Source: Arthrobacter sp. U41
GTDB taxonomy: Bacteria; Actinomycetota; Actinomycetes; Actinomycetales; Micrococcaceae
Reading direction: 5' to 3'
Length of the DNA: 64,000 nt
NCBI RefSeq assembly: GCF_007679325.1
Contig: NZ_VEGI01000001.1
Span: forward strand, 744,001-808,000
Part shown: positions 1 through 64,000 of the stretch, piece by piece
Layout: each line of letters opens with the position of its first letter
Position numbering within the stretch: the first letter of the stretch is position 1
Made by a program: the position numbers and the translations under genes
Notes under the pieces: generated by a model
What the model was told of the DNA's origin: nothing
Seen by the model: only the letters and a program-made list of their open reading frames with translations
Database searches by the model: none

Positions 1-201
1 GCGCCGCTGACGTCCGGGCTGGGCGCCGAGGTGGCACAGCTGATCACCCAGAGCTGCTTTGACACGCTCAAGGCGCCCGTGGAGCGCGTCACCGGCTTTG
101 ACGTGCCGTACCCTTCGGGGGACCTGGAAGATGAATACATCCCGAACATTGACCGGATCCTCTTCGGGATCCAGCGAGTATTGGAGTACAAACGTGGCTG
201 A
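1..201 (+). CDS. 2-oxoacid dehydrogenase E1 component, beta subunit (C-terminal fragment)
   Basis: Only the last 66 codons are inside the window; the gene begins upstream of base 1. The peptide contains TGFDVPYPSGDLEDEYIPN and ends in RVLEYKRG. This is typical of the C-terminal (transketolase C) domain of E1-beta subunits of branched-chain, pyruvate or acetoin dehydrogenase complexes. That domain helps form the thiamine-diphosphate active site at the alpha/beta interface. The stop codon overlaps the GTG start of the lipoyl-domain gene by 8 bases, so the two are almost certainly one operon. The true substrate (branched-chain 2-oxoacid, acetoin or other) cannot be decided from this fragment. 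Confidence 0.85.
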   Translation, partial: APLTSGLGAEVAQLITQSCFDTLKAPVERVTGFDVPYPSGDLEDEYIPNIDRILFGIQRVLEYKRG

Positions 202-523
202 AATTTCCTTCCCGCTCCCGGACCTCGGAGAGGGCCTGATCGAAGCGACCGTACTGGAATGGCTCGTGGCCCCGGGCGACCAGGTGGAGCGCAACCAGCC
301 CCTCGTCGAGGTCGAGACCACCAAATCCGCCGTTGAATTGCCCAGCCCGCAGGCAGGTAAGGTGGTGCGTATCCACGGCGGGCCCGGTGACAAAATCAAT
401 GTCGGCGAGCCCCTGATTGTGTTTGAGGTGCCGGACAACACCGCCGGCATCGTGGGCACGGTCCCGAAGGAAGAGGCACCAAAGCGCCGGGTCCGCCTGA
501 GCGCCGTACTTGATGAGGACTGA
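194..523 (+). CDS. Lipoyl-domain protein, E2-like component of a 2-oxoacid/acetoin dehydrogenase
   Basis: This 109-residue protein is almost entirely one biotinyl/lipoyl domain. It opens with ISFPLPDLGEGLIEA, and the lipoyl-lysine loop reads VEVETTKSAVELPSP, with Lys44 as the expected attachment site. A normal E2 continues through a subunit-binding domain and a 230-residue acyltransferase domain. Here the frame stops about 30 residues after the lipoyl fold. The GTG start is chosen because homology begins there and it overlaps the E1-beta stop. An alpha/beta hydrolase gene starts 4 bases after the stop. In AcoC-type E2 proteins a lipoyl domain is fused to an alpha/beta hydrolase fold, so these two genes may encode the two halves separately. 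The role in carrying acyl groups from E1 is inferred from the family. Confidence 0.8.
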   Translation: MAEISFPLPDLGEGLIEATVLEWLVAPGDQVERNQPLVEVETTKSAVELPSPQAGKVVRIHGGPGDKINVGEPLIVFEVPDNTAGIVGTVPKEEAPKRRVRLSAVLDED

Positions 524-527
524 CACC

Positions 528-1355
528 ATGAGCGGCAGACACACCGGCGAACAGCATTCGCACACCGTCGAGGGCACCGACCCCCAGCTGTATGTCGGGG
601 TGCATGAGCCGGACTCCGACGCCGGGCTGCGTCCGGTGCTGCTGCTGCACGGATTTTCCTCCTCCGCGAAGCTCAACTGGGAGGACACCGGCTGGATCAG
701 CGCCCTGCTGGAGGCCGGCCGCCGCGTCATCACAGTGGATCTGCCCGGCCACGGCCGCAGCGGCGCCCCCGAGGATATGGATTCGTACACCCCCAGCCGG
801 ATCCGCGCGGACCTGCTGCAAATCGCGTTCGACGCCGGAGCCCGGCCGCTGCGCGACGGTGACCCTTCCAGCGGGCTGGACCTGATCGGCTATTCGCTCG
901 GTTCCCGGCTCGCGTGGGAGTTCGGCGCCACGCAGCATGAACTGGTGCACCGGCTGGTCCTGGGCGGGCCCAACGTCGCCGATCCGCTGGCAGACTTCGA
1001 CCTCGTTGCCGCCCAGCGCTACCTGGCCGACGGCACCCCGATCGCCGACGCGTCCACCGCCGGGCTGCTGAAGATGGCGCAGATGCTGCCCAGCAACAAC
1101 ATCTTCTCGCTGCTTTCCCTCGTGGAAGCCGTCAAGAGCGAGCCGTTCGATCCCGCCGAGGCCGTGCCGCACGTTCCGATGCTGCTCGTGGCCGGCGAGA
1201 AGGACGAGCGGGCCGCCTCCATGCCGGAACTCGCCGCGCTCGGCGCCAAGGCCGGGGCCATGGTGGAACAGCTCGTCCTGCCGGGCCGGAACCACACCAA
1301 CGCCATCACCAGCCGCGCGTTCAAGCAGGGGGCTGTCAGCTTCCTGGCCGTCTAA
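528..1355 (+). CDS. Alpha/beta-hydrolase fold protein, AcoC-like acyltransferase/hydrolase partner
   Basis: 275 residues. It shows the alpha/beta hydrolase landmarks in order: an HGFSSSAKLNW oxyanion strand-turn, DLPGHGRSG, the nucleophile elbow GYSLGSR (Ser), a probable acid residue in VAGEKDERAA and the catalytic His in PGRNHTNA. The ATG at 528 is preferred over ATG 513 and TTG 510 because GAGGA lies about 10 bases before it; the earlier starts would overlap the lipoyl gene. Its position directly behind an isolated lipoyl domain suggests that it is the catalytic half of a split acetoin-dehydrogenase-type E2, or that it hydrolyses a ring-cleavage or acyl product. Substrate is unknown. The gene ends before a strong nested inverted repeat that probably terminates the operon. 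Confidence 0.75.
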   Translation: MSGRHTGEQHSHTVEGTDPQLYVGVHEPDSDAGLRPVLLLHGFSSSAKLNWEDTGWISALLEAGRRVITVDLPGHGRSGAPEDMDSYTPSRIRADLLQIAFDAGARPLRDGDPSSGLDLIGYSLGSRLAWEFGATQHELVHRLVLGGPNVADPLADFDLVAAQRYLADGTPIADASTAGLLKMAQMLPSNNIFSLLSLVEAVKSEPFDPAEAVPHVPMLLVAGEKDERAASMPELAALGAKAGAMVEQLVLPGRNHTNAITSRAFKQGAVSFLAV

Positions 1356-1381
1356 TCCCAGTCCCCCGGACTCCCCCAACC

Positions 1382-1442
1382 AACGCGGGGTCACTTCCAG
1401 CCCATCCGCACCACTCCGGTGGACCGGAGCTGACCCCGCGTT
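1382..1442. terminator. Nested inverted repeat, probable terminator after the hydrolase gene
   Basis: A 12-base arm AACGCGGGGTCA at 1382-1393 is perfectly inverted at 1431-1442. Inside it, CTCCGGT at 1414-1420 pairs with ACCGGAG at 1423-1429. The distal arm runs into TTTGTTT, giving a short U-rich tail for plus-strand transcripts. The 12-mer occurs again (inverted orientation) at 2255-2266. Confidence 0.55.
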
Positions 1443-1535
1443 TGTTTAACCCGACCGAGTCTCGCGCGGCTCCCCCGACGGACGTAGGCTGGCCGCGACA
1501 GGTGCGTCAGGGTGCGTTACCGGAAGAGGGCTGTT

Positions 1536-2192
1536 ATGGGCATGCGCTTCAGTGACCGCGGGCAGGCCGGCAGGCTCCTTGCCGCCGCCCTCCCCCAGTT
1601 CCGCGGGCGCCCGGACACCGTTCTGCTGGGTCTCGCCCGCGGCGGCGTTCCGGTTGCCGCCGCGGCAGCCGCAGCGCTCCGGCTTCCCTGGGACGTGATT
1701 CCGGTCCGGAAGCTGGGGATTCCGGGACATGGGGAGACGGCCTTCGGTGCGCTGGCTGCCGTCGACAGCGGGGTGGTGCGTGTCCTGAACCGGCCTTTTG
1801 TGGACCAGCTTCTGGAGCTGGGGATCCAACAGTCCGCGCTGGATGCGGTGGAGCGCCTCGAGAGGTCGGAACTGAAGCGCCGCGCCGGAACGTATCCGGG
1901 CCCCCGGCTGGCCCTGCACGGCAGAACGGCCATCGTTGCCGACGACGGGATGGCCACCGGAGCGAGCATGCGGGCCGCCGTCGAGGCCGTGCGGGCGGCC
2001 GGTGCGGCAGCCGTCGTCGTCGCGGTCCCTGTCGCGTCGCTGGAGGCCCAGACGCCCCTGCAGCAGCTGGCCGACGCCGTCTTCAGCCTCTTTATCCCCG
2101 GCCAGTTCCGCGCCGTCGGCAGCTATTACCGCTCTTTCGGGCAGGTGCGGGACGACGACGTCGTCCGGCTGCTGGCTGCCCGGCCCGCCTGA
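1536..2192 (+). CDS. Phosphoribosyltransferase-family protein
   Basis: 218 residues of the type I PRTase fold. The PRPP-binding loop reads TAIVADDGMATGASM, and an early LGLARGGVPVA strand-turn matches the pyrophosphate loop. Proteins of this subgroup are often annotated simply as phosphoribosyltransferase and have no assigned base substrate. Some are fused to or located beside dienelactone-hydrolase or erythromycin-esterase domains, but no such domain is fused here. ATG 1536 is chosen because AGAGGG lies 6-7 bases upstream; GTG 1512 and ATG 1542 are alternatives. The gene stands alone between two hairpins, convergent with the transporter gene. Function beyond binding PRPP is not predictable from the sequence. 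Confidence 0.75.
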   Translation: MGMRFSDRGQAGRLLAAALPQFRGRPDTVLLGLARGGVPVAAAAAAALRLPWDVIPVRKLGIPGHGETAFGALAAVDSGVVRVLNRPFVDQLLELGIQQSALDAVERLERSELKRRAGTYPGPRLALHGRTAIVADDGMATGASMRAAVEAVRAAGAAAVVVAVPVASLEAQTPLQQLADAVFSLFIPGQFRAVGSYYRSFGQVRDDDVVRLLAARPA

Positions 2193-2280
2193 ACAGCGCC
2201 GCAATCCTTACAGTCAGATCACGCCCATCCCGGGCCGCCGAATGGGGCGCGGAGTGACCCCGCGTTGGGTTAAACGACAG

Positions 2281-2310
2281 AGGGGCGCGGACCTTGCGGC
2301 CCGCGCCCCT
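2281..2310 (-). terminator. GC-rich hairpin between converging genes
   Basis: AGGGGCGCGG is perfectly inverted 10 bases later (CCGCGCCCCT). It lies 17 bases beyond the stop codon of the MHS transporter. The tail is only weakly T-rich on either strand, so termination is inferred from position and stem strength. Confidence 0.45.
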
Positions 2311-2326
2311 TCCGGATTGCTTGGTG

Positions 2327-3682
2327 CTAGTGCCTTGCCGCTACATCCGTAGCGCCGTGGCTGACGCCGAGCGGGCGGCCCCTGGTTTCTCCAGCCAGCA
2401 GGACGCCGACCGCGGAGATAACGCAGAGGATCATGATGTAGATACCGATGGAACCGGTCCAGCCGGTGCCCTGCAGCAGCGCCTCAGCGATCGTGGCAGC
2501 AAAGGCGCCGCCCAGGATGGCACCGAAGGCGTAGCCGATCGAGATGCCGGAGTAGCGCACGTTCGGGGGGAACATCTCGGCGTACATCGCGGACATCGGG
2601 CCGTAGGACAGGCCCAGGCCGATGGTCAGGACGAACAGCGCGACGCCGTAGAGCAGGATGTTCTTGGTGTCGATGAGCGCGAACATCGGGATCATCCAGG
2701 CGAAGACGATGCCGTAGCCCAGCAGGAACGTCTTGACGCGGCCGATCTTGTCCGACAGCCAGCCGCCCACCAGGGTGAAGATCAGCCAGCCGAAGGATGC
2801 CAGCGTGGTGGCCAGCAGGATCTCCGCGACGGGCATCTTCAGGGACTTGGTGGCGTAGGAGATGAAGAAGGCGATCAGCAGGTAGCCGGCAGCGTTGTTG
2901 CCGATGAAGATCATCGTCGAGTAGAGGACGGCCTTCTTGTGCTTGCGGATGAGCTCGCCGAGCGGAGCCTTGCTCTGTTCCTTGCGTTCCTGCATTTCCT
3001 TGAAGACGGGGCTTTCAGCAACCGCGCGGCGGATGAGGTAGCCGACGATGATCAGCACGATGGAAAGCAGGAACGGCACACGCCAGCCCCAGGCGGCGAA
3101 GTCTTCCTTGGACATGCTGGTGTTGAGGAAGTACAGCAGGCCGGTGGCGAGGATCATGCCGACTGGAACGCCGATCTGCGGGTACGCGCCGAACAGGCCG
3201 CGCTTGCTCTTGGGAGCGTGCTCGACGGCCATCAGGGCGGCGCCGCCCCATTCGCCGCCGGCGGAGAAGCCCTGGATGATGCGGAGCAGGATCAGCAGGA
3301 TCGGAGCCCAGACGCCGATCTGGGCGTAGGTGGGCAGCATACCAATCAGTGCCGTGGCCGCGCCCATCATGATGAGGGTGAAGACCAGCATGGCCTTGCG
3401 GCCGAGGCGGTCACCCAGGTGGCCGGCGACGATGGCGCCGAGCGGGCGGAACAGGAAGCTGATGCCGATGAGGGCAAAGGAAAGGATCTGTGCCAGGCCC
3501 GGGTTGGAGGCGTTCAGCGGTGCGAGGAAGAGCGGTGACAGCAGCGTTGCCGTCAGCTGGGCGAAGATGAAGAAGTCGTACCACTCAATGGTGGTCCCGA
3601 CCAGCGTGCCTGCGAGAACCTTGCGTTCCTCATGCTTGCTGCTGGGGCCTGCCTCAGAATCGACACTTGAAGTTGCGGTCAT
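2327..3682 (-). CDS. MFS transporter, metabolite:H+ symporter (MHS) family
   Basis: 451 residues with about 12 hydrophobic helices. MHS-family markers are GTTIEWYDFFIF in the first helix, FRPLGAIVAGHLGDRLGRKA (the loop 2-3 MFS motif) and RIIQGFSAGGEWGGAALMAVEHAP. Relatives import dicarboxylates, shikimate, aromatic acids or betaines by proton symport. The gene lies downstream of hpaB and hpaC on the same strand but has its own 246-bp upstream region with a promoter and two palindromes, so it is probably a separately controlled unit. Import of 4-hydroxyphenylacetate or a related aromatic acid is inferred from context only. The ATG is supported by GGAG about 6 bases upstream. Confidence 0.85.
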   Translation of the reverse strand: MTATSSVDSEAGPSSKHEERKVLAGTLVGTTIEWYDFFIFAQLTATLLSPLFLAPLNASNPGLAQILSFALIGISFLFRPLGAIVAGHLGDRLGRKAMLVFTLIMMGAATALIGMLPTYAQIGVWAPILLILLRIIQGFSAGGEWGGAALMAVEHAPKSKRGLFGAYPQIGVPVGMILATGLLYFLNTSMSKEDFAAWGWRVPFLLSIVLIIVGYLIRRAVAESPVFKEMQERKEQSKAPLGELIRKHKKAVLYSTMIFIGNNAAGYLLIAFFISYATKSLKMPVAEILLATTLASFGWLIFTLVGGWLSDKIGRVKTFLLGYGIVFAWMIPMFALIDTKNILLYGVALFVLTIGLGLSYGPMSAMYAEMFPPNVRYSGISIGYAFGAILGGAFAATIAEALLQGTGWTGSIGIYIMILCVISAVGVLLAGETRGRPLGVSHGATDVAARH

Positions 3683-3757
3683 TGAAACTCCGTTGCTGGG
3701 GGCAGAAATCCTGCCCGGGGATGGGTGCGAAGTGAATAACTGATTGCCTCTGGATTT

Positions 3758-3819
3758 ACTGATCGAACGGTCAGTTAGTATTCAGCATCATACTATGAAA
3801 TGTGTGATAGGGCACACAT
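3758..3819 (-). promoter_or_regulatory. Promoter and two operator-like palindromes upstream of the MHS transporter
   Basis: On the minus strand a TATGAT -10 hexamer lies at 3792-3787. A 22-base element at 3758-3779 (half-sites ACTGATCG and CAGTTAGT around CGAACGGT) falls at the expected transcription start. It agrees closely with the consensus I recall for PaaR/TetR-type regulators of phenylacetate catabolism in corynebacteria. Upstream, ATGTGTG (3800-3806) and CACACAT (3813-3819) form a perfect 7-6-7 palindrome over the -35 region, where an activator or a second regulator could bind. All regulatory assignments are inferred from position and symmetry. Confidence 0.5.
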
Positions 3820-3928
3820 CTTTTGGAAAAAGCTTCGCGTGCCGAATTAGGCGTCGGCCCGCGCCGGCGGCCCGCGCCCGCACGGTTCAGCCCACTCGCG
3901 CCGGGGGCGCGGTTCAGTTGGCACGGGT

Positions 3929-5383
3929 TCAGTCGGCACGGTGCAGGAACTCCCGGACCCTGGCCCGGACGGGCTCCCGGTCGTAACCGTTCACCATTGC
4001 CCCGGCCATCCGGACCGGATCACCGAAGAAGAAGTACTCGTAGAGCGACTGCCGGCCGGAGAAGCCGGAGACCGAGGCGTCGAAGGCCAGCTTGAACAGC
4101 CGGACACGCTCGGGACCGGTCAGGGACTTGCCCTGCAGATACATGTCAATGTCGGCCCGGGCGCTGCTGTTCACGTCCGCCTCGCCGGGAAGGGCCATGA
4201 GCCCGGAGGCGGAAAACTTCCGGATGATCTGCGGGAAGCGCTGGGCCACTTTCGGGTACCAGTTGCGGGCGGCGTTGAGCGTGGACCACTTCGGCAGCAT
4301 CACGCCGGCCTCGTTGAGCTCAGCATCCGCCTCGGAGGCCCGGACCAGCGCCTTGCCGATTTCGACGTCCACAATCAGTTCGGCGATGTCCTCCTGGATG
4401 TGCTGGAACCCGTCGATGCCGATCGACTCAGCGAGTTCGGAGGCCAGGCCCAGGTAGAACTCGCTCTTGGCAATGGTCCGGGTGACCACCTGGTGTGTCA
4501 TCAGGGCGCCGGCGCCGGTTTCGGAATAGAAGCCGTTGCACAGCTGCGGGTTGCCGAGCATAAAAATGCGCTCACTCGGAACGAAGACATCGTCGAAGAC
4601 CGCGACGGCGTCCATTTCCTCGTAGCGGGAGGCCAGCGGCTCGTCGTGGGTGCTGCCGCCGTTGTACAGCGACGTGCGGCAGAGGTACCGCAGGCCCGGG
4701 GTGTCATTGGGAATGGCGAAGGCGTACGAGTACGGGGCATCGTCCGGAGTGCCGCGGAGCACGGTTGAGGGGAAGACCAGCAGCTCGTCGGCGATCGGCG
4801 CGATGGTGGCCAGCATGCGGGCGCCGCGGATGACGATGCCGTCGTCGCGTTCCTCGACAATCCGCGCCGAGAGCTGGCCGCCGAGCTGTTCGGAGCCGGA
4901 GACGGAGCGGTTGGCCTGCGGCGGGATCAGGGTGTGTGTGGCGAGGACATCGTTTTCCCGGGCCCATTCGTAGTAGTTGCGGATGTTTTCGCCGAACGTG
5001 GGGTCTGCCTGGGAAAGCCACGTCCGGGCCGTGCTGAGGGCGGTGAGCGAGGAGTTCATGTAGTCGCCGGACCGGCCCAGGAAGCCGTTGGAGGACTCGG
5101 CCCAGGTGGAGATGGCACGGCGCCGGCGCTCAAGGTCCTCCACGGTGGTCGGCACCAGGAAGGAGGCGTTCACCAGGTCCCCGGTGCTGGGCGAGGTGTA
5201 GGTCAGCGCGTCCTGGTAGCGGGGGTGGTGCTGCATGTCGAAGAGCTTGGCGTAGGAGCGGGCCACGTTGCGGAACGCGGGGTGCTCCGCGATCTCCTCG
5301 CTGACCACCTCGCCGTCGATCATCACGTGGGGCCGCATGCGGTTGAGCTTGTCGAGGTACTGCTGTCCGGTGCGGATACCCAT
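3929..5383 (-). CDS. hpaB: 4-hydroxyphenylacetate 3-monooxygenase, oxygenase component
   Basis: 484 residues, the usual length of HpaB-type FADH2-dependent phenol ortho-hydroxylases. The N-terminus reads MGIRTGQQYLDKLNRMRPHV. The body contains HHPRYQDALTYTSPSTGD, ENDVLATHTLIPPQANRS and QEDIAELIVDVEIGKALVRA, all typical of the HpaB acyl-CoA-dehydrogenase-like fold. The enzyme uses reduced FAD supplied by HpaC to hydroxylate 4-hydroxyphenylacetate or similar phenols to catechols in the cytosol. ATG 5383 is chosen because GGAG lies 8 bases upstream; the frame stays open for 25 more codons, but these run through a tandem repeat. hpaC lies immediately upstream on the same strand. The natural phenol substrate is not proven. 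Confidence 0.88.
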   Translation of the reverse strand: MGIRTGQQYLDKLNRMRPHVMIDGEVVSEEIAEHPAFRNVARSYAKLFDMQHHPRYQDALTYTSPSTGDLVNASFLVPTTVEDLERRRRAISTWAESSNGFLGRSGDYMNSSLTALSTARTWLSQADPTFGENIRNYYEWARENDVLATHTLIPPQANRSVSGSEQLGGQLSARIVEERDDGIVIRGARMLATIAPIADELLVFPSTVLRGTPDDAPYSYAFAIPNDTPGLRYLCRTSLYNGGSTHDEPLASRYEEMDAVAVFDDVFVPSERIFMLGNPQLCNGFYSETGAGALMTHQVVTRTIAKSEFYLGLASELAESIGIDGFQHIQEDIAELIVDVEIGKALVRASEADAELNEAGVMLPKWSTLNAARNWYPKVAQRFPQIIRKFSASGLMALPGEADVNSSARADIDMYLQGKSLTGPERVRLFKLAFDASVSGFSGRQSLYEYFFFGDPVRMAGAMVNGYDREPVRARVREFLHRAD

Positions 5384-5401
5384 GATCGCTTCTCCAGTCG
5401 T

Positions 5402-5510
5402 CGTTGAGCTGAGTTGCCGTTGAGCTGAGTTGTCCTTGAGCTGAGTCGTCGGGGCCAAGGCCCAGTGCTGCGGAGGGTCAGTGCTTCGGAGGGTCAGTGC
5501 TGTGGAAGGT
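5402..5510. repeat. Two triple tandem arrays of 16-bp units between hpaC and hpaB
   Basis: Three 16-base units (consensus CGTTGAGCTGAGTTGY) run from 5402 to 5449. After 13 bases a different 16-base unit (consensus CAGTGCTGCGGAGGGT) is repeated three times at 5463-5510, ending at the hpaC stop codon. Copies differ by 1-3 bases. The arrays occupy nearly the whole hpaC-hpaB gap. They lack the spacer variation expected of CRISPR. Confidence 0.85.
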
Positions 5511-6037
5511 CAGAGCAGGTCTTCCATGCCCAGCTGGCTTTCCGGGATGGTGGTGAACGCGCTGTTGGCGTAGGCCAGCGCGTCGCCGTTGCGGTAGTTG
5601 AAGTCCACCACCTCGCCGATGTAGAGCGTGTGGTCGCCGCCGTCGTACGCCGCCCAGGGCTTGCATTCAAAATAGGCGAGCACATTGGAGAGCCGCGGGG
5701 CCGTTTCGCCCTCGACCCAGAGCGGCTCGGGGCCGGGGCGTCCGGCGAAGTGCAGCGCGAGCTGCCGCTGTTCCGCGCCCAGGATGTTGACGGCAAACGG
5801 CCGGCCGGCCAGCTCGTCGTGCGCCTTCGCGGTCCGGGCGATGCCGACAAGCACCAGGGGCGGGTCCATTGATACCGAGGTGAAGGAATTGACGGTGATG
5901 CCGTGGCGCTTGGTGACGCCGTCGAAAGTCACGATCGCGACGCCGGTGGCGAACCGCCCCAGGCTGCCGCGGAAGTGGTGGGCACGCGCGGCGGCGGTGC
6001 GGCCCGGAGGCCCGGCGCGGGGGGTGGCAATCATCAT
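5510..6037 (-). CDS. hpaC: NAD(P)H:flavin oxidoreductase, HpaC-type reductase component
   Basis: 175 residues of the flavin-reductase-like split-barrel family. Landmarks are FRGSLGRFATGVAIVTFDG, HGITVNSFTSVSMDPPLVLVG and FAVNILGAEQRQLALHFAG, which form the FMN/FAD-binding surface. The C-terminal part contains GDHTLYIGEVVDF. It reduces free FAD with NAD(P)H and hands FADH2 to HpaB. AAGGG lies just upstream of the paired ATG codons at 6037 and 6034, and either may be used. The gene is divergent from the IclR regulator and shares a 166-bp control region with it. Confidence 0.86.
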   Translation of the reverse strand: MMIATPRAGPPGRTAAARAHHFRGSLGRFATGVAIVTFDGVTKRHGITVNSFTSVSMDPPLVLVGIARTAKAHDELAGRPFAVNILGAEQRQLALHFAGRPGPEPLWVEGETAPRLSNVLAYFECKPWAAYDGGDHTLYIGEVVDFNYRNGDALAYANSAFTTIPESQLGMEDLL

Positions 6038-6087
6038 TGATCCCTTGCGGCTGGTGGCTGGTGCTGGGATTTACCGCAAGAATACTT

Positions 6088-6122
6088 TGTTCTATAATCG
6101 AACAGAAGATTCTTATATAGAA
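6088..6122. promoter_or_regulatory. Operator-like palindromes in the iclR-hpaC divergent promoter
   Basis: TGTTC (6088-6092) and GAACA (6100-6104) form an imperfect 17-base palindrome that contains TATAAT at 6093-6098. A second site, TTCT-N5-AGAA, sits at 6110-6122. The AT-rich patch stands out from the GC-rich surroundings. Both divergent genes could be controlled from here by the adjacent IclR-family protein; this is inferred from position. Confidence 0.5.
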
Positions 6123-6203
6123 CGCTAGCGCACCGTGCGGCGGTGCACAAGGGCCGCCCGGCTGCATCCCGGATTCACCGCCGCCCGCCCTTAGGATGGA
6201 CCA

Positions 6204-6920
6204 ATGACCCCGACCGCCGGCAGCGCGCAGGCCTCCCCGTCCCAGACGTTGTCGCGCGGCATCCGCGCCCTGGAAATCCTGGCCGACGCCCAGCACCCGC
6301 TCACCATCGCCGAACTCGCCGACGCGATGGGTGTGCACCGATCGGTTGCCTACCGCATCCTCCGCACCCTGGAAGACCACTCACTGTTGGTGCGCGACGA
6401 CGGCGGCCGGGTCCAGCCCGGACCGGGCCTTGCGGTCCTGGCCCGGGGAGTTTCGCGGAACCTGCAGACGGCGGCCCTGCCGGAGCTCACCCAGCTCGCC
6501 AACACGCTGACCATGAGTGCCTTTGTTGCCGTCTGGGACCACGAGGAATGCGTCACCCTGGTGACCGTGGATCCGCGGCACACCGGGGCCACGGTGGTCC
6601 AGCATCCCGGTTCCCGGCACCCGATCAGCGCCGGCGCCCCCGGCATCGCGATCCAGTCGGCCATGTCGGAACAGGAATGGACGGCCGCCGCGCCCGGCAT
6701 CCCCTACCGGGCCGAAGCCGCCGAGGCCCGGCTCCGCGGTTATGCGGACAGCCACGACGAAGTCATCTCCGGCGTTTCCTCCCTCGCGGTACCGATCCGG
6801 GTTCCGGGCGGGCGGCCGGCGGCTCTCGCCGTCGTCTACATCCGGGCCGCGCAGGACCCCCGGGAGGTCGCGGCGGCCCTTGCCGCGGCGGCGGAACGCA
6901 TCGAGAGCCAGCTGGGCTGA
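6204..6920 (+). CDS. IclR-family transcriptional regulator
   Basis: 238 residues. The N-terminal winged helix-turn-helix covers roughly residues 15-75 (LSRGIRALEILADAQHPLTI then ELADAMGVHRSVAYRILRTLE). The C-terminal IclR ligand domain contains HPISAGAPGIAIQSAMS and SGVSSLAVPIRVPGGRPAAL. IclR proteins are dimers that bind short palindromes and respond to small aromatic or carboxylic acids. Divergent placement from hpaC suggests that it senses the HpaBC substrate and regulates hpaC-hpaB and itself; this is inference. AGGATGG precedes the ATG. Its stop lies 8 bases from the 3' end of the convergent MFS gene. Confidence 0.88.
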   Translation: MTPTAGSAQASPSQTLSRGIRALEILADAQHPLTIAELADAMGVHRSVAYRILRTLEDHSLLVRDDGGRVQPGPGLAVLARGVSRNLQTAALPELTQLANTLTMSAFVAVWDHEECVTLVTVDPRHTGATVVQHPGSRHPISAGAPGIAIQSAMSEQEWTAAAPGIPYRAEAAEARLRGYADSHDEVISGVSSLAVPIRVPGGRPAALAVVYIRAAQDPREVAAALAAAAERIESQLG

Positions 6921-6928
6921 CCCCGGGC

Positions 6929-8371
6929 CTAGGCGGCGGCCGCCGCTGTCTTCTTGCGCTGCCGGAGCACGACGGCGGCTGCCGCGCCCAGGAGGAACAG
7001 CGCCGCCGCGGCGCACACCGGGACCAGGAAGGCTGCGGAGTAGCCCTGGTGCTGCGCCAGCTGCCCTGCGATGGAGGAGCCGATCGCGGTGCCGGCGACG
7101 ATGCCGCTGGCCAGCGCCGTCATGACCGTGCCAAGTTTGCCGGCCGGAGCCACCAGTCCGCCGATCGCAAAGACCGTGACCATCAGCGGGCCCACCGGCA
7201 GTCCCAGGACCAGGAGCACAAGGATCATGGGCAGCGCCGTCGAGGGCAGCAACAGCAGCAGCGCCAGGCCGGCCATCAGCGCCGCGCACGCCAGCCAGCG
7301 GGCGTTCGCCGTGAACCGCTGGGGCCAGTACGCCACGGACAAGGCCGCCGCGGCGGAGCTCAGACCCATCACCGCATAGAGCAGGCCCGCGAGCTCGGAC
7401 GTGGCGAAGGTCGCGGAAAAGGAGCTCAACGCGGTCTGCGTGGAGCCGAAGAATGTGCCCATGCAGACCATCGCCAGCACCGGGAGTCCGACGGCGGCAA
7501 AGGCACCGGCGCGCTGCCCGGCGGTCAGGGACGCCCGGAGCTGCTTCTTCTGCGCCGTGCTGGCCGCCGTCGGCGCCGGCGTCCGGACCACGGCGTGATG
7601 CGTTGCATGCACCGCGAAGGCCGGGACCAGGGTGATGGTCAAGGCCGCGGCCAGGGCGAGCGGCAGCCACGGGGCGATGAGGCTGGCGAGGATGCCCACC
7701 AGGGCCGGGCCCAGGACGAACGTCAGCTCGTCGGCGGTGCTTTCGTAGGACAGGGCCGTGTCCAGGTCCGCGGCGTTCGCGTCACGTCCCCCTCGTGAGG
7801 TCAGCGCCATCCACCGGACACGGGCCAGGGAGCCCACCTGCGGGCAGCTGGCACCGGCCACGAAGGCGGCGGCCAGGACCGGGCCAGCGGCCGCCAGGTC
7901 CTGTCCGCCGGGGACCAGATAGGCGGCCAGGATCAGCGCGATGACGGCGACGGTGTTGAAAACAGCGGCGAGCAGGAGCACCGGGCGCTGGCCCAGCCGG
8001 TCCGCCAACGCGCCGAACACGGGGGCTCCGAGGGCGGAGCCGATGCCCACAGCTCCGGCCACCACCCCGCCCACTGCATAGGATCCGGTGACGGCCGTGG
8101 CAAGGGTGAGGGCCCCGACTGTGAGCATGGCGAGCGGGAGCCGGGCGAAGAGCCCGATCGGGATGAAACTCGTGCCGGCCAGCAGTGGCAAACGGGAGAA
8201 CCGCCCGCCGGTGCGCGGTACCGGCGGTGCGGCGCCGGTGCCCGGTACCGGCGCCGTGGCTGGCCCGGGGACCGAGGCCGTGGTGTCAGGGGCCGTGGTG
8301 TCAGGGGCGAGGGGCGCAGGGGACGCGGGCGCGGAAGTGCCGGGCGCCTGGGAAGTCGTTGAGAGAGTCAT
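6929..8371 (-). CDS. MFS transporter, probable drug/metabolite efflux
   Basis: About 480 residues from ATG 8371. After an 80-residue Ala/Pro/Thr-rich N-terminal tail come 12 predicted helices. The loop 2-3 MFS motif appears as FGALADRLGQRPVL. The subfamily cannot be fixed, but the short loops and lack of ligand signatures resemble efflux carriers. The start is uncertain: the only strong ribosome-binding site upstream (GGGAGGAGGG at about 8401-8410) serves an ATG in another frame, and an in-frame TTG at 8389 is an alternative. The gene is convergent with iclR and not obviously part of the hpa unit. Confidence 0.75.
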   Translation of the reverse strand: MTLSTTSQAPGTSAPASPAPLAPDTTAPDTTASVPGPATAPVPGTGAAPPVPRTGGRFSRLPLLAGTSFIPIGLFARLPLAMLTVGALTLATAVTGSYAVGGVVAGAVGIGSALGAPVFGALADRLGQRPVLLLAAVFNTVAVIALILAAYLVPGGQDLAAAGPVLAAAFVAGASCPQVGSLARVRWMALTSRGGRDANAADLDTALSYESTADELTFVLGPALVGILASLIAPWLPLALAAALTITLVPAFAVHATHHAVVRTPAPTAASTAQKKQLRASLTAGQRAGAFAAVGLPVLAMVCMGTFFGSTQTALSSFSATFATSELAGLLYAVMGLSSAAAALSVAYWPQRFTANARWLACAALMAGLALLLLLPSTALPMILVLLVLGLPVGPLMVTVFAIGGLVAPAGKLGTVMTALASGIVAGTAIGSSIAGQLAQHQGYSAAFLVPVCAAAALFLLGAAAAVVLRQRKKTAAAAA

Positions 8372-8399
8372 GATTCCGGGTTCGTTCAATGGTGCGCAT
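8301..8399 (-). CDS. Possible 32-codon upstream ORF overlapping the MFS start
   Basis: An ATG preceded by the best ribosome-binding site in this region (GGGAGGAGGG, 3 bases before it) opens a frame of 32 codons ending in TGA. The frame begins MRTIERTRNHDSLNDF and overlaps the first part of the MFS gene in a different frame. It may be a leader peptide that couples or limits MFS translation, or evidence that the MFS start is misplaced. No homology is recognised. Confidence 0.3.
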   Translation of the reverse strand: MRTIERTRNHDSLNDFPGARHFRARVPCAPRP

Positions 8400-8484
8400 C
8401 GTCCCTCCTCCCGATGCGCGCGACCCGGTAACTCCCCAATTGTACCCGGAACCCAAGCCGTATGCGCGGGCAAGGGCGGGCCAG

Positions 8485-8519
8485 CGCGGGCCCGGGCGGC
8501 CCCGGCGACCGGGCCCGCG
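8485..8519 (-). terminator. GC-rich hairpin after sbcC
   Basis: CGCGGGCCCGG (8485-8495) is perfectly inverted at 8509-8519, nine bases beyond the sbcC stop. There is no T-run, so any termination would be weak or Rho-assisted. Confidence 0.45.
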
Positions 8520-8527
8520 GAGCCCTG

Positions 8528-11500
8528 TCAGCCCGGGGTGTCGTCGGAGATGTGCAGGGTGGAACCGTTCCGTCCCTTGACCACCTGTAGCTGGGTGCTG
8601 ATGCGCTGCTTCATTTCGCCCACGTGGCTCACCAGGCCCACCACCCGTCCGCCGTCCCGGAGCCCTTCGAGGGCGTCCATGACCTGTTCGAGGGCTTGTT
8701 CGTCGAGGCTGCCGAAGCCTTCGTCCACGAACAGCGTCTCGATGTCCACTCCGCCGGTTTCCTGCTGCACCACATCCGCCAGTCCGAGCGCCAGGGCCAG
8801 CGAGGCCATAAAGGACTCACCGCCGGACAGCGTTGCCGTGTCCCGCCGCTGGCCCGTCCACTGGTCCACGACTTCCAGGCCGAGGCCGGACTTCGCGCCG
8901 CGGGCGGCCCGGGCGTCCGTGTGCTGCAGGATGTAGCGGCCGTCGCTCATCCCGATCAGGCGTTCCGAGGCGGCGACGGCCACCTGTTCGAGCCGCGCGG
9001 CAAGCACATAGCTGTTCAGGCTCATCCGGTAGTTGTTGTCCCCTGCGCCGCGGGCAGTGTCGGCGACCGCGGCCAGCAGGTTCGCCCGTTCGCGCGGTTC
9101 GCGTCCGTCCTCCGCGAGCCGGGAAAAGTTCGCGGCAATGTCATCCAGGGTCCGCACCGACTTTTCGGCGAGGCCGGCCGCGAGTGCGGCGTCCCGGGCC
9201 GCTCGATCCGCAGCGGCCGCGTCAGCGCGGAGCTGTTCCACCAGCTCTTCGCGGAGGGGGCCCTCCGTTTCCAGCTCGTGCGCCGCCAGGAGGAGTTCCT
9301 CGCTGGCAAAGAGTTCCCCTATCCGGGCTGCTTCGTCCTGTCCGGCGCGGACGGCGGCTTCCAGTGCCGCGGCGTCCGGGGCGGAAAGCAGGACGGCCCG
9401 GGCAGCGTCGGCGGATTCGAAGCCGGTTCCCGGAAGCGCCAGCTCCAGCTGCTGCCGGGTCTCGGCGGCCCGGGCTGCGGCCTGTTCCAGCCGTGTCCCC
9501 GCCGCGTCGGCACGTTCCAGCACGGCAGCAGTGCCGTCCAGCGCCGTGATGCGGCGGGCCAGGACCGGGTGGCCCGCCCGGAGATTGTCCAGGGCCTCGT
9601 CCAGGGAATCAGCCTGCTCCCGGACCTCTGCGAGCGTGGATTCGGTTTGGGTGATGTTTGATGCCGCGTCCGCCAGGGCCCGCCCGGCGTCGGCGATCTC
9701 CTCGTCCAGTTCGGTGTGCCGCACGCGGTTGACGGCAAGATCCGCCGCCGCGCGGCGGGCTTCGGCGGCGCGCTCGGCGGCGAGGGCGGCTTCCCGGGCC
9801 GCATCGTCGGGGGCGGTGTCGCCGCCCTGGGCGGCCAGTACGGCGACCACCTGCTGGGCCTCGGAGAGTTCACGTTCGAGCACCGCGAGGGCGGCCTCCG
9901 CAGCCTCGCAGGCGAGCTGCGCGGATTGTTCGGCCTCGGCCATGTCCAGGGCGGACGCAGCGGCCGGGGCGGGGACGGGATGCTCGGGGCTGCCGCAGAC
10001 CGCGCACGGGACTCCAGGCTGCAGCTGGGAAGCGAGTTCGGCCGCGGCATTGGCCAGCCGCTCCTCGCGGAGGTCAAGCCAGCGCTGGCGCCGGTCCTGA
10101 TACTCCTCCCGGGCGCGGCCATGGCGTTCGGCGACGGCTCCGCAGTCCTTTCCGGCCTCGGCGAAGCGCCGGACCAGGACCAGCAGTTCCTCGGCGGCGG
10201 CCGCTTCCTTCGTCCGCAGCTGCAGCTCGGCGGCGAGCTCTTCGAGCGGCCGCAGTCCGGCGAGCAGGTCCGCTGATTCCTGGCGCAGGACCAGCAGGGC
10301 GGCGTTCCCGGAGGTCCGTTCGTCTTCCAACCGGTCCAGGCCCAGGCGAAGCTGCGTGCTGCGGCTCCGCAATCCGGCCAGCCTGGCCTCATCGGGCAAC
10401 CGCTCCTCCAGCACCGCGCGCAGGGAGCGCAGCTCCCCCAGAGCGGACCGCAGTACTTCACCGGACCACCGGCCCGGTCCGCCGTCCGCGGTCCGGTCAC
10501 CCAGCGCGGCAAGTTCGGAGTCGGTGAGCGCAGCCGTGCGCAGCTCCTCGACGGCGGCGGCCATGGCGGCCGTGGCCACTTCCTCCGCCGCCCGGGCATT
10601 GTCGGCAGCCTGCAGTTGTCCGTCGAGGACTTCGGCCTTGCGGTGGAGGCCCAGCTGTTCGATCTTGGCAGCGACCGCGGGCGCAGCCGCTTCAGCCTCG
10701 GCTCGCCGGCGTTCGGCCGCGGCGAGCTTGGCCTGGCGGGCGGCACGCGCCGCCGCGGCGTCCCGTGCGGCCACGTGGCCGGCGCGCAGACCCTCTGCCT
10801 CCACCGCGGCCGTCCGCCGCTGCTCCGCAACGGTGGCGGCAGCGGCCCCCAGCCAGGTGAGGAAGGCGTCCGGCTCCGCCCGGTCCGGGGCATCGGCCGG
10901 GTCGAGTCCTAGCGCGGCTGTTTCAGCTTCCGCCTGGACGAGCAGGAGCTCGAGCTGGCCGTTGAGGCTGGCAACCTCGGTGCGGGCAGCCTGCGCCTTC
11001 CGGCCGAGTTCCTGTTCCACGGCCTCGAAGCGCCGGGTGCCGAAGAGGCTCTGCAGCAGCTCGAGGCGGTCGGCGGCCTTGGACCGCAGGAAGGCCGCGA
11101 AATCGCCCTGCGGCAGCATCACGACGCGGGTGAACTGCTCCCGGTTCATGCCGAGCACGTCGGCGATTTCGGCGCCGGCCTCGTCGTTGCGGCCGGACTT
11201 TTCGGTCCATTCGCCGTTGACGCGTTCGCGCAGCACGGTGTTGGCCTGCTGCACGGTGAAACCGTTCTTCCCGCGGGCGCTGGGTTTGTCCCAGGCGGGC
11301 GAGCGGGAGACTTCGAAGTGCCGCCCGCGGGCCGAGAACTCGCACGTGACCCGGGGTTCCGCGCTGGCCTCGGCGTGATCGCTTCGCAGCCGTTTTCCGT
11401 CCTGACGCGCCCCGGGCACCGAGCCGTAGAGGGCGAAGCAGATGGCGTCCAGGACGCTGGTCTTGCCCGCGCCGGTGGCGCCGTTCAGCAGGAACAGCCC

Positions 11501-11584
11501 GTGCGCGCTCAGCCGGTCGAAATCGATGTGTTCGGTCGCGGCGAAAGGTCCGAAGGCGGAGATCTCGAGACGGTGAATCCTCAC
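8528..11584 (-). CDS. sbcC: DNA repair exonuclease SbcCD, ATPase subunit SbcC
   Basis: 1018 residues, normal for SbcC. The N-terminal ATPase half begins MRIHRLEISAFGPFA, with Walker A NGATGAGKTS near residues 34-43. Two long Ala/Glu/Arg-rich coiled-coil arms flank the zinc hook PGVPCAVCGSPEHP near residue 525. The C-terminal half has signature TLSGGESFMAS (about 918) and Walker B TLFVDEGFGSLDE (about 955). With SbcD it forms the bacterial Mre11-Rad50 complex, which cleaves hairpins and blocked DNA ends. The GTG start overlaps the sbcD stop as GTGA, indicating translational coupling; a longer open frame upstream lies inside sbcD and is discarded. Confidence 0.95.
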   Translation of the reverse strand: MRIHRLEISAFGPFAATEHIDFDRLSAHGLFLLNGATGAGKTSVLDAICFALYGSVPGARQDGKRLRSDHAEASAEPRVTCEFSARGRHFEVSRSPAWDKPSARGKNGFTVQQANTVLRERVNGEWTEKSGRNDEAGAEIADVLGMNREQFTRVVMLPQGDFAAFLRSKAADRLELLQSLFGTRRFEAVEQELGRKAQAARTEVASLNGQLELLLVQAEAETAALGLDPADAPDRAEPDAFLTWLGAAAATVAEQRRTAAVEAEGLRAGHVAARDAAAARAARQAKLAAAERRRAEAEAAAPAVAAKIEQLGLHRKAEVLDGQLQAADNARAAEEVATAAMAAAVEELRTAALTDSELAALGDRTADGGPGRWSGEVLRSALGELRSLRAVLEERLPDEARLAGLRSRSTQLRLGLDRLEDERTSGNAALLVLRQESADLLAGLRPLEELAAELQLRTKEAAAAEELLVLVRRFAEAGKDCGAVAERHGRAREEYQDRRQRWLDLREERLANAAAELASQLQPGVPCAVCGSPEHPVPAPAAASALDMAEAEQSAQLACEAAEAALAVLERELSEAQQVVAVLAAQGGDTAPDDAAREAALAAERAAEARRAAADLAVNRVRHTELDEEIADAGRALADAASNITQTESTLAEVREQADSLDEALDNLRAGHPVLARRITALDGTAAVLERADAAGTRLEQAAARAAETRQQLELALPGTGFESADAARAVLLSAPDAAALEAAVRAGQDEAARIGELFASEELLLAAHELETEGPLREELVEQLRADAAAADRAARDAALAAGLAEKSVRTLDDIAANFSRLAEDGREPRERANLLAAVADTARGAGDNNYRMSLNSYVLAARLEQVAVAASERLIGMSDGRYILQHTDARAARGAKSGLGLEVVDQWTGQRRDTATLSGGESFMASLALALGLADVVQQETGGVDIETLFVDEGFGSLDEQALEQVMDALEGLRDGGRVVGLVSHVGEMKQRISTQLQVVKGRNGSTLHISDDTPG

Positions 11585-12759
11585 AGGGATACCCCTTCCA
11601 GGCGCACGGTTTCCAGGGCCTCGGCAAGGACAGCTGCCTCGGCGTCGTCGGCTGCCCGGCCGCGGACGTGCTCCAGGAAGCCGCAGCAGACGGACAGATC
11701 GTCCTCGGCCTCGGCCAGCCTGCCGCTGTAGCTGGTTGTGGGGGCGGCGCCGGCACCTTCCGGATCGAAACCCAGCACGAGAGTGTCGGGGAACCGCGAG
11801 CGCAGCCGTTCCATGGCCCGGGCCGGGCGCTGCGCGTCGGTCAGGGTGATCTGGCAATAGGCGGTTTCCGCCCACACGAATTCCTCGGCCGAGAGCAGGT
11901 CCTCCAGTTTGCCGCGCAGCACGGCCAGGGTCCGGGGCGCTTCCCACGGCACTTCACGGACCGCTCCGATGCCGTCCGCATCGACGTCCACCAGCCAGCT
12001 GCCTTTTTTGTGCTGCGCTTCGGAGAAGGAGTAGGCGAGGGGCGACCCGGAGTAGCGGACCGAGGGCGAGAGCTCCTGCCGGCCGTGCAGGTGGCCCAGC
12101 GCCGTGTATCCGAAGCCGTCGAAGAGATCCAGCGGGACAGCGCCGACGCCGCCGATGCTGAGGTCCCGTTCGCTGTCCGAACTGATCCCGCCGCTGGCGA
12201 AGGTGTGCGCGAGGACCACGGAATGCACGGTCCGGGCGGCGGAACGGACCCGCAGGTCCTCCCGGATCCGAGCGGTGGCGGCGCGGGTCACCTCGAAGTG
12301 GCTGGCCGTTTCGACGCCGAGCTGTTCGGCTACGAGGCGTGGTTCCAGCCAGGGGATGCCGTAGATGGCGAGCGCCGGGCCGGCGTCGGGATCGGCGGGG
12401 TCGAGCGGGTGCAGCACGGGCTGGTCCAGCTCGGTGAGCCGCGTGCGCAGGTGCACTCCCCCGCGTTCCAGCAGCCGGGAGGCGAAGCCGAGCCGGATGG
12501 CGGAGTCGTGGTTGCCGCTGGTCAGCACCACCTGCGCGCCGGCGCCGGTCAGGCCCACCAGCGCGTCGTCCAGCAGCCGAACAACGTCGACCCCCGGCAG
12601 GGCGCGGTCGTAGACGTCGCCGGCGATCAGGACCACGTCAACGGACTCGTCCCGGACGAAGGAGACCAGTTGATCGATGAACGCGCGCTGGGCGTCGAGC
12701 ATCCCGACGCCGTGGAACGACCGGCCCAAATGCCAGTCCGAGGTGTGCAATAACCGCAT
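11581..12759 (-). CDS. sbcD: DNA repair exonuclease SbcCD, nuclease subunit SbcD
   Basis: 392 residues starting MRLLHTSDWHLGRSFHG. Metallophosphoesterase motifs appear in order: SDWHLG, IAGDVYDRA, LTSGNHDSA, LAHTFASGG and LGHLHGRQ. These residues bind two Mn ions for endo- and exonuclease activity. The C-terminal cap domain includes YSFSEAQHKKGSWLVDVD. The ATG at 12759 matches the conserved N-terminus; an open frame continuing upstream has no motif and runs into the aquaporin gene. It is followed directly by sbcC with a 4-base overlap, so the subunits are made from one transcript. Confidence 0.95.
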   Translation of the reverse strand: MRLLHTSDWHLGRSFHGVGMLDAQRAFIDQLVSFVRDESVDVVLIAGDVYDRALPGVDVVRLLDDALVGLTGAGAQVVLTSGNHDSAIRLGFASRLLERGGVHLRTRLTELDQPVLHPLDPADPDAGPALAIYGIPWLEPRLVAEQLGVETASHFEVTRAATARIREDLRVRSAARTVHSVVLAHTFASGGISSDSERDLSIGGVGAVPLDLFDGFGYTALGHLHGRQELSPSVRYSGSPLAYSFSEAQHKKGSWLVDVDADGIGAVREVPWEAPRTLAVLRGKLEDLLSAEEFVWAETAYCQITLTDAQRPARAMERLRSRFPDTLVLGFDPEGAGAAPTTSYSGRLAEAEDDLSVCCGFLEHVRGRAADDAEAAVLAEALETVRLEGVSL

Positions 12760-12847
12760 GGTCCTACGGTATCGGCTGCCACCGACAGGATTGTGCCACC
12801 GCTCCGTCAGAGCCCTTCGGCGTGGTGCGGGGTGGTACGGGCGGCGG

Positions 12848-13804
12848 CTACTTCCCGCGCTTGTCGAAGAAGTCGCGGGCCTCGTCGTCGGCCGTCTTGA
12901 CCTCGGCGGGAACCGGCGACGGTGCGGTCGGCATCCCGGCGTCGGACTCCGGCGCTCCGCCTGTCTCGGCCGGCCGCGCATCCTCTCCGTCCGTGTCGTC
13001 GTCGCCCGCCGCCTCCGCTGCAGCGGTCTCAACGCCGGTCGCCGCGCCGGACCGGGTGCTGTGCGCAAACGCCCGGAACACGAGTCCCGCAACGGCCGCA
13101 CCCAGCAGCGGGGCCACCCAGAAGAGCCACAGCTGTCCCAGCACGTCCGGGCTGCTGAACAGCGCGGACGCCGTGGCGCGCGCCGGGTTGAACGGGGTGT
13201 TGCCGGGGGCCTGGCCGAACTGCAGCAGCACCGCCATGGTCAGGCCGACGGCGAAGGGCGCCGCGAGCCGGGACGGGTTCCGGTCCGCTGTGGTGCCCAG
13301 GAACACGGCCACCAGCAGGGCGGCGCCGAGCACCTCAATCAGGAACACACCCACCAGCGGGACCTGGATGACCGAATTTTCGCCGAAGCCGGCGGCCACC
13401 GTGTCAAAGGCCGTCCTGGTGTCGGCGATGTTCGGGACGGTCTGCAGGATCGCGAAAAGCGTCACCGCGCCCAGTACGGCGCCCACCAGCTGTGCTCCCG
13501 CGTAGGCCGCCGCGTCCGCAGGCCTGATGCGGCCGGCAACGGCGTGAGCCGCCGTGACAGCGGGATTGAAGTGGCCGCCGGAGACGTACCCGAAGGCCAG
13601 CATCGCCGCGGTGACCGCCAGACCGGCGGCCAGGGACGCGGAGAGCGGGTTTGACTGCGGAATGGTGAACAGCGGCACGCCCAGGCCGGCGACCACCACG
13701 AAGAACGTCCCGACCGCCTCGGCGGACATCCGGCCCGGCAGCCCAGGTCGCTGAGGATCGTCAGGGGCAGCGTACGGCTGGTGGGCTGTCGCAGGCGTGG
13801 TCAT
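12848..13804 (-). CDS. Aquaporin / MIP-family channel
   Basis: 318 residues with six helices and both half-helix NPA motifs: GGHFNPAVTAA at residues 80-82 and TPFNPARAT at 206-208. These line the water/glycerol pore. A cytoplasmic C-terminal tail of about 70 residues is rich in Asp, Glu, Ala and Pro (AEAAGDDDTDGEDARPAETG), longer than in most bacterial MIPs. The size of the selectivity-filter residues, which would separate water from glycerol channels, was not determined. The gene is monocistronic as far as spacing shows: 88 bases separate it from sbcD and 72 from the DUF202 gene. Confidence 0.88.
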   Translation of the reverse strand: MTTPATAHQPYAAPDDPQRPGLPGRMSAEAVGTFFVVVAGLGVPLFTIPQSNPLSASLAAGLAVTAAMLAFGYVSGGHFNPAVTAAHAVAGRIRPADAAAYAGAQLVGAVLGAVTLFAILQTVPNIADTRTAFDTVAAGFGENSVIQVPLVGVFLIEVLGAALLVAVFLGTTADRNPSRLAAPFAVGLTMAVLLQFGQAPGNTPFNPARATASALFSSPDVLGQLWLFWVAPLLGAAVAGLVFRAFAHSTRSGAATGVETAAAEAAGDDDTDGEDARPAETGGAPESDAGMPTAPSPVPAEVKTADDEARDFFDKRGK

Positions 13805-13876
13805 GGTCGGGAGTTCCTTTGCTTGGGGTCAGCCAGCAGTCTGCCAGCGGAGTCTGGACGTTCGCTGGACCCTGGC

Positions 13877-14248
13877 TCAGCGTCCCAGCGCAATAGCGGC
13901 GACGGCGCTGGCGCCCAGCACGATGATGCCGGCGGCGGCCCAGCGCATCAGGGAGGCCGGCGGGGCGTATGAGGAATGCCGGAGTTGCCGCAGCCGGGCC
14001 AGGACGCAGAGACCCAGCACGGCCGTGGCGACCATCGCCGCCAGGGCACAGACCCCCAGATAGTCCGTGGTCGCGGTCCCCGCCCACCGGACATAGTCAG
14101 GGTCTGCTGCGGCAGGCTGCGTGGCCGCGATCGCCCAGCTGCGCCAGATCAGCAGGTCGGCCGCGAAGAGGGCCAGCAGCGTCCGGCCCCAGGAAAGCTC
14201 GGTCCGTTCCGGCTGCAGCCCGGGGTCCCGCACGGCCTCGGCGCTCAC
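13877..14248 (-). CDS. DUF202-family membrane protein (second of a pair)
   Basis: 123 residues with three hydrophobic segments. DUF202 features are the amphipathic start LQPERTELSWGRTLLALF followed by long helices (LGVCALAAMVATAVLGLCVLA and AAAGIIVLGASAVAAIALG, read approximately). The GTG start overlaps the stop of the preceding DUF202 gene as GTGA, so translation is coupled. Family members are small inner-membrane proteins of unknown function, sometimes linked to divalent-metal or iron transport. No function is assigned. Confidence 0.78.
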   Translation of the reverse strand: MSAEAVRDPGLQPERTELSWGRTLLALFAADLLIWRSWAIAATQPAAADPDYVRWAGTATTDYLGVCALAAMVATAVLGLCVLARLRQLRHSSYAPPASLMRWAAAGIIVLGASAVAAIALGR

Positions 14249-14601
14249 CGCGCGGCCAGGAGCAGCACGGCAAGGACAAAGGCCGCGGCAGCAACACCGA
14301 CGGTCATCACCAGCATGACGCCGGAAAACGGCAGCTCGCGGTTGTTGCGCATGGCCTCTTCCATCTGCCCCCAGCGCCGGTACGCCACGATGGCGAGGAC
14401 GGCGCCGATGATCGCCAGGGCAACGCACAGGGCGACCCGCAGCGGGGCGGGGGCGATGTCCGGGAACAGCTGGTCGATGCCCAGGGCCCCCACGATCAGG
14501 GCCAGCGATGTCCGGATCCAGGCCAGGAACGTCGTTTCATTGGCGAGTGAGAACCTGTAGTCGGGGGTGGATCCGGTTTTCCGCCATGCTGGTACACGCA
14601 T
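14245..14601 (-). CDS. DUF202/YidH-family membrane protein (first of a pair)
   Basis: 118 residues. The N-terminus DYRFSLANETTFLAWIRTSL is the DUF202 signature, in which the LANERTFLAWIRT-like helix is strongly conserved. Two more membrane helices follow. It is translated just before the second DUF202 protein with a 4-base overlap, so the two probably form a hetero-oligomer. It is divergent from the ADP-ribosylglycohydrolase gene across 71 bases. Confidence 0.82.
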   Translation of the reverse strand: MRVPAWRKTGSTPDYRFSLANETTFLAWIRTSLALIVGALGIDQLFPDIAPAPLRVALCVALAIIGAVLAIVAYRRWGQMEEAMRNNRELPFSGVMLVMTVGVAAAAFVLAVLLLAAR

Positions 14602-14658
14602 TGCTCGCCTGCTGTCCCGGTGTTGACTTGTGGCACCCGCCCCGACGGGGGGCCGGGG

Positions 14659-14664
14659 TAAAAT
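14659..14664 (+). promoter_or_regulatory. -10 element for a leaderless ADP-ribosylglycohydrolase mRNA
   Basis: TAAAAT ends 8 bases before the ATG and no purine-rich ribosome-binding site lies between. This spacing would start transcription at or within a few bases of the start codon. Confidence 0.5.
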
Positions 14665-14672
14665 TCTAAGTC

Positions 14673-15788
14673 ATGAGCAACGAGCCCGTCATCACCCCCG
14701 CACTGTGGTCAGCCCCCTCCCGCGAATCCCGGATCCACGGCTGCCTGCTGGGCGGCGCCCTGGGTGATTCGCTGGGATACGCCGTCGAATTCGACGACAT
14801 CGCCACGATCCGTGCGACGTACGGCCCGGACGGTCTGCAGGACTTTTCAGCGCTCGACGGCGGCAGCCACTTTTCCGACGACACGCAGCTGACGCTCTAC
14901 ACCGTCGACGCGCTGCTGGAGGCGCTGGAGTGGGCCAACTCGGGCGTGGCCGCGGACACGAACGCGTGCCTGTGGCTCGCGTACCTGCGCTGGCTCGCCA
15001 CCCAGGGTGTGCCGGTTCCGGACGCGGCGCCGTTCCAGCCGCCCCGCTGGATCGATTCCCACGAGGTCCTCAAAAACCGACGCGCCCCGGGCAACGCCTG
15101 CCTGAGCGGGCTGGCCACCGGCGAGATGGGAACCTTCTACCGTCCGGTCAATCCGGACTCGAAGGGCTGCGGCACTGTCATGCGGTCGGCCCCCTTCGGC
15201 CTGGTCCCGTACATCCCCGCCGAAGCCGTCTACAAGCTCAGCGCCGACGCGGCCTCCCTGACCCACGGGCATCCCGCGGCCCGGCAGAGCTCCGGCGTCT
15301 TCAGCCTCATTATCCATGCCCTGGCCGGCGGCCAGGGGCTGCGCGAAGCGGCGGAATCCGCGCTCGGGGGACTGGACGCTGGCCACCTGCGCAAGGATGA
15401 AGAGCCCGACGCCGATCTGCTCGCGCGGCTCGAGTCGGCCCTGCGGCTGGGTGCCACGGGGGACCTGCTGGGCCCCGAGGAACTGAACCGGGAACTCGGC
15501 GAGGGCTGGGTGGCGGAGGAGGCACTCGCCGTCGCGCTGTACGCGGTACTGGCCACGGTACCGGAGCCGACGGCGGCTGCCGGACACCCGGAGGCCCACT
15601 TCCGCGCGGCACTTTCCGTCGCTGTGAACCACAGCGGGGACAGCGACTCCACCGCATCGATTGCCGGCAACATCCTGGGCACGTTCTACGGCGAGGCCTG
15701 CCTGCCGGCGGAGTGGCTCGAGGTGCTGGAGGCTCCCGAGGTCATCCGGGGCATGGCCGCCCAGCTGGCAGCCGTCACGGGCGCCTGA
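14673..15788 (+). CDS. ADP-ribosylglycohydrolase family protein
   Basis: 371 residues of the DraG/ARH fold. The N-terminal motif RIHGCLLGGALGDSLGYAVE and the metal-binding SDDTQ (residues 68-72) are present. The C-terminal second metal motif NHSGDSDSTASIAGNILG is intact, so both Mg-binding sites are complete and the enzyme should be active. Family members remove ADP-ribose from arginine, serine or guanidine-type substrates, or act on small ADP-ribosylated molecules. No ADP-ribosyltransferase or toxin gene is adjacent, so it may be a housekeeping or detoxifying hydrolase. The ATG is close behind a -10 box and looks leaderless. Confidence 0.88.
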   Translation: MSNEPVITPALWSAPSRESRIHGCLLGGALGDSLGYAVEFDDIATIRATYGPDGLQDFSALDGGSHFSDDTQLTLYTVDALLEALEWANSGVAADTNACLWLAYLRWLATQGVPVPDAAPFQPPRWIDSHEVLKNRRAPGNACLSGLATGEMGTFYRPVNPDSKGCGTVMRSAPFGLVPYIPAEAVYKLSADAASLTHGHPAARQSSGVFSLIIHALAGGQGLREAAESALGGLDAGHLRKDEEPDADLLARLESALRLGATGDLLGPEELNRELGEGWVAEEALAVALYAVLATVPEPTAAAGHPEAHFRAALSVAVNHSGDSDSTASIAGNILGTFYGEACLPAEWLEVLEAPEVIRGMAAQLAAVTGA

Positions 15789-15852
15789 CCCCGCACACGG
15801 CGGTGTTGGTAGCCGGCGGACGCCGGCCGGCACTGCTGTTGCTCGCAGCGCG

Positions 15853-16401
15853 CTAGGCGCGGCGGAGCGAAATGTTGTTGCAGGCCTCGCAGACGTCCTC
15901 GGGGATCAGGCCGCGACGCTGCAGGAAGCCGAAAATAACACAGCCCAGGCAGAAGCCCGCGAACGCTTCGAGGGCCGCGGCCACAATCAGGACCGCGAGC
16001 AGGGTCCAGGCCGCCGGCGCCAGCCCCACGGCCAGCAGAACCGCGGCGGTGGTGGACATGGCTGCCCCAATGCCCTGCGCGAAACGCTTCGGCGGTCCCG
16101 GGACCAGCCGGGTCTTCCCCAGGCGCGGCGTCAGGACCTTGACGGACAGCAGGGCGAGGGGCGAGATCCGCGGGCCGAACAGGACCCGCAGCCAGAACCC
16201 CGCGGCAATCGCGGCCAGGCCCCAGCCGAAGCCTGGCAGCAGCGTCACCGCGGACAACAGCACCACCAGTCCGGCGGTGACGCGGGCGGCGTACTCGTTG
16301 ACCGGGTTCGGAAATGCGAAGACCGCCCGCCAGTCGATTCCGCTCGTCCGGGCAGGTGCGGGGGCCGGAGTCCCGGAGGGTGCCGAGGTCAGTCTGCTCA
16401 T
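15853..16401 (-). CDS. DUF4395-family membrane protein
   Basis: 182 residues with four hydrophobic stretches. FPNPVNEYAARVTAG near the N-terminus, GPPKRFAQGIGA in the middle, and the late cysteine motifs GFCLGCVIFG and EDVCEACNN match DUF4395. Members often sit near rhodanese or thiol-redox genes and may handle sulfur or thiol chemistry in the membrane; no such neighbour is seen here. The four cysteines could bind a metal or form disulfides. Function unknown. Confidence 0.75.
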   Translation of the reverse strand: MSRLTSAPSGTPAPAPARTSGIDWRAVFAFPNPVNEYAARVTAGLVVLLSAVTLLPGFGWGLAAIAAGFWLRVLFGPRISPLALLSVKVLTPRLGKTRLVPGPPKRFAQGIGAAMSTTAAVLLAVGLAPAAWTLLAVLIVAAALEAFAGFCLGCVIFGFLQRRGLIPEDVCEACNNISLRRA

Positions 16402-16480
16402 CGTTCAAGGCTAGGAGCAGGCCGGGCCCGGGCGGAATGTTTGTTGCGCCGTATGACCCCCGCCCGCCCCAGCGGGAGAC

Positions 16481-17500
16481 TCAGGCGATCGCGGCGGAGG
16501 GGACGTGGCCGCCCACCATCTGCAGGAATTCCCCTTCGGAGAGGACCTCGATCCGCCGGCCCCGCTCATGCAGCTCCAGCACGCGCCGGGCTTTGCCGGT
16601 GAGGCGGCCGGAGCGCAGGTCGGCGGCCACGAACCCGTCGCCCACCACCAGGACGGTGGTGCGGGCCGTAACCCGGCTCTCGGGCCTCGCGCCGAACTCG
16701 GCGGAACGGATCTTGGCCTCGGGCCGCGGTATGGCGAGTTCTCCGGTGAACACCACGGTCTGGCCGAACAGCGGGTGTCCGGGATCGGCGAAGGCGTTCG
16801 GCAGCGGGTTGGCGCCTTCCTCGGGCCAGCCCGGCTGGTAGGCCCGGACCGGAGCAACGGCACCCGCTCCCCCGGCGAGCGCTTCCAGCGCTGACTGGCT
16901 GGCTTTGGAGAGCGGATCGCGCACCGGGTCGAACGCCGGCTGGCGGGACACGGCCAGGCCCAGGGACAGGTGAAGCTCGGCGATGCTGCCGGCGCCGTTG
17001 CGCGCCGCGATATCGATCAGGATCCCGGCGCACGCACGCGCGTCCTCGGCGGCGTCGTGGTGGTTGACCAGCGGGACCCCGGCTTCCTCGGCCGCGTACG
17101 GCAAGGAATTGGACACCAGCGAATAGCAGCGGCGGGACAGCATCACCGTGCAGACGTAGTCGTAGGCGGGTCCGGCGAGGCCGGAGACCTCGAGGGCGGA
17201 GCGGATCACGCCAAGGTCGAAGGCGGCGTTGTGGGCGGCCAGGATGTCGTCGCCGATGAAGGCGCCGATCTCCGGGAACAGTTCACCGAAGCGGGGCAGC
17301 CCGGCCACCTGTTCGGGCCGGATGCCGTGGATCCGGACGTTGTGGTGGTCGAAGCGGTCGTGGTTTTCCGGCGGCCGCATGAGCCAGGACGCTTCCTCGA
17401 CCACAACGCCGCCGCGCACTTTCGTGAGCCCCACAGCGCAGGGTGATCCCCGGAAGCCGTTCGCGGTCTCAAAGTCGATCGCCGTAAAGTCCAAACCCAC
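16481..17500 (-). CDS. DEDDh 3'-5' exonuclease with C-terminal BRCT domain
   Basis: 339 residues. The exonuclease domain (about 1-175) shows all DEDDh motifs: FTAIDFETANG (Exo I), AHNAAFDLGV (Exo II) and HHDAAEDARACA (Exo III, with catalytic His and Asp). After a linker, residues from about 245 read LFGQTVVFTGELAIPRPEAK and then TVLVVGDG, a BRCT fold as in NAD-dependent ligases. The pairing suggests a polymerase III epsilon-like nuclease recruited to DNA or to a repair partner. It is divergent from the DedA gene; a separate proofreading subunit cannot be ruled out elsewhere. Confidence 0.85.
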   Translation of the reverse strand: MGLDFTAIDFETANGFRGSPCAVGLTKVRGGVVVEEASWLMRPPENHDRFDHHNVRIHGIRPEQVAGLPRFGELFPEIGAFIGDDILAAHNAAFDLGVIRSALEVSGLAGPAYDYVCTVMLSRRCYSLVSNSLPYAAEEAGVPLVNHHDAAEDARACAGILIDIAARNGAGSIAELHLSLGLAVSRQPAFDPVRDPLSKASQSALEALAGGAGAVAPVRAYQPGWPEEGANPLPNAFADPGHPLFGQTVVFTGELAIPRPEAKIRSAEFGARPESRVTARTTVLVVGDGFVAADLRSGRLTGKARRVLELHERGRRIEVLSEGEFLQMVGGHVPSAAIA

Positions 17501-17664
17501 GGTCCAACTTTACCGTCGGATTCCGGCCGGTCCGGGCAGCACCGCGCCACGGCCGGCCGCGGACCGCGGAAACCGGGCTGAACCGCATGCGGAACCGGGG
17601 GCGCAAAAGCTCCGGGTTCCCCGGGCGCACCGACAGTCGGAACCGCCCGACGGCGGCTGTCAAG

Positions 17665-17670
17665 TACCCT
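17665..17670 (+). promoter_or_regulatory. -10 element for a leaderless DedA mRNA
   Basis: TACCCT ends 6 bases before the GTG start with no ribosome-binding site between them. Two other starts in this window show the same 6-base spacing (clpS, pncB). Confidence 0.4.
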
Positions 17671-17676
17671 TAACAG

Positions 17677-18459
17677 GTGAACCTTCTAGCTTTGAGTGAC
17701 TTTGCCGTGTCCACGATCGGCGGCGCGGGACCGGTCCAGCCGCAGCTGGCCTCCTTCCTGCCCGACTGGCTGAACCCCCAAGTCTTCCTGGCCGACCCCG
17801 CCTTGGCGCCGTGGGTTGTGCTGCTGGTCTGCGGCATCATCTTCGCCGAAACCGGCCTGCTGGTGGGCTTCTTCCTCCCGGGCGACTCGATGCTCTTCAC
17901 GGCCGGGCTGCTGGTGGCCACCGGGACCATCAAGGTCAACATCTGGGGTTTCGTGGCGCTGATCATCGCCGCGGCGATCATCGGAAACCAGGTGGGCTAC
18001 CTGATCGGATCCAAGGCCGGTCCGGCCATCTTCAACAAGCCCAATTCCAGGCTGTTCAAGCGCGAAAACGTCGACAGCGCCCACGCGTTCTTCGAGAAGC
18101 ACGGCGGCAAGGCCCTGATCCTGGCCCGTTTCGTGCCGATCATCCGGACCTTTGTTCCGGTCATTGTGGGCGTGGCCCAGATGGACAAGCGGAAGTTCTT
18201 CTTCTACAACGTCGTCGGCGCCGTGCTGTGGGGCGGCGGCGTGACCCTCCTCGGCTACCTCCTGGGCGACACGTTCCCGTGGGTCCGGGAAAACCTGGAC
18301 ATCATCTTCATCGTGATCGTCCTGGTCTCCGTGATCCCCATCGGCGTTGAGGTGGCCCGCGGTTTCATCGCCAAGCGCCAGGCCGAGAAGTACGGCACGG
18401 ACGTCGTCGAGGAATTCATCGAGGAGCACGAGCCCGAAGAGGAACGCAAGACTCCGTAA
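17677..18459 (+). CDS. DedA-family inner-membrane protein
   Basis: 260 residues. Conserved DedA features are FAETGLLVGFFLPGDSMLF, IIGNQVGYLIGSKAG, and the amphipathic HGGKALILARFVPIIRTFVP with the key Arg residues. Four to five membrane helices and a charged C-tail (EEFIEEHEPEEERKTP) follow. DedA proteins are thought to be proton-driven carriers that flip undecaprenyl phosphate or other lipids and support membrane homeostasis. The GTG appears leaderless. A very strong intrinsic terminator follows 36 bases after the stop. Confidence 0.88.
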   Translation: MNLLALSDFAVSTIGGAGPVQPQLASFLPDWLNPQVFLADPALAPWVVLLVCGIIFAETGLLVGFFLPGDSMLFTAGLLVATGTIKVNIWGFVALIIAAAIIGNQVGYLIGSKAGPAIFNKPNSRLFKRENVDSAHAFFEKHGGKALILARFVPIIRTFVPVIVGVAQMDKRKFFFYNVVGAVLWGGGVTLLGYLLGDTFPWVRENLDIIFIVIVLVSVIPIGVEVARGFIAKRQAEKYGTDVVEEFIEEHEPEEERKTP

Positions 18460-18495
18460 TTCCAGCCCGGTCGAGTTGGCCGGACCAACAGGCAC

Positions 18496-18536
18496 AAGGA
18501 AGGCGCCCCACGATGTGGGGCGCCTTCCTTGCTTAT
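18496..18536 (+). terminator. Strong intrinsic terminator after the DedA gene
   Basis: A 16-base arm (AAGGAAGGCGCCCCAC) is perfectly inverted after a 3-base loop, and the distal arm ends in CTTCCTTGCTTAT. The stem is one of the longest uninterrupted ones in the window. Confidence 0.85.
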
Positions 18537-18565
18537 CTGTCCGTTATCGGCCAAGACGGCGGCGG

Positions 18566-18644
18566 TCCGGGGGCACTTTGACACGGACACGCCGGGGACC
18601 CAAGGCTGAAGGGCCGAAATCGTGCCCAAAGGCGCCCTGGACGG
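18566..18644. repeat. 79-bp intergenic repeat, copy 1
   Basis: It begins TCCGGGGGCACTTTGACACG. The first 29 bases match 40552-40580 at 28 positions, and the rest matches in blocks (GGGGACCCAAG, CCGAAATC, GGACGG) with two small indels. Both copies lie just after an intrinsic terminator and before a converging minus-strand gene. Confidence 0.8.
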
Positions 18645-18653
18645 CGGCAGCGG

Positions 18654-19343
18654 CTACCGCCCGGACAACGCCTCCACGATCGCCGGGAGCAGCGCCCGGA
18701 AAGCGTGCCCCCGGTGGCTGATGGCGTTCTTCTCCTCGGCGCTCAGTTCGGCGCAGCTGCGGTCCAGCCCGCTGGGCTGCAGCACGGGATCGTAGCCGAA
18801 GCCCCCGGCACCGCGCGGTTCGCGCAGCAGGGTCCCCTCGAGCTGACCGTACTCCACCACCTCCCGGCCCTCCTCCGGGGCAGGCCCTGGGCCGGAGCCG
18901 GGCACGGCCAGCGCCGCGGCACAGACGAACGCGGCGCCCCGGAACTCATCCGGCACGTCGGCCAACTGGTCCAGCAGCAGTTGCAGGTTGGCGGCGTCGT
19001 CCCCGTGCCGGCCCGCCCAGCGGGCCGAGAAGATCCCGGGCGCCCCGCCCAGCACGTCGACGGCGAGCCCGGAGTCGTCCGCGATCGCCACCAGCCCGGT
19101 GGCCTGCGCCACCGCACGCGCCTTGAGCAGCGAGTTCTCGGCGAAAGTCACGCCGGTCTCGGCGACGTCGGGGGCACCGACGGCGCCGGCGTCCACCACC
19201 TGCGTGTCGACGTCGAGGCCCGGCACCTGCCCGCGCAGCAGTTCACGGAGTTCCCGGAGCTTGCCCTGGTTGTGCGTCGCAAGAACCAGCCTCGGACTGT
19301 TGTTGTCCTGGGTTGGGCCGTGTTGTGCTGCGCCTTCTGTCAC
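18654..19343 (-). CDS. rdgB: XTP/dITP diphosphatase (non-canonical purine NTP pyrophosphatase)
   Basis: 229 residues of the HAM1/RdgB family. The substrate-binding start [18 protein letters not shown], the motif [20 protein letters not shown] and the late [12 protein letters not shown] are all present. The enzyme hydrolyses dITP, XTP and ITP to monophosphates and so keeps deaminated purines out of DNA and RNA. A Pro/Gly/Glu-rich insert ([19 protein letters not shown]) lengthens it slightly relative to E. coli. The GTG start overlaps the rph stop as GTGA; rph-rdgB pairing is widespread in bacteria. Confidence 0.93.
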
Positions 19344-20098
19344 GGTGCTTCCGCCAGGGTCTCGCGCTGGATGGCGGCCAGCTGCTCGGTGCCCATGAGC
19401 GCGAGGTCCAGAAGCTTGTTAAGTTCATCACGGTCGAAGGGGGCGCCTTCGGCGGTGCCCTGGACCTCGACGAACTTGCCGGACCCGGTGACCACAACGT
19501 TCATGTCGGTCTCGGCACGGACATCCTCGACGTACGGCAGGTCCAGCATGGGAACGCCGTCGATGATGCCGACGGAGACGGCGGCGATCGTGTCGGTCAG
19601 CGGCTGGGCGTTGCGGGCAAGCATTTTGTTCTCGCGGGCAAAGCGGATGGCCTCGGCGAGCGCCACGTAGGCGCCCGTGATGGCGGCGGTGCGGGTTCCG
19701 CCGTCGGCCTGCAGGACGTCACAGTCCAGCACGATGGTGATCTCGCCCAGGGCCTTGGTGTCGATGATGGACCGCAGCGAGCGGCCGATCAGCCGGGAGA
19801 TCTCATGGGTGCGGCCGCCGATCTTGCCCTTGACGGACTCGCGGTCGGAGCGGGTGTTGGTGGCGCGCGGCAGCATGGCGTATTCGGCCGTGACCCAGCC
19901 GCGGCCTTCGCCCTTGAGCCAGCGCGGCACGCCTTCGGTGAGGGACGCCGTGCACAGCACCCGGGTGTTGCCGAACTCGATCAGGGCCGATCCCTCGGCC
20001 TGCTTGGACCAGCCGCGGGTGATGCTGATCGGGCGGAGCTGATCGGGCGTGCGGCCGTCGGCGCGGAGGATGGGGGCGGTAAGGGCATCGGAAGTCAT
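19340..20098 (-). CDS. rph: Ribonuclease PH
   Basis: 252 residues, normal length. Motifs include [38 protein letters not shown] and [20 protein letters not shown], the phosphate-binding and hexamer-interface segments of RNase PH. It trims tRNA 3' ends phosphorolytically. It is first in a two-gene unit with rdgB. Upstream, 111 bases separate it from the stop of the MBL gene on the same strand; a promoter is expected there but I could not fix one with confidence. Confidence 0.94.
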
Positions 20099-20209
20099 GC
20101 CTTTAGCTTATCGACCCGGGCAGGGACCGCCGCGCGGTGCGCGTTTTCGGTGAGGGGCCGGGGGCAGCGTGCGTCAGGGCCTTGATCAGGACGTTGATCA
20201 GACTGTCCG

Positions 20210-21007
20210 TCAGACCGTGTAGTGCACACCTGCCACGGCCACAGCCACGTGCTGGCCGAAGACCCCCTTGGCTTCCGCCATGACCGTGGTGGGGGACGTC
20301 CACACGGGGATGTGGGTCAGCAGCAGCCGCCGGGCACCGGCAGCAACGGCGGCCTCCCCCGCCCGCTTTCCGGTCAGGTGCACGTCCTTGATGCCGTCGT
20401 CGCGGCCCTCTTCGAAGGCCGCCTCGCAGAGGAACAGGTCGGCGTCGCGGGCGGCGTCTTCCAGCCCGTTGCAGGAGTCGGTGTCCCCCGAATAGCTGAG
20501 CACCCGGGTGACGGGGGTGCCGTCCTTGTCCGGTTCGGTGACCTCCACACGGAGCGCGTAGGCCTCCTCCACCGGGTGGTTGACGGCGTACGGGGTGACC
20601 GTGAACGGGCCCATGGTCACGGGCTTGCGTTCGGACCAGTTGCTGAAGTCGAATTCCTCGTGCATCCCGGGGTCCAGTTCCAGGCCGTAGGCCGTGGCCA
20701 TCCGGTCGGCGGTGGCGGCGGGCCCCCACACCGGAATCCTGCCCCGTCCCCAGCCGCCCGGCTTCCAGCGCACGGCGACGTGGAGGCCGCACAGGTCCAT
20801 GCAGTGATCCGGGTGCAGGTGGGTGAGGAAGATCGCGTCAATGTCCTCGAGATCCGTGTAGCGCTGGATGGCGCCGAGCGCCCCGCTGCCGAGGTCCAGG
20901 ACGATCTTCCAGTCCCGCTCGCCGTCGTTGGCGGTCAGCAGGTAGCACGACGCCGGCGAGCCCGGACCCGGAAACGATCCGGTACAGCCCACGATGGTCA
21001 GCTTCAC
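20210..21007 (-). CDS. MBL-fold metallohydrolase, RNase Z-like
   Basis: 265 residues. The metal motif THLHPDH is intact, with LDLGSGALG before it, VNHPVEEA and SYSGDTDSC in the middle and a C-terminal LLTHIPVW. These resemble the RNase Z/ElaC-like branch of the metallo-beta-lactamase fold, and such genes regularly sit beside murI and rph in actinobacteria. A role as tRNA 3' endonuclease or cyclic-nucleotide phosphodiesterase is possible; sequence alone does not decide. The GTG start overlaps the murI stop as GTGA and has no ribosome-binding site of its own, so it depends on murI translation. Confidence 0.83.
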
Positions 21008-22032
21008 AGGAGGTTTCCCCCGCCCGCGGCTCCGCCCACGAAGTTGGAGATCCGGGGACGGCCCGCGCCGGCCTGGGCGGCGGCGATCATTTCCGGCGTG
21101 ATCCTGGCGAGGCTGCCCGTGGGGTACTGGGCCGCGACGTGGTCCACGTGGCGGACGCTGAGGACCTCGGGTCCAAGGAAGCGGCGGGCAAGGTGCTCGA
21201 ACTGCGCCGCGTCCCCCGTAGCGATGAAGTTGTGGGACGGCTCCGCCGCATCGGTCCGTTCCAGGCCGCGGGAGGCCAGGGCCCGGTAGACGTCCTTGGC
21301 CGTTTCCTCGGCGCTGGAGACAAGGGTGACGTCCTCGCCCATGACATAGGAGATGACGCCGGTGAGCAGCGGATAGTGGGTGCAGCCCAGCACCACGGTG
21401 TCCACGCCGGCGGCCTTGAGCGGTTCCAGGTATTCGCGGGCGACGGCGAGCAGTTCCGGTCCCGTGGTGATGCCGGCCTCGACATAGGGCACGAATGCCG
21501 GGCAGGCCACGGAGGTGATGTGCAGGTCCGGGGCGGCGGCAAAGGTGTCCTCGTAGGCGCGGGAGCCGACGGTGGCGGAGGTTCCGATGACACCGACGCG
21601 GCCGGTGCGGGTAGCGGCGACGGCGCGGCGCACGGCCGGCTGGATCACTTCGATGACGGGGATCCCGTAGCGGGCGGTGTAGCGTTCGCGGGCGTCGCGC
21701 AGTACGGCGGCGGATGCCGAGTTGCAAGCGATGGTCAGCAGCTTCACGCCGGAATCGACCAGTTCGTCCATCACGCCCAGGGCGTTGGCCCGGACCTCGG
21801 CGATGGGGAGCGGCCCGTAGGGGCCGTGGGCGGTGTCGCCGACATAGAGGATGGATTCGTTGGGCAGCTGGTCGATGATGGACCGGGCGACGGTGAGTCC
21901 GCCGACGCCGGAATCAAACACACCGATAGGACGCGAGCCCATCTGGCTGGCGGTCTGGCTGCTGGCGGTGGTGCTCGCTGGGGAGTCCGCAACAGCTGCC
22001 GCTGCCGGATCCATGCTCGATGCTGAAGTCAT
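21004..22032 (-). CDS. murI: Glutamate racemase
   Basis: 342 residues from ATG 22032. The family motifs are [18 protein letters not shown] (first catalytic Asp/Ser region), [12 protein letters not shown] (first Cys) and [11 protein letters not shown] (second Cys). It converts L- to D-glutamate for peptidoglycan in the cytosol. About 30 Ala/Ser/Thr-rich residues precede the conserved core, so a shorter start at ATG codon MGSRPIGV is possible. TATCCT at 22047-22042 lies 9 bases before the chosen ATG with no ribosome-binding site, which fits a nearly leaderless mRNA. It is co-translated with the MBL gene. Confidence 0.92.
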
Positions 22033-22041
22033 GATTATTCG

Positions 22042-22047
22042 AGGATA
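22042..22047 (-). promoter_or_regulatory. -10 element upstream of murI
   Basis: TATCCT on the minus strand, 9 bases before the ATG; a start 6-7 bases downstream would leave a leader of about three bases. Confidence 0.35.
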
Positions 22048-22121
22048 GGGCTTAGCCACGGGTGCGGCCATTACATTGTGTTGTCGGACTCATGTCGGAT
22101 CGGTCACACGCCGTACCCAGC

Positions 22122-22688
22122 TCAGCCGCGTGTCTCCAGCGAGGCCAGCATGGCCTGGACCAGGGATTCCTGGAGCCAGGTGGTGAAGTTGTACACGAGG
22201 GCCAGGTAGCTTTCGACGTCTTCAGCCTGGGACCAGTCCTGCATGAGGTGCACGTGCCCGGCGTCCTCGTCGTCACGGATGTCCAGCCGTTCGGCCAGCA
22301 CCAGCCGGACATCGTTGAGCGCCATGGACCAGTGCCGAGCGTCGTCGGGGGTCAGGACCAGGTCGTCCTTGTCCAGTCCGAGGGAGGCGGCTTTCAGCGC
22401 GCCGATTTTGCTCTCCCGCAGGGACCGCTCGGTGTACCGGCGGAACTCCAGCGAGGCGGCGGCGTCGTTCTTCGAGACGCTGGGAAGCAGCCGGCGCAGG
22501 GCCCGGTCCGAGGGTTCGCGGGCCTCGGCGTCGAGTCCCACCAGCGCGGCGAGGGGGTCCTGGTTGGCGCGTTCCTCGGGCTCCAGCATGGACACAACGT
22601 CGTCGAAGAGGCTGCGCAGCAGTTCCCGCTCGGCCGGTTCCAGGTAGCCGGTGATGCCCTTGATGCCGTATTTGAATGCCTTAGCCAC
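22122..22688 (-). CDS. DUF2017-family protein
   Basis: 188 residues, mostly helical and acidic. The start VAKAFKYGIKGITGYLEPAE and the segments LRSLFDDVVSMLEPEE and YLALVYNFTTWLQESLVQAM match DUF2017. The GTG start is chosen because it overlaps the clpS stop by 8 bases and begins the conserved region. Genes for this family follow clpS across actinobacteria, which suggests a link to Clp proteolysis, but no activity is known to me. Confidence 0.82.
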   Translation of the reverse strand: MAKAFKYGIKGITGYLEPAERELLRSLFDDVVSMLEPEERANQDPLAALVGLDAEAREPSDRALRRLLPSVSKNDAAASLEFRRYTERSLRESKIGALKAASLGLDKDDLVLTPDDARHWSMALNDVRLVLAERLDIRDDEDAGHVHLMQDWSQAEDVESYLALVYNFTTWLQESLVQAMLASLETRG

Positions 22689-23052
22689 GTTTTCCCTTGC
22701 CCTTGCCCGATCCCTTGCCGCCGCCGGAGCCGCCGGTGGCCTGTTCCACCGTGGCCCAGAGACCGTAGCCATGCATCGCGACCGCGTGCTGCTCCACCTG
22801 CTCCTTGCTGCCGTGCGCCACGATGGAGCGGCCCTTTTTGTGGACCTCCAGCATGAGCTTGTTGGCCTTGGCCTCGGAGTAGCCGAAGTAGCTGCGGAAC
22901 ACGTAGCTCACATAGCTCATCAGGTTCACCGGATCGTTCCAGATCACCAGGTTCCACGGGATGTCAGGGGCAGAAAGGACATCGGTCGACGTCGCTGTTC
23001 CGGTCTGGGTGCTCTCCTGGGTGTCAGGGCCGAGCGCAACGCTAAGGGTCAT
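22681..23052 (-). CDS. clpS: ATP-dependent Clp protease adaptor ClpS
   Basis: 123 residues. The ClpS core contains WNLVIWNDPVNLMSYVSYVF (the DPVN loop), the helix YSEAKANKLMLEVHKKGRS and the Gln/His pocket EQVEQHAVAMHGYGLWATVE. It delivers proteins with N-degron residues to ClpAP/ClpCP. A Gly/Lys/Ser-rich C-tail (GGKGSGKGKGKRG) extends beyond the usual fold. The ATG lies 6 bases after TAGAAT and has no ribosome-binding site, so it appears leaderless. The DUF2017 gene is co-transcribed. Confidence 0.93.
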   Translation of the reverse strand: MTLSVALGPDTQESTQTGTATSTDVLSAPDIPWNLVIWNDPVNLMSYVSYVFRSYFGYSEAKANKLMLEVHKKGRSIVAHGSKEQVEQHAVAMHGYGLWATVEQATGGSGGGKGSGKGKGKRG

Positions 23053-23058
23053 CTGTCC

Positions 23059-23064
23059 ATTCTA
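23059..23064 (-). promoter_or_regulatory. clpS: -10 element for leaderless clpS
   Basis: TAGAAT on the minus strand, separated from the ATG by 6 bases. The upstream -35 region lies at the edge of the 59-bp tandem repeat. Confidence 0.6.
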
Positions 23065-23073
23065 TGGGGAGGA

Positions 23074-23191
23074 TGGGCCCACGCCGGCGAGGGCCCCGCG
23101 GCGAAGCGAAGCGAGACGTGGGAGCCGGTGGGTGGGCCCACGCCGGCGAGGGCCCCGCGGCGAAGCGAAGCGAGACGTGGGAGCCGGTGGG
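23074..23191. repeat. Perfect 59-bp tandem duplication between clpS and pncB
   Basis: Two adjacent 59-base copies (23074-23132 and 23133-23191) are identical. Each starts TGGGCCCACGCCGGCGAGGG, contains GGCGAAGCGAAGCGAGACG and carries CCCACG...CGTGGG, which could fold. The pair fills the space between the divergent -10 boxes of clpS and pncB. Confidence 0.95.
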
Positions 23192-23194
23192 GAC

Positions 23195-23200
23195 TAGAGT
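23195..23200 (+). promoter_or_regulatory. pncB: -10 element for leaderless pncB
   Basis: TAGAGT ends 6 bases before the GTG start with no ribosome-binding site. Its -35 position falls inside the second 59-bp repeat copy. Confidence 0.6.
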
Positions 23201-23206
23201 GAATTC

Positions 23207-24535
23207 GTGAGTACCTCAGCTGGCTGGGACCGTCCCCGCACGTCCCTGTACACCGACCATTACGAGCTGACCATGCTGCAGGCCGCGCTGCATTCCGGCG
23301 CCGCCCACCGCAGGTCCGTGTTCGAGGCCTTCGCCCGGCGGCTGCCGGACGGGCGCCGTTACGGCATTGTGGGCGGCACTGGCCGGCTACTGGAGGGCCT
23401 CGCGGACTTCCGGTTCGGCGACGTCGAAATCGATTTCCTCCGCCGCACCAACGTGGTCAACGAGGAAACCCTGGAGTACTTGGCCGGGTTCTCCTTCTCC
23501 GGCGACATCTGGGGCTACGCCGAGGGCGAAGCGTACTTCCCGAACTCCCCCATCCTGATCGTCGAATCCACGTTCGCCGAGGCCTGCATCCTAGAGACCT
23601 ACATCCTCTCGATCCTTAACCACGACAGCGCGATCGCGTCGGCGGCCTCCCGCATGATCACCGCGGCCGGCAGCCGCCCCTGCGTGGAGATGGGTTCCCG
23701 CCGCACCCAGGAGGAGTCCGCCGTCGCCGCCGCCCGCGCCGCCATCATCGCCGGCTTCGACAGCACCTCGAACCTGGAGTCGGGCCTGCGCTACGGGCTC
23801 AAGACCGTGGGCACGGCCGCGCATTCCTTCACCCTCCTGCACGACTCCGAGCGCGAGGCCTTCGAAGCGCAGATCGCCTCGATGGGCGCGGGCACGGCCC
23901 TGCTGGTGGACACGTACGACGTCGAAGCGGCTGTCCGCACCGCCGTCGAACTGGCTGGCGACAAACTCGGTGCGGTGCGCCTCGACTCCGGCGACCTCGT
24001 GGCGCAGGCGCAGTGGGTCCGGCAGCTCCTGGACGACCTGGGCAACGAGCGGACCCGCATCATCGTCACCTCCGACCTGGACGAGTTCGCCATCGCCGCC
24101 CTGCAGTCCGCGCCGGTGGATTCCTACGGCGTCGGCACCTCGCTGGTGACCGGGTCCGGCGCCCCGACGGCCAGCATGGTCTACAAGCTGGTCAGCCGCA
24201 CCGGCGAGGACGGCGAATTCGAACCCGTGGCCAAGGCCGCCAAGAACAAGACCAGCAAGGGAGGGCGCAAGTACGCGCTGCGCAAGCTTAACGAGCGCGG
24301 CACGGCCACCCAGGAGATTGTCGGAATCGGGCACCGCCCGGAGGACGACGGCAACGACCGTCCCCTGCTGCAGCAGTTCGTCAAGAACGGCGAACTCCTG
24401 CCCGGCTGGACCGGTGCGGAGGGTGTGCTGCGCGCGCGCCAGCGCCACGCGGACACCATGAAAGAGCTTCCCGCTGTTGTGAACCGGCTGCAGCGCGGCG
24501 AAGCAGCCATCCCCACCATCTACGAGGAGAACTGA
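23207..24535 (+). CDS. pncB: Nicotinate phosphoribosyltransferase
   Basis: 442 residues. The N-terminus has RTSLYTDHYELTMLQAAL, typical of bacterial NAPRTase type 1/2. Later come AEGEAYFPNSPILIVEST, the phosphate-binding VEMGSRRTQEESAVAAARAA, and GAVRLDSGDLVAQA with GVGTSLVTGSGAP. It couples nicotinate with PRPP, usually using ATP, to form nicotinate mononucleotide. The gene is leaderless and is followed by pncA with a 1-base overlap (TGATG), so nicotinamide deamidation and nicotinate capture are made together. The 59-bp duplication lies in its promoter region. Confidence 0.94.
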   Translation: MSTSAGWDRPRTSLYTDHYELTMLQAALHSGAAHRRSVFEAFARRLPDGRRYGIVGGTGRLLEGLADFRFGDVEIDFLRRTNVVNEETLEYLAGFSFSGDIWGYAEGEAYFPNSPILIVESTFAEACILETYILSILNHDSAIASAASRMITAAGSRPCVEMGSRRTQEESAVAAARAAIIAGFDSTSNLESGLRYGLKTVGTAAHSFTLLHDSEREAFEAQIASMGAGTALLVDTYDVEAAVRTAVELAGDKLGAVRLDSGDLVAQAQWVRQLLDDLGNERTRIIVTSDLDEFAIAALQSAPVDSYGVGTSLVTGSGAPTASMVYKLVSRTGEDGEFEPVAKAAKNKTSKGGRKYALRKLNERGTATQEIVGIGHRPEDDGNDRPLLQQFVKNGELLPGWTGAEGVLRARQRHADTMKELPAVVNRLQRGEAAIPTIYEEN

Positions 24536-25221
24536 TGTCCCGCGCCCTGATCATCGTCGACGTCCAGAATGATTTCTGCGAAGGAGGCTCCCTGCCCGTC
24601 GAAGGCGGGGCGGAGCTCGCCGGCGCCATCAGCGAATACGTCGATGCCCACCACGGACAGTTTGACCACATCGTGGCGACCCAGGACTGGCATATCTCCC
24701 CGGGCGCGCACTTCTCCGACGACCCGGACTTTGTCGACAGCTGGCCAAAGCACTGCGTCGCCGGAACCCGCGGCGCCGAGCTCCACCCGGACCTCGACAC
24801 CGAATACATCCAGGCCTACTTCCGCAAGGGCCAGTTCACCGCGGCCTACTCGGGCTTCGAGGGGCTGCTTGCCCCGGACGACGCCGTGCCCACCGGCGAC
24901 CGGAAGCCCGGCGCCATGCCGGCTGCCGGGGGCGCCACGGGTGGCACCGCCACTGACGGCACTGGCGACGGCGAGGCCCTTGCCGGTGATTTCGCCGCGG
25001 GCGAGGACGCGATCGGCCTGGACGACTGGCTGCAGAGCCACGACGTCGAGGACGTGGTGGTGGTTGGAATCGCCACTGACCATTGCGTCAGGGCGACCGC
25101 GCTGGACGGGGTGCAGGCCGGGTACTCCGTGACTGTGCTGCGGGATCTCACCGTCGGGGTGGCCGAGGACCTCGACGACGCCATTGCCGAAATGGAACTC
25201 GGCGGAGTGGACATCGCCTGA
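24535..25221 (+). CDS. pncA: Nicotinamidase/pyrazinamidase
   Basis: 228 residues. Catalytic residues are all present: Asp9 (IIVDVQNDFC), Lys98 (FRKGQFTAAYSGFEG) and Cys184 (ATDHCVRA). Metal ligands Asp51, His53, His59 and His73 match PncA. It converts nicotinamide to nicotinate and ammonia for PncB. Residues about 112-158 form a Gly/Ala/Thr/Asp-rich insert (for example PAAGGATGGTATDGTGDGEA) that is absent from the roughly 186-residue mycobacterial enzyme. The insert is probably a surface loop. Overlap with pncB indicates coupled translation. Confidence 0.93.
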   Translation: MSRALIIVDVQNDFCEGGSLPVEGGAELAGAISEYVDAHHGQFDHIVATQDWHISPGAHFSDDPDFVDSWPKHCVAGTRGAELHPDLDTEYIQAYFRKGQFTAAYSGFEGLLAPDDAVPTGDRKPGAMPAAGGATGGTATDGTGDGEALAGDFAAGEDAIGLDDWLQSHDVEDVVVVGIATDHCVRATALDGVQAGYSVTVLRDLTVGVAEDLDDAIAEMELGGVDIA

Positions 25222-25254
25222 GCGGCGCCTGGACCTGCCCGGCCGAGTGACGCC

Positions 25255-25304
25255 CGGTTGGTGTCGGCGTCCGGTTGGTGCCGGCGTCGGTTTGTGTCGG
25301 CCTC
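25255..25304. repeat. Three imperfect 17-bp tandem units after pncA
   Basis: CGGTTGGTGTCGGCGTC is followed by a copy with one change and a shorter, more diverged third copy. They fill part of the 174-base gap between pncA and the lipoprotein gene. Confidence 0.7.
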
Positions 25305-25395
25305 AAGCCGGACCCTGGCCGCAACATCCGCACCACACAGTAGACTCGAAATCCTTGCCAATATCGTCTGACCCGTAAGAACCCCGGAGTACATC

Positions 25396-25743
25396 ATGAG
25401 GAAGACCCTTACCGTCCTGATCGCCGCCGGGGCCCTGCTCGGTGCCGCCGGCTGCTCGGCCCCGCAAGACACCACCGAGGAATCCTGCGCCCGGATCCAG
25501 ACCGTCGGCGCGGGACCCACGTCCGCTGCGGACAAGGCCGGCATGATCCGCCTGGCCAACCGGCTCCGCCCCATCGAGGCCGCCGCGTCCGGAGAGATCC
25601 AGGCTCCGCTGCACTCCATCATCGAATACCTGGACGCGTCGGCCCAGGAGAACCCGGACTCCGCCAAGCTGGAGGAGCTGCAGGCGTCCTACACCGCTGC
25701 CGGCCAGAACCTCAGCGCACTCTGCGGCGCCGGCGGCCAGTAG
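25396..25743 (+). CDS. Small predicted lipoprotein
   Basis: 115 residues. A short signal peptide MRKTLTVLIAAGALLGAAGC ends in a lipobox, with Cys20 as the expected lipidation site; two further cysteines (ESCARIQ, ALCGAGG) could form a disulfide in the mature, mostly helical domain. No family is recognised. It has its own probable promoter (TAGACT about 50 bases before the ATG) and terminator, so it is a single-gene unit. Confidence 0.72.
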   Translation: MRKTLTVLIAAGALLGAAGCSAPQDTTEESCARIQTVGAGPTSAADKAGMIRLANRLRPIEAAASGEIQAPLHSIIEYLDASAQENPDSAKLEELQASYTAAGQNLSALCGAGGQ

Positions 25744-25773
25744 CGTCGCACCTGCAGCCGCGAAGAGCTGTCA

Positions 25774-25804
25774 AAAAAAGGACCGGGAAATCCCGGTCCT
25801 TTTT
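25774..25804. terminator. Bidirectional intrinsic terminator
   Basis: AGGACCGGG and CCCGGTCCT flank an AAAT loop; an A-run precedes and a T-run follows, so the same hairpin can end both the lipoprotein transcript and the converging helicase transcript. Confidence 0.88.
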
Positions 25805-25857
25805 CGTGCCTGGTTCGTGCCTGGTTCTTCGTGGCCGCTGATGTGTGCCTGCGGCCG

Positions 25858-27645
25858 CTACTTCCGGCCGATGAACCAGTCCTGGAGCTTCCGCAGCCGG
25901 GTCTGCAGCTGTTCCTCGTTGGCCTGCGCCACGGCCGGGCCGCCGCAGACCGTCCTGAGCTTCGTGTGGATGACGCCGTGCGGCGTGCCCGTACGCGCGG
26001 ACCAGGCGGCGACGTTCTTGGCCAGTTCGGTGCGCAGGTCCATCAGCATGCGGTGGTCCGGCACCGCCGGCATGGCGGCAGCGGCAGCGGCACCCTGCGG
26101 GGCGCGCGCGTTCTTGCGGTTCAGCTGCTCGTGCTGGCGCTGGCGCAGCAGCGTGCCGACCTGTTCGGCGTCGAGCAGTCCGGGAATCCCGAGGAAGTCG
26201 AGCTCGTCCTCCGAGCCCACCTCGCCGCCGGTGCCGAACTCGCCGCCGTCGAACAGCACACGGTCAAAGGAGGCCTGCGAATCCAGGGCCTCGAACTTAC
26301 CCTTGGTCAGCGAATCGGAGGCTTTCTCCTCGCGGTTCGCCTCGTCCATCAGCGAGTCCTCCGGATTGAAGAGGCCGTCGCCGTCCTCCTTCTCCGGGCG
26401 GTCCAGGGCATGGTCGCGCTCGGCCTCCATGGAGTTCGCCAGCGCCATCAGCTGCGGCACGGACGGCAGGAACACCGATGCCGTCTCGCCGCGTTTCCGG
26501 GCGCGCACAAAGCGCCCGACGGCCTGGGCGAAGAACAGCGGCGTGGCCGTGGAGGTGGCGTAGACGCCGACGGAGAGCCGGGGAACGTCAACACCTTCGG
26601 ACACCATCCGCACGGCCACCATCCAGCGCTTCTCGCTGGCGGTGAACTCCTCGATCTTGCTGGAGGCCTTCGCGTCGTCGGAGAGGATCACCGTGGGCGA
26701 CTCGCCCGTGATCCTCTTCAGCTGTCCGGCGTAGGCGCGCGCGTCCTCGTGGTCGGTCGCGATGACCAGCCCGCCGGCGTCGGGAACGGTCCGGCGCACC
26801 TCGCTGAGGCGCTTGTCAGCACCGGCAAGCACCGCGGGAATCCATTCGCCCGCCGGGTTCAGCGCGGTCCGCCAGGCCTGGGACGTGACGTCCTTGGTGA
26901 CGGCAGCTTCGCCGAGTGAGGCCGCCATCTCCTCGCCGGCGCTGGTGCGCCAGCGCATCTGGCCGGAGTAGGCCATAAACATCACGGGACGGACCACGTG
27001 GTCCCGGAGCGCCTTGCCGTAGCCGTAGGTGTAGTCGGCCTTGGAGCGCCTGATCCCGTCCCTGTCCTCGGCGTATTCGACGAACGGAATCGGTGAGGTG
27101 TCGGACCGGAACGGCGTACCCGTCAGGGAGAGCCGGCGCGCCGCAGGTTCAAAGGCCTCGCGGAGCCCGTCCCCCCACGATAGGGCCTCGCCGCCGTGGT
27201 GGATTTCGTCGAGGATGACCAGCGTGCGGGCGGCCTCGGTCTTGGCCCGGTGCAGCATTGGTTTGCTGGCCACCTGCGCATAGGTGACGGCGACGCCGAT
27301 GAAGCCGCGGCCGTGCTGGCCGTCGGCATTTTTAAAGTTCGGATCGATGGCGATGCCCACCCTGGCGGCAGCATCGGCCCACTGCCGCTTCAGGTGGTCC
27401 GTGGGCGCCACGATGGTGACGCGGTTGACGATGTTGGCCTCGATCAGCATGGAGGCCACCCGCAGCGCAAAGGTGGTCTTGCCGGCGCCGGGCGTGGCGA
27501 CCGCCAGGAAATCCCGGGGATGGTTGGTGAAGTAGCTGTCGAGGGCTTCCTGCTGCCAGGCACGGAGTTTCGGCGCGGTGCCCCACGCTGCCCGCTCCGG
27601 ATATGCGGGGGGCAGCACAGGTCCGCCAAAGAGTGTCTCTGTCAC
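25858..27645 (-). CDS. DEAD/DEAH-box superfamily II helicase
   Basis: 595 residues. Motifs in order: Q-like LRAWQQEALDSYF, Walker A VATPGAGKTTFAL, motif Ia TIVAPTDHLKRQW, Walker B/DEAH VILDEIHHGG, motif III SLTGTPFRSD, motif V SEGVDVPRL and motif VI FFAQAVGRFVRARK. This is the arrangement of type III restriction/UvrB-like helicases. The C-terminal 200 residues are acidic and of unknown role. The GTG start is supported by GGAGGG 8 bases upstream. The DUF3039 gene lies upstream on the same strand. DNA or RNA substrate is unknown. Confidence 0.88.
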   Translation of the reverse strand: MTETLFGGPVLPPAYPERAAWGTAPKLRAWQQEALDSYFTNHPRDFLAVATPGAGKTTFALRVASMLIEANIVNRVTIVAPTDHLKRQWADAAARVGIAIDPNFKNADGQHGRGFIGVAVTYAQVASKPMLHRAKTEAARTLVILDEIHHGGEALSWGDGLREAFEPAARRLSLTGTPFRSDTSPIPFVEYAEDRDGIRRSKADYTYGYGKALRDHVVRPVMFMAYSGQMRWRTSAGEEMAASLGEAAVTKDVTSQAWRTALNPAGEWIPAVLAGADKRLSEVRRTVPDAGGLVIATDHEDARAYAGQLKRITGESPTVILSDDAKASSKIEEFTASEKRWMVAVRMVSEGVDVPRLSVGVYATSTATPLFFAQAVGRFVRARKRGETASVFLPSVPQLMALANSMEAERDHALDRPEKEDGDGLFNPEDSLMDEANREEKASDSLTKGKFEALDSQASFDRVLFDGGEFGTGGEVGSEDELDFLGIPGLLDAEQVGTLLRQRQHEQLNRKNARAPQGAAAAAAMPAVPDHRMLMDLRTELAKNVAAWSARTGTPHGVIHTKLRTVCGGPAVAQANEEQLQTRLRKLQDWFIGRK

Positions 27646-27857
27646 CTAGGTGCCCTCCATTCCGCGTACGGCCGCCGCTGACGGGGAAACCCAATTAAGC
27701 ACAAAAACACCAATCTTTTTCGGATGAACCGTGAGTTGCCACCGGCCAGCAGGGGCCGGGCATCATTCATCGGGAGAACAGCACTCCCGGGGGCATGGCG
27801 GCGCGACTGAGCGCGGAACGTGCGGGGCTCTTGCGTCCCCGCCGTGCCTGGGCCGCG

Positions 27858-28175
27858 CTACTTGTCGCCGGAGCCCTTGCCGCCGTCGTTGCCCGGGCGG
27901 AGGCCGTCGTAGACCTCTTTGCATTCGGGGCAGACCGGGAACTTCTTCGGATCGCGGCCCGGCGTCCAGACCTTGCCGCACAGCGCGATGACGGGTTCAC
28001 CGGACAGCGCGGATTCCATGATCTTTTCCTTGCGCACGTAGTGCGAGAAGCGTTCCCGGTCGCCCGGTTCCACTTCCTGGCGCAGTTCCTCGCGCTCGAT
28101 AGTGGCCGTGGACGTCCCCGCTCCGGAGAGCTCGCGCATCGGGTCGTTTTCGAGAGGATCGGTCATGCTGTTCAT
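27858..28175 (-). CDS. DUF3039-family small protein
   Basis: About 105 residues from ATG 28175 (ATG 28184 and 28166 are alternatives). The core RERFSHYVRKEKIMESALSG and the paired-cysteine segments VIALCGKVWTPGRDPKKFPV and CPECKEVYDGLRPG fit DUF3039. Three cysteines and nearby charged residues suggest a small metal-binding module. It lies about 210 bases upstream of the helicase on the same strand, an arrangement repeated in other actinobacteria. Function unknown. Confidence 0.78.
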   Translation of the reverse strand: MNSMTDPLENDPMRELSGAGTSTATIEREELRQEVEPGDRERFSHYVRKEKIMESALSGEPVIALCGKVWTPGRDPKKFPVCPECKEVYDGLRPGNDGGKGSGDK

Positions 28176-28267
28176 GAGACCCATCTTAGCCGCTGGATCG
28201 GACGGAACGGCGCCGGCAGGGCGGGGGCAGTGTGCCGGCTGGGCGCCGGTCCAGCTCGGAAAAGGCC

Positions 28268-29050
28268 CTACAGCCCCTGCCACGACGGCTTGTTCTCATA
28301 GCTGTGGCGGTAATAATCGGCGAGCCTCAGCGACGACGCCGCCGCCTCATCGACCAGGATCGTGGCGTGCGGATGCAGCTGCAGGACGGAGGCCGCGCAG
28401 ATGGCGGCAACCGGCCCTTCCACGAGGTCGCGGACCGCCCGGGCCTTCTGCGCACCGGTGGCAATGAGGATCACATGCCGGGCCTCCAGGATGGTTCCCA
28501 GTCCCTGTGTCACGACGTGGTGCGGAACATGGGACAGGCTCCCGAAAAACCGGGCGTTGTCCCGGCGTGTCTGCTCGATCAGGGTCTTGATCCGGGTCCG
28601 CGAGGCCAGGGATGAGCCGGGCTCGTTGAATCCGATGTGGCCGTCGGTGCCCACTCCCAGCAGTTGCAGGTCCACTCCCCCGGCGCCGCGGATGGCGTCC
28701 TCATAGGCCTGGCAGGCTGCGGGGATGTCCGCGGCCGAGCCGTCCGGGCCGTGGACGTTTGCTGGGTCGATGTTGACGCGTTCGGTGAATTCACGCCGGA
28801 TCACCTCGCGGTAGGACTCCGGGTGGCCCGCGGGCAGCCCCACATATTCGTCCAGGGCAAAGGCCCGCACCTGGCTGAAGTCCAGGCCGTCCCGTTCGTG
28901 CCGCAGCACCAGCTCGTTGTAGACCGGCAGCGGTGACGAACCGGTGGCGAGGCCCAGGACGGCGTCGGGTTTGCGCCGGAGCAGTTTCTCGATCGCGTCC
29001 GCCGCGAGCGCCGCGATCGGCTTACTGCCGGACAGAATGACGACTTCCAT
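28268..29050 (-). CDS. nagB: Glucosamine-6-phosphate deaminase
   Basis: 260 residues. NagB motifs are GLATGSSPLPVYNELV (phosphate loop), ALDEYVGLPAGHPESY (catalytic Asp) and GTDGHIGFNEPGSSL with the Asp/His/Glu proton relay. It converts glucosamine-6-phosphate to fructose-6-phosphate and ammonia, feeding amino-sugar breakdown or peptidoglycan recycling into glycolysis. No nagA or transporter is adjacent, so it appears to be a lone gene. The start codon is followed by VVILSGSKPIAALAA as expected. Confidence 0.93.
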   Translation of the reverse strand: MEVVILSGSKPIAALAADAIEKLLRRKPDAVLGLATGSSPLPVYNELVLRHERDGLDFSQVRAFALDEYVGLPAGHPESYREVIRREFTERVNIDPANVHGPDGSAADIPAACQAYEDAIRGAGGVDLQLLGVGTDGHIGFNEPGSSLASRTRIKTLIEQTRRDNARFFGSLSHVPHHVVTQGLGTILEARHVILIATGAQKARAVRDLVEGPVAAICAASVLQLHPHATILVDEAAASSLRLADYYRHSYENKPSWQGL

Positions 29051-29165
29051 GGCCCTGCCTTTACCCTTGCGTTGACCTTCGCCTTAACTTCGCCGCTGCT
29101 TTGCCGCACCCGTTACCGGACGTGCCTAACGGCAGGTTATCCCAGTCCGGTCCGCAGCGCCCGCG

Positions 29166-30737
29166 TCAGCGGTTGACGGCCAGCTGGGCCAGCAGTTCCG
29201 GCCCGCGGGCATCGAGCCACTTGCCGCCCAGCCGGACCCCGGCAGCCAGCAACGCGAGCCCCAGGACCGGGCCCAGCACCAGATTGATCCAGCCCGGCAG
29301 GGCGCTGCCGGTGACGAATTGTGCCACCAGCAGTGCCGCTTCGGGGATGACCAGCACCAGGAGCACTCCCATGCCGCCGAACTGCACGGCCAGGGTTTGC
29401 GCAACATTGCCGGGCGGCTTCTTGAAGGGGCTGTCTCCGGGGAGCGGCACCGCGACGGTGTAGCGTGCCGAGACCACGGACGACAGCCCGATCCCGCTGA
29501 ACAGAACGCCGAGGGACAGCCCGAGCACTCCGGGCAGGAGCTGCCAGTCGGCACCGAACAGGAACGGCAGGACGTTGAGCCCCAGCACCACCGGCAGAGC
29601 GAAGACCAGGCATGCCACGGCGCGGCCGAGCCTGTCGTGGACCCCGCGCACGCCCGCAGCGAGATGCAGCGCAAAGGCGGTGTTGTCATAAGAGACGTCT
29701 GTCGAGATGGACCAGGCCAGCAGGAACGCGGTCAGCGGACCGAGGAAGAGGAGCAGCCCGTAGGACCCCGTCTGCGTGGCCTGGAACAGGAACAGCACCG
29801 GCAGCAGCGGGACGACGACGAGAGAGCCGGAGTACCGGGGGTCGCGGAGCCAGTAGCTCAGGGACCGCGCCGCGACCGCGCCGGCGGGCGTCGGAGGGAA
29901 CAGCCCGAAGAACCCCAGCCCGCCGGCCCTCTTTTTAGAGGTGCCGGTATAGGGCGGCGTCACAAGCGCCCGCTGCAGCAGGAGCTTCCAGCACAGGGCC
30001 AGCCCGGCGAGGGTGGCCAGCGCGATCAGGAACTTCAGGCCCGCGGCGCCGTAGCTCCCCATGGCAAGGTCGCCGCCGAGGGACCACGCGGCTCCCGCCG
30101 GGGTCCAGGACAGTGCGCGGGCCAGCGCGGTCAGGAAGTCCCCGGATCCGGCAATCCCTTCGGCGATGCCGGTCACGATCGGGCCCATCAGGACGAGGGG
30201 AATCAGGAAGACCACCGCGCTCGCGTCCTTGAAACGGCGGGAACTCGCCAGCCCCGCGGTGGCGGTAGTGACCACTTTGGACAGCACGATGCAGCTCAGC
30301 ACACCGAGGACCGCTCCCACGAGTGCGCCCGCCGCGGCGGGGAGGCTCCGGGACCAGGTCCCGACGGTGCCGAGCGCCACCAGGGTGGTCGCCGTGCCCG
30401 GGATGCCGATCAGCCCGCCGAGGGCCAGTCCGGTCAGCAGCTGTGGCATCGACACGGCAAAGGTGGTGAACCGGGCCGGGTCCAGGGTCATGTCGGCGGC
30501 CGCGGCCGCAACCGGAATAACGGCCCAGCCCAGCAGCGCCGCGGCACCGCCCAGCACCACCACCGTCTGCGCCAGCCCGGCGTCCTGCCCGCGAAGCACC
30601 AGGAGCCCGGCGATGGCGAGCCCGACGAGTCCCAGCGCATACAGCACACCGATGCCGAGACCCACCAACTGCCAGGGGCTGCGCCGGACACTGTTGCGCA
30701 GCAGGGTCAGCTTGAGCCTTAGAAGGTGCGCAACCAT
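29166..30737 (-). CDS. ABC exporter permease protein
   Basis: 523 residues with 11-12 hydrophobic segments beginning MVAHLLRLKLTLLRNSVRRS. It lacks an ATPase domain and resembles large ABC-2-type permeases of actinobacteria. The ATG lies inside the end of the ATPase gene (19-base overlap), so the two subunits are translationally coupled. Export substrate is unknown. A 67-residue internal alternative frame was discarded as a shadow. Confidence 0.8.
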   Translation of the reverse strand: MVAHLLRLKLTLLRNSVRRSPWQLVGLGIGVLYALGLVGLAIAGLLVLRGQDAGLAQTVVVLGGAAALLGWAVIPVAAAAADMTLDPARFTTFAVSMPQLLTGLALGGLIGIPGTATTLVALGTVGTWSRSLPAAAGALVGAVLGVLSCIVLSKVVTTATAGLASSRRFKDASAVVFLIPLVLMGPIVTGIAEGIAGSGDFLTALARALSWTPAGAAWSLGGDLAMGSYGAAGLKFLIALATLAGLALCWKLLLQRALVTPPYTGTSKKRAGGLGFFGLFPPTPAGAVAARSLSYWLRDPRYSGSLVVVPLLPVLFLFQATQTGSYGLLLFLGPLTAFLLAWSISTDVSYDNTAFALHLAAGVRGVHDRLGRAVACLVFALPVVLGLNVLPFLFGADWQLLPGVLGLSLGVLFSGIGLSSVVSARYTVAVPLPGDSPFKKPPGNVAQTLAVQFGGMGVLLVLVIPEAALLVAQFVTGSALPGWINLVLGPVLGLALLAAGVRLGGKWLDARGPELLAQLAVNR

Positions 30738-31525
30738 TCCAGCCCCTCCGTGTGGTTGCGGCCGCCCACCAGCTGGACGAAGCGGTCTTCGAGGGACGCG
30801 CCCGCACGGACCTCGTCCACCGTCCCGGCAGCCAGCAGCCGCCCGGCCGCGACGACGGCGACGTGATCGCACATCCGCTGGACGAGGTCCATCACGTGGC
30901 TGGAGACGATGACCGTGCCGCCGGAAGCCACGTAGCGGTCCAGGATGTCGCGGATGTTGGCGGCGGACACCGGGTCCACGGATTCGAACGGCTCGTCGAG
31001 CACCAGCAGCCGGGGCGCGTGGATGAGCGCCGAGGCGAGGGCGATCTTTTTGGTCATGCCGGCGGAGTAGTCCACTACCAGTGTGCCGGCGTCGGGGGTC
31101 AGGTCCAGGGCCGCGAGCAGCTCCGCCACGCGTGCGGACACAACGTCCTTGTCCATGCCGCGCAGCAGCCCTGCGTAGGTCACCAGCTGCTCGCCGGTCA
31201 GCCGGTCAAAGAGCCGGACGCCGTCCGGCAGGATGCCCATCAGCGTCTTGGCTTCCAGCGGCTGCCGCCATACATCGACGCCGTGCACGAACGCCGTGCC
31301 GAAGTCGGGCCGCAGCAGCCCCGTGGCCATCGACAGTGTGGTGGTCTTGCCGGCGCCGTTCGGGCCGACGATCCCGAAGAAGGAACCCGCCGGAACGTCC
31401 AGGCTGAGGCCGTCGACGGCGATTTTTCCGCCAAAGCGTTTGGCCAGCCCGCGCAGGGAAAGTGCCGGGACCGGCGGTGGCGGCTGGTTTTCAGGGGCAG
31501 GCGGATGCGGTAGCTGAAAAGTCAT
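30719..31525 (-). CDS. ABC exporter ATP-binding protein
   Basis: 268 residues. Walker A GPNGAGKTTTL, Q-loop region MGILPDGVRLF, Walker B LLVLDEPFESVD and switch VSSHVMDL are intact. The signature motif reads VDYSAGMTKK instead of LSGGQ, a degenerate form that still keeps the key Ser and Gly. A Pro-rich N-terminal extension (PHPPAPENQPPPPVPA) precedes the domain. It powers the adjacent permease, most likely for export. Confidence 0.87.
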   Translation of the reverse strand: MTFQLPHPPAPENQPPPPVPALSLRGLAKRFGGKIAVDGLSLDVPAGSFFGIVGPNGAGKTTTLSMATGLLRPDFGTAFVHGVDVWRQPLEAKTLMGILPDGVRLFDRLTGEQLVTYAGLLRGMDKDVVSARVAELLAALDLTPDAGTLVVDYSAGMTKKIALASALIHAPRLLVLDEPFESVDPVSAANIRDILDRYVASGGTVIVSSHVMDLVQRMCDHVAVVAAGRLLAAGTVDEVRAGASLEDRFVQLVGGRNHTEGLEWLRTF

Positions 31526-31626
31526 GTCGTTAGACTAACCGCCGCGGAGCGCGAAACGGATCGTCCGCAAGGCGTACCCCTGCGGGCGGACCGTACTCTT
31601 TCCGGGAAGGCCTGGGGGAAGGCCCG

Positions 31627-32727
31627 CTAGAAGGAGTGGCGGGGTATGGCGCGGTCGTACTGCGGCGGCCAGGCCAGCTCATGGCCCAGCTCGAACGCGG
31701 CGCGCAGCCACCAGTGCGGGTCCCGGAGGGCGGCGCGGGCAATGAAGACGCCGTCGGCCTGGCCGGTGGCGACGGCATGCTCGGCCTGGCCGGCCGAGGT
31801 CAGCAGCCCCACGGTGCCGGTCCTGACCCCGGTTTCACGCCGGATGCGCGCGGCGAAACCGGTCTGGTAGCCGGGCCCCGCGGGGATCTGCTGCCACGCC
31901 ACGGCGCCGCCGCTGGAGACATCCACGAGGTCCACGCCGTGTTCCGAGGCTTCCCGGGCCATCCGGACCGAGGCTTCGGCATCGATGCCGCCCTCGGCCC
32001 AGTCCGAGGCGGAGATGCGCAGCAGCAGCGGCATGGAGTCGGGGATGACGTTCCGTACGGCGTCCACAACGGCGAGGGTCAGCCTGTTCCGGCCGGCCTC
32101 GTCGCCGCCCCAGCGGTCCGTGCGGTCGTTGACGAGGGGGCTCTGGAACTGGTGCAGGAGGTAGCCGTGGGCGCCGTGGATTTCGATTGTGTCGAAGCCG
32201 GCGCCGACGGCCCGTTCCGCCGCCGTGGCGAAATCGGCGATCACGCCCTCGATCTCGGCCTCCGTCATCGCCGACGGCGCGTCGTAGCCGTCGAAGGCTG
32301 AGGTGCCGGGGCCAACGGTGGGCCAGCCGCCGTCGTCGGCAGGCACGGTACCTTTCCGGCCGGAGAACGGCCAGTAGGAAGAGGCCTTCCGGCCGGCGTG
32401 CGCCAGCTGCGTGCCGATCTTGGCCTCCGCGGCTCCATGACGGTGCACAAAGGCCGTGATGCGTTCCCAGGCCTCCGCCTGGTGGTCGTTGTACAGCCCG
32501 GCGTCACGCGGGCTGATCCGTCCGGCGGCGTTGACGGCGGCCGCCTCGGTGAGGATCAGGGCCGCCCCGCCGGTGGCGAACGAGCCCAAATGCATCAGGT
32601 GCCAGTCGGTGGGGACCCCTTCCCCGGTTTCGGGTTCGCAGCTGTACTGGCACATCGGCGATACCCAGCCGCGGTGTTGCAGGTGCAGGGAGCGCAGTTC
32701 CAGCGGCGTGAAAAGCGCCGACCCCAT
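31627..32727 (-). CDS. NADH:flavin oxidoreductase, Old Yellow Enzyme (YqjM-like)
   Basis: 366 residues of the FMN-binding TIM barrel. The N-terminus SALFTPLELRSLHLQHR and SPMCQYSCEPETGEGVPTDW place it in the YqjM/thermophilic-like class, with the Cys near the flavin. The proton-donor region is EIHGAHGYLLHQFQSPLVN, with the His pair. Such enzymes reduce activated C=C bonds of enones or nitro compounds. The ATG overlaps the stop of the upstream thioredoxin-fold gene (TGATG). Confidence 0.9.
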   Translation of the reverse strand: MGSALFTPLELRSLHLQHRGWVSPMCQYSCEPETGEGVPTDWHLMHLGSFATGGAALILTEAAAVNAAGRISPRDAGLYNDHQAEAWERITAFVHRHGAAEAKIGTQLAHAGRKASSYWPFSGRKGTVPADDGGWPTVGPGTSAFDGYDAPSAMTEAEIEGVIADFATAAERAVGAGFDTIEIHGAHGYLLHQFQSPLVNDRTDRWGGDEAGRNRLTLAVVDAVRNVIPDSMPLLLRISASDWAEGGIDAEASVRMAREASEHGVDLVDVSSGGAVAWQQIPAGPGYQTGFAARIRRETGVRTGTVGLLTSAGQAEHAVATGQADGVFIARAALRDPHWWLRAAFELGHELAWPPQYDRAIPRHSF

Positions 32728-33725
32728 CAGAAGAGGACCCGCGCCAGGTTCTGGCGCGCCTTTGCCACCCGGTCATCGGTGGTGCCGACGACGTCGAACA
32801 GTTCCAGCAGCCTGACGCGGGCCGTCTCCCGCTCCGGGCCGAAGTTCCTGCCGATGAACGCGACGATCCGGCCCAGTCCGTCCTCGACGTGTCCGCCGGC
32901 GACGTCCAGGTCGGCCACTCCGAGCTGGGCTTCGAGGTTGTCCGGCTCGTCGGCGGCGAGCTGGCGCAGCGCGTCGGTGTCCGCGGCAGACAGCGGCTGG
33001 AGCCGGCCCATCAGCTCCACCTGCGCCAGGCCGGCCTTCGCCTCGGCGTCGGCGGGCATTTCCAGCAGGGCCTGGCGGTACGCGTCCGCGGCCGCCGCGT
33101 AATCCCCGGCTTCGATCGCGTCATACGCCTTCTGGTGCAAAGGCGGCAGCGGCGGAGCCTCGGGACCGTCCGCGGCGGGTCCGCCCGCACCGATCCGTCC
33201 GGTGACACCGTTGGCTGAGGCCACCTTGAGCAGTTCATCAAACAGGCTGCGGACCTGCGGTTCCTCGGCTCCGCCCTGGAACAGGGGCACCGGCTGGCCC
33301 TTGACGAGCGCCACGGCGGTGGGAACGGCCTGCACCTGGAAGGCCTGGGCGAGCTGGGGGAAGACCTCGACGTCGGCGGCGCCGAGGACCATTCGGCCGT
33401 CGTAGCTGTCCACGATCCGTTCGAGGACGTCAACCAGCTCGGCGGAACCGGGCGAGTAGGCCGCCCAGAGCGCGACGACGACGGGGACCTGGGCCGATAA
33501 CTCAACGAGTTCCTGGAAATTGGCTTCCGTGATGTCCACCCGCAGCGGACGGCCGGCATGGTCCGCGTCGCCGTTGCCCGCAGCCGGGGATCCCGGGGTT
33601 CCCCCCGGGCCCGGGGCGGCCGGCGTGGCGGGCCGCTGTTTGAGCGAGGAGAGGTCGACGGCGCCCCGCAGGTTGAGCGGGTTGGCTGCAGCAGGTGGGA
33701 CCGGGCGGGAGGCTGGCGAAGTCAT
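32727..33725 (-). CDS. Thioredoxin-fold/TPR protein (YbbN/CnoX-like), redox cysteines absent
   Basis: 332 residues. The thioredoxin-like domain (about 60-170) reads VPVVVALWAAYSPGSAELVD where WCxPC would be, so there is no catalytic CxxC. The cis-Pro segment QVQAVPTAVALVKGQPV is kept. The C-terminal half is TPR-like (YAAAADAYRQALLEMPADAE and following helices). This is the architecture of CnoX/YbbN holdases, which guard proteins against oxidative damage and pass them to chaperones. A chaperone-like rather than oxidoreductase role is inferred. It is coupled to the OYE gene. Confidence 0.82.
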   Translation of the reverse strand: MTSPASRPVPPAAANPLNLRGAVDLSSLKQRPATPAAPGPGGTPGSPAAGNGDADHAGRPLRVDITEANFQELVELSAQVPVVVALWAAYSPGSAELVDVLERIVDSYDGRMVLGAADVEVFPQLAQAFQVQAVPTAVALVKGQPVPLFQGGAEEPQVRSLFDELLKVASANGVTGRIGAGGPAADGPEAPPLPPLHQKAYDAIEAGDYAAAADAYRQALLEMPADAEAKAGLAQVELMGRLQPLSAADTDALRQLAADEPDNLEAQLGVADLDVAGGHVEDGLGRIVAFIGRNFGPERETARVRLLELFDVVGTTDDRVAKARQNLARVLF

Positions 33726-33782
33726 GGTTCCACTCTAGCCATACCGGCCCCTCCCGGTGCCACTTGAACGGCCCCCGGGCAG

Positions 33783-33818
33783 CAGAAAGGACCCGGCCAG
33801 TGGGCCGGGTCCTTTCTG
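33783..33818 (-). terminator. Intrinsic terminator after the large membrane protein gene
   Basis: CAGAAAGGACCCGGCC is perfectly inverted after a 4-base loop; minus-strand transcripts end in CCTTTCTG. Confidence 0.78.
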
Positions 33819-33839
33819 TATCCACTGGTGCCTGCGGTC

Positions 33840-35762
33840 CTACTTGAAGCTGGCCCCCACGAGGCCGCGGGTGGCGGCCACAAGTTTCATCGGGTCCGAC
33901 GAGCCTGCCGGCGGGATGTAAACAGCCGCCGACTCGGCGAATTTCAGCACCATGCCGGTGCTGGTCTCCTTGCCGCCCGCGAGGGCCGCAGCATCGTCGC
34001 CGATGGTCAGCTTGTCGCCGGAAGCCTTCGGTGTTCCGTCGAACGAGAAGTTCAGGCGGCCCAGGGCCAGGGCCCCGCCGTCGGCGGTCCGGAAGACCAC
34101 AACGCTCTCCGGAACCAGTTTGTGGCTGAAGGCGAATTTGCCGTTGACGCCGGACTTCACCACATCGGCCTGGTAGGCCAGGGTGTCCGCGATGTACGGC
34201 GAGGACTTACCCTCCGCGAGCTTGTCCTTGAACTTGGATCCGGCGGAATTCAGCCGGTCACCCAGCCCGTTCAGCGCTTCCTGGCCGCTGTAAAGGAGAC
34301 CGGTTTTGTCTGTCGGCGCCAGCGTCCCGGTGCCGTCCCGCTCGATCCCCGGGAAGGTGGTACCGGGCTGGAGCGGGGTGGTCAGGACCAGCTTGTAGTT
34401 CTCCCGTGGGGAGGCCTGGGTCAGGGTGAGCAGCTGCGGGACAACATTGCCCTCGCCCTGGGTCACCGCCATGACCTTGCGCGGCCAGGCGCGGTCCTCG
34501 GTGACCACCGTGGTGAGGAGCTTGGTGGCGCGGACCGGCATCCGGGGCTCGTACGAACCGACGCGGGAGCGGATCTTGTAGTTCTGCGAGCGGACTTCGA
34601 GCTCAGGACCGGCGACGCGGGGCTTGAGCTTGTTGGCGTCCTTCGCCGCGTCTCCGGCGTCGGACGCGCTGGCCACCTGCTCCAGAATGCGGCGGAACTG
34701 GGTATCGAGCAGCACCGGGGAGCCCGACGCCGGCTCTGCGCTGGCCGAAGCCTCGCCCGGTGACGGGGCGGGCGTTTGGCTGGCCTGCGCGGCCACTCCG
34801 CTGCCTGCGACGGCGGTGGCCGTCAGCACGGCGACAACCGCTCCGGAGCGCCGCAGCCGCTGAGCCGCGGTCAGCGGCTGCGTCGCTCCGGAGCGCTTCT
34901 CGGCGGCGTTCGTGGGGATGTTCGTCGGGGCTGTGTTCGTCGGGGCTGTGTTCGTCGGGGCTGCGCCCTTCGCATCAGCACCCTTCGCCTCAGCCTCCGG
35001 CGATCCGACAACGGGCACAGCGGACGTGGCTTCGGCGGACTTCCGGGCCTCGCTGCGGCCCGCAGCCTTGGCCTGCGCACGGCGGGCAAAGCTGCTGCCG
35101 CCGTCGGAGTCACCCGTTGAACCGCCGCCGGCGCCGGGACGTGCTCCGGACTTGGACTTGGGCTTGAGCACCATCAGGGCGATGCCGGCCAGGATGAGCA
35201 GGCCGCCCAGGACCATCAGCGGAACGGCCCACGGCGTAGAGGTGTCGTTCGGGTAGGTCATGGTGATCGAGGTGGGGGCCGGCTTGGTGCCGTCCGTTGC
35301 GAGCAGCAGCGACCAGTCGCCGTCGGCCGGCGCGTTCCAGTTGTACGTCAGCTCGCCGCTGGCGTTCTCCGTGCTGACCCAGAGATCGGAGCCTGCCGGT
35401 GAGGGCGCAGCGGCCTCACCCTCCGCGTGCGTCAACTGCAGCGCCTTGCCGTCCTCGGATACGCCCGAGACCGTGTTGTGCGCGGTCTTGCCGACCCAGG
35501 CGTCAACGTCGTCCGGACGGCCGGCGGCCAGCATGAAGCTGCCCTCCCCCTTGACCGTGATGGTCACGGTGCCGTCGCGCATGGTGCGCAGCTTCTCGTC
35601 AAAAACGGTCAGCGGGGCGGCCTTGGCACCCTCGGGTGCGGTGGCGGTCACGGTCTCGGCCGGAGCCCAGAATGTCTTCTGGCCAACTCCTGCCAGCAGT
35701 GTCAGGAGGCCGAGCAGCACTAATGCAACTGCAGTCTTGAAACGCAAAATATTACCTATCAT
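33840..35762 (-). CDS. Large actinobacterial membrane protein of unknown function
   Basis: 640 residues. A first helix (ALVLLGLLTLLAGVG) anchors an extracytoplasmic domain to about residue 180, which contains TVTITVKGEGSFMLAAGRPDD. A second helix (VPLMVLGGLLILAGIALMVL) returns to the cytoplasm. A low-complexity Ala/Lys/Gly/Pro stretch with APTNT repeats follows, then a third helix (GAVVAVLTATAVAGSGVAAQ) and a second outside domain of about 270 residues. No enzyme motif is seen. It may be an envelope assembly or sensing protein. The promoter contains a GTAAC-N6-GTTAC palindrome. Confidence 0.68.
   Translation of the reverse strand: MIGNILRFKTAVALVLLGLLTLLAGVGQKTFWAPAETVTATAPEGAKAAPLTVFDEKLRTMRDGTVTITVKGEGSFMLAAGRPDDVDAWVGKTAHNTVSGVSEDGKALQLTHAEGEAAAPSPAGSDLWVSTENASGELTYNWNAPADGDWSLLLATDGTKPAPTSITMTYPNDTSTPWAVPLMVLGGLLILAGIALMVLKPKSKSGARPGAGGGSTGDSDGGSSFARRAQAKAAGRSEARKSAEATSAVPVVGSPEAEAKGADAKGAAPTNTAPTNTAPTNIPTNAAEKRSGATQPLTAAQRLRRSGAVVAVLTATAVAGSGVAAQASQTPAPSPGEASASAEPASGSPVLLDTQFRRILEQVASASDAGDAAKDANKLKPRVAGPELEVRSQNYKIRSRVGSYEPRMPVRATKLLTTVVTEDRAWPRKVMAVTQGEGNVVPQLLTLTQASPRENYKLVLTTPLQPGTTFPGIERDGTGTLAPTDKTGLLYSGQEALNGLGDRLNSAGSKFKDKLAEGKSSPYIADTLAYQADVVKSGVNGKFAFSHKLVPESVVVFRTADGGALALGRLNFSFDGTPKASGDKLTIGDDAAALAGGKETSTGMVLKFAESAAVYIPPAGSSDPMKLVAATRGLVGASFK
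34920..34964. repeat. 15-bp in-frame tandem repeat in the membrane protein gene
   Basis: GTTCGTCGGGGCTGT occurs three times head to tail (last copy with one change), encoding APTNT units in the cytoplasmic linker. The 15-base unit preserves the frame, so copy-number change would alter linker length only. Confidence 0.8.
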
Positions 35763-35781
35763 CAGCGGACACGTAGCTTCA

Positions 35782-35800
35782 ATAGTAACCGTTTTGTTAC
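35782..35800 (-). promoter_or_regulatory. Promoter with GTAAC-N6-GTTAC palindrome
   Basis: Perfect 5-base arms (35785-35789 and 35796-35800) overlap a TACTAT -10 hexamer (35787-35782, minus strand) about 20 bases before the membrane protein's ATG. A repressor could sit here; identity unknown. Confidence 0.4.
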
Positions 35801-35964
35801 CACGGAGTCAGATCGAGGCTGCTGTCAGCCCCCTCCGGGCCGCCCGCCGGAGCTGCCTGACCGCGCCAAAACAAGCCTGCTGATAGTGTTTGCGGTGATC
35901 ATCACACTGGGGCCGCCGCCGCGTCTCCGCAGGGGAAATACAGAGATTAAAGGGCTTCAACGCA

Positions 35965-37263
35965 GTGACTGGACACACGGACTCGTCCCCCTCAGGACCG
36001 GAAGAAAATCTGGAATCCGGCAGCACGGGGGAAAGTTCGCAGGAGCAGGTCTCCCCCCGCCGCGCAGCCCTGGCCGGGATGCTGAATTCGATGGCGTACC
36101 GGCTCCGCCAGCCGCTTCCCGGAGCCCAGCCGCGGCTTCGCTTTGAGATGCCGCCGGAGCAGGAAGACGACCCGATGGCGCCGGAGACGGAGGCGGGCAC
36201 CCGCTTTGGCAACCCCGGCCCGCGGATGTCCTCCCAGCACCCCCTCTACGTCGGCTTCATGGGGACGGTCGGCGTCGGCGTGGCCCTGCTGGTCTACTGG
36301 ATCGGCTCCAACACGACGCAGCTGATTCTCTGGATCGTGGCGGCGCTGTTCATCGCTTTGGGCCTGGACCCGGTGGTGCGCTGGCTCGAAGGGAAGAAGG
36401 TCCCCCGCGCCGCCGGCATCGTGATCGCCGTCGCCAGCCTGGCCCTGGGTGTAGCCGCCTTCTTCGCCACACTGATCCCGACGATCGTGCAGCAGGTCAC
36501 CCAGATCGTCGAGGAGGCGCCGCGCTGGATCACGGATTTCATCAACTCCGATTTCTTCCGCAGCATCGATAACCAGTACGGGGTGCGAGAACGCATCTCC
36601 CAGGAGCTGGAGAAGTTCGTCAATGACCCCGAGGCGATGGGCGGCATCTTCGGCGGGGTGGTCGGCTTCGGCTCCACCGTGGCGAACGGACTGTTCGGCG
36701 CCCTGATCGTGCTGGTCCTGAGCCTCTACTTCCTGGCCGCCCTGCCGGCCATGAAGAAGTGGGGCTACCGCCTGGCCCCGCGGTCCCGCCGGGCCAGGGT
36801 CGAGGCCCTGTCCGAGGAAATCACCGGTTCAGTGGGCAATTACGTGATCGGCCAGGCGGTCGTCGCGCTGGTTAACGCGACCTTCGCGTTCATCGTGATG
36901 TCGATTGTCGGCGTCCCGTTCGCGGTCCTGCTGGCCTTCGTGGTGGCCCTGCTGGCGTTCATTCCCCTGGTGGGCGGCCTGATCGCCGGCGTCATCGTCA
37001 CGCTGATCGCGCTCACCGCGGGCTGGCAGACGGCCGTGGTCTACGCCGTCTGCTACTTCGCCTACCTGCAGTTCGAGGCGTATTTCATCTCCCCGCGCAT
37101 CATGCAGAAGGCTGTCGCTGTGCCGGGCGCCGTCGCCGTCATCTCGGTGATCGCCGGTGGCAGCCTGCTCGGCGTGCTCGGCGCGCTCATCGCGATCCCC
37201 ACCGCTGCCGCCATCATGCTGCTGGTCAAGGAGATCTTCATCGTCCGCCAGGACAACCACTGA
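35965..37263 (+). CDS. AI-2E/PerM-family permease
   Basis: 432 residues. After a 95-residue polar N-terminal region come about eight helices, starting VGFMGTVGVGVALLVYWIG. The family signatures ALDPVVRWLEGKKVPRAAGI-like and FIPLVGGLIAGVIVTLIAL are present (the first as GLDPVVRWLEGKKVPRA). Members include the proposed AI-2 exporter TqsA and Na+/H+ antiporters, so substrate is uncertain. The GTG start has AGGG about 11 bases upstream. It is divergent from the large membrane protein gene and ends at a strong hairpin. Confidence 0.85.
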   Translation: MTGHTDSSPSGPEENLESGSTGESSQEQVSPRRAALAGMLNSMAYRLRQPLPGAQPRLRFEMPPEQEDDPMAPETEAGTRFGNPGPRMSSQHPLYVGFMGTVGVGVALLVYWIGSNTTQLILWIVAALFIALGLDPVVRWLEGKKVPRAAGIVIAVASLALGVAAFFATLIPTIVQQVTQIVEEAPRWITDFINSDFFRSIDNQYGVRERISQELEKFVNDPEAMGGIFGGVVGFGSTVANGLFGALIVLVLSLYFLAALPAMKKWGYRLAPRSRRARVEALSEEITGSVGNYVIGQAVVALVNATFAFIVMSIVGVPFAVLLAFVVALLAFIPLVGGLIAGVIVTLIALTAGWQTAVVYAVCYFAYLQFEAYFISPRIMQKAVAVPGAVAVISVIAGGSLLGVLGALIAIPTAAAIMLLVKEIFIVRQDNH

Positions 37264-37274
37264 CATTTGCCGCC

Positions 37275-37326
37275 ACGGAAAAGGACAGCCGCTGCGTGGA
37301 TCCACGTAGCGGCTGTCCTTTTCCGT
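37275..37326. terminator. Long bidirectional terminator hairpin
   Basis: A 26-base arm pairs with its inverse with only one mismatch; the centre is GGATCC. Tracts AAAAGG on one side and CCTTTT on the other would serve both the permease and the converging hydrolase gene, whose stop lies 12 bases beyond. Confidence 0.88.
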
Positions 37327-37337
37327 AGCGGAATCTC

Positions 37338-38144
37338 TCAGGCGTGGGCTGTAGCGACCGGGCCGTCCCAGGACTGCGGCAGTTCGGTACCGGCCCCGCC
37401 CGCTCCGCCCGGCAATACCTCCTCGACAATCTCGTTGAGCACCCGGCCGGCGTACTTCTCCCCCACCCACAGGTGCTTCGCCCCGTCCACACCCACGACG
37501 CGGGCCTGCGGCACCACCTCGAAGCGCTCCTTCGCCCCGGCCGGCTGGAGGTAGTCGTCCAGCTCGGGGACCAGGACCTTGAGCGGTTTGCCGGAGGCAG
37601 CCCACTCCTTGAGATGCACGTCCGTGGCCCGGTGCAGCGGCGGGGACAGCAGAATGGCGCCTTCCACCTCGGAGGCCACCGGCTCGGACGCTCCGTACAT
37701 CAGCGCGAGCTCGGTGCCGAAGGACCAGCCCACCAGCCAGCGGTTCGGCAGTCCGCGGTCGACGGCGAACTTCACGGCCGCCTCGACGTCGAGGCGTTCG
37801 CCGATGCCCTCCTCGAACGCTCCCTCGCTGGTTCCCCGCGGCGAGCCGGTGCCGCGGGTGTTGAAGCGCAGCACGGCGATGCCGGCGAGGGCGGGCAGCC
37901 GGTAGGAGGCCTTGCGGTAGACGTGCGAGTCCATAAAACCGCCGTGCGTCGGCAGCGGATGAAGGGTGATCAGGGTGGCCTTTACCTCGCCGGACTCAGG
38001 GAGCGCCAGCTCCCCCACGAGCCGGTGCCCGTCGGCGGTGCGGAGCTCCACGTTTTCCCGGCGGGCCGGGAGAACGGTGGAGGCGCGGATCGCGGTGGGT
38101 CCGGAAGGCTGGCTGAAGACGTACGACGCCGGGTCAAAACTCAT
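37338..38144 (-). CDS. Alpha/beta-hydrolase (dienelactone-hydrolase-like)
   Basis: 268 residues. The motif order is LITLHPLPTHGGFMDS, RFNTRGTGSPRGTSEG, the nucleophile elbow VGWSFGTELAL (Ser) and a late VDGAKHLWVGEK (His). It resembles the serine-type hydrolases annotated as dienelactone hydrolase or acyl-peptidase-like. Substrate is unknown. The ATG begins MSFDPASYVFSQPSG; a 91-base gap separates it from the small protein gene upstream. Confidence 0.8.
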   Translation of the reverse strand: MSFDPASYVFSQPSGPTAIRASTVLPARRENVELRTADGHRLVGELALPESGEVKATLITLHPLPTHGGFMDSHVYRKASYRLPALAGIAVLRFNTRGTGSPRGTSEGAFEEGIGERLDVEAAVKFAVDRGLPNRWLVGWSFGTELALMYGASEPVASEVEGAILLSPPLHRATDVHLKEWAASGKPLKVLVPELDDYLQPAGAKERFEVVPQARVVGVDGAKHLWVGEKYAGRVLNEIVEEVLPGGAGGAGTELPQSWDGPVATAHA

Positions 38145-38235
38145 GCGTCCAGCTTAGCTAAAGCAATTGGCGGCTCTGCCTGTGCAAGCGAATACGCCCC
38201 GGCTAACAGCCCCGTCCCGGCAAACGCAGGAGACG

Positions 38236-38589
38236 TCAGCGATACCGGTAGCTGCGTGACGTCCAGCAGTTGGTGTGCCAGTGCCGCCGCTCCGCCAGCC
38301 CGGCAGCCGCACCGAAGAGGTGGTCTTCGGACCACACGACGAGGTGAGCCACACCGGGCAGCACCGCGGTGGAACAGCCCGGGCAGATATAGGTCTTTTC
38401 GGCGCGGCCGGCGGTGATCGGCCGGACCGACCACTCGCCGTCGGGTGCGCTTTCCCGGCGCGCAAAGCCCGAGCGGGCACGTTCCAGGTCCAGCTCAGGC
38501 ACTGGGCCGCCTTTGGCGCCGGGCTTCGGCGCTTTGCCGGAGCCGGTGCGTCCTGACACGGCTCGGCGGGGGCGGTTGGAACGGGGCAT
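38236..38589 (-). CDS. Small conserved actinobacterial protein with Cys/His cluster
   Basis: 117 residues. A basic Pro/Arg/Lys-rich N-terminal half is followed by [16 protein letters not shown] and [11 protein letters not shown] then HWHTNCW. The CPGC pair plus His and Cys suggests a single zinc-binding knuckle. Homologues are often labelled ATP/GTP-binding, but no P-loop is visible here. It is divergent from nucS, 59 bases away, and that pairing is seen in related genomes. A nucleic-acid-binding role is possible. Confidence 0.65.
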
Positions 38590-38635
38590 GGTTCCATTCT
38601 GCCCCAGCCCGGGTGCCCGCCGCCGCCGCAGGCGG

Positions 38636-38641
38636 TAGTGT
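38636..38641 (+). promoter_or_regulatory. nucS: -10 element for leaderless nucS
   Basis: TAGTGT ends 7 bases before the GTG start, with no ribosome-binding site between. Confidence 0.45.
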
Positions 38642-38648
38642 TGACCGG

Positions 38649-39344
38649 GTGCGTTTAGTCATAGCCCGTTGCTCCGTTGATTATGTCGGCCGGCTCAAAG
38701 CCCATCTCCCGCTCGCCACCCGGCTCCTCCTGGTCAAGGCCGACGGTTCCGTCCTGGTCCATTCCGACGGCGGGTCCTACAAGCCGCTGAACTGGATGAG
38801 CCCGCCGGCGTCCCTGCGGGTCTCCACCCCGGACGAGGTGGACGTTGAAGTCGGCGTGGTGGAGCAGTGGACCGTCCAGTCAGCCAAGACCGACGACCGC
38901 CTGATCATCAACATCCATGAACAGCTCCACGACACCTCGCATGAACTCGGCCAGGACCCCGGGCTCATCAAGGACGGCGTGGAGGCGGACCTGCAGCGGC
39001 TGCTGGCCGACCAGATCGAACTCCTGGGCCCCGGTTTCTCCCTCATCCGGCGCGAGTACTTCACCGCCATCGGCCCGGTGGACATCCTGGCCCGGGACGC
39101 CAAAGGCGCCACAGTGGCCATCGAACTCAAACGCCGCGGGGACATCGACGGCGTCGAGCAGCTCACGCGCTACCTCGAACTGCTCAACCGCGACCCCCTC
39201 CTGGCTCCGGTCCGCGGCATCTTCGCCGCCCAGCAGATCAAGCCCCAGGCCAAGGTCCTGGCAAACGACCGCGGCATCGACTGCGTCACGCTCGACTACG
39301 ACGCCATGCGCGGCGTCGACGACGTCGAATCCCGGCTCTTCTAG
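38649..39344 (+). CDS. nucS: Mismatch-specific endonuclease NucS/EndoMS
   Basis: 231 residues, the length of mycobacterial NucS. The RecB-like nuclease site is intact: GPVDILARD (Asp145, Asp150), [10 protein letters not shown] (Glu159, Lys161) and QLTRYLELL (171-179). The N-terminal DNA-binding domain starts [20 protein letters not shown]. The C-terminus VESRLF resembles a sliding-clamp-binding tail. NucS cuts both strands at G-T, G-G and T-T mismatches and replaces MutS/MutL in actinobacteria. GTG 38649 is chosen from homology and from the -10 box just upstream; the open frame further upstream lies on the small protein gene. Confidence 0.93.
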
Positions 39345-39373
39345 AAACCCCTGCGCCGGGCTTCGAACCGTTA

Positions 39374-39895
39374 TCAGCCCAGGGCCAGCGCGAGCTGTTC
39401 CCTGAGCCCGGCATGATCAACGGGCTCCGCTGTGTCCACCGTGATGGTTGGGCCGACGGACAGGGGAACTGCCTGTGCCGTCCAGGCCGCCCAGGCCGTC
39501 GCCGCCGATGGCCCCAGGGAATGAATCTCGTGCCGCTTGCGCGACTCGTATCGGTCCCGGGCGAGCTTAGGATCGATCTCGCACCAGATTTCGACCACGG
39601 CAGGGCTGCCCGAATGCGCGATGCCTTTGGCCACGTATGCCAGGTCGCGTGGCCGGTACCACCACGATTCGACAATGGCGGTCCCGGGTATCGAAGCCGC
39701 CAGCTGCCACATGGTTTCAGACGCAATCTGCCCCAGCCTGGCGCCTGGCACATTGCCCCTGGCGATGTCGGCCAGCATTTCCTTCAGGGCGTCCTTGGAA
39801 ACGACCGGCACAGACAATGCCTCACCCAGTTGCCGGCTGAGTGTGGTCTTCCCTGAGCCAGGAAGACCATTTATCAGAATAAGGGAAGTGGCCAT
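39374..39895 (-). CDS. Small P-loop kinase (AAA_33/zeta-toxin-like)
   Basis: 173 residues beginning MATSLILINGLPGSGKTTLS, a Walker A with the GSGKT form of small-molecule or RNA kinases. A later VVSKDALKEMLAD resembles the phosphate-acceptor helix, and VVEIWCEIDPKLARDRYESR the LID/arginine region. Related proteins phosphorylate sugars, antibiotics or polynucleotides. No antitoxin-like partner is adjacent, so a toxin role is not supported. The ATG follows an open upstream stretch of 37 codons without similarity, which is discarded. Confidence 0.75.
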   Translation of the reverse strand: MATSLILINGLPGSGKTTLSRQLGEALSVPVVSKDALKEMLADIARGNVPGARLGQIASETMWQLAASIPGTAIVESWWYRPRDLAYVAKGIAHSGSPAVVEIWCEIDPKLARDRYESRKRHEIHSLGPSAATAWAAWTAQAVPLSVGPTITVDTAEPVDHAGLREQLALALG

Positions 39896-40236
39896 GGTCC
39901 ATTGTGGCGTCCGAGCGGGAGCCCTGCCGGGAAGCGGCTGTCCAACACAGGCAAAAGAGGCGGCGGTATTCCGCGCAGTGAATTCGTTCATTGATACTTT
40001 GTACAAATTTTATGGAATTGTGCCCCGGGCCCGTTGACCTGACGCACATGGCATGAAATTCTTATACCAGTCTTTGTGTAGGTGTTTTTCATGCTCGCAA
40101 GACATGTTGCGAGCGTGAAGCGCCTGCCGCCGAAGCCCGGATATTCCGGCCCCACAGCCAGGTTCTTCTCGCGGAGTGACCAAGTCCGGCACGAAGTGTG
40201 CCGGCCTTAACCAAGATCCATAATGAGGAGAAATAC
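39896..40236 (+). promoter_or_regulatory. Long upstream region and leader of the cold-shock gene
   Basis: 341 bases without a gene. CTGACG (40039-40044) and TATACC (40063-40068), 18 bases apart, form a plausible promoter, giving a leader of about 160 bases. A perfect 8-base stem GCTCGCAA/TTGCGAGC with a 6-base loop lies at 40093-40114. The first part, up to about 40030, is AT-richer than its surroundings (TTGATACTTTGTACAAATTT at 39991 onward) and may hold the kinase promoter. Long structured leaders are usual for cold-shock mRNAs. Confidence 0.55.
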
Positions 40237-40440
40237 ATGGCACAGGGAACTGTCAAATGGTTCAACGCTGAAAAGGGCTTCGGCTTCATCACCCCGGACG
40301 ACTCCGATGGCGATGTCTTCGTTCACTACTCCGAGATCCAGACCGGCGGCTTCAAGACCCTCGACGAGAACGCCCGCGTTCAGTTCGAAATCGGCCAGGG
40401 CGCCAAGGGCCCCCAGGCTACCGGCGTGACGCTGGTCTAG
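40237..40440 (+). CDS. Cold-shock protein, CspA family
   Basis: 67 residues. Both RNA-binding motifs are present: [16 protein letters not shown] (RNP1, KGFGFI) and [10 protein letters not shown] (RNP2, VFVHY). It is a single OB-fold RNA chaperone that melts mRNA structure. AGGAG lies 8 bases before the ATG, and an in-frame upstream extension is discarded for this reason. The long structured leader fits temperature control. A UUCG-capped terminator follows. Confidence 0.95.
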
Positions 40441-40483
40441 TACCCCGCAGCGGAGACGGCCACGCGGCAGTCTCCGCGCAGAA

Positions 40484-40519
40484 ATGGTCCCCGGCATTCG
40501 TGCCGGGGACCATTTTTTT
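40484..40519 (+). terminator. Intrinsic terminator with UUCG loop after the cold-shock gene
   Basis: ATGGTCCCCGGCA and TGCCGGGGACCAT pair around TTCG and are followed by a run of seven T. The UUCG tetraloop is exceptionally stable. Confidence 0.95.
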
Positions 40520-40551
40520 GCAGCGCACCCGGCGGCGCCCTGAGGATGCGC

Positions 40552-40630
40552 TCCGGGGGCACATTGACACGGACACGCCGCGGAGTGGGGACCCAAGCCC
40601 CGAAATCATGGTCAAAGCCGCCCCGGACGG
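40552..40630. repeat. 79-bp intergenic repeat, copy 2
   Basis: It starts TCCGGGGGCACATTGACACG and is the counterpart of 18566-18644. It lies between the cold-shock terminator and the 3' end of the converging lipid-synthase gene. Confidence 0.8.
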
Positions 40631-40647
40631 GGAATGGCCACGCGGGA

Positions 40648-43203
40648 TCAGCGCACCAGGGTCCTCAGGAGCCGGGCGCTTTGCCGCACGGACAAGCCCG
40701 GCAGGTAGGCCCGGCTCAGCGCCCTGCCCATGGCGGGCAGGTGCAGGGGGTCCTGGTAGTAGAGGTACAACGTCCGGTACTCGGGTTTGAAACGGGATTT
40801 GAAGGTTGCCAGCGAACGGAACCCGTAGATGGGTTCGAGCGCCTTCCCCACGACGTCGAGAATTCCCGCCAGCCCGCCGGATCCGGTCTCCCCGCCGGCA
40901 ACGTCTGCCACCTGCGCGGTGTCCTTAGCCAGCGGCGATCCGGACAGCGAAATCACTTCCACCGTGTTCCGCAGCTCCAGCACCGCGGACGCGATCAGAA
41001 ATTCCATAACGCCGGGGAAGGCATCGCCGCGCCGGCGCATAAAGTCCAGCGTCCAGCTCACCAGGCGCCCGTCCGCGTACACCGGCAGCCAGCTCGTAAC
41101 GCCCTGGACCTGCCCCTCCGCGTCCACCGCGAGGCAGCAGAGCACCTCTTCGTCCTCCAGCTGGTCGATACCGCCGAGGGTGAAGCCCATCTCCGGGACG
41201 GATTTCTGCGCGGCCCACTCCTCCGAAACCTCGACCAGCTGGGCGCGCAGCGCGGGCGCTAAGTCCGCGTAGCGGCCCCACACCGCGTGCACGCCGGTCT
41301 TTTTCGCCCGGTTAAGGGCGGTGCGGACGTTTTGCCAGTCCTTGCCCTTGAACTCGAGCGAACGTACCGCCAGCCTGGTTTCCTGGGCCACCGCCACCCG
41401 ACGGAAACCGCGACCCCGCAGCATCGGCCACAGCTCGTCCGTGCAGGAGTAGAAGCAGGGAATCAGGGCGTGCTCGGCGCAATACCGGATGAAGCCTGCT
41501 GCGGTCTCCTCCCGGGACGCCGCCGGGCCGAAGGGTCCGGCCAGCGTCAGCGCGACGTTGCCGTGCTGCTGGTAGGCCACTCCCCCGCGGCCGTCAGGTG
41601 CGAACCCGTACCGGTTGGGCTCCCACAGCGCCATCCAGGACAGGGAGTCACCGCCCTGACGGATCAGGTTGCGGGCCGCGTCGCGGTCATCGGCTGCGGC
41701 ATCGGTGCGGTGCAGCCGGCGCTGCAGAATCAGCCAGACGGCGGCAAGGGCCACCGCCCAGAAGATGATGCCTGAGGTGGCGAAGAGGAAGGCCTCGGCG
41801 GAATTTCGGCCTTGGAAGATGCGGTTGTAGGTGCCGGGGATGGGAAGCGGGAGGTACTGGCGGGAGAGCTCAGCGGCCAGGCCCAGCAGGCCGCCGTCCC
41901 GGTCCATGCCGCCGGCGGCCAGCCAGACCGCGGTGTAGCAGGAGGCCAGCACCAGCCAGGTGCCGCCGACGACGGCGGTGAGCGCCCGGCGGGCCCGGGG
42001 GCTCGTCTCGACGCGGAACTGCCGGCGGTTGGCGGCCAGCAGCACAACGAGCACGAGCGGAACCACCACAAGCGGCAGGATGTGGACCACCCCGGATCCG
42101 AGCAGGCCGGTGCGCGGCCGGCCGGGGTACTCGTGGATCCTGGCGAACAGCGACAGATAGACGGCGGCCATGACCGTGACGGCGAGCTGGAGGGTGATCG
42201 CGATCCGCAGGGCGAGCCGTCGGCCGTGACGCATGCCGTCGGCGCAGATGAGCAGCAGCACCACCGGAACCACGGCCAGTGCGAGACCCAGCGGCCCCGC
42301 GAAACCGGCCCGTCCGGCCTCGAGGCACGTGACGTCGATGCTGCCGCCGCAATATCGTTCCAACTGCGTCAGGGTGGGCAGCGGATTCAGCACGACGTCG
42401 CGCAGCAGCGCCAGCGGCCCGGTGGGGGTCCGGACCATGGCCGTCAGAATGGGACCGACGGCGAAAATCGCGACCGTCAGGGCCAGGAGATTGCGGGTCT
42501 CGCGTCCCGTGGAACGGTGGCGGTGCAGCGTGCCCCGGTCGCCCTGGATCCACCAGCCGGCTGCGAGGCCCGCCAGGGCCCCGGCTAACCCGACGACGGT
42601 CTCCGCGTGCCCGACATACAGCACCAGCATGAGGGAGATGGAGACAACGGCGGTGCGCAGCCGGCGTTGCCACAGCGTGGGCAGCAGGCCGCTGGACGCC
42701 AGCGAGACGGCGAGGACCGCCGCGTACGGGCCCATCAGCCGCGCGTCGACCATTCTGCTGAGCCAGCCGTCGTCGGCATAACGGGCAAGCTGTGTCAGCA
42801 ACAGGAACAGGGTCACCGCCGCGAACTGGGCGGCGAAGTAGAACACGGCAGTGCGCCGGGTCCCCAGCTGCCGCTCGGCCAGACCCAGCAGGAGCAGGAT
42901 CATCAGCGCGGCCGCGCCGTAGGCCAGCAGGTTGGTGGCAAAGAACAGGGACGTGAACAGCGACCACCACAGCCCGACTTTCAGCCCGGGGGCGCTCACT
43001 GAGGCCACGTCCAACAACGCTTCCGGAGGCCCGGAGAGGAAGCTCCCGGTGGCCGCGCCGGTGACAAGGAAAACCGCCAGGACTGTCAGGGTGAACGGGA
43101 TGGAGCGCAGATGCCCCAGTGACTGGCGCAGGCCCTTGCGGCCAAGGCCTTGGAGCGGCGCGGGCCCGGTCCCCCGCGGCCGTGCCGTTGTGGCAGGGCT
43201 CAC
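40648..43203 (-). CDS. MprF-type aminoacyl-lipid synthase, multi-pass membrane protein
   Basis: 851 residues. About 500 N-terminal residues form 12-14 helices; the first group (LLGLAERQLGTRRTAVFYFAAQ) has a rhomboid-like pattern but no clear Ser/His protease dyad. The cytosolic C-terminus (about 520-840) is a DUF2156/LPG-synthase domain: DSLSWMALWEPNRYGFAPDG, FRRVAVAQETRLAVRSLEFK, KDWQNVRTALNRAKKTG and AFPGVMEFLIASAVLEL. Such enzymes transfer an amino acid from tRNA to phosphatidylglycerol or diacylglycerol and alter surface charge. The GTG start overlaps the esterase stop as GTGA. Which amino acid is used cannot be read from the sequence. Confidence 0.85.
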   Translation of the reverse strand: MSPATTARPRGTGPAPLQGLGRKGLRQSLGHLRSIPFTLTVLAVFLVTGAATGSFLSGPPEALLDVASVSAPGLKVGLWWSLFTSLFFATNLLAYGAAALMILLLLGLAERQLGTRRTAVFYFAAQFAAVTLFLLLTQLARYADDGWLSRMVDARLMGPYAAVLAVSLASSGLLPTLWQRRLRTAVVSISLMLVLYVGHAETVVGLAGALAGLAAGWWIQGDRGTLHRHRSTGRETRNLLALTVAIFAVGPILTAMVRTPTGPLALLRDVVLNPLPTLTQLERYCGGSIDVTCLEAGRAGFAGPLGLALAVVPVVLLLICADGMRHGRRLALRIAITLQLAVTVMAAVYLSLFARIHEYPGRPRTGLLGSGVVHILPLVVVPLVLVVLLAANRRQFRVETSPRARRALTAVVGGTWLVLASCYTAVWLAAGGMDRDGGLLGLAAELSRQYLPLPIPGTYNRIFQGRNSAEAFLFATSGIIFWAVALAAVWLILQRRLHRTDAAADDRDAARNLIRQGGDSLSWMALWEPNRYGFAPDGRGGVAYQQHGNVALTLAGPFGPAASREETAAGFIRYCAEHALIPCFYSCTDELWPMLRGRGFRRVAVAQETRLAVRSLEFKGKDWQNVRTALNRAKKTGVHAVWGRYADLAPALRAQLVEVSEEWAAQKSVPEMGFTLGGIDQLEDEEVLCCLAVDAEGQVQGVTSWLPVYADGRLVSWTLDFMRRRGDAFPGVMEFLIASAVLELRNTVEVISLSGSPLAKDTAQVADVAGGETGSGGLAGILDVVGKALEPIYGFRSLATFKSRFKPEYRTLYLYYQDPLHLPAMGRALSRAYLPGLSVRQSARLLRTLVR

Positions 43204-44579
43204 TGCCGGATACCCCAGCGGGACGCCAGGAAGTCGAGCCCGTCAGGCAGTCCCTGGGACGCCGCCTCCCAGGAGTGCCCGGCACCGGAAACGGGGCGTG
43301 CCTCCACCGTGAACCCGGCGGCACGTGCGGCGTGGGACAGGATCTCCATGTAGCCGATGAATTCAGGATCCCGCTCACCGGCGCCAAAATAGATGGCGTG
43401 TCCCTCGAAGCGGCGCTCCTGCATAATCCGCAGCGGTGTCTGGCGGTCGAAGGCTTCGGTGTCTCCGTTGAAGGAGGCGGCGATGGTTTTTTCGCGCTCC
43501 TTGGCCAGGGCGGGTTCCTTCTCGCTGGAAAAGGCCAGCGCGGAGCTGTAGATGTCCGGATGCCGCGTCACCATCTGCATCGCGCAGGTTGCGCCGAAAG
43601 AGAATCCGCCGGCCGCCCACTGCGAGGGCTCCTTGTTCACGTCCAGCGTCCGTTTGATCCACGCAGGCACGTCCACGGCGAGGAAGGTGTCGGCCCGGGC
43701 GATCCTGCTGTCCATGCAGAGGGTGTTGCCCGAGGAGGAGCCGTTGGGGTCCACCACAACCACCACCGGGGCCACCCCGCGGTGTTCCGCCGCGTACCGG
43801 TCCATGCGGCTGCGCAGCGCCCCGCCGGTGAGCCAGTCGGCCGGCGCGCCCGGCTGGCCGGCGAACAGGACCAGAACGGGCAGGGCCGGGCGCGGGCTGG
43901 TCCGGTAGGCCGGCGGCAGGTAGATGTAGGCCTCGCGGCTCTGGAAGCCCGAGGTGGTTCCCGGGATAACGGCGCGCCGCAGCAGACCGCCGTCGGGCAG
44001 CCCTTCCGGAGGCGTCCAGCCGGCCAGGCTGAGGCCGGCAGGGGCTCCGGGGGTGCGTTGAAGCCCGTCTTCCAGCGGCGGGACCCGCGCCACGGCGGTG
44101 CCCAGCAGATCGCTGACGGTGTGGTTGAGGCCAAAGTAGATGTTGGTCTGCAGGGCAGAGAGGATAACGACGCCCAGCAGGGCTCCCGTGGACAGCACGG
44201 TAGTCCGTGCAGGACGGGGCCGGTCTGGGTGTTCAAGGGACGGCGTGTGACCGGTCCGCCAGGTTCGCCACACGCGCATGAGCCAGAGCAGCAGTGCCGC
44301 GACCGCGGGAAGGGACCAGGCAAGGACCTCACCCGGCAGTTCGCCGGGGAAGACGGAAAAGACGTAGATCATCAGCCAGTGCGCACCGGCGAGCAGCACG
44401 GCGGCGGACAGGATGACAAGGGCGACAGTAGCGAGGAGCCCCGGCCAGCGGGGCCCGGCCGCGTCCTTGCGGGGCCGGCCCGCATGCCGGAGGAGGTAGG
44501 CCGCGCCCGCGGCGCCCGCAGCCCAGGCAATCCACAGCACCGGCCCGTCCACGAGCCGGAGGTCTTCGAGGAAATCCAC
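43200..44579 (-). CDS. Membrane-anchored esterase-D/mycolyltransferase-like hydrolase
   Basis: 459 residues. Four N-terminal helices (residues about 10-160) precede an esterase domain of about 280 residues outside or at the membrane. The nucleophile is in AAGGFSFGATCAM (Ser), with a probable acid in YFGAGERDPEFIG and the His in VSGAGHSWEA. This is the PF00756-type fold of esterase D and antigen-85-like enzymes. Coupled translation with an aminoacyl-lipid synthase suggests that it hydrolyses or transfers aminoacyl groups on lipids; this is inferred from the pairing. Confidence 0.82.
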   Translation of the reverse strand: MDFLEDLRLVDGPVLWIAWAAGAAGAAYLLRHAGRPRKDAAGPRWPGLLATVALVILSAAVLLAGAHWLMIYVFSVFPGELPGEVLAWSLPAVAALLLWLMRVWRTWRTGHTPSLEHPDRPRPARTTVLSTGALLGVVILSALQTNIYFGLNHTVSDLLGTAVARVPPLEDGLQRTPGAPAGLSLAGWTPPEGLPDGGLLRRAVIPGTTSGFQSREAYIYLPPAYRTSPRPALPVLVLFAGQPGAPADWLTGGALRSRMDRYAAEHRGVAPVVVVVDPNGSSSGNTLCMDSRIARADTFLAVDVPAWIKRTLDVNKEPSQWAAGGFSFGATCAMQMVTRHPDIYSSALAFSSEKEPALAKEREKTIAASFNGDTEAFDRQTPLRIMQERRFEGHAIYFGAGERDPEFIGYMEILSHAARAAGFTVEARPVSGAGHSWEAASQGLPDGLDFLASRWGIRQ

Positions 44580-44584
44580 CCGGG

Positions 44585-45016
44585 CTAGCGCCAGGTGCCG
44601 ACGCCGACGACCGGCCCGGCTTCAAGCCAGGAGGACAGCCCGGTGTAGGCGTCGAACCGCATCGCGAGGAGGACGTCCTGCCCTTCGTACCGGAGTTCAA
44701 CGATCACGGCGTCGGGCTGGACCTTGACGAGCTCGGATTCGGTGGGCTTGCGCCGGCCGATCAGTTCCAGGGAGCTCCGTCGGAAAGTGTGCTTGGGCCG
44801 CATGCTCAGCGAGGCAAGGCGGAACCACTCAAGGTCGTTGTCCTGATAACGACAAACCCCCATCTGCCAGCTGTTACCAGCCGTGCAAATGGAGGCGTCC
44901 ACCGTGCCCAGGGCGCGCCGCAGATTGAAGCGGCGCACCCCGGAAAGGCACAGTGCAAATACCAGCAACGTAAAGATCGTTGCCAGGACGATGAACGGAA
45001 TAACAGTATCGTTCAT
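44585..45016 (-). CDS. DUF2550-family membrane protein
   Basis: 143 residues. One N-terminal helix (VIPFIVLATIFTLLVFALCL) anchors a basic/soluble domain with GTVDASICTAGNSWQMGVCR, YQDNDLEWFRLASLSMRPKH and TESELVKVQPDAVIVELRYE. This is DUF2550, conserved directly after atpC in actinobacteria. No function is known to me. It starts 10 bases after the atpC stop and ends 5 bases before the esterase start, so the transcript may continue from the ATP synthase operon. Confidence 0.85.
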   Translation of the reverse strand: MNDTVIPFIVLATIFTLLVFALCLSGVRRFNLRRALGTVDASICTAGNSWQMGVCRYQDNDLEWFRLASLSMRPKHTFRRSSLELIGRRKPTESELVKVQPDAVIVELRYEGQDVLLAMRFDAYTGLSSWLEAGPVVGVGTWR

Positions 45017-45026
45017 CAAGGTCGTG

Positions 45027-45311
45027 CTAGCGGATCCCCGCAGTAGCCGCGTCGCCCATTTGGGCGTTGTCAGCAACAATGACGACCCGGTTGTTGTCGA
45101 CGGAGAAGAAACCGCCGTCGACGACTACAGCAATGCGGTCACCGGACACCGGCTGGATTGCCAGTTCACCTTCGGCCAGAATCGCCAGCAGGGGCGAGTG
45201 GCCGGGCAGGATTCCGATTTCACCATCGCTGGTGCGGGCCTTGACCATCTGGGCCGCTCCGGACCACACGAAGTGGTCCGCTGCGACAATCTCAACCTCA
45301 AGCTCAGCCAT
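45027..45311 (-). CDS. atpC: ATP synthase F1 epsilon subunit
   Basis: 94 residues, a short epsilon with the beta-sandwich domain (AELEVEIVAADHFVWSGAAQ, GEIGILPGHSPLLAILAEGE) and almost no C-terminal helical hairpin. Epsilon links gamma to the c-ring and can inhibit ATP hydrolysis; the missing helices suggest weaker self-inhibition than in E. coli. It begins one base after the end of atpD. Confidence 0.93.
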   Translation of the reverse strand: MAELEVEIVAADHFVWSGAAQMVKARTSDGEIGILPGHSPLLAILAEGELAIQPVSGDRIAVVVDGGFFSVDNNRVVIVADNAQMGDAATAGIR

Positions 45312-45312
45312 A

Positions 45313-46800
<1,488 letters not shown>

Positions 46801-46847
46801 TTAAGTTTACTTTGGTGCAGGTACAGCTGGTTCCGGGCTCGGGGAGG

Positions 46848-47741
46848 CTAGGACGCGTTCAACGCGTCGGCACCGGCCACGATTTCGGAAAGCTCCTGCG
46901 TAATTTCAGCCTGGCGGGCGGTGTTGCGCAGACGCGTGAACTTCTTGATGAGCTCCGTGGCGTTGTCTCCGGCGGACTTCATTGCCCGCTGGCGGGCAGC
47001 GAGTTCCGAAGCTGCTGCCTGCAGCATCGCGGCGAAGATGCGGGACTCGATGTAGCGCGGCAGCAGAGCGTCGAGAACCTGCTCCGTCTCCGGCTCGAAT
47101 TCGTAGAGCGGCAGGAGGTCCGATTCGGACACGGCCTGCTCCTCGACAACCTCAAGCGGGAGAAGACGCACAACGGTCGGTTCCTGGGTGACCATGGACT
47201 TGAAGCGGGTGTAGACGACATGGATCTCGTCGACGCCGCCCTCGGCGTAGTCCGTCGCAAAGTCCGTCAGCAGTGCCTCGCCGATTTCCTGTGCGGTGGC
47301 AAACTCCGGTGCGTCCGTGCCGCCGGTCCAAACACGCTCGTAAGGACGGTTCCGGAAGTCGAAGTATGCCTGCGCCTTGCGGCCGACCAGGTACATCTTG
47401 ACTTCCTTGCCCTCCTCGACGAGGAGCTCGTTGAGGCCTTCCGCCTGCTTGAGCACACTCGCGGAGTACGAACCTGCGAGGCCACGGTCCGAGGTGATTA
47501 CCAGGACGGCGGCCCGGCGGATCTGCTCCGGCTCGGTGGTCAGCGGGTGGTCGATTTCGCTCTGGCTTGCGACAGCAGAAACGGCACGCGTGATGGCGTT
47601 TGCGTAAGGCAGTGAAGCTGCTACGCGTGCTCGGGCCTTCCCGATGCGCGAGGTAGCGATCAGTTCCATCGCCTTGAAGATCTTGCGCATCGACGTCGTC
47701 GAGCTGATCTTCTGGCGGTAGACCCGGATCTGGGCTCCCAT
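46848..47741 (-). CDS. atpG: ATP synthase F1 gamma subunit
   Basis: 297 residues. The start [20 protein letters not shown] and the C-terminus [20 protein letters not shown] then [20 protein letters not shown] form the two-helix central shaft. [16 protein letters not shown] is the conserved middle strand. It rotates inside the alpha3beta3 hexamer. A stable hairpin precedes it in the intercistronic region after atpA. Confidence 0.96.
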
Positions 47742-47770
47742 ACTTATCCTTTCCTAAGATCCCGGTGGCC

Positions 47771-47806
47771 GGGACTGCCGGAACCCGCGGGGGTCCCGGC
47801 AGTCCC
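47771..47806 (-). other. Intercistronic hairpin between atpA and atpG
   Basis: GGGACTGCCGG and CCGGCAGTCCC form an 11-base perfect stem around a 14-base GC-rich loop, filling half of the 76-base gap. It has no T-run, so it is more likely a stability or attenuation element than a terminator. Confidence 0.55.
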
Positions 47807-47817
47807 TGCCAGCGAAA

Positions 47818-49455
<1,638 letters not shown>

Positions 49456-49541
49456 CTGCAGTCCCTGCTCTCCTGTTTTCGTGATCATCGTTGCTCACGA
49501 TGACCGGGGTTTTATCAGTTAAGTTGTGCTTGTCCGGCTTG

Positions 49542-50366
49542 CTAGGCAAGCTGACGGTGAAGCTGGCCCAGACGGGCAAGAACCGAAGCGTCAACCACTT
49601 CGTCACCCACCTGGATCCGGATGCCACCGATGAGTGCCGGGTCAACATTCATGTTGATTTTGAGCTCCCGCCCGTAAAGGGCATTCAGCCCCGCCTGCAG
49701 GCGGCTGGTCTGCGTTTCCGTCAGCGGACGGGTGACACTGACCGTGGCAATCCAGCGCTGCTGGCGCTTGGCTGCAAGCTCGGCGAAGCGACGGACGAGC
49801 TTGGTCGCCTTGAGGCCACGCGGGTGCGACACTGCCTGTCCAATCAGGACTTTCGCTTCCTCGCTGGCACTGGGTACGAGCTTTTCAGCGAGGGCAACCT
49901 TGGCAGCCGGGCTCGCCTGGGGTTCGGACACAGCACGCTGGACCTCGTGGTTGGACTCCACAGCCTGGTTGAAGGAGAACAGATCGTTCTCCAGCGCTTC
50001 CAGGCCGGTGATTCCCGAGGCAGAGACGGCAGACTTGTTCTCAGCAACGGCGATGACCACCGAAGCGGCAAGAGTCTCGAGTGCATCGCCGATATCCCGG
50101 GCGGAAGCCCAGCGCGAGCCGGCCAGTCCGCTCGCGATTTCCACAGCGTCCGCGGAGACTTTCCCGCTGAAGAGCTGCTTGATAAGCGCTGACTTTTCGT
50201 CGCCGCTGCGGGACGGGTCAGTCAGGGCGCGGCGCAAGCCAGCCGAGGTGTCCACCGTTCCCAGGATTCCGAAGAGTTCCTTAGCCAACTGCAGCGAGGC
50301 AAAAGGAAGCTTGGCTTCCAGCGCCACCAGCGCCGCGGTCAGCGATTCGCTCGATACACCTGCCAT
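49542..50366 (-). CDS. atpH: ATP synthase F1 delta subunit
   Basis: 274 residues, longer than the E. coli delta (177). The conserved C-terminal OSCP-like domain is near the end: LTETQTSRLQAGLNALYGRE and VDPALIGGIRIQVGDEVVDA. The N-terminal 90 residues are an additional helical part common in actinobacteria. It joins F1 to the peripheral stalk. It overlaps the atpF stop by one base (TAATG). Confidence 0.94.
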   Translation of the reverse strand: MAGVSSESLTAALVALEAKLPFASLQLAKELFGILGTVDTSAGLRRALTDPSRSGDEKSALIKQLFSGKVSADAVEIASGLAGSRWASARDIGDALETLAASVVIAVAENKSAVSASGITGLEALENDLFSFNQAVESNHEVQRAVSEPQASPAAKVALAEKLVPSASEEAKVLIGQAVSHPRGLKATKLVRRFAELAAKRQQRWIATVSVTRPLTETQTSRLQAGLNALYGRELKINMNVDPALIGGIRIQVGDEVVDASVLARLGQLHRQLA

Positions 50367-50914
50367 TACTTAGCTGCACCTGCGTTCTGGTTCTCCAGAT
50401 CTGCCAGGAAGCGGTCAACCACACGGGCCGAACGCGCGTCGTCCTCGAGCGACTCGCCGACAATGCGGCCAGCCAGCGTGGTGGCAAGGGTGCCCACCTC
50501 CGTGCGGAGCGACACAACGGCCGCCTGACGCTCGGACTGGATCGCCGCGTGGGCCTGCGCCGTGATGCGGGCAGACTCTACAGCTGCCTTCTCCTTCAGG
50601 TCCGCAAGGATCTGAGCGCCTTCGGCACGGGCTTCCTCGCGGATGCGGTTTGCCTCGGCACGGGCATCGGTGAGCTGCTGCTTGTACTCTTCGAGTGCAG
50701 CGGAAGCCTCTGCCTGCGCCTTTTCAGCCTTGGCGATGCCGCCTTCAATGGCCTCAGCACGCTCTGCGAAGGTCTTTTCGAACATCGGGACAACGTACTT
50801 GACCACGATGAACATAAGAACAGCAAAGCCGGCGAAGACGACAAGCATTTCCCAGGGATTGGGAACCAGAGGGTTGGTGCCCTCCGTGGCGGCTGAGATG
50901 ATCAGCTGATTCAT
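50366..50914 (-). CDS. atpF: ATP synthase Fo b subunit
   Basis: 182 residues. A single N-terminal helix (LVPNPWEMLVVFAGFAVLMF) is followed by a long charged coiled coil rich in Glu, Ala and Arg (EGGIAKAEKAQAEASAALEE and onward). It forms the dimeric peripheral stalk. The ATG is 57 bases after atpE. Confidence 0.94.
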   Translation of the reverse strand: MNQLIISAATEGTNPLVPNPWEMLVVFAGFAVLMFIVVKYVVPMFEKTFAERAEAIEGGIAKAEKAQAEASAALEEYKQQLTDARAEANRIREEARAEGAQILADLKEKAAVESARITAQAHAAIQSERQAAVVSLRTEVGTLATTLAGRIVGESLEDDARSARVVDRFLADLENQNAGAAK

Positions 50915-50971
50915 AATTCACCCGTCCTTATCTACTCGGTTCTGGATGTTCGCTTAGTTCTAAAGTTCAGA

Positions 50972-51175
50972 CTAGAGAACGAAGGCGAAGACCAGGCCGA
51001 GGATGGCGAGGGCTTCAGTCAGCGCAAGGCCGAGGAATGCGATCGGCTGGAGGACACGCTGTGCCTCCGGCTGACGTGCGACGCCGTTGATGTAAGCGGC
51101 GAACACGAGACCAACACCGATACCACCGCCGATTGCGGACAGACCGTAACCTACGAGGTTGAGATTGCCTTCCAT
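50972..51175 (-). CDS. atpE: ATP synthase Fo c subunit
   Basis: 67 residues, two helices around the polar loop ARQPEAQ. The carboxylate for ion binding is Glu54 in [10 protein letters not shown], and no Na+-binding signature is evident, so proton coupling is expected. The first helix has [10 protein letters not shown], the glycine motif for ring packing. It assembles into the c-ring rotor. Confidence 0.97.
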
Positions 51176-51254
51176 TTTATTCCTTTCAAGATGCCATCTG
51201 TGTGGCAGGTTGTTTGGTGTGCTTCATCCCCGTGAGGGGAAGTTTGTGGGGTGC

Positions 51255-52055
51255 CTAGTGGCTGTCCGCGTGCAGCGCGCCTTCAATGTAGATGGCGGTC
51301 AGCAGGGTGAACACGTAGGCCTGCAGCGCCATGATCAGCGCTTCCAGCATGTACATGGCGATCGCGCCGCCGAGGACGAGGACCGACGTGCCCTTCAGGA
51401 GGATGTTCTCCTGCATGACGAGGAACTCGATGCCGGAGCCGGCGATCATCACGATCAGGTGGCCGGCCAGCATGGTCGCGAACAGACGGAGGCTGTGCGT
51501 GACGGGGCGGACCAGGAAGTTGGAGATGATCTCGATCGGAATGACGATCGGGAGGATGTAGACCGGAACTCCGGTCGGCACGGTGGCCAGCTTGAAGTAC
51601 TTCAGGCCGTTCTTCTTGACGCCGATGGCGATCCAGGTGACGTACACGATTCCTGCGAGCACATAGGCGCCGCCGACGTGCGAGAAGCTGGGAAGCTGGA
51701 TCAGAGGAATGGCGCCGTAGATGTTGTTCACCAGGATAAAGAAGAACAGGGTGAACAACAGCGGGACGTACTTCATGAAGTCTTTGCCGCCGATGATGTC
51801 CTTGGCGATGCCGTTGCGGACGAAGCCATAGGCGGCTTCGCCGGCGAACTGCATTTTGCCGGGAACAAGCTGGCCCTTACGGGCAGCCAGCAGAAAGAAT
51901 GTGGCGATAATAACGACCGAAAGGATTACCAGCAGCATCTGCTTGGAGAATCCGTCGGCCGCCCCCCACGGCACGATTGCCGGCAGGTGCATTTCTTCAA
52001 TTCCAGGAGGGGTGAACTCTCCTGAATCTTGGGCCGGGAGCGCAAGCGCGATCAA
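51255..52055 (-). CDS. atpB: ATP synthase Fo a subunit
   Basis: 266 residues with about six helices. The essential Arg lies in NFLVRPVTHSLRLFATMLAG and the half-channel helix in ALIMALQAYVFTLLTAIYIE. An N-terminal outside segment (PPGIEEMHLPAIVPWGAADG) precedes the first helix. It provides proton half-channels next to the c-ring. Confidence 0.96.
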   Translation of the reverse strand: MIALALPAQDSGEFTPPGIEEMHLPAIVPWGAADGFSKQMLLVILSVVIIATFFLLAARKGQLVPGKMQFAGEAAYGFVRNGIAKDIIGGKDFMKYVPLLFTLFFFILVNNIYGAIPLIQLPSFSHVGGAYVLAGIVYVTWIAIGVKKNGLKYFKLATVPTGVPVYILPIVIPIEIISNFLVRPVTHSLRLFATMLAGHLIVMIAGSGIEFLVMQENILLKGTSVLVLGGAIAMYMLEALIMALQAYVFTLLTAIYIEGALHADSH

Positions 52056-52146
52056 CGCGTTTCCTCTCTGCAGTGTCCATCATTGGGCGTTGGTAGGGGC
52101 AAGGCGGCGTTGCGGCCGGCCTCTCCCCCTGTGAAGTTATTTGGCA

Positions 52147-52476
52147 TTACTGATCCTCGTCCTCGGACGGGCCACGTGCAGCATTGTCCCCGCCAGCAAA
52201 ATTGTCCGGGCTGGTGAGGCCGTGCATATGAGAAAGATAGAACCCTCCCGCGGCTCCCAGCAGGGCGCCTGCGAGCACAATCCAGCGGGTTCCCCACAGA
52301 TTATCCAGACCCCACCCTATCAAACTCCAGACGAGGATTCCGCCAATAATGTAGCTGAAGACCGCGATGCCGGCGTTGTATCCGCCGTCGGCTCCGTCGC
52401 CGGAAACGCCGGGGGTGACGGCACGTCTTTCAGGGGCAACGGGCTTGTTTTTCGGTCGGACTTTGCGGCTAAACAT
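52147..52476 (-). CDS. AtpZ/AtpI-family small membrane protein
   Basis: 109 residues with two helices (NAGIAVFSYIIGGILVWSLI and RWIVLAGALLGAAGGFYLSH). This two-helix pattern with GWGLDNLWGTRW is typical of the AtpZ-type partner of AtpI. The ATG at 52476 lies within the end of the preceding atpI gene (8-base overlap). It probably aids Fo assembly or ion handling. Confidence 0.75.
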   Translation of the reverse strand: MFSRKVRPKNKPVAPERRAVTPGVSGDGADGGYNAGIAVFSYIIGGILVWSLIGWGLDNLWGTRWIVLAGALLGAAGGFYLSHMHGLTSPDNFAGGDNAARGPSEDEDQ

Positions 52477-52954
52477 GGGTGCCGCCTTCCGGGGTCTCGG
52501 GGTCGTTGTAGAGCTGGAGCCGTGCCTTGCTGAAACCATAGATCTCGGCGGCCTGCCACAGGACCACGGTCACGACGGCGCCGGCCAGGAACCAGCGTCC
52601 GTTCAGCCACTCGGGACTGCCGATGGCGAACAGCACAACGGCAAAGCCGACGACCTTGATGAAGTACGTGGCCGCAAACAGGCCGATGGCACCGGAGGAA
52701 TGGTTCCGGCCGCCGAAGTGGCCCACCAGGAGGCTGATCGCGAAGAAGGCCATCACCAGGGCACCGCCGAAGACGGACGAAAGCGCCGCCTCCGCGCCGT
52801 CGAGCAGCAGCGCCGCCAGGGCGGTGAGCAGCAGCGCTCCGCCGGAAACGGCCGAACTGATGACCAGCAGGCGCAGCCACAAGGATTTTGTGGGACCTGA
52901 GACACCAACGGGTCCGGCGCCGGACACGGGTCCGGGTTCGGCGTTGGAGGTCAT
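52469..52954 (-). CDS. atpI: ATP synthase protein I
   Basis: 161 residues with four helices, beginning LWLRLLVISSAVSGGALLLT. Its place at the head of the atp operon and the size match AtpI, a chaperone for c-ring assembly. A TAGAAT box lies 64 bases before the ATG. The end overlaps the AtpZ-like gene. Confidence 0.8.
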   Translation of the reverse strand: MTSNAEPGPVSGAGPVGVSGPTKSLWLRLLVISSAVSGGALLLTALAALLLDGAEAALSSVFGGALVMAFFAISLLVGHFGGRNHSSGAIGLFAATYFIKVVGFAVVLFAIGSPEWLNGRWFLAGAVVTVVLWQAAEIYGFSKARLQLYNDPETPEGGTHV

Positions 52955-53017
52955 AGGATCCCAATCGTCGAGGAGGTGGCTGCTGTTCAGGAGTCGCGGG
53001 CGTCAACCCGCACCTGA

Positions 53018-53023
53018 ATTCTA
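53018..53023 (-). promoter_or_regulatory. Candidate -10 element of the ATP synthase operon
   Basis: TAGAAT on the minus strand, about 64 bases before the atpI start, in an AT-richer patch (TTATGTTCTATCTCGTGTAG). A short GCGGG/CCCGC stem lies in the presumed leader. Confidence 0.45.
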
Positions 53024-53075
53024 CACGAGATAGAACATAACCTTGCCGCGGCCGGGTCCGGCGCGGCTTGGCGGC

Positions 53076-54101
53076 TTACGACGCCGGCACCCGGGTGACC
53101 TTCTGCCGGCGTCGGAAGCGCCCGATCAGGTCCGGGGAGGCAAGATAGAGCGCCAGCACGGCCAGGCTCCCGGCGGCGCACAGCACCACAACGGGCAGCG
53201 GGGCCGTGGCGGCAATGAAGCCAAGGACAATCACGGCGGCGGTGCAGGCGGACACCGTGGCGGCCGCCTGCAGGTGTGAGAAGCCGACATCGGTCAGGCG
53301 CTGGTAGATGTGCTCCCGGTGGGATGCGTACCAGCGTTCGCCGGACTTGATCCGGCGCAGCAGGGTGTAGCCGGTGTCCGCCAGGTAGACCAGGAGCGGG
53401 GTCAGGAGGTACTCGACGTAGACGCCGCTCAGGAACCCGGCCACCGCCAGGGCAGCAGCCGAGGCGCCGAGGAGGTAGCTGCCGACGTCGCCGAGGAACA
53501 CGGAGCCCCGGGAGAGGTTCCAGGGCAGGAACCCCAGGAAGGCCATGGCCAGCACGGCGCCGCCGGCGGTGAGCCACGGCTGCCCGGCCAGTACACCGGC
53601 AGCCGCATAGGCGCCGCCGGTCAGGATTCCGTGGAAACTGGAAATCCCGTTGATGCCGTCCATGAAGTTGGCAATATTGATGTAGGCCGCGATGGCCACG
53701 GCGGCCAGGGGCAGCCACCAGAAGGACTGACCGGTGAGGACCAGCAGCGCCGCCGACCCTGCCGTACCGATTCCCAGCTGCGCGGCGGCGCGGCCGCGGA
53801 TGGAGAGGCCGCGGAGGTCTTCGATCCATCCCACGGCCGCACTGGCGCCGATCACCGCAAAAACCACGAGGAATACTGACCGGTCCACCGTCACCGCCCC
53901 CAGCAGGATGGCGGCAGCGTATCCGATGGCAGTGGCCAGGGAGACGGCCACGCCCATGCCGCGGATGGTGGTCCGGCTGTGGGAGGACCTGGCCGACGGA
54001 ACGTCGACGACGCCCATCCTGACCAGCCACGGCTTGACCGCGAACGGCAGCAGGATGCTCGCAAGCAGGGTGATGCCGGCAACGAGGATCAAGGGCATCA
54101 C
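53076..54101 (-). CDS. WecA/MraY-family undecaprenyl-phosphate sugar-1-phosphate transferase
   Basis: 341 residues with about 11 helices. Family motifs are VDVPSARSSHSRTTIRGMGV, VGWIEDLRGLSIRGRAAAQL, NIANFMDGINGISS (DD-like Mg site with catalytic Asp) and FLGDVGSYLLG. It attaches a sugar-1-phosphate, commonly GlcNAc-1-P, to undecaprenyl phosphate at the cytosolic membrane face. The ATG overlaps the stop of the CapD-type gene as ATGA. A wecA homologue in this position, before atpI, is ancestral in actinobacteria. Confidence 0.88.
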   Translation of the reverse strand: MMPLILVAGITLLASILLPFAVKPWLVRMGVVDVPSARSSHSRTTIRGMGVAVSLATAIGYAAAILLGAVTVDRSVFLVVFAVIGASAAVGWIEDLRGLSIRGRAAAQLGIGTAGSAALLVLTGQSFWWLPLAAVAIAAYINIANFMDGINGISSFHGILTGGAYAAAGVLAGQPWLTAGGAVLAMAFLGFLPWNLSRGSVFLGDVGSYLLGASAAALAVAGFLSGVYVEYLLTPLLVYLADTGYTLLRRIKSGERWYASHREHIYQRLTDVGFSHLQAAATVSACTAAVIVLGFIAATAPLPVVVLCAAGSLAVLALYLASPDLIGRFRRRQKVTRVPAS

Positions 54102-56026
54102 GATGCCGCCGCCCTGATGCTCTCGCCCGGTTCATCCGCCTCGTCGTCGGGGATGGACTCGATGTCCAGGCCCTGCTCGGCCTCGCAGCGGGCCAGCCAG
54201 ACATTGAGGTCCAGCCCGGCGGGGTCCTGCTCGTGGGCCCGGGTGTGCGAAATCTTCGGATGGAGCGGGCGTTCGTCCAGCTCGCCGGTACCCACGAGTT
54301 CCTCGTGGAGCTTCTCGCCGGGCCGAAGCCCGGTGTAGATGATGTCCACTTTCTTGCCGGACATCGCGATCATGCGCTGGGCGACGTCCAGGATCTTGAC
54401 CGGCTCCCCCATGTCCAGGATCATGACTTCGCCGCCCCGGCCGATCGCGCCGGCCTGGATGACCAGCTGGCAGGCCTCCGGGATGGTCATGAAGAAACGG
54501 GTGACTTCAGGGTCCGTCACCGTCACCGGACCGCCCACGCGGATCTGTTCCGTGAACAGCGGCAGCATGGAGCCGCGGCTTCCCATCACGTTGCCAAACC
54601 TGACGGAGACGAATTTACGGCCCGTCTGGCCTGCCATCCAGGCAGCGAGCTTCTCGGCAACGCGTTTGGAATGGCCCAGCGCCGTCGTCGGGTTGGCCGC
54701 CTTGTCCGTGGAGATATTCACGAAGTGGGAAACGCCGCTGCGCTCGGCCGCGCGCAGCACGTTGAGGGTGCCCAGGACGTTCGTCTTCCAGGCCTCCACC
54801 GGATACTGCTGCAGCAACGGAGCGTGTTTGAGGGCGGCGGCATGGAACACCACCTCCGGGCGGCGGTCCTGGAAGATCTCCTGCAGGGCGGCGCCGTCAC
54901 GGATGCTGGCCAGCACCGTGTCGCGGCCGGCGAGGAGTCCCCGACCGGTGATGGAGATCTGGGTATGCTGCAGCCCCGTCTCGTCGTGGTCGAGCATGAT
55001 GAGTTCCGCCGGAGAGAACTGGACGATCTGGCGGCACAGCTCAGAGCCGATGGAGCCGCCGGCGCCGGTGACCAGGACGCGCTTGCCCTTGATGTAGCCC
55101 GCGATCTCGTCGACCTTGATATCCACCGGGCGGCGGCCGATCAGGTCCTCGACCGCCACATCGCGGAAATCGGAGAAACCTTCGGGCGCGCCGCGGCCCA
55201 GCATGTCCCGGAGCGGAGGCAGGACCAGCACCCGGACGTTCAGCCCGGCAACGGCGTCGGAGATCCGGCGGACAACGGCAGCCTCGACGTTGGCGAAGGC
55301 CAGCACCAGCACGGTGGCGCGGGTGCGCCGGATGAGGGCCGGCAGGTCGTCGCCGCGGCCCAGGACCTGGACGCCGGAGAGCCGCAGGTGCTTCTTGCCG
55401 GGATCGTCGTCGATCAGGCCCACCGGGAAATACGGTGAATCAGAGTCCTGCAGCATGCGTGTCAGGAGGGAGTTGCCCAGGAAGCCCGCACCGTAGATCA
55501 GGGTGTTCTGGGCGCCCTCGCCGGGGCGGTTCTTGCCCTCGACATACAGCCGCTTGGCGTAGCGGGCGGCTCCCATAAAGAGGCAGGCGAAAGGGAACGC
55601 GATGAGCCCGACGCTGCGGCCGATGCCGATGGCCTCGTAAAGCACCAACAGGCTCAAGGTGATGGAGGCGGCCACAATCACGGTGACGAAGACGAGGGCC
55701 TTGGCCTCCTGGAAGCTGCCAAAGGGATACCTGCCGCGGTACAACGCCAGCGCGTAGCCGGCCGCGGCCTGCACAACAATGGCAATGGCCATAATGATCA
55801 TGGCGCTGACAAGCTGGTCTTCCCTGATGCCCATTTCGTAGCGCAGCAGCAGGGCAAGGATGATTGCCACAACCCACGACATCGAGTCGAGGAACAGCTG
55901 GATCCAGATCCAGAGCGGAGGCTTCTTCTCGTCCGGTGCCGCGGCGGGTTCGCGCGCTTCAGATTTTGTAGTCAACAGAGATTGCAACCGACTTCCACTA
56001 CCACGGCGGCCATGCGCCTGTTTCAA
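54098..56026 (-). CDS. CapD/PglF-type membrane nucleotide-sugar dehydratase/epimerase
   Basis: 642 residues. Four N-terminal helices (about 40-160) are followed by a Rossmann-like domain (TLIYGAGFLGNSLL) and then the catalytic extended-SDR domain: RVLVTGAGGSIGSELCRQI near residue 315 and VNISTDKAANPTTALGHSKRV near 440, where Thr-Asp-Lys replaces the usual Tyr-x3-Lys. This matches UDP-GlcNAc 4,6-dehydratases such as WbpM and PglF. The TTG start is tentative; a TTG 39 bases downstream with GGAAG before it is an alternative. It is coupled to wecA. Confidence 0.85.
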   Translation of the reverse strand: MKQAHGRRGSGSRLQSLLTTKSEAREPAAAPDEKKPPLWIWIQLFLDSMSWVVAIILALLLRYEMGIREDQLVSAMIIMAIAIVVQAAAGYALALYRGRYPFGSFQEAKALVFVTVIVAASITLSLLVLYEAIGIGRSVGLIAFPFACLFMGAARYAKRLYVEGKNRPGEGAQNTLIYGAGFLGNSLLTRMLQDSDSPYFPVGLIDDDPGKKHLRLSGVQVLGRGDDLPALIRRTRATVLVLAFANVEAAVVRRISDAVAGLNVRVLVLPPLRDMLGRGAPEGFSDFRDVAVEDLIGRRPVDIKVDEIAGYIKGKRVLVTGAGGSIGSELCRQIVQFSPAELIMLDHDETGLQHTQISITGRGLLAGRDTVLASIRDGAALQEIFQDRRPEVVFHAAALKHAPLLQQYPVEAWKTNVLGTLNVLRAAERSGVSHFVNISTDKAANPTTALGHSKRVAEKLAAWMAGQTGRKFVSVRFGNVMGSRGSMLPLFTEQIRVGGPVTVTDPEVTRFFMTIPEACQLVIQAGAIGRGGEVMILDMGEPVKILDVAQRMIAMSGKKVDIIYTGLRPGEKLHEELVGTGELDERPLHPKISHTRAHEQDPAGLDLNVWLARCEAEQGLDIESIPDDEADEPGESIRAAAS

Positions 56027-56070
56027 AATTTACCCGCCGTGCAACTGTCGGACGGCACCCGGGTCTCAGA

Positions 56071-56088
56071 CGATACTAATAGGTATCG
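56071..56088. promoter_or_regulatory. Operator-like palindrome upstream of the CapD-type gene
   Basis: CGATAC (56071-56076) and GTATCG (56083-56088) flank TAATAG, a perfect 6-6-6 palindrome in an AT-rich island within a GC-rich 123-base gap. It lies about 45 bases before the CapD-type start on the minus strand. The regulator is unknown. Confidence 0.45.
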
Positions 56089-56149
56089 CGCCGGCAGCCC
56101 GGGTCCGCGTCGTGCGCGAGGGGGTGGTTTGCCCGGACCGGTGCCGGGG

Positions 56150-57106
56150 TCAGCCCTGGTCCCCGGCCGCCACCGGGGGCACCGGGGGCATGGGCTGCCA
56201 GTTGGAATCGGCGAGGATGCCGCGCGATTCGCGCCAGCCCTGCCACAGGGCGCCGGTCCCCTTCAGGCGGCGTTCAACCAGCACCAGGCGCACGATTTCC
56301 TTCAAATACGTCAGGGCCGTACCGGCCCCGAATCCGAACCGGTTGTACTTGCCGTGGACGCGCAGGTACTGCGCCACATGGCCGCGGTTCCGCATCACGT
56401 AGCGGCGGCTCAGGTCAGAGGAATCGTTGAGGTGGCGCACGCCCAGATCCACCTGGCGCTGGGCCCGGACCTTCTTGATGACAAAGGCGTTGACATAGAC
56501 CACCGGGGTCTGCTGCGCCGCCAGCCAGCCGTAGATCAGGTCGTCCCAGGTGATAAAGAACCGCGGGTCCGGCAGCCCGATGGTGCGGGCCAGGGACGCC
56601 TTGATCAGCATGCCTTCGAAGTTGCCGACGTTGGTGCGGAAGACGTCGGATTTGCGGAAGACGTCGCCGGTGACGGGCAGGAACACGCCGAGGGACTCGA
56701 CAAAGTGGTGCTGCCAGAAGAACGGCTTGCCGGCGGCGTCGTAGCGGCGGCCGATCATGCACGAGTAGTCCGGCGTGAACTTATCGAGCGCCTCGACCGC
56801 CCCGGGGAGCACCTCGACGTCGTCGTCCATCAGCCACAGCCACTCGGCGCCGGCGCCGAGCGCAATCTCCACGCCGCGGGAGAAACCGCCGGAGCCGCCC
56901 ACATTCGCGGACAGGCGTTCGTAGTGGATCGGCACCCCGCCGGCGGCGACGGCGCGGGCCACCACGTCAGCGGTGTGGTCGTCGCTGGCATTGTCCACCA
57001 CCACGATCCGGTCCGGACGCGTGGCCAGGCGGCTGAAGGACTCAAGCAGGTTCTGCAGGAAGTCGGCACGGTTGTAGGTGACGACGACGGCAAACAGGTT
57101 TTTCAT
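56150..57106 (-). CDS. GT2-family glycosyltransferase
   Basis: 318 residues with a GT-A fold. The nucleotide-binding start is FAVVVTYNRADFLQNLLES, the Asp motif is WLWLMDDDVEVLPGAVEAL (DDD), and VGNFEGMLIKASLARTIGLP and FFITWDDLIYGWLA follow. The family includes rhamnosyl- and galactofuranosyl-type transferases, so the sugar is unknown. It follows the second GT2 gene by 7 bases and ends 124 bases before the CapD-type gene. Confidence 0.86.
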   Translation of the reverse strand: MKNLFAVVVTYNRADFLQNLLESFSRLATRPDRIVVVDNASDDHTADVVARAVAAGGVPIHYERLSANVGGSGGFSRGVEIALGAGAEWLWLMDDDVEVLPGAVEALDKFTPDYSCMIGRRYDAAGKPFFWQHHFVESLGVFLPVTGDVFRKSDVFRTNVGNFEGMLIKASLARTIGLPDPRFFITWDDLIYGWLAAQQTPVVYVNAFVIKKVRAQRQVDLGVRHLNDSSDLSRRYVMRNRGHVAQYLRVHGKYNRFGFGAGTALTYLKEIVRLVLVERRLKGTGALWQGWRESRGILADSNWQPMPPVPPVAAGDQG

Positions 57107-57113
57107 GTCCGGC

Positions 57114-58022
57114 CTAGCTGTTGGTGGACATGAGCTGGGCCGGTGAGCCGAAGCCCTTTCCGCGGAACCCGGTGGAATAGGCCCGGAACCAGTGCGCCAG
57201 GCCCTTGAGATCGCGGGTCTTCAGGAAGTAGAACGGGAAGCCGACAATGTCCGCCCCGAACCAGCGCAGGTTGCGGTACTTCCGGGTGAGATAGCCGCGG
57301 TTGCGGAAGTAGCAGTACCGCTTGAACTCCCCCTCGGGGATGACCGGGGTGATAAAGCCGCCGAAGACCGGCTTCATCTCGGTCCACGTGGCGGGGTGCT
57401 GCACGGCGACGGTGGCCAGCGTGCCGTACTTGAGGCCGGCCTTCTTGACGCGCGAGAGGAAATCGACTTCATCGCCGCGGATGAAGAACTTCACGTCGGG
57501 GATGCCGATCTTGTAGAAGACCTCGGTGCGGATCAGGGCGCCGTTGAAGAAGTGCACCATGTCCGGGAGGTAGCCCATGGGCGCCAAGCGGGTGCGGTCG
57601 TTGGTCAACAGCCCGTTGATCCGGAAGTTGAAGGAGAGCCTGTTGGGGTCGGCCGTGGCGGCGACAAGCGGACTCACGATGTCGAGCTGGTGCTCCTCGG
57701 CGGCCGTCAGCAGTTCGGCGAGGCAGCTTTCATCCTCGGGGTGGCCGTCGTCGTCCATCATCCAGATCCACTCCGCGCCGCTGGCCATGGCCGCCAGGAT
57801 CGCGTAGGCGAATCCCCCGGCTCCGCCGAGGTTCGCCTCGGAGCGCAGGTAGTTGATGTTGTCCCCGCCGGCGCTGACAACGTCCGTGGCCGGGATGGTG
57901 CCCGAGTCCACGAGCGCGATCGAGTGGATGGGGGCCGTCTGTTCGGCCAGCCCCTTGAGGAGGAGGGCCAATTCCTCATGGCGGTCAAAAGTTACGGCCG
58001 CGACGGCGACTTTGGGCTGCAT
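57114..58022 (-). CDS. GT2-family glycosyltransferase
   Basis: 302 residues. The start is MQPKVAVAAVTFDRHEELAL, the Asp motif WIWMMDDDGHPEDESCLAEL, then VHFFNGALIRTEVFYKIGIP and FFIRGDEVDFLSRVKKAGLK. It resembles the neighbouring GT2 protein in length and motif order, which points to an old duplication. It starts one base after the tsaC stop, so the transcript continues from the tsaC-prmC unit. Confidence 0.87.
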   Translation of the reverse strand: MQPKVAVAAVTFDRHEELALLLKGLAEQTAPIHSIALVDSGTIPATDVVSAGGDNINYLRSEANLGGAGGFAYAILAAMASGAEWIWMMDDDGHPEDESCLAELLTAAEEHQLDIVSPLVAATADPNRLSFNFRINGLLTNDRTRLAPMGYLPDMVHFFNGALIRTEVFYKIGIPDVKFFIRGDEVDFLSRVKKAGLKYGTLATVAVQHPATWTEMKPVFGGFITPVIPEGEFKRYCYFRNRGYLTRKYRNLRWFGADIVGFPFYFLKTRDLKGLAHWFRAYSTGFRGKGFGSPAQLMSTNS

Positions 58023-58023
58023 G

Positions 58024-58779
58024 TCAGTTCCTCGGGGAATCGTCGACGGCGGGTGTTTCGGCGGTCTCGGAGCTTTCGGCGGTCCCTGGGGTTTCGGGCG
58101 GTTCGACGGCGGACGGTTCCTCGCCCACGCCCAACACGCCCGGGACAACTTCGCGGAGCCGCTCCAGGCTGATGGCGCCCTGGCGGACCACGCGCAGCGG
58201 AACGGCGGTGGCATCAACGATGGTGGACGGCAGGGCCTCGGCACCCTCGGCCGGGCGGGGGCCGCCTTCGAGGTAGACCTCCACCGACTCGGCAAGCTGG
58301 GCTTCGGCGTCGGCCGCGGTCTGCGCCGCCGCCTGGCCCGTGCGGTTCGCCGAGGAGACGGCCAGCGGCCCGGTGAGCGTGAGCAGGTCCTGGGCGACGT
58401 CGTCGGCCGGGATCCGCAGGGCCACGGTGCCCTTGGTTTCGCCGAGATCCCAGTCAAGGGAGGGCTGGGCGTGCAGGATCAGCGTCAGTCCCCCGGGCCA
58501 GAAGGCCTCGGCCAGGCGGCGCGCCTCGGCCGGGACATCCGTGGCGAGGCCGTCGAGCGCGTTGAGCCTGGGGATGAGGACGGGCGGCGGCATCTTGCGG
58601 CTGCGGCCCTTCGACGCCAGCAGCAGCGTCACGGCGAGGGGAGAAAACGCGTCGGCGGCGATCCCGTACACGGTGTCGGTCGGGACGACCACGCACTTGT
58701 GCTCCCGGATCGCCCGCTGGGCATGTTCAAGTCCGGCAGCGCGTTGCTCGGCTGCCGTGCAATCGTAGCTAGTGGTCAC
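58024..58779 (-). CDS. tsaC: L-threonylcarbamoyladenylate synthase (Sua5/YrdC/TsaC family)
   Basis: 251 residues. The YrdC domain (about 1-195) has VVVPTDTVYGIAADAF, LLASKGRSRKMPPPVLI and GPLAVSSANRTG, the nucleotide and threonine sites. It makes threonylcarbamoyl-AMP for the t6A37 modification of tRNAs reading ANN codons. The C-terminal 50 residues are Pro/Glu/Ser-rich and lack the Sua5 domain. The GTG start (MTTSYDCTAAEQ) has no clear ribosome-binding site. Confidence 0.92.
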   Translation of the reverse strand: MTTSYDCTAAEQRAAGLEHAQRAIREHKCVVVPTDTVYGIAADAFSPLAVTLLLASKGRSRKMPPPVLIPRLNALDGLATDVPAEARRLAEAFWPGGLTLILHAQPSLDWDLGETKGTVALRIPADDVAQDLLTLTGPLAVSSANRTGQAAAQTAADAEAQLAESVEVYLEGGPRPAEGAEALPSTIVDATAVPLRVVRQGAISLERLREVVPGVLGVGEEPSAVEPPETPGTAESSETAETPAVDDSPRN

Positions 58780-58821
58780 TGGCCCATTCTTTCATCACTT
58801 CGTCGGTTGCCCGGCCCACGC

Positions 58822-59706
58822 TCAGGCAGCCGGCCCGGCCAGGACGGCACTGGTGGCCCGGTCCTTGCCGTTGAGGTCGCGGTGCGTGGTCACTGCGTCC
58901 CACAGCCCGGAACGCTCCAGCATGGCGGCGATCCATCCGGCCTGGACTTCGGCGTGTTCCATCACGAAGTACCCTCCGGGGACCAGCAGCCGGGCCGCGG
59001 AAGCGGCGGCCGCCGTCGGAAGTTCCATGCCGTCCGCTCCCCCGCCGTACAGCGCCTCGGGCGGATCGTGCAGCGCCACCTCGGGTTCGTTGGGGATGGC
59101 TTCCGCGGGGATGTACGGAGGATTGGAGACGACGACGTCGAACGTCCCGTTGTGCGCTGGCAAGGCATCGCGCAGGTCGCCGCGGATGAGGTGGACGCCG
59201 AGCGGCAGCAGGTTCCTGGCGGCCCAGGCGTGCGCAAACTCGCTGAACTCGACGGCGTGGACCTCCGCGCCGGGGACCTCGTGCGCGATCGACCCCGCGA
59301 TGGCCCCGGACCCGGTGCCAAGATCCACCACCTTGGGATGCGCCATGCCCTGGAGCCGGCCAGTTTCTTTGAGCCGGTCAATGACCAGCTGCACCACGGA
59401 TTCCGTTTCCGGCCGGGGAATGAAGACCCCCGGTCCGACGGCCAGTTCCAGGTAGCGGAAATGCGCGACGCCGGTGATGTGCTGCAGCGGTATGCGCCGG
59501 GCCCGTTCGGCGATGAGTTCCTGGTACCCCTCCGGGGCCGGCGTGTCGCCCAGCATCAGGGCGCGCATCCGGCCGAGCCCGACGCCGAGGAGGTGCTCGG
59601 CCAGGAGTTCGGCGTCGATCCGGGGACTCGGGACTCCGGCGTCGGCGAGGGTGGAGGTGGCCTCGCGAATCGCGTCGGCGAGGCTGGGCCGGGTACCTTC
59701 TGTCAT
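58822..59706 (-). CDS. prmC: Release-factor glutamine methyltransferase PrmC (HemK)
   Basis: 294 residues. The N-terminal helical bundle is followed by a SAM-dependent Rossmann domain: VVDLGTGSGAIAGSIAHEVP and the catalytic VVSNPPYIPAEAIP. It methylates the Gln of the GGQ motif in release factors. ATG 59706 is preferred to the GTG three bases upstream. prfA, encoding its substrate, ends 16 bases upstream. Confidence 0.94.
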   Translation of the reverse strand: MTEGTRPSLADAIREATSTLADAGVPSPRIDAELLAEHLLGVGLGRMRALMLGDTPAPEGYQELIAERARRIPLQHITGVAHFRYLELAVGPGVFIPRPETESVVQLVIDRLKETGRLQGMAHPKVVDLGTGSGAIAGSIAHEVPGAEVHAVEFSEFAHAWAARNLLPLGVHLIRGDLRDALPAHNGTFDVVVSNPPYIPAEAIPNEPEVALHDPPEALYGGGADGMELPTAAAASAARLLVPGGYFVMEHAEVQAGWIAAMLERSGLWDAVTTHRDLNGKDRATSAVLAGPAA

Positions 59707-59722
59707 CACGACGGCGGCCGGA

Positions 59723-60796
59723 CTAGTCGCCGATGGCGTCGAGCCGGGCCTGTTCGTCCAACTCGATGGCCGACTGGATGACCGGCTCCAGGTCGCCGTT
59801 CATGACCTGGTCCAGGTTGTAGGCCTTGTAGCCGGTGCGGTGGTCCGCGATCCGGTTTTCCGGGTAGTTGTAGGTCCGGATGCGCTCCGAGCGGTCCATG
59901 GTGCGGATCTGCGACTTGCGCTGGGCCGAGTTCTCGGCGTCGATCTGTTCCTGCTGGTGTGCCAGGATGCGGGCGCGGAGGACGCGCATGCCGGCCTCGC
60001 GGTTCTGCAGCTGCGACTTCTCGTTCTGCATGGCGACCACGATGCCGGTGGGAAGGTGGGTGATCCGGACGGCGGAGTCGGTGGTGTTCACGGACTGGCC
60101 GCCGGGGCCGGAGGAACGGTACACGTCGATCTTCAGGTCGTTCTGGTTGATCTCGAGTTCTTCGGGCTCGTCCACTTCCGGGAGCACCAGCACGCCGGCG
60201 GCCGAGGTGTGGATACGGCCCTGGGATTCGGTCACGGGCACGCGCTGCACCCGGTGCACGCCGCCTTCGAACTTGAGCCGGGCGTAGACCCCCTCGGCAG
60301 GATCGTTCGAGGTGCCCTTGATGGCCACCTGGACATCCTTGTAACCGCCGAGGTCCGATTCGTTGGCTGAGATCATCTCGGTCTTCCAGCCGCGGGATTC
60401 CGCGTACCGGGTGTACATGCGCAGGAGGTCGGCCGCGAACAGGGCAGCCTCGTCGCCGCCTTCGCCGCCCTTGACTTCAAGGATCACGTTGCGGGCGTCG
60501 TCCGGGTCGCGCGGAATCAGGAGCCGGCGCAGCTTCGCCGCAGCAGTATCCAGCGCAGCCTCAAGCTCGGGCACCTCCGCAGCGAACTCAGGGTCCTCGG
60601 CCGCCATTTCCTTGGCAGCAGCCAGGTCATCCTGGAGCCCGTGCCAGGCATGGTAGGCCTCAACGATGCCATTAAGCTGAGCCGAGCGCCGCCCCAACTT
60701 CCGGGCAAGCTTCTGGTCAGCGTAGACAGCAGGATCCCCAAGCTGAGCCTGGATAGCATCATGCTCATCCAACAGGCCCTGTACGGACTCAAACAT
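59723..60796 (-). CDS. prfA: Peptide chain release factor 1
   Basis: 357 residues, normal for RF1. The peptidyl-transferase motif is [20 protein letters not shown], with Gln as the PrmC target, and [20 protein letters not shown] and [14 protein letters not shown] follow. It recognises UAA and UAG. An AAGG ribosome-binding site precedes ATG 60796; a TTG two codons upstream is unnecessary. The upstream gap to rho contains a large nested inverted repeat rather than rpmE. Confidence 0.96.
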
Positions 60797-60873
60797 TTTC
60801 AAAACCTTTCGTTCTGCACCCAGTTTAAATCAAGCGCAGGAATCGGCGCGCCGCGGTGGGCGAGCCCCGTAAC

Positions 60874-60989
60874 TGCCGCGCGGATGTTCCGCCCCGGGAG
60901 TGGCATGGGGCCTGTCGGAGCGTTGCTGCTGACGTACGCAGTACGTCAGCAGCAACGCGAAGGGGCGGGGGCGGAACATCCGCGCGGCA
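60874..60989. repeat. Nested perfect inverted repeat between rho and prfA
   Basis: The outer arms, 22 bases each, are identical inverted (60874-60895 beginning TGCCGCGCGGATG; 60968-60989). Inside, an 18-base perfect stem GCGTTGCTGCTGACGTAC pairs at 60920-60937/60941-60958 around GCA. A further GCGGTGG/CCACCGC pairs just outside. The element fills most of the 233-base gap between rho and prfA on the minus strand. Confidence 0.93.
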
Positions 60990-61029
60990 TCCACCGCACG
61001 AACGAACCGGCGCCCGCCCCTTGACTCAG

Positions 61030-63228
<2,199 letters not shown>

Positions 63229-63557
63229 GAAGGATCCTTCCCCCTCGACGGCGTCCAGGCTAGGAGCTGGGCGCGATGATTTTGATCCGGGCTGCAGTTC
63301 AGATCTGCAGCCGCGATTTCGGCCTTGCCGGATGGATATTGGCCGACACGGCCGGATACTGCGTTCACCTGGCGCGTCCCGGAACAAAAGGAACGGCGGG
63401 CTGACGTATCAGGGGAGCAGAGATACTTTTCTGCGGATTCCTGCGTCAGACCAAAAGCAGGTGGCACCAGAAAATATTGCGCAGTGAAAGATGAGAGAGG
63501 CAACTAGGCCAACATCGCGGTCTTATGAACGGCATTTTACACATACCGCCTGCGTGA
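63229..63557 (-). promoter_or_regulatory. Upstream region and leader of rho
   Basis: 329 bases without a supported gene. On the minus strand, CTGACG and TATCTC with an 18-base spacer lie near 63455-63425 and could start a leader of about 190 bases. The leader is rich in pyrimidine stretches (CCCTGATACGTCAGCCCG, CCTTTTGTTCCGG), which would suit autoregulation by Rho, as is known for other bacteria. A 60-codon plus-strand frame here has no similarity and is not called. Confidence 0.45.
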
Positions 63558-64000
63558 TTACCGCCGGTGCACTTCCACTTTAGCACCTTCAACGTCCACA
63601 GCCAGCTTCATCACACGCCAGCCCACGTCCGGCGTGTTGCCTGCCGTGAAGGAGCCGATGAACCCGACGGCGGCCTCGGCCTGTGCCTCTCCGTTGGCAA
63701 GGACCAGCACGGTGGGGCCGGCTCCGGAGACGACGGCGGCAAAGCCGGCGCGCCGCAGCGCGGCGATCAGGTCCGCGCTGGGGCGCATGGCCTCGGCACG
63801 GTAGCTCTGGTGCAGGTAGTCCTCGGTGCCGGCGAGCAGGAACTCCGGATTGTGCGTCAGCGCGTGGATCAGCAGGGCCGCCCGGCCGGAATTCATCGCC
63901 GCGGCGTGGTGGCCCACCGAGGCCGGCAGCAATGCCCGAGCCGCTTCGGTGGACAGTTCAAAGTCCGGAACTGCGACCACAGGGATGACCGTGGCGGCGA
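63558..64000 (-). CDS. thrB: Homoserine kinase (C-terminal fragment; gene continues past the window edge)
   Basis: About 147 residues are visible; the start lies beyond base 64000. The GHMP C-terminal domain shows VAVPDFELSTEAARALLPAS, the middle helix GHHAAAMNSGRAALLIHALT and FAAVVSGAGPTVLVLANGEA, the glycine-rich C-terminal GHMP motif. It phosphorylates homoserine in threonine synthesis. thrB-rho order is standard in actinobacteria. Confidence 0.88.
   Translation of the reverse strand, partial: AATVIPVVAVPDFELSTEAARALLPASVGHHAAAMNSGRAALLIHALTHNPEFLLAGTEDYLHQSYRAEAMRPSADLIAALRRAGFAAVVSGAGPTVLVLANGEAQAEAAVGFIGSFTAGNTPDVGWRVMKLAVDVEGAKVEVHRR

Follow-up and report, generated by a model that had tools for sequence, protein, structure and literature searches.

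A nested palindrome downstream of rho in Arthrobacter sp. U41 belongs to a dispersed family of copies with a fixed core and covarying arms

The window analyzed here, a 64,000-nt stretch of the Arthrobacter sp. U41 genome (contig NZ_VEGI01000001.1), contains rho and prfA on the minus strand, and the gap between them, 227 nt to the TTG start in the list of open reading frames and 233 nt to an internal ATG at 60796, lies where mycobacteria are said to carry rpmE, the gene for ribosomal protein L31. What occupies this gap, and did it displace rpmE? An earlier note had reported two nested perfect inverted repeats and no L31-like frame, and had proposed either a mobile palindromic element that replaced rpmE or a structure that protects the 3' end of the rho mRNA. 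We found the two nested inverted repeats at positions 60874-60989 as described, both perfect (22 bp outer and 18 bp inner), with a 3-nt loop between the inner arms (Table 1), and the gap held no L31-like frame. The nested repeat is stable far beyond shuffled sequences, with a folding energy of -93.3 kcal/mol (z -8.7) on the plus strand and -92.5 kcal/mol (z -11.6) on the minus strand, and 0 of 200 shuffles was as stable for either strand. A known Rfam RNA was ruled out as its identity since no match reached the gathering score; just four sub-threshold, chance-level miRNA matches were returned.

Table 1. Features of the post-rho locus, in window coordinates
Feature	Position	Strand	Remark
rho, upstream host gene	61030..63387	-	TIGR00767, 628 bits
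prfA, gene downstream of rho	59723..60802	-	TIGR00019, 478 bits
Outer stem, left arm	60874..60895	+	sequence varies between copies and sites
Conserved strand A	60896..60919	+	GGGAGTGGCATGGGGCCTGTCGGA; family consensus GGGAGTGGCATCGGGCCTGYCGGA
Inner stem, left arm	60920..60937	+	
Inner stem, right arm	60941..60958	+	
Conserved strand B	60959..60967	+	GAAGGGGCG
Outer stem, right arm	60968..60989	+	
Possible tail motif	60855..60867	-	CTCGCCCACC in rho sense, beyond the A-side arm

We analyzed 90 rho-prfA gaps from the same taxonomic family, 30 taken by score and 60 hand-picked to cover genera, drawn from the 197 genomes in which rho was matched. The gaps ranged from 27 to 283 nt. Compared to 10 L31 proteins of outgroups, none of the 90 gave a match, and L31 was present in all six rho-prfA gaps tested from order-level outgroups. 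The core of the palindrome (strands A and B with the inner hairpin between them) was carried by 11 of the 90 gaps; within the genus itself, 7 of the 12 genomes sampled had the core at the rho site and 5 did not. The L31 gene (PF01197) was single in all 25 genomes of the genus searched, U41 included; the U41 gene maps to 211160-211396 of the contig, beyond the limits of the window. Since L31 is gone from gaps with and without the core, its loss at this locus was independent of the palindrome and is most simply taken to be older. Replacement of rpmE by the palindrome was thus ruled out by the comparison of relatives that the earlier note had itself suggested: all 90 gaps lack L31, the 79 core-less ones among them, and the single L31 gene lies elsewhere.

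The idea of a mobile palindromic element fared better. A BLAST search with the rho-prfA gap matched 35 of 59 genomes (U41 included), all within the genus, and hit nine places in U41. The conserved strand GGGAGTGGCATCGGGCCTGYCGGAGC occurred 7 times in U41 at up to 3 mismatches, as compared to 0 for its reversed control, and when shortened by 2 bases and searched at up to 2 mismatches it was found in 17 of 197 genomes of the taxonomic family, representing 6 of 32 genera. In a scan of named genomes, all 80 records among the matches listed (at least 117 stretches) belonged to Arthrobacter, Pseudarthrobacter or Paenarthrobacter. We aligned 57 of 58 copies in alignment A1, leaving out L004 for its non-matching arms, and 56 of 58 in alignment A2, without L004 and L058, from which the 116-nt covariance model R1 was built. 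The model was positive in 59 of 61 genomes of the genus at 1-8 copies per genome, and identified 7 copies of the ~116-nt element in U41: after rho, twice in the grpE-dnaJ gap, after infB, and in jetB, an E2 gene and cysD. The search for further copies proposed in the earlier note was therefore positive, and a single-copy reading was rejected: the inner palindrome by itself occurs once in U41, yet the element as a whole has seven copies. Another actinobacterial repeat, GGTTGAGCYTGTCGAAAC, gave one weak match in U41 with 2 mismatches, the same as its control, and was ruled out as a multi-copy repeat of this genome. Among the papers listed by searches of the open PMC literature none described the repeat family, and the core sequence strings matched none; Arthrobacter appears once in the portion of PMC12306157 consulted, in a table of REP counts.

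All 56 aligned copies share the order outer stem, strand A, inner stem, strand B and outer stem, given here in the sense of the window plus strand (alignment A2 is of the opposite strand). Strands A and B were almost invariant and a 3-bp mini-hairpin within strand A was invariant in 56 of 56 copies, while both stems were variable yet complementary. Out of 1959 stem cells 90.3% were paired versus 63.3% in shuffles, two-sided changes numbered 508 versus 171, and the covariation score was 0.615 versus 0.136; pairing fell to 35-50% when the register was slid. Two further measures, the number of pairs with a two-sided change and the further pair types, were no higher than in shuffles. Two-sided changes affected 18 of the 22 outer pairs, and the outer arms differed by site. 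Only 20 of 1768 standard pairs were G-U (1.1%), and 191 cells were mismatched. When each copy was compared to its nearest one, we counted 73 two-sided changes, 14 one-sided changes to G-U and 49 changes involving a mismatch, with reciprocal pairs counted twice. The low G-U content and the predominance of two-sided changes between nearest copies favour copying of arms at the DNA level. Single-sided mismatches do exist among the copies, and at one position of the rho site intermediates were seen as a mismatch in L154 and a G-U pair in L165. L004 carries two non-matching arms, each of a different stem type, which points to recombination between copies. Beyond the element, the motif GTNNRSTCRCC, related to the tail motif of U41, lay near 64 of 163 A-side flanks versus 4.2% in mononucleotide shuffles; it occurred at 6 of 11 sites and was missing at the other 5. 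The tail may belong to the element, or it may mark preferred targets.

Both strands were recognised in 164 copies, which fell into 11 flank clusters, namely rho-prfA (48), grpE-dnaJ (33), infB (31) and eight coding clusters (52); six more copies, in which strand B was not recognised, were set aside. The number of sites is approximate, since some clusters represent other positions or orientations within one gene. Host genes were named from NCBIfam and PADLOC matches, except for the gene that we take to be infB from its C-terminal sequence. Recurrent coding sites, with the element in frame, were JetB, CysD, CysH, the E2 linker and an ABC permease. At the JetB C-terminus, sampled at 20 loci in three clusters (3 were not located and 1 had no core there), all 16 located ends were open and the copies read through; the core was oriented one way in 12 and the other way in 4, within the same GATGCCGCCC-type stem. 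CysD carried the element in 5 of 30 loci and E2 in 7 of 30, and every one was open (5 of 5 and 7 of 7). Among 30 infB loci 20 had the core and 5 lacked it altogether; 2 kept remnants, and in 3 a variant occurred in which strand A contains a second palindrome. Of the 42 distinct infB copies 35 were compared, the 7 with another or a second stem type being left out. That second palindrome, around CCCAATGCTCGCAAGCTCGCATCGGG, sits at the same point of strand A in L349, L352 and L359 (infB) and in L338 and L345 (E2), two unrelated sites, and it keeps the frame in E2.

Core-less relatives indicate how the nested structure may have arisen. In 76 of the 79 core-less family gaps a stem of 10 bp or more began within the first 60 nt after rho, as compared to 96 of 395 mononucleotide-shuffled sequences. 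In two genomes of the genus, L196 and L208, a plain hairpin CCGCTCAAAATATG...CATATTTTGAGCGG directly follows rho, and L206 and L207 have a near-identical CCGCTCAAAA-ATG stem with the core replacing the loop. The frequency of plain hairpins, together with the same outer stem occurring core-less in two genomes, argues that the core was probably inserted into the loop of an existing post-rho hairpin. For U41 the same entry is most likely, judging from these relatives, though its outer stem is unlike the commonest stem of core-less rho relatives. Nesting was also seen in L370 and L376, where a second stem and core lie within the infB outer stem. Two observations speak against entry into loops as a general rule. 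In L204 and L205 the element brought its own stem rather than entering a loop, because the right arm of the rho hairpin is left by itself downstream of it, and by eye no pre-existing hairpin was found at the CysD site in most core-less relatives. Rho gaps of four loci from other genera (L258, L285, L273 and L274) contain GCCCGAAGCCGCTCCC-like strands with a different inner hairpin inside a post-rho stem, which suggests that such variant cores are wider relatives of the element family. The rho gaps of L206, L010 and L011 also hold a different long palindrome, GCAACGCGGGGTCA...TGACCCCGCGTTGC, beside the element or replacing half of it.

We consider it likely that U41 carries here a copy of a non-autonomous palindromic element dispersed among Arthrobacter-type soil bacteria of the Micrococcaceae, one that nests in loops and whose arms are restored through template switching or through selection on pairing. 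The claim that the palindrome is mobile is supported by the 7 copies in U41, the 59 of 61 positive genomes, the ~11 sites, the nesting, and the presence or absence of the core at orthologous sites. Against this reading, no transposase or donor for the element was found, no target duplication was seen by eye, the plasmid and phage collections searched gave no match, and recent movement is limited, with the majority of copies located at a small number of inherited positions. The core, a variable inner hairpin between two fixed strands, most likely entered the loop of the family-wide post-rho hairpin at the rho site to give the nested double stem; copies have spread to the other sites, both between operon genes and in frame within proteins, where either orientation occurs. 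The arms change fast and still stay complementary, probably through template switching on DNA that recopies one arm from the other, and selection for pairing possibly helps to keep them so. The rho-prfA mRNA would carry a very stable structure just 3' of the rho stop codon, and the element is likely tolerated as the resident 3' hairpin of rho or in its stead. The second proposal of the earlier note, protection of the rho mRNA 3' end, would be plausible in view of the family-wide post-rho hairpin, but no classical U-tract terminator was found there. A bolder version is possible, and we offer it tentatively: the element would represent a new class of palindrome, entering hairpin loops including its own, in which template switching keeps the arms paired and sometimes flips the core without a transposase, and which is tolerated in proteins as a flexible Ala/Pro/Gly-rich linker readable both ways.

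The strong covariation and the invariant loop strands might also be expected of a functional structured RNA (a 3'-end protector, processing site or regulator) maintained at rho, infB and grpE-dnaJ through compensatory evolution, with the coding copies being secondary. Copies just after the rho and infB stop codons and in the grpE-dnaJ gap fit this explanation, as do the hairpins in 76 of 79 core-less gaps. We nevertheless regard it as unlikely, since the rho-site core is missing from 5 of 12 genomes of the genus and from most other genera sampled, G-U pairs are scarce, 52 of 164 copies, about one-third, belong to the coding clusters, where both orientations occur, and the structure has no Rfam family.

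Dispersed copies, inverted-repeat ends and nested insertions would also fit a classical MITE or REP whose terminal inverted repeats are the outer arms and which depends for its movement on a transposase, of the Y1/RAYT type or of another IS. This we find improbable. The outer arms are site-specific and are not common to different sites, no target duplication was seen by eye at core-bearing and core-less sites, and neither the plasmid nor the phage collections gave a match, which rules out a plasmid or phage origin within the collections searched. The Y1 transposase (PF01797) was present in 1 of 61 genomes of the genus and was absent from U41, ruling out Y1/RAYT mobilisation in the present-day genus. 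That the feature is simply the intrinsic terminator of rho, of unusual length by chance, is very improbable despite the hairpin that most relatives have at this place, since the feature is a multi-copy family with fixed core strands and copies elsewhere in the genome, and a consensus scan for a GC-rich hairpin with a U-tract found no terminator at the element.

Returning to the dispersed palindromic element, its closest likeness in mode, judged by description, would be to the palindromic elements (RPE) of Rickettsia, a member of another phylum. RPEs are described as short palindromic repeats of ~150 bp inserted in frame in unrelated protein genes (in the part of PMC10969869 consulted). The Arthrobacter element likewise falls in the range of ~100-150 bp, is palindromic and occurs in a number of unrelated genes, and its coding insertions are stop-free and in frame in JetB, CysD and E2. 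Unlike RPE, it has few copies per genome and nests in existing hairpins; its internal strands are fixed while its stems vary freely, and the core is found in both orientations at a single gene site. REP/BIME sequences of the GTAG and CGTC super-families are also palindromic and often lie close to the ends of genes or between the genes of operons, the CGTC type likewise lacking a dedicated transposase; they are 20-40 bp single hairpins with 5-13 bp stems, an unpaired GTAG/CGTC tag and many copies, unlike the longer element with its two nested long stems and few copies (sections of PMC3733652, whose main text, as far as consulted, does not mention Arthrobacter). MITEs such as ERIC, RUP and BOX are, in the same part of PMC10969869, small and non-autonomous with inverted repeats and some in-frame fusions; for the Arthrobacter element shared terminal repeats and a partner IS were not found, nor was a target duplication seen by eye. 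Template switching has been reported to make and repair stems by reverse-complement copying, which leads to two-sided base changes (in the part of PMC8794818 consulted), though that work concerns RNA genes and the Arthrobacter case is a dispersed repeat whose core is conserved. With this element Actinobacteria would join the small number of lineages whose genes carry in-frame palindromic inserts. Its many core-bearing and core-less sites and their dense sampling could tell stepwise compensation from whole-arm copying in hairpins, and since the sites adjoin core genes (rho, infB and the dnaJ operon), an effect on mRNA is directly testable.

The coding sites also hold other repeats. In L116 (JetB) the left arm and tail motif occur three times in tandem and in frame, the first two units being core-less. 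Another coding repeat, GGTGGTTGAGCCTGTCGAAACC (peptide VVEPVET), was seen in the same linkers of L323, L324 and L328-L330 (E2) and L135 (JetB); its likeness to the end of strand A may reflect a distant relationship. At the CysD N-terminus, L295 and L314 carry two more, unrelated palindromic inserts, in frame and at the same place.
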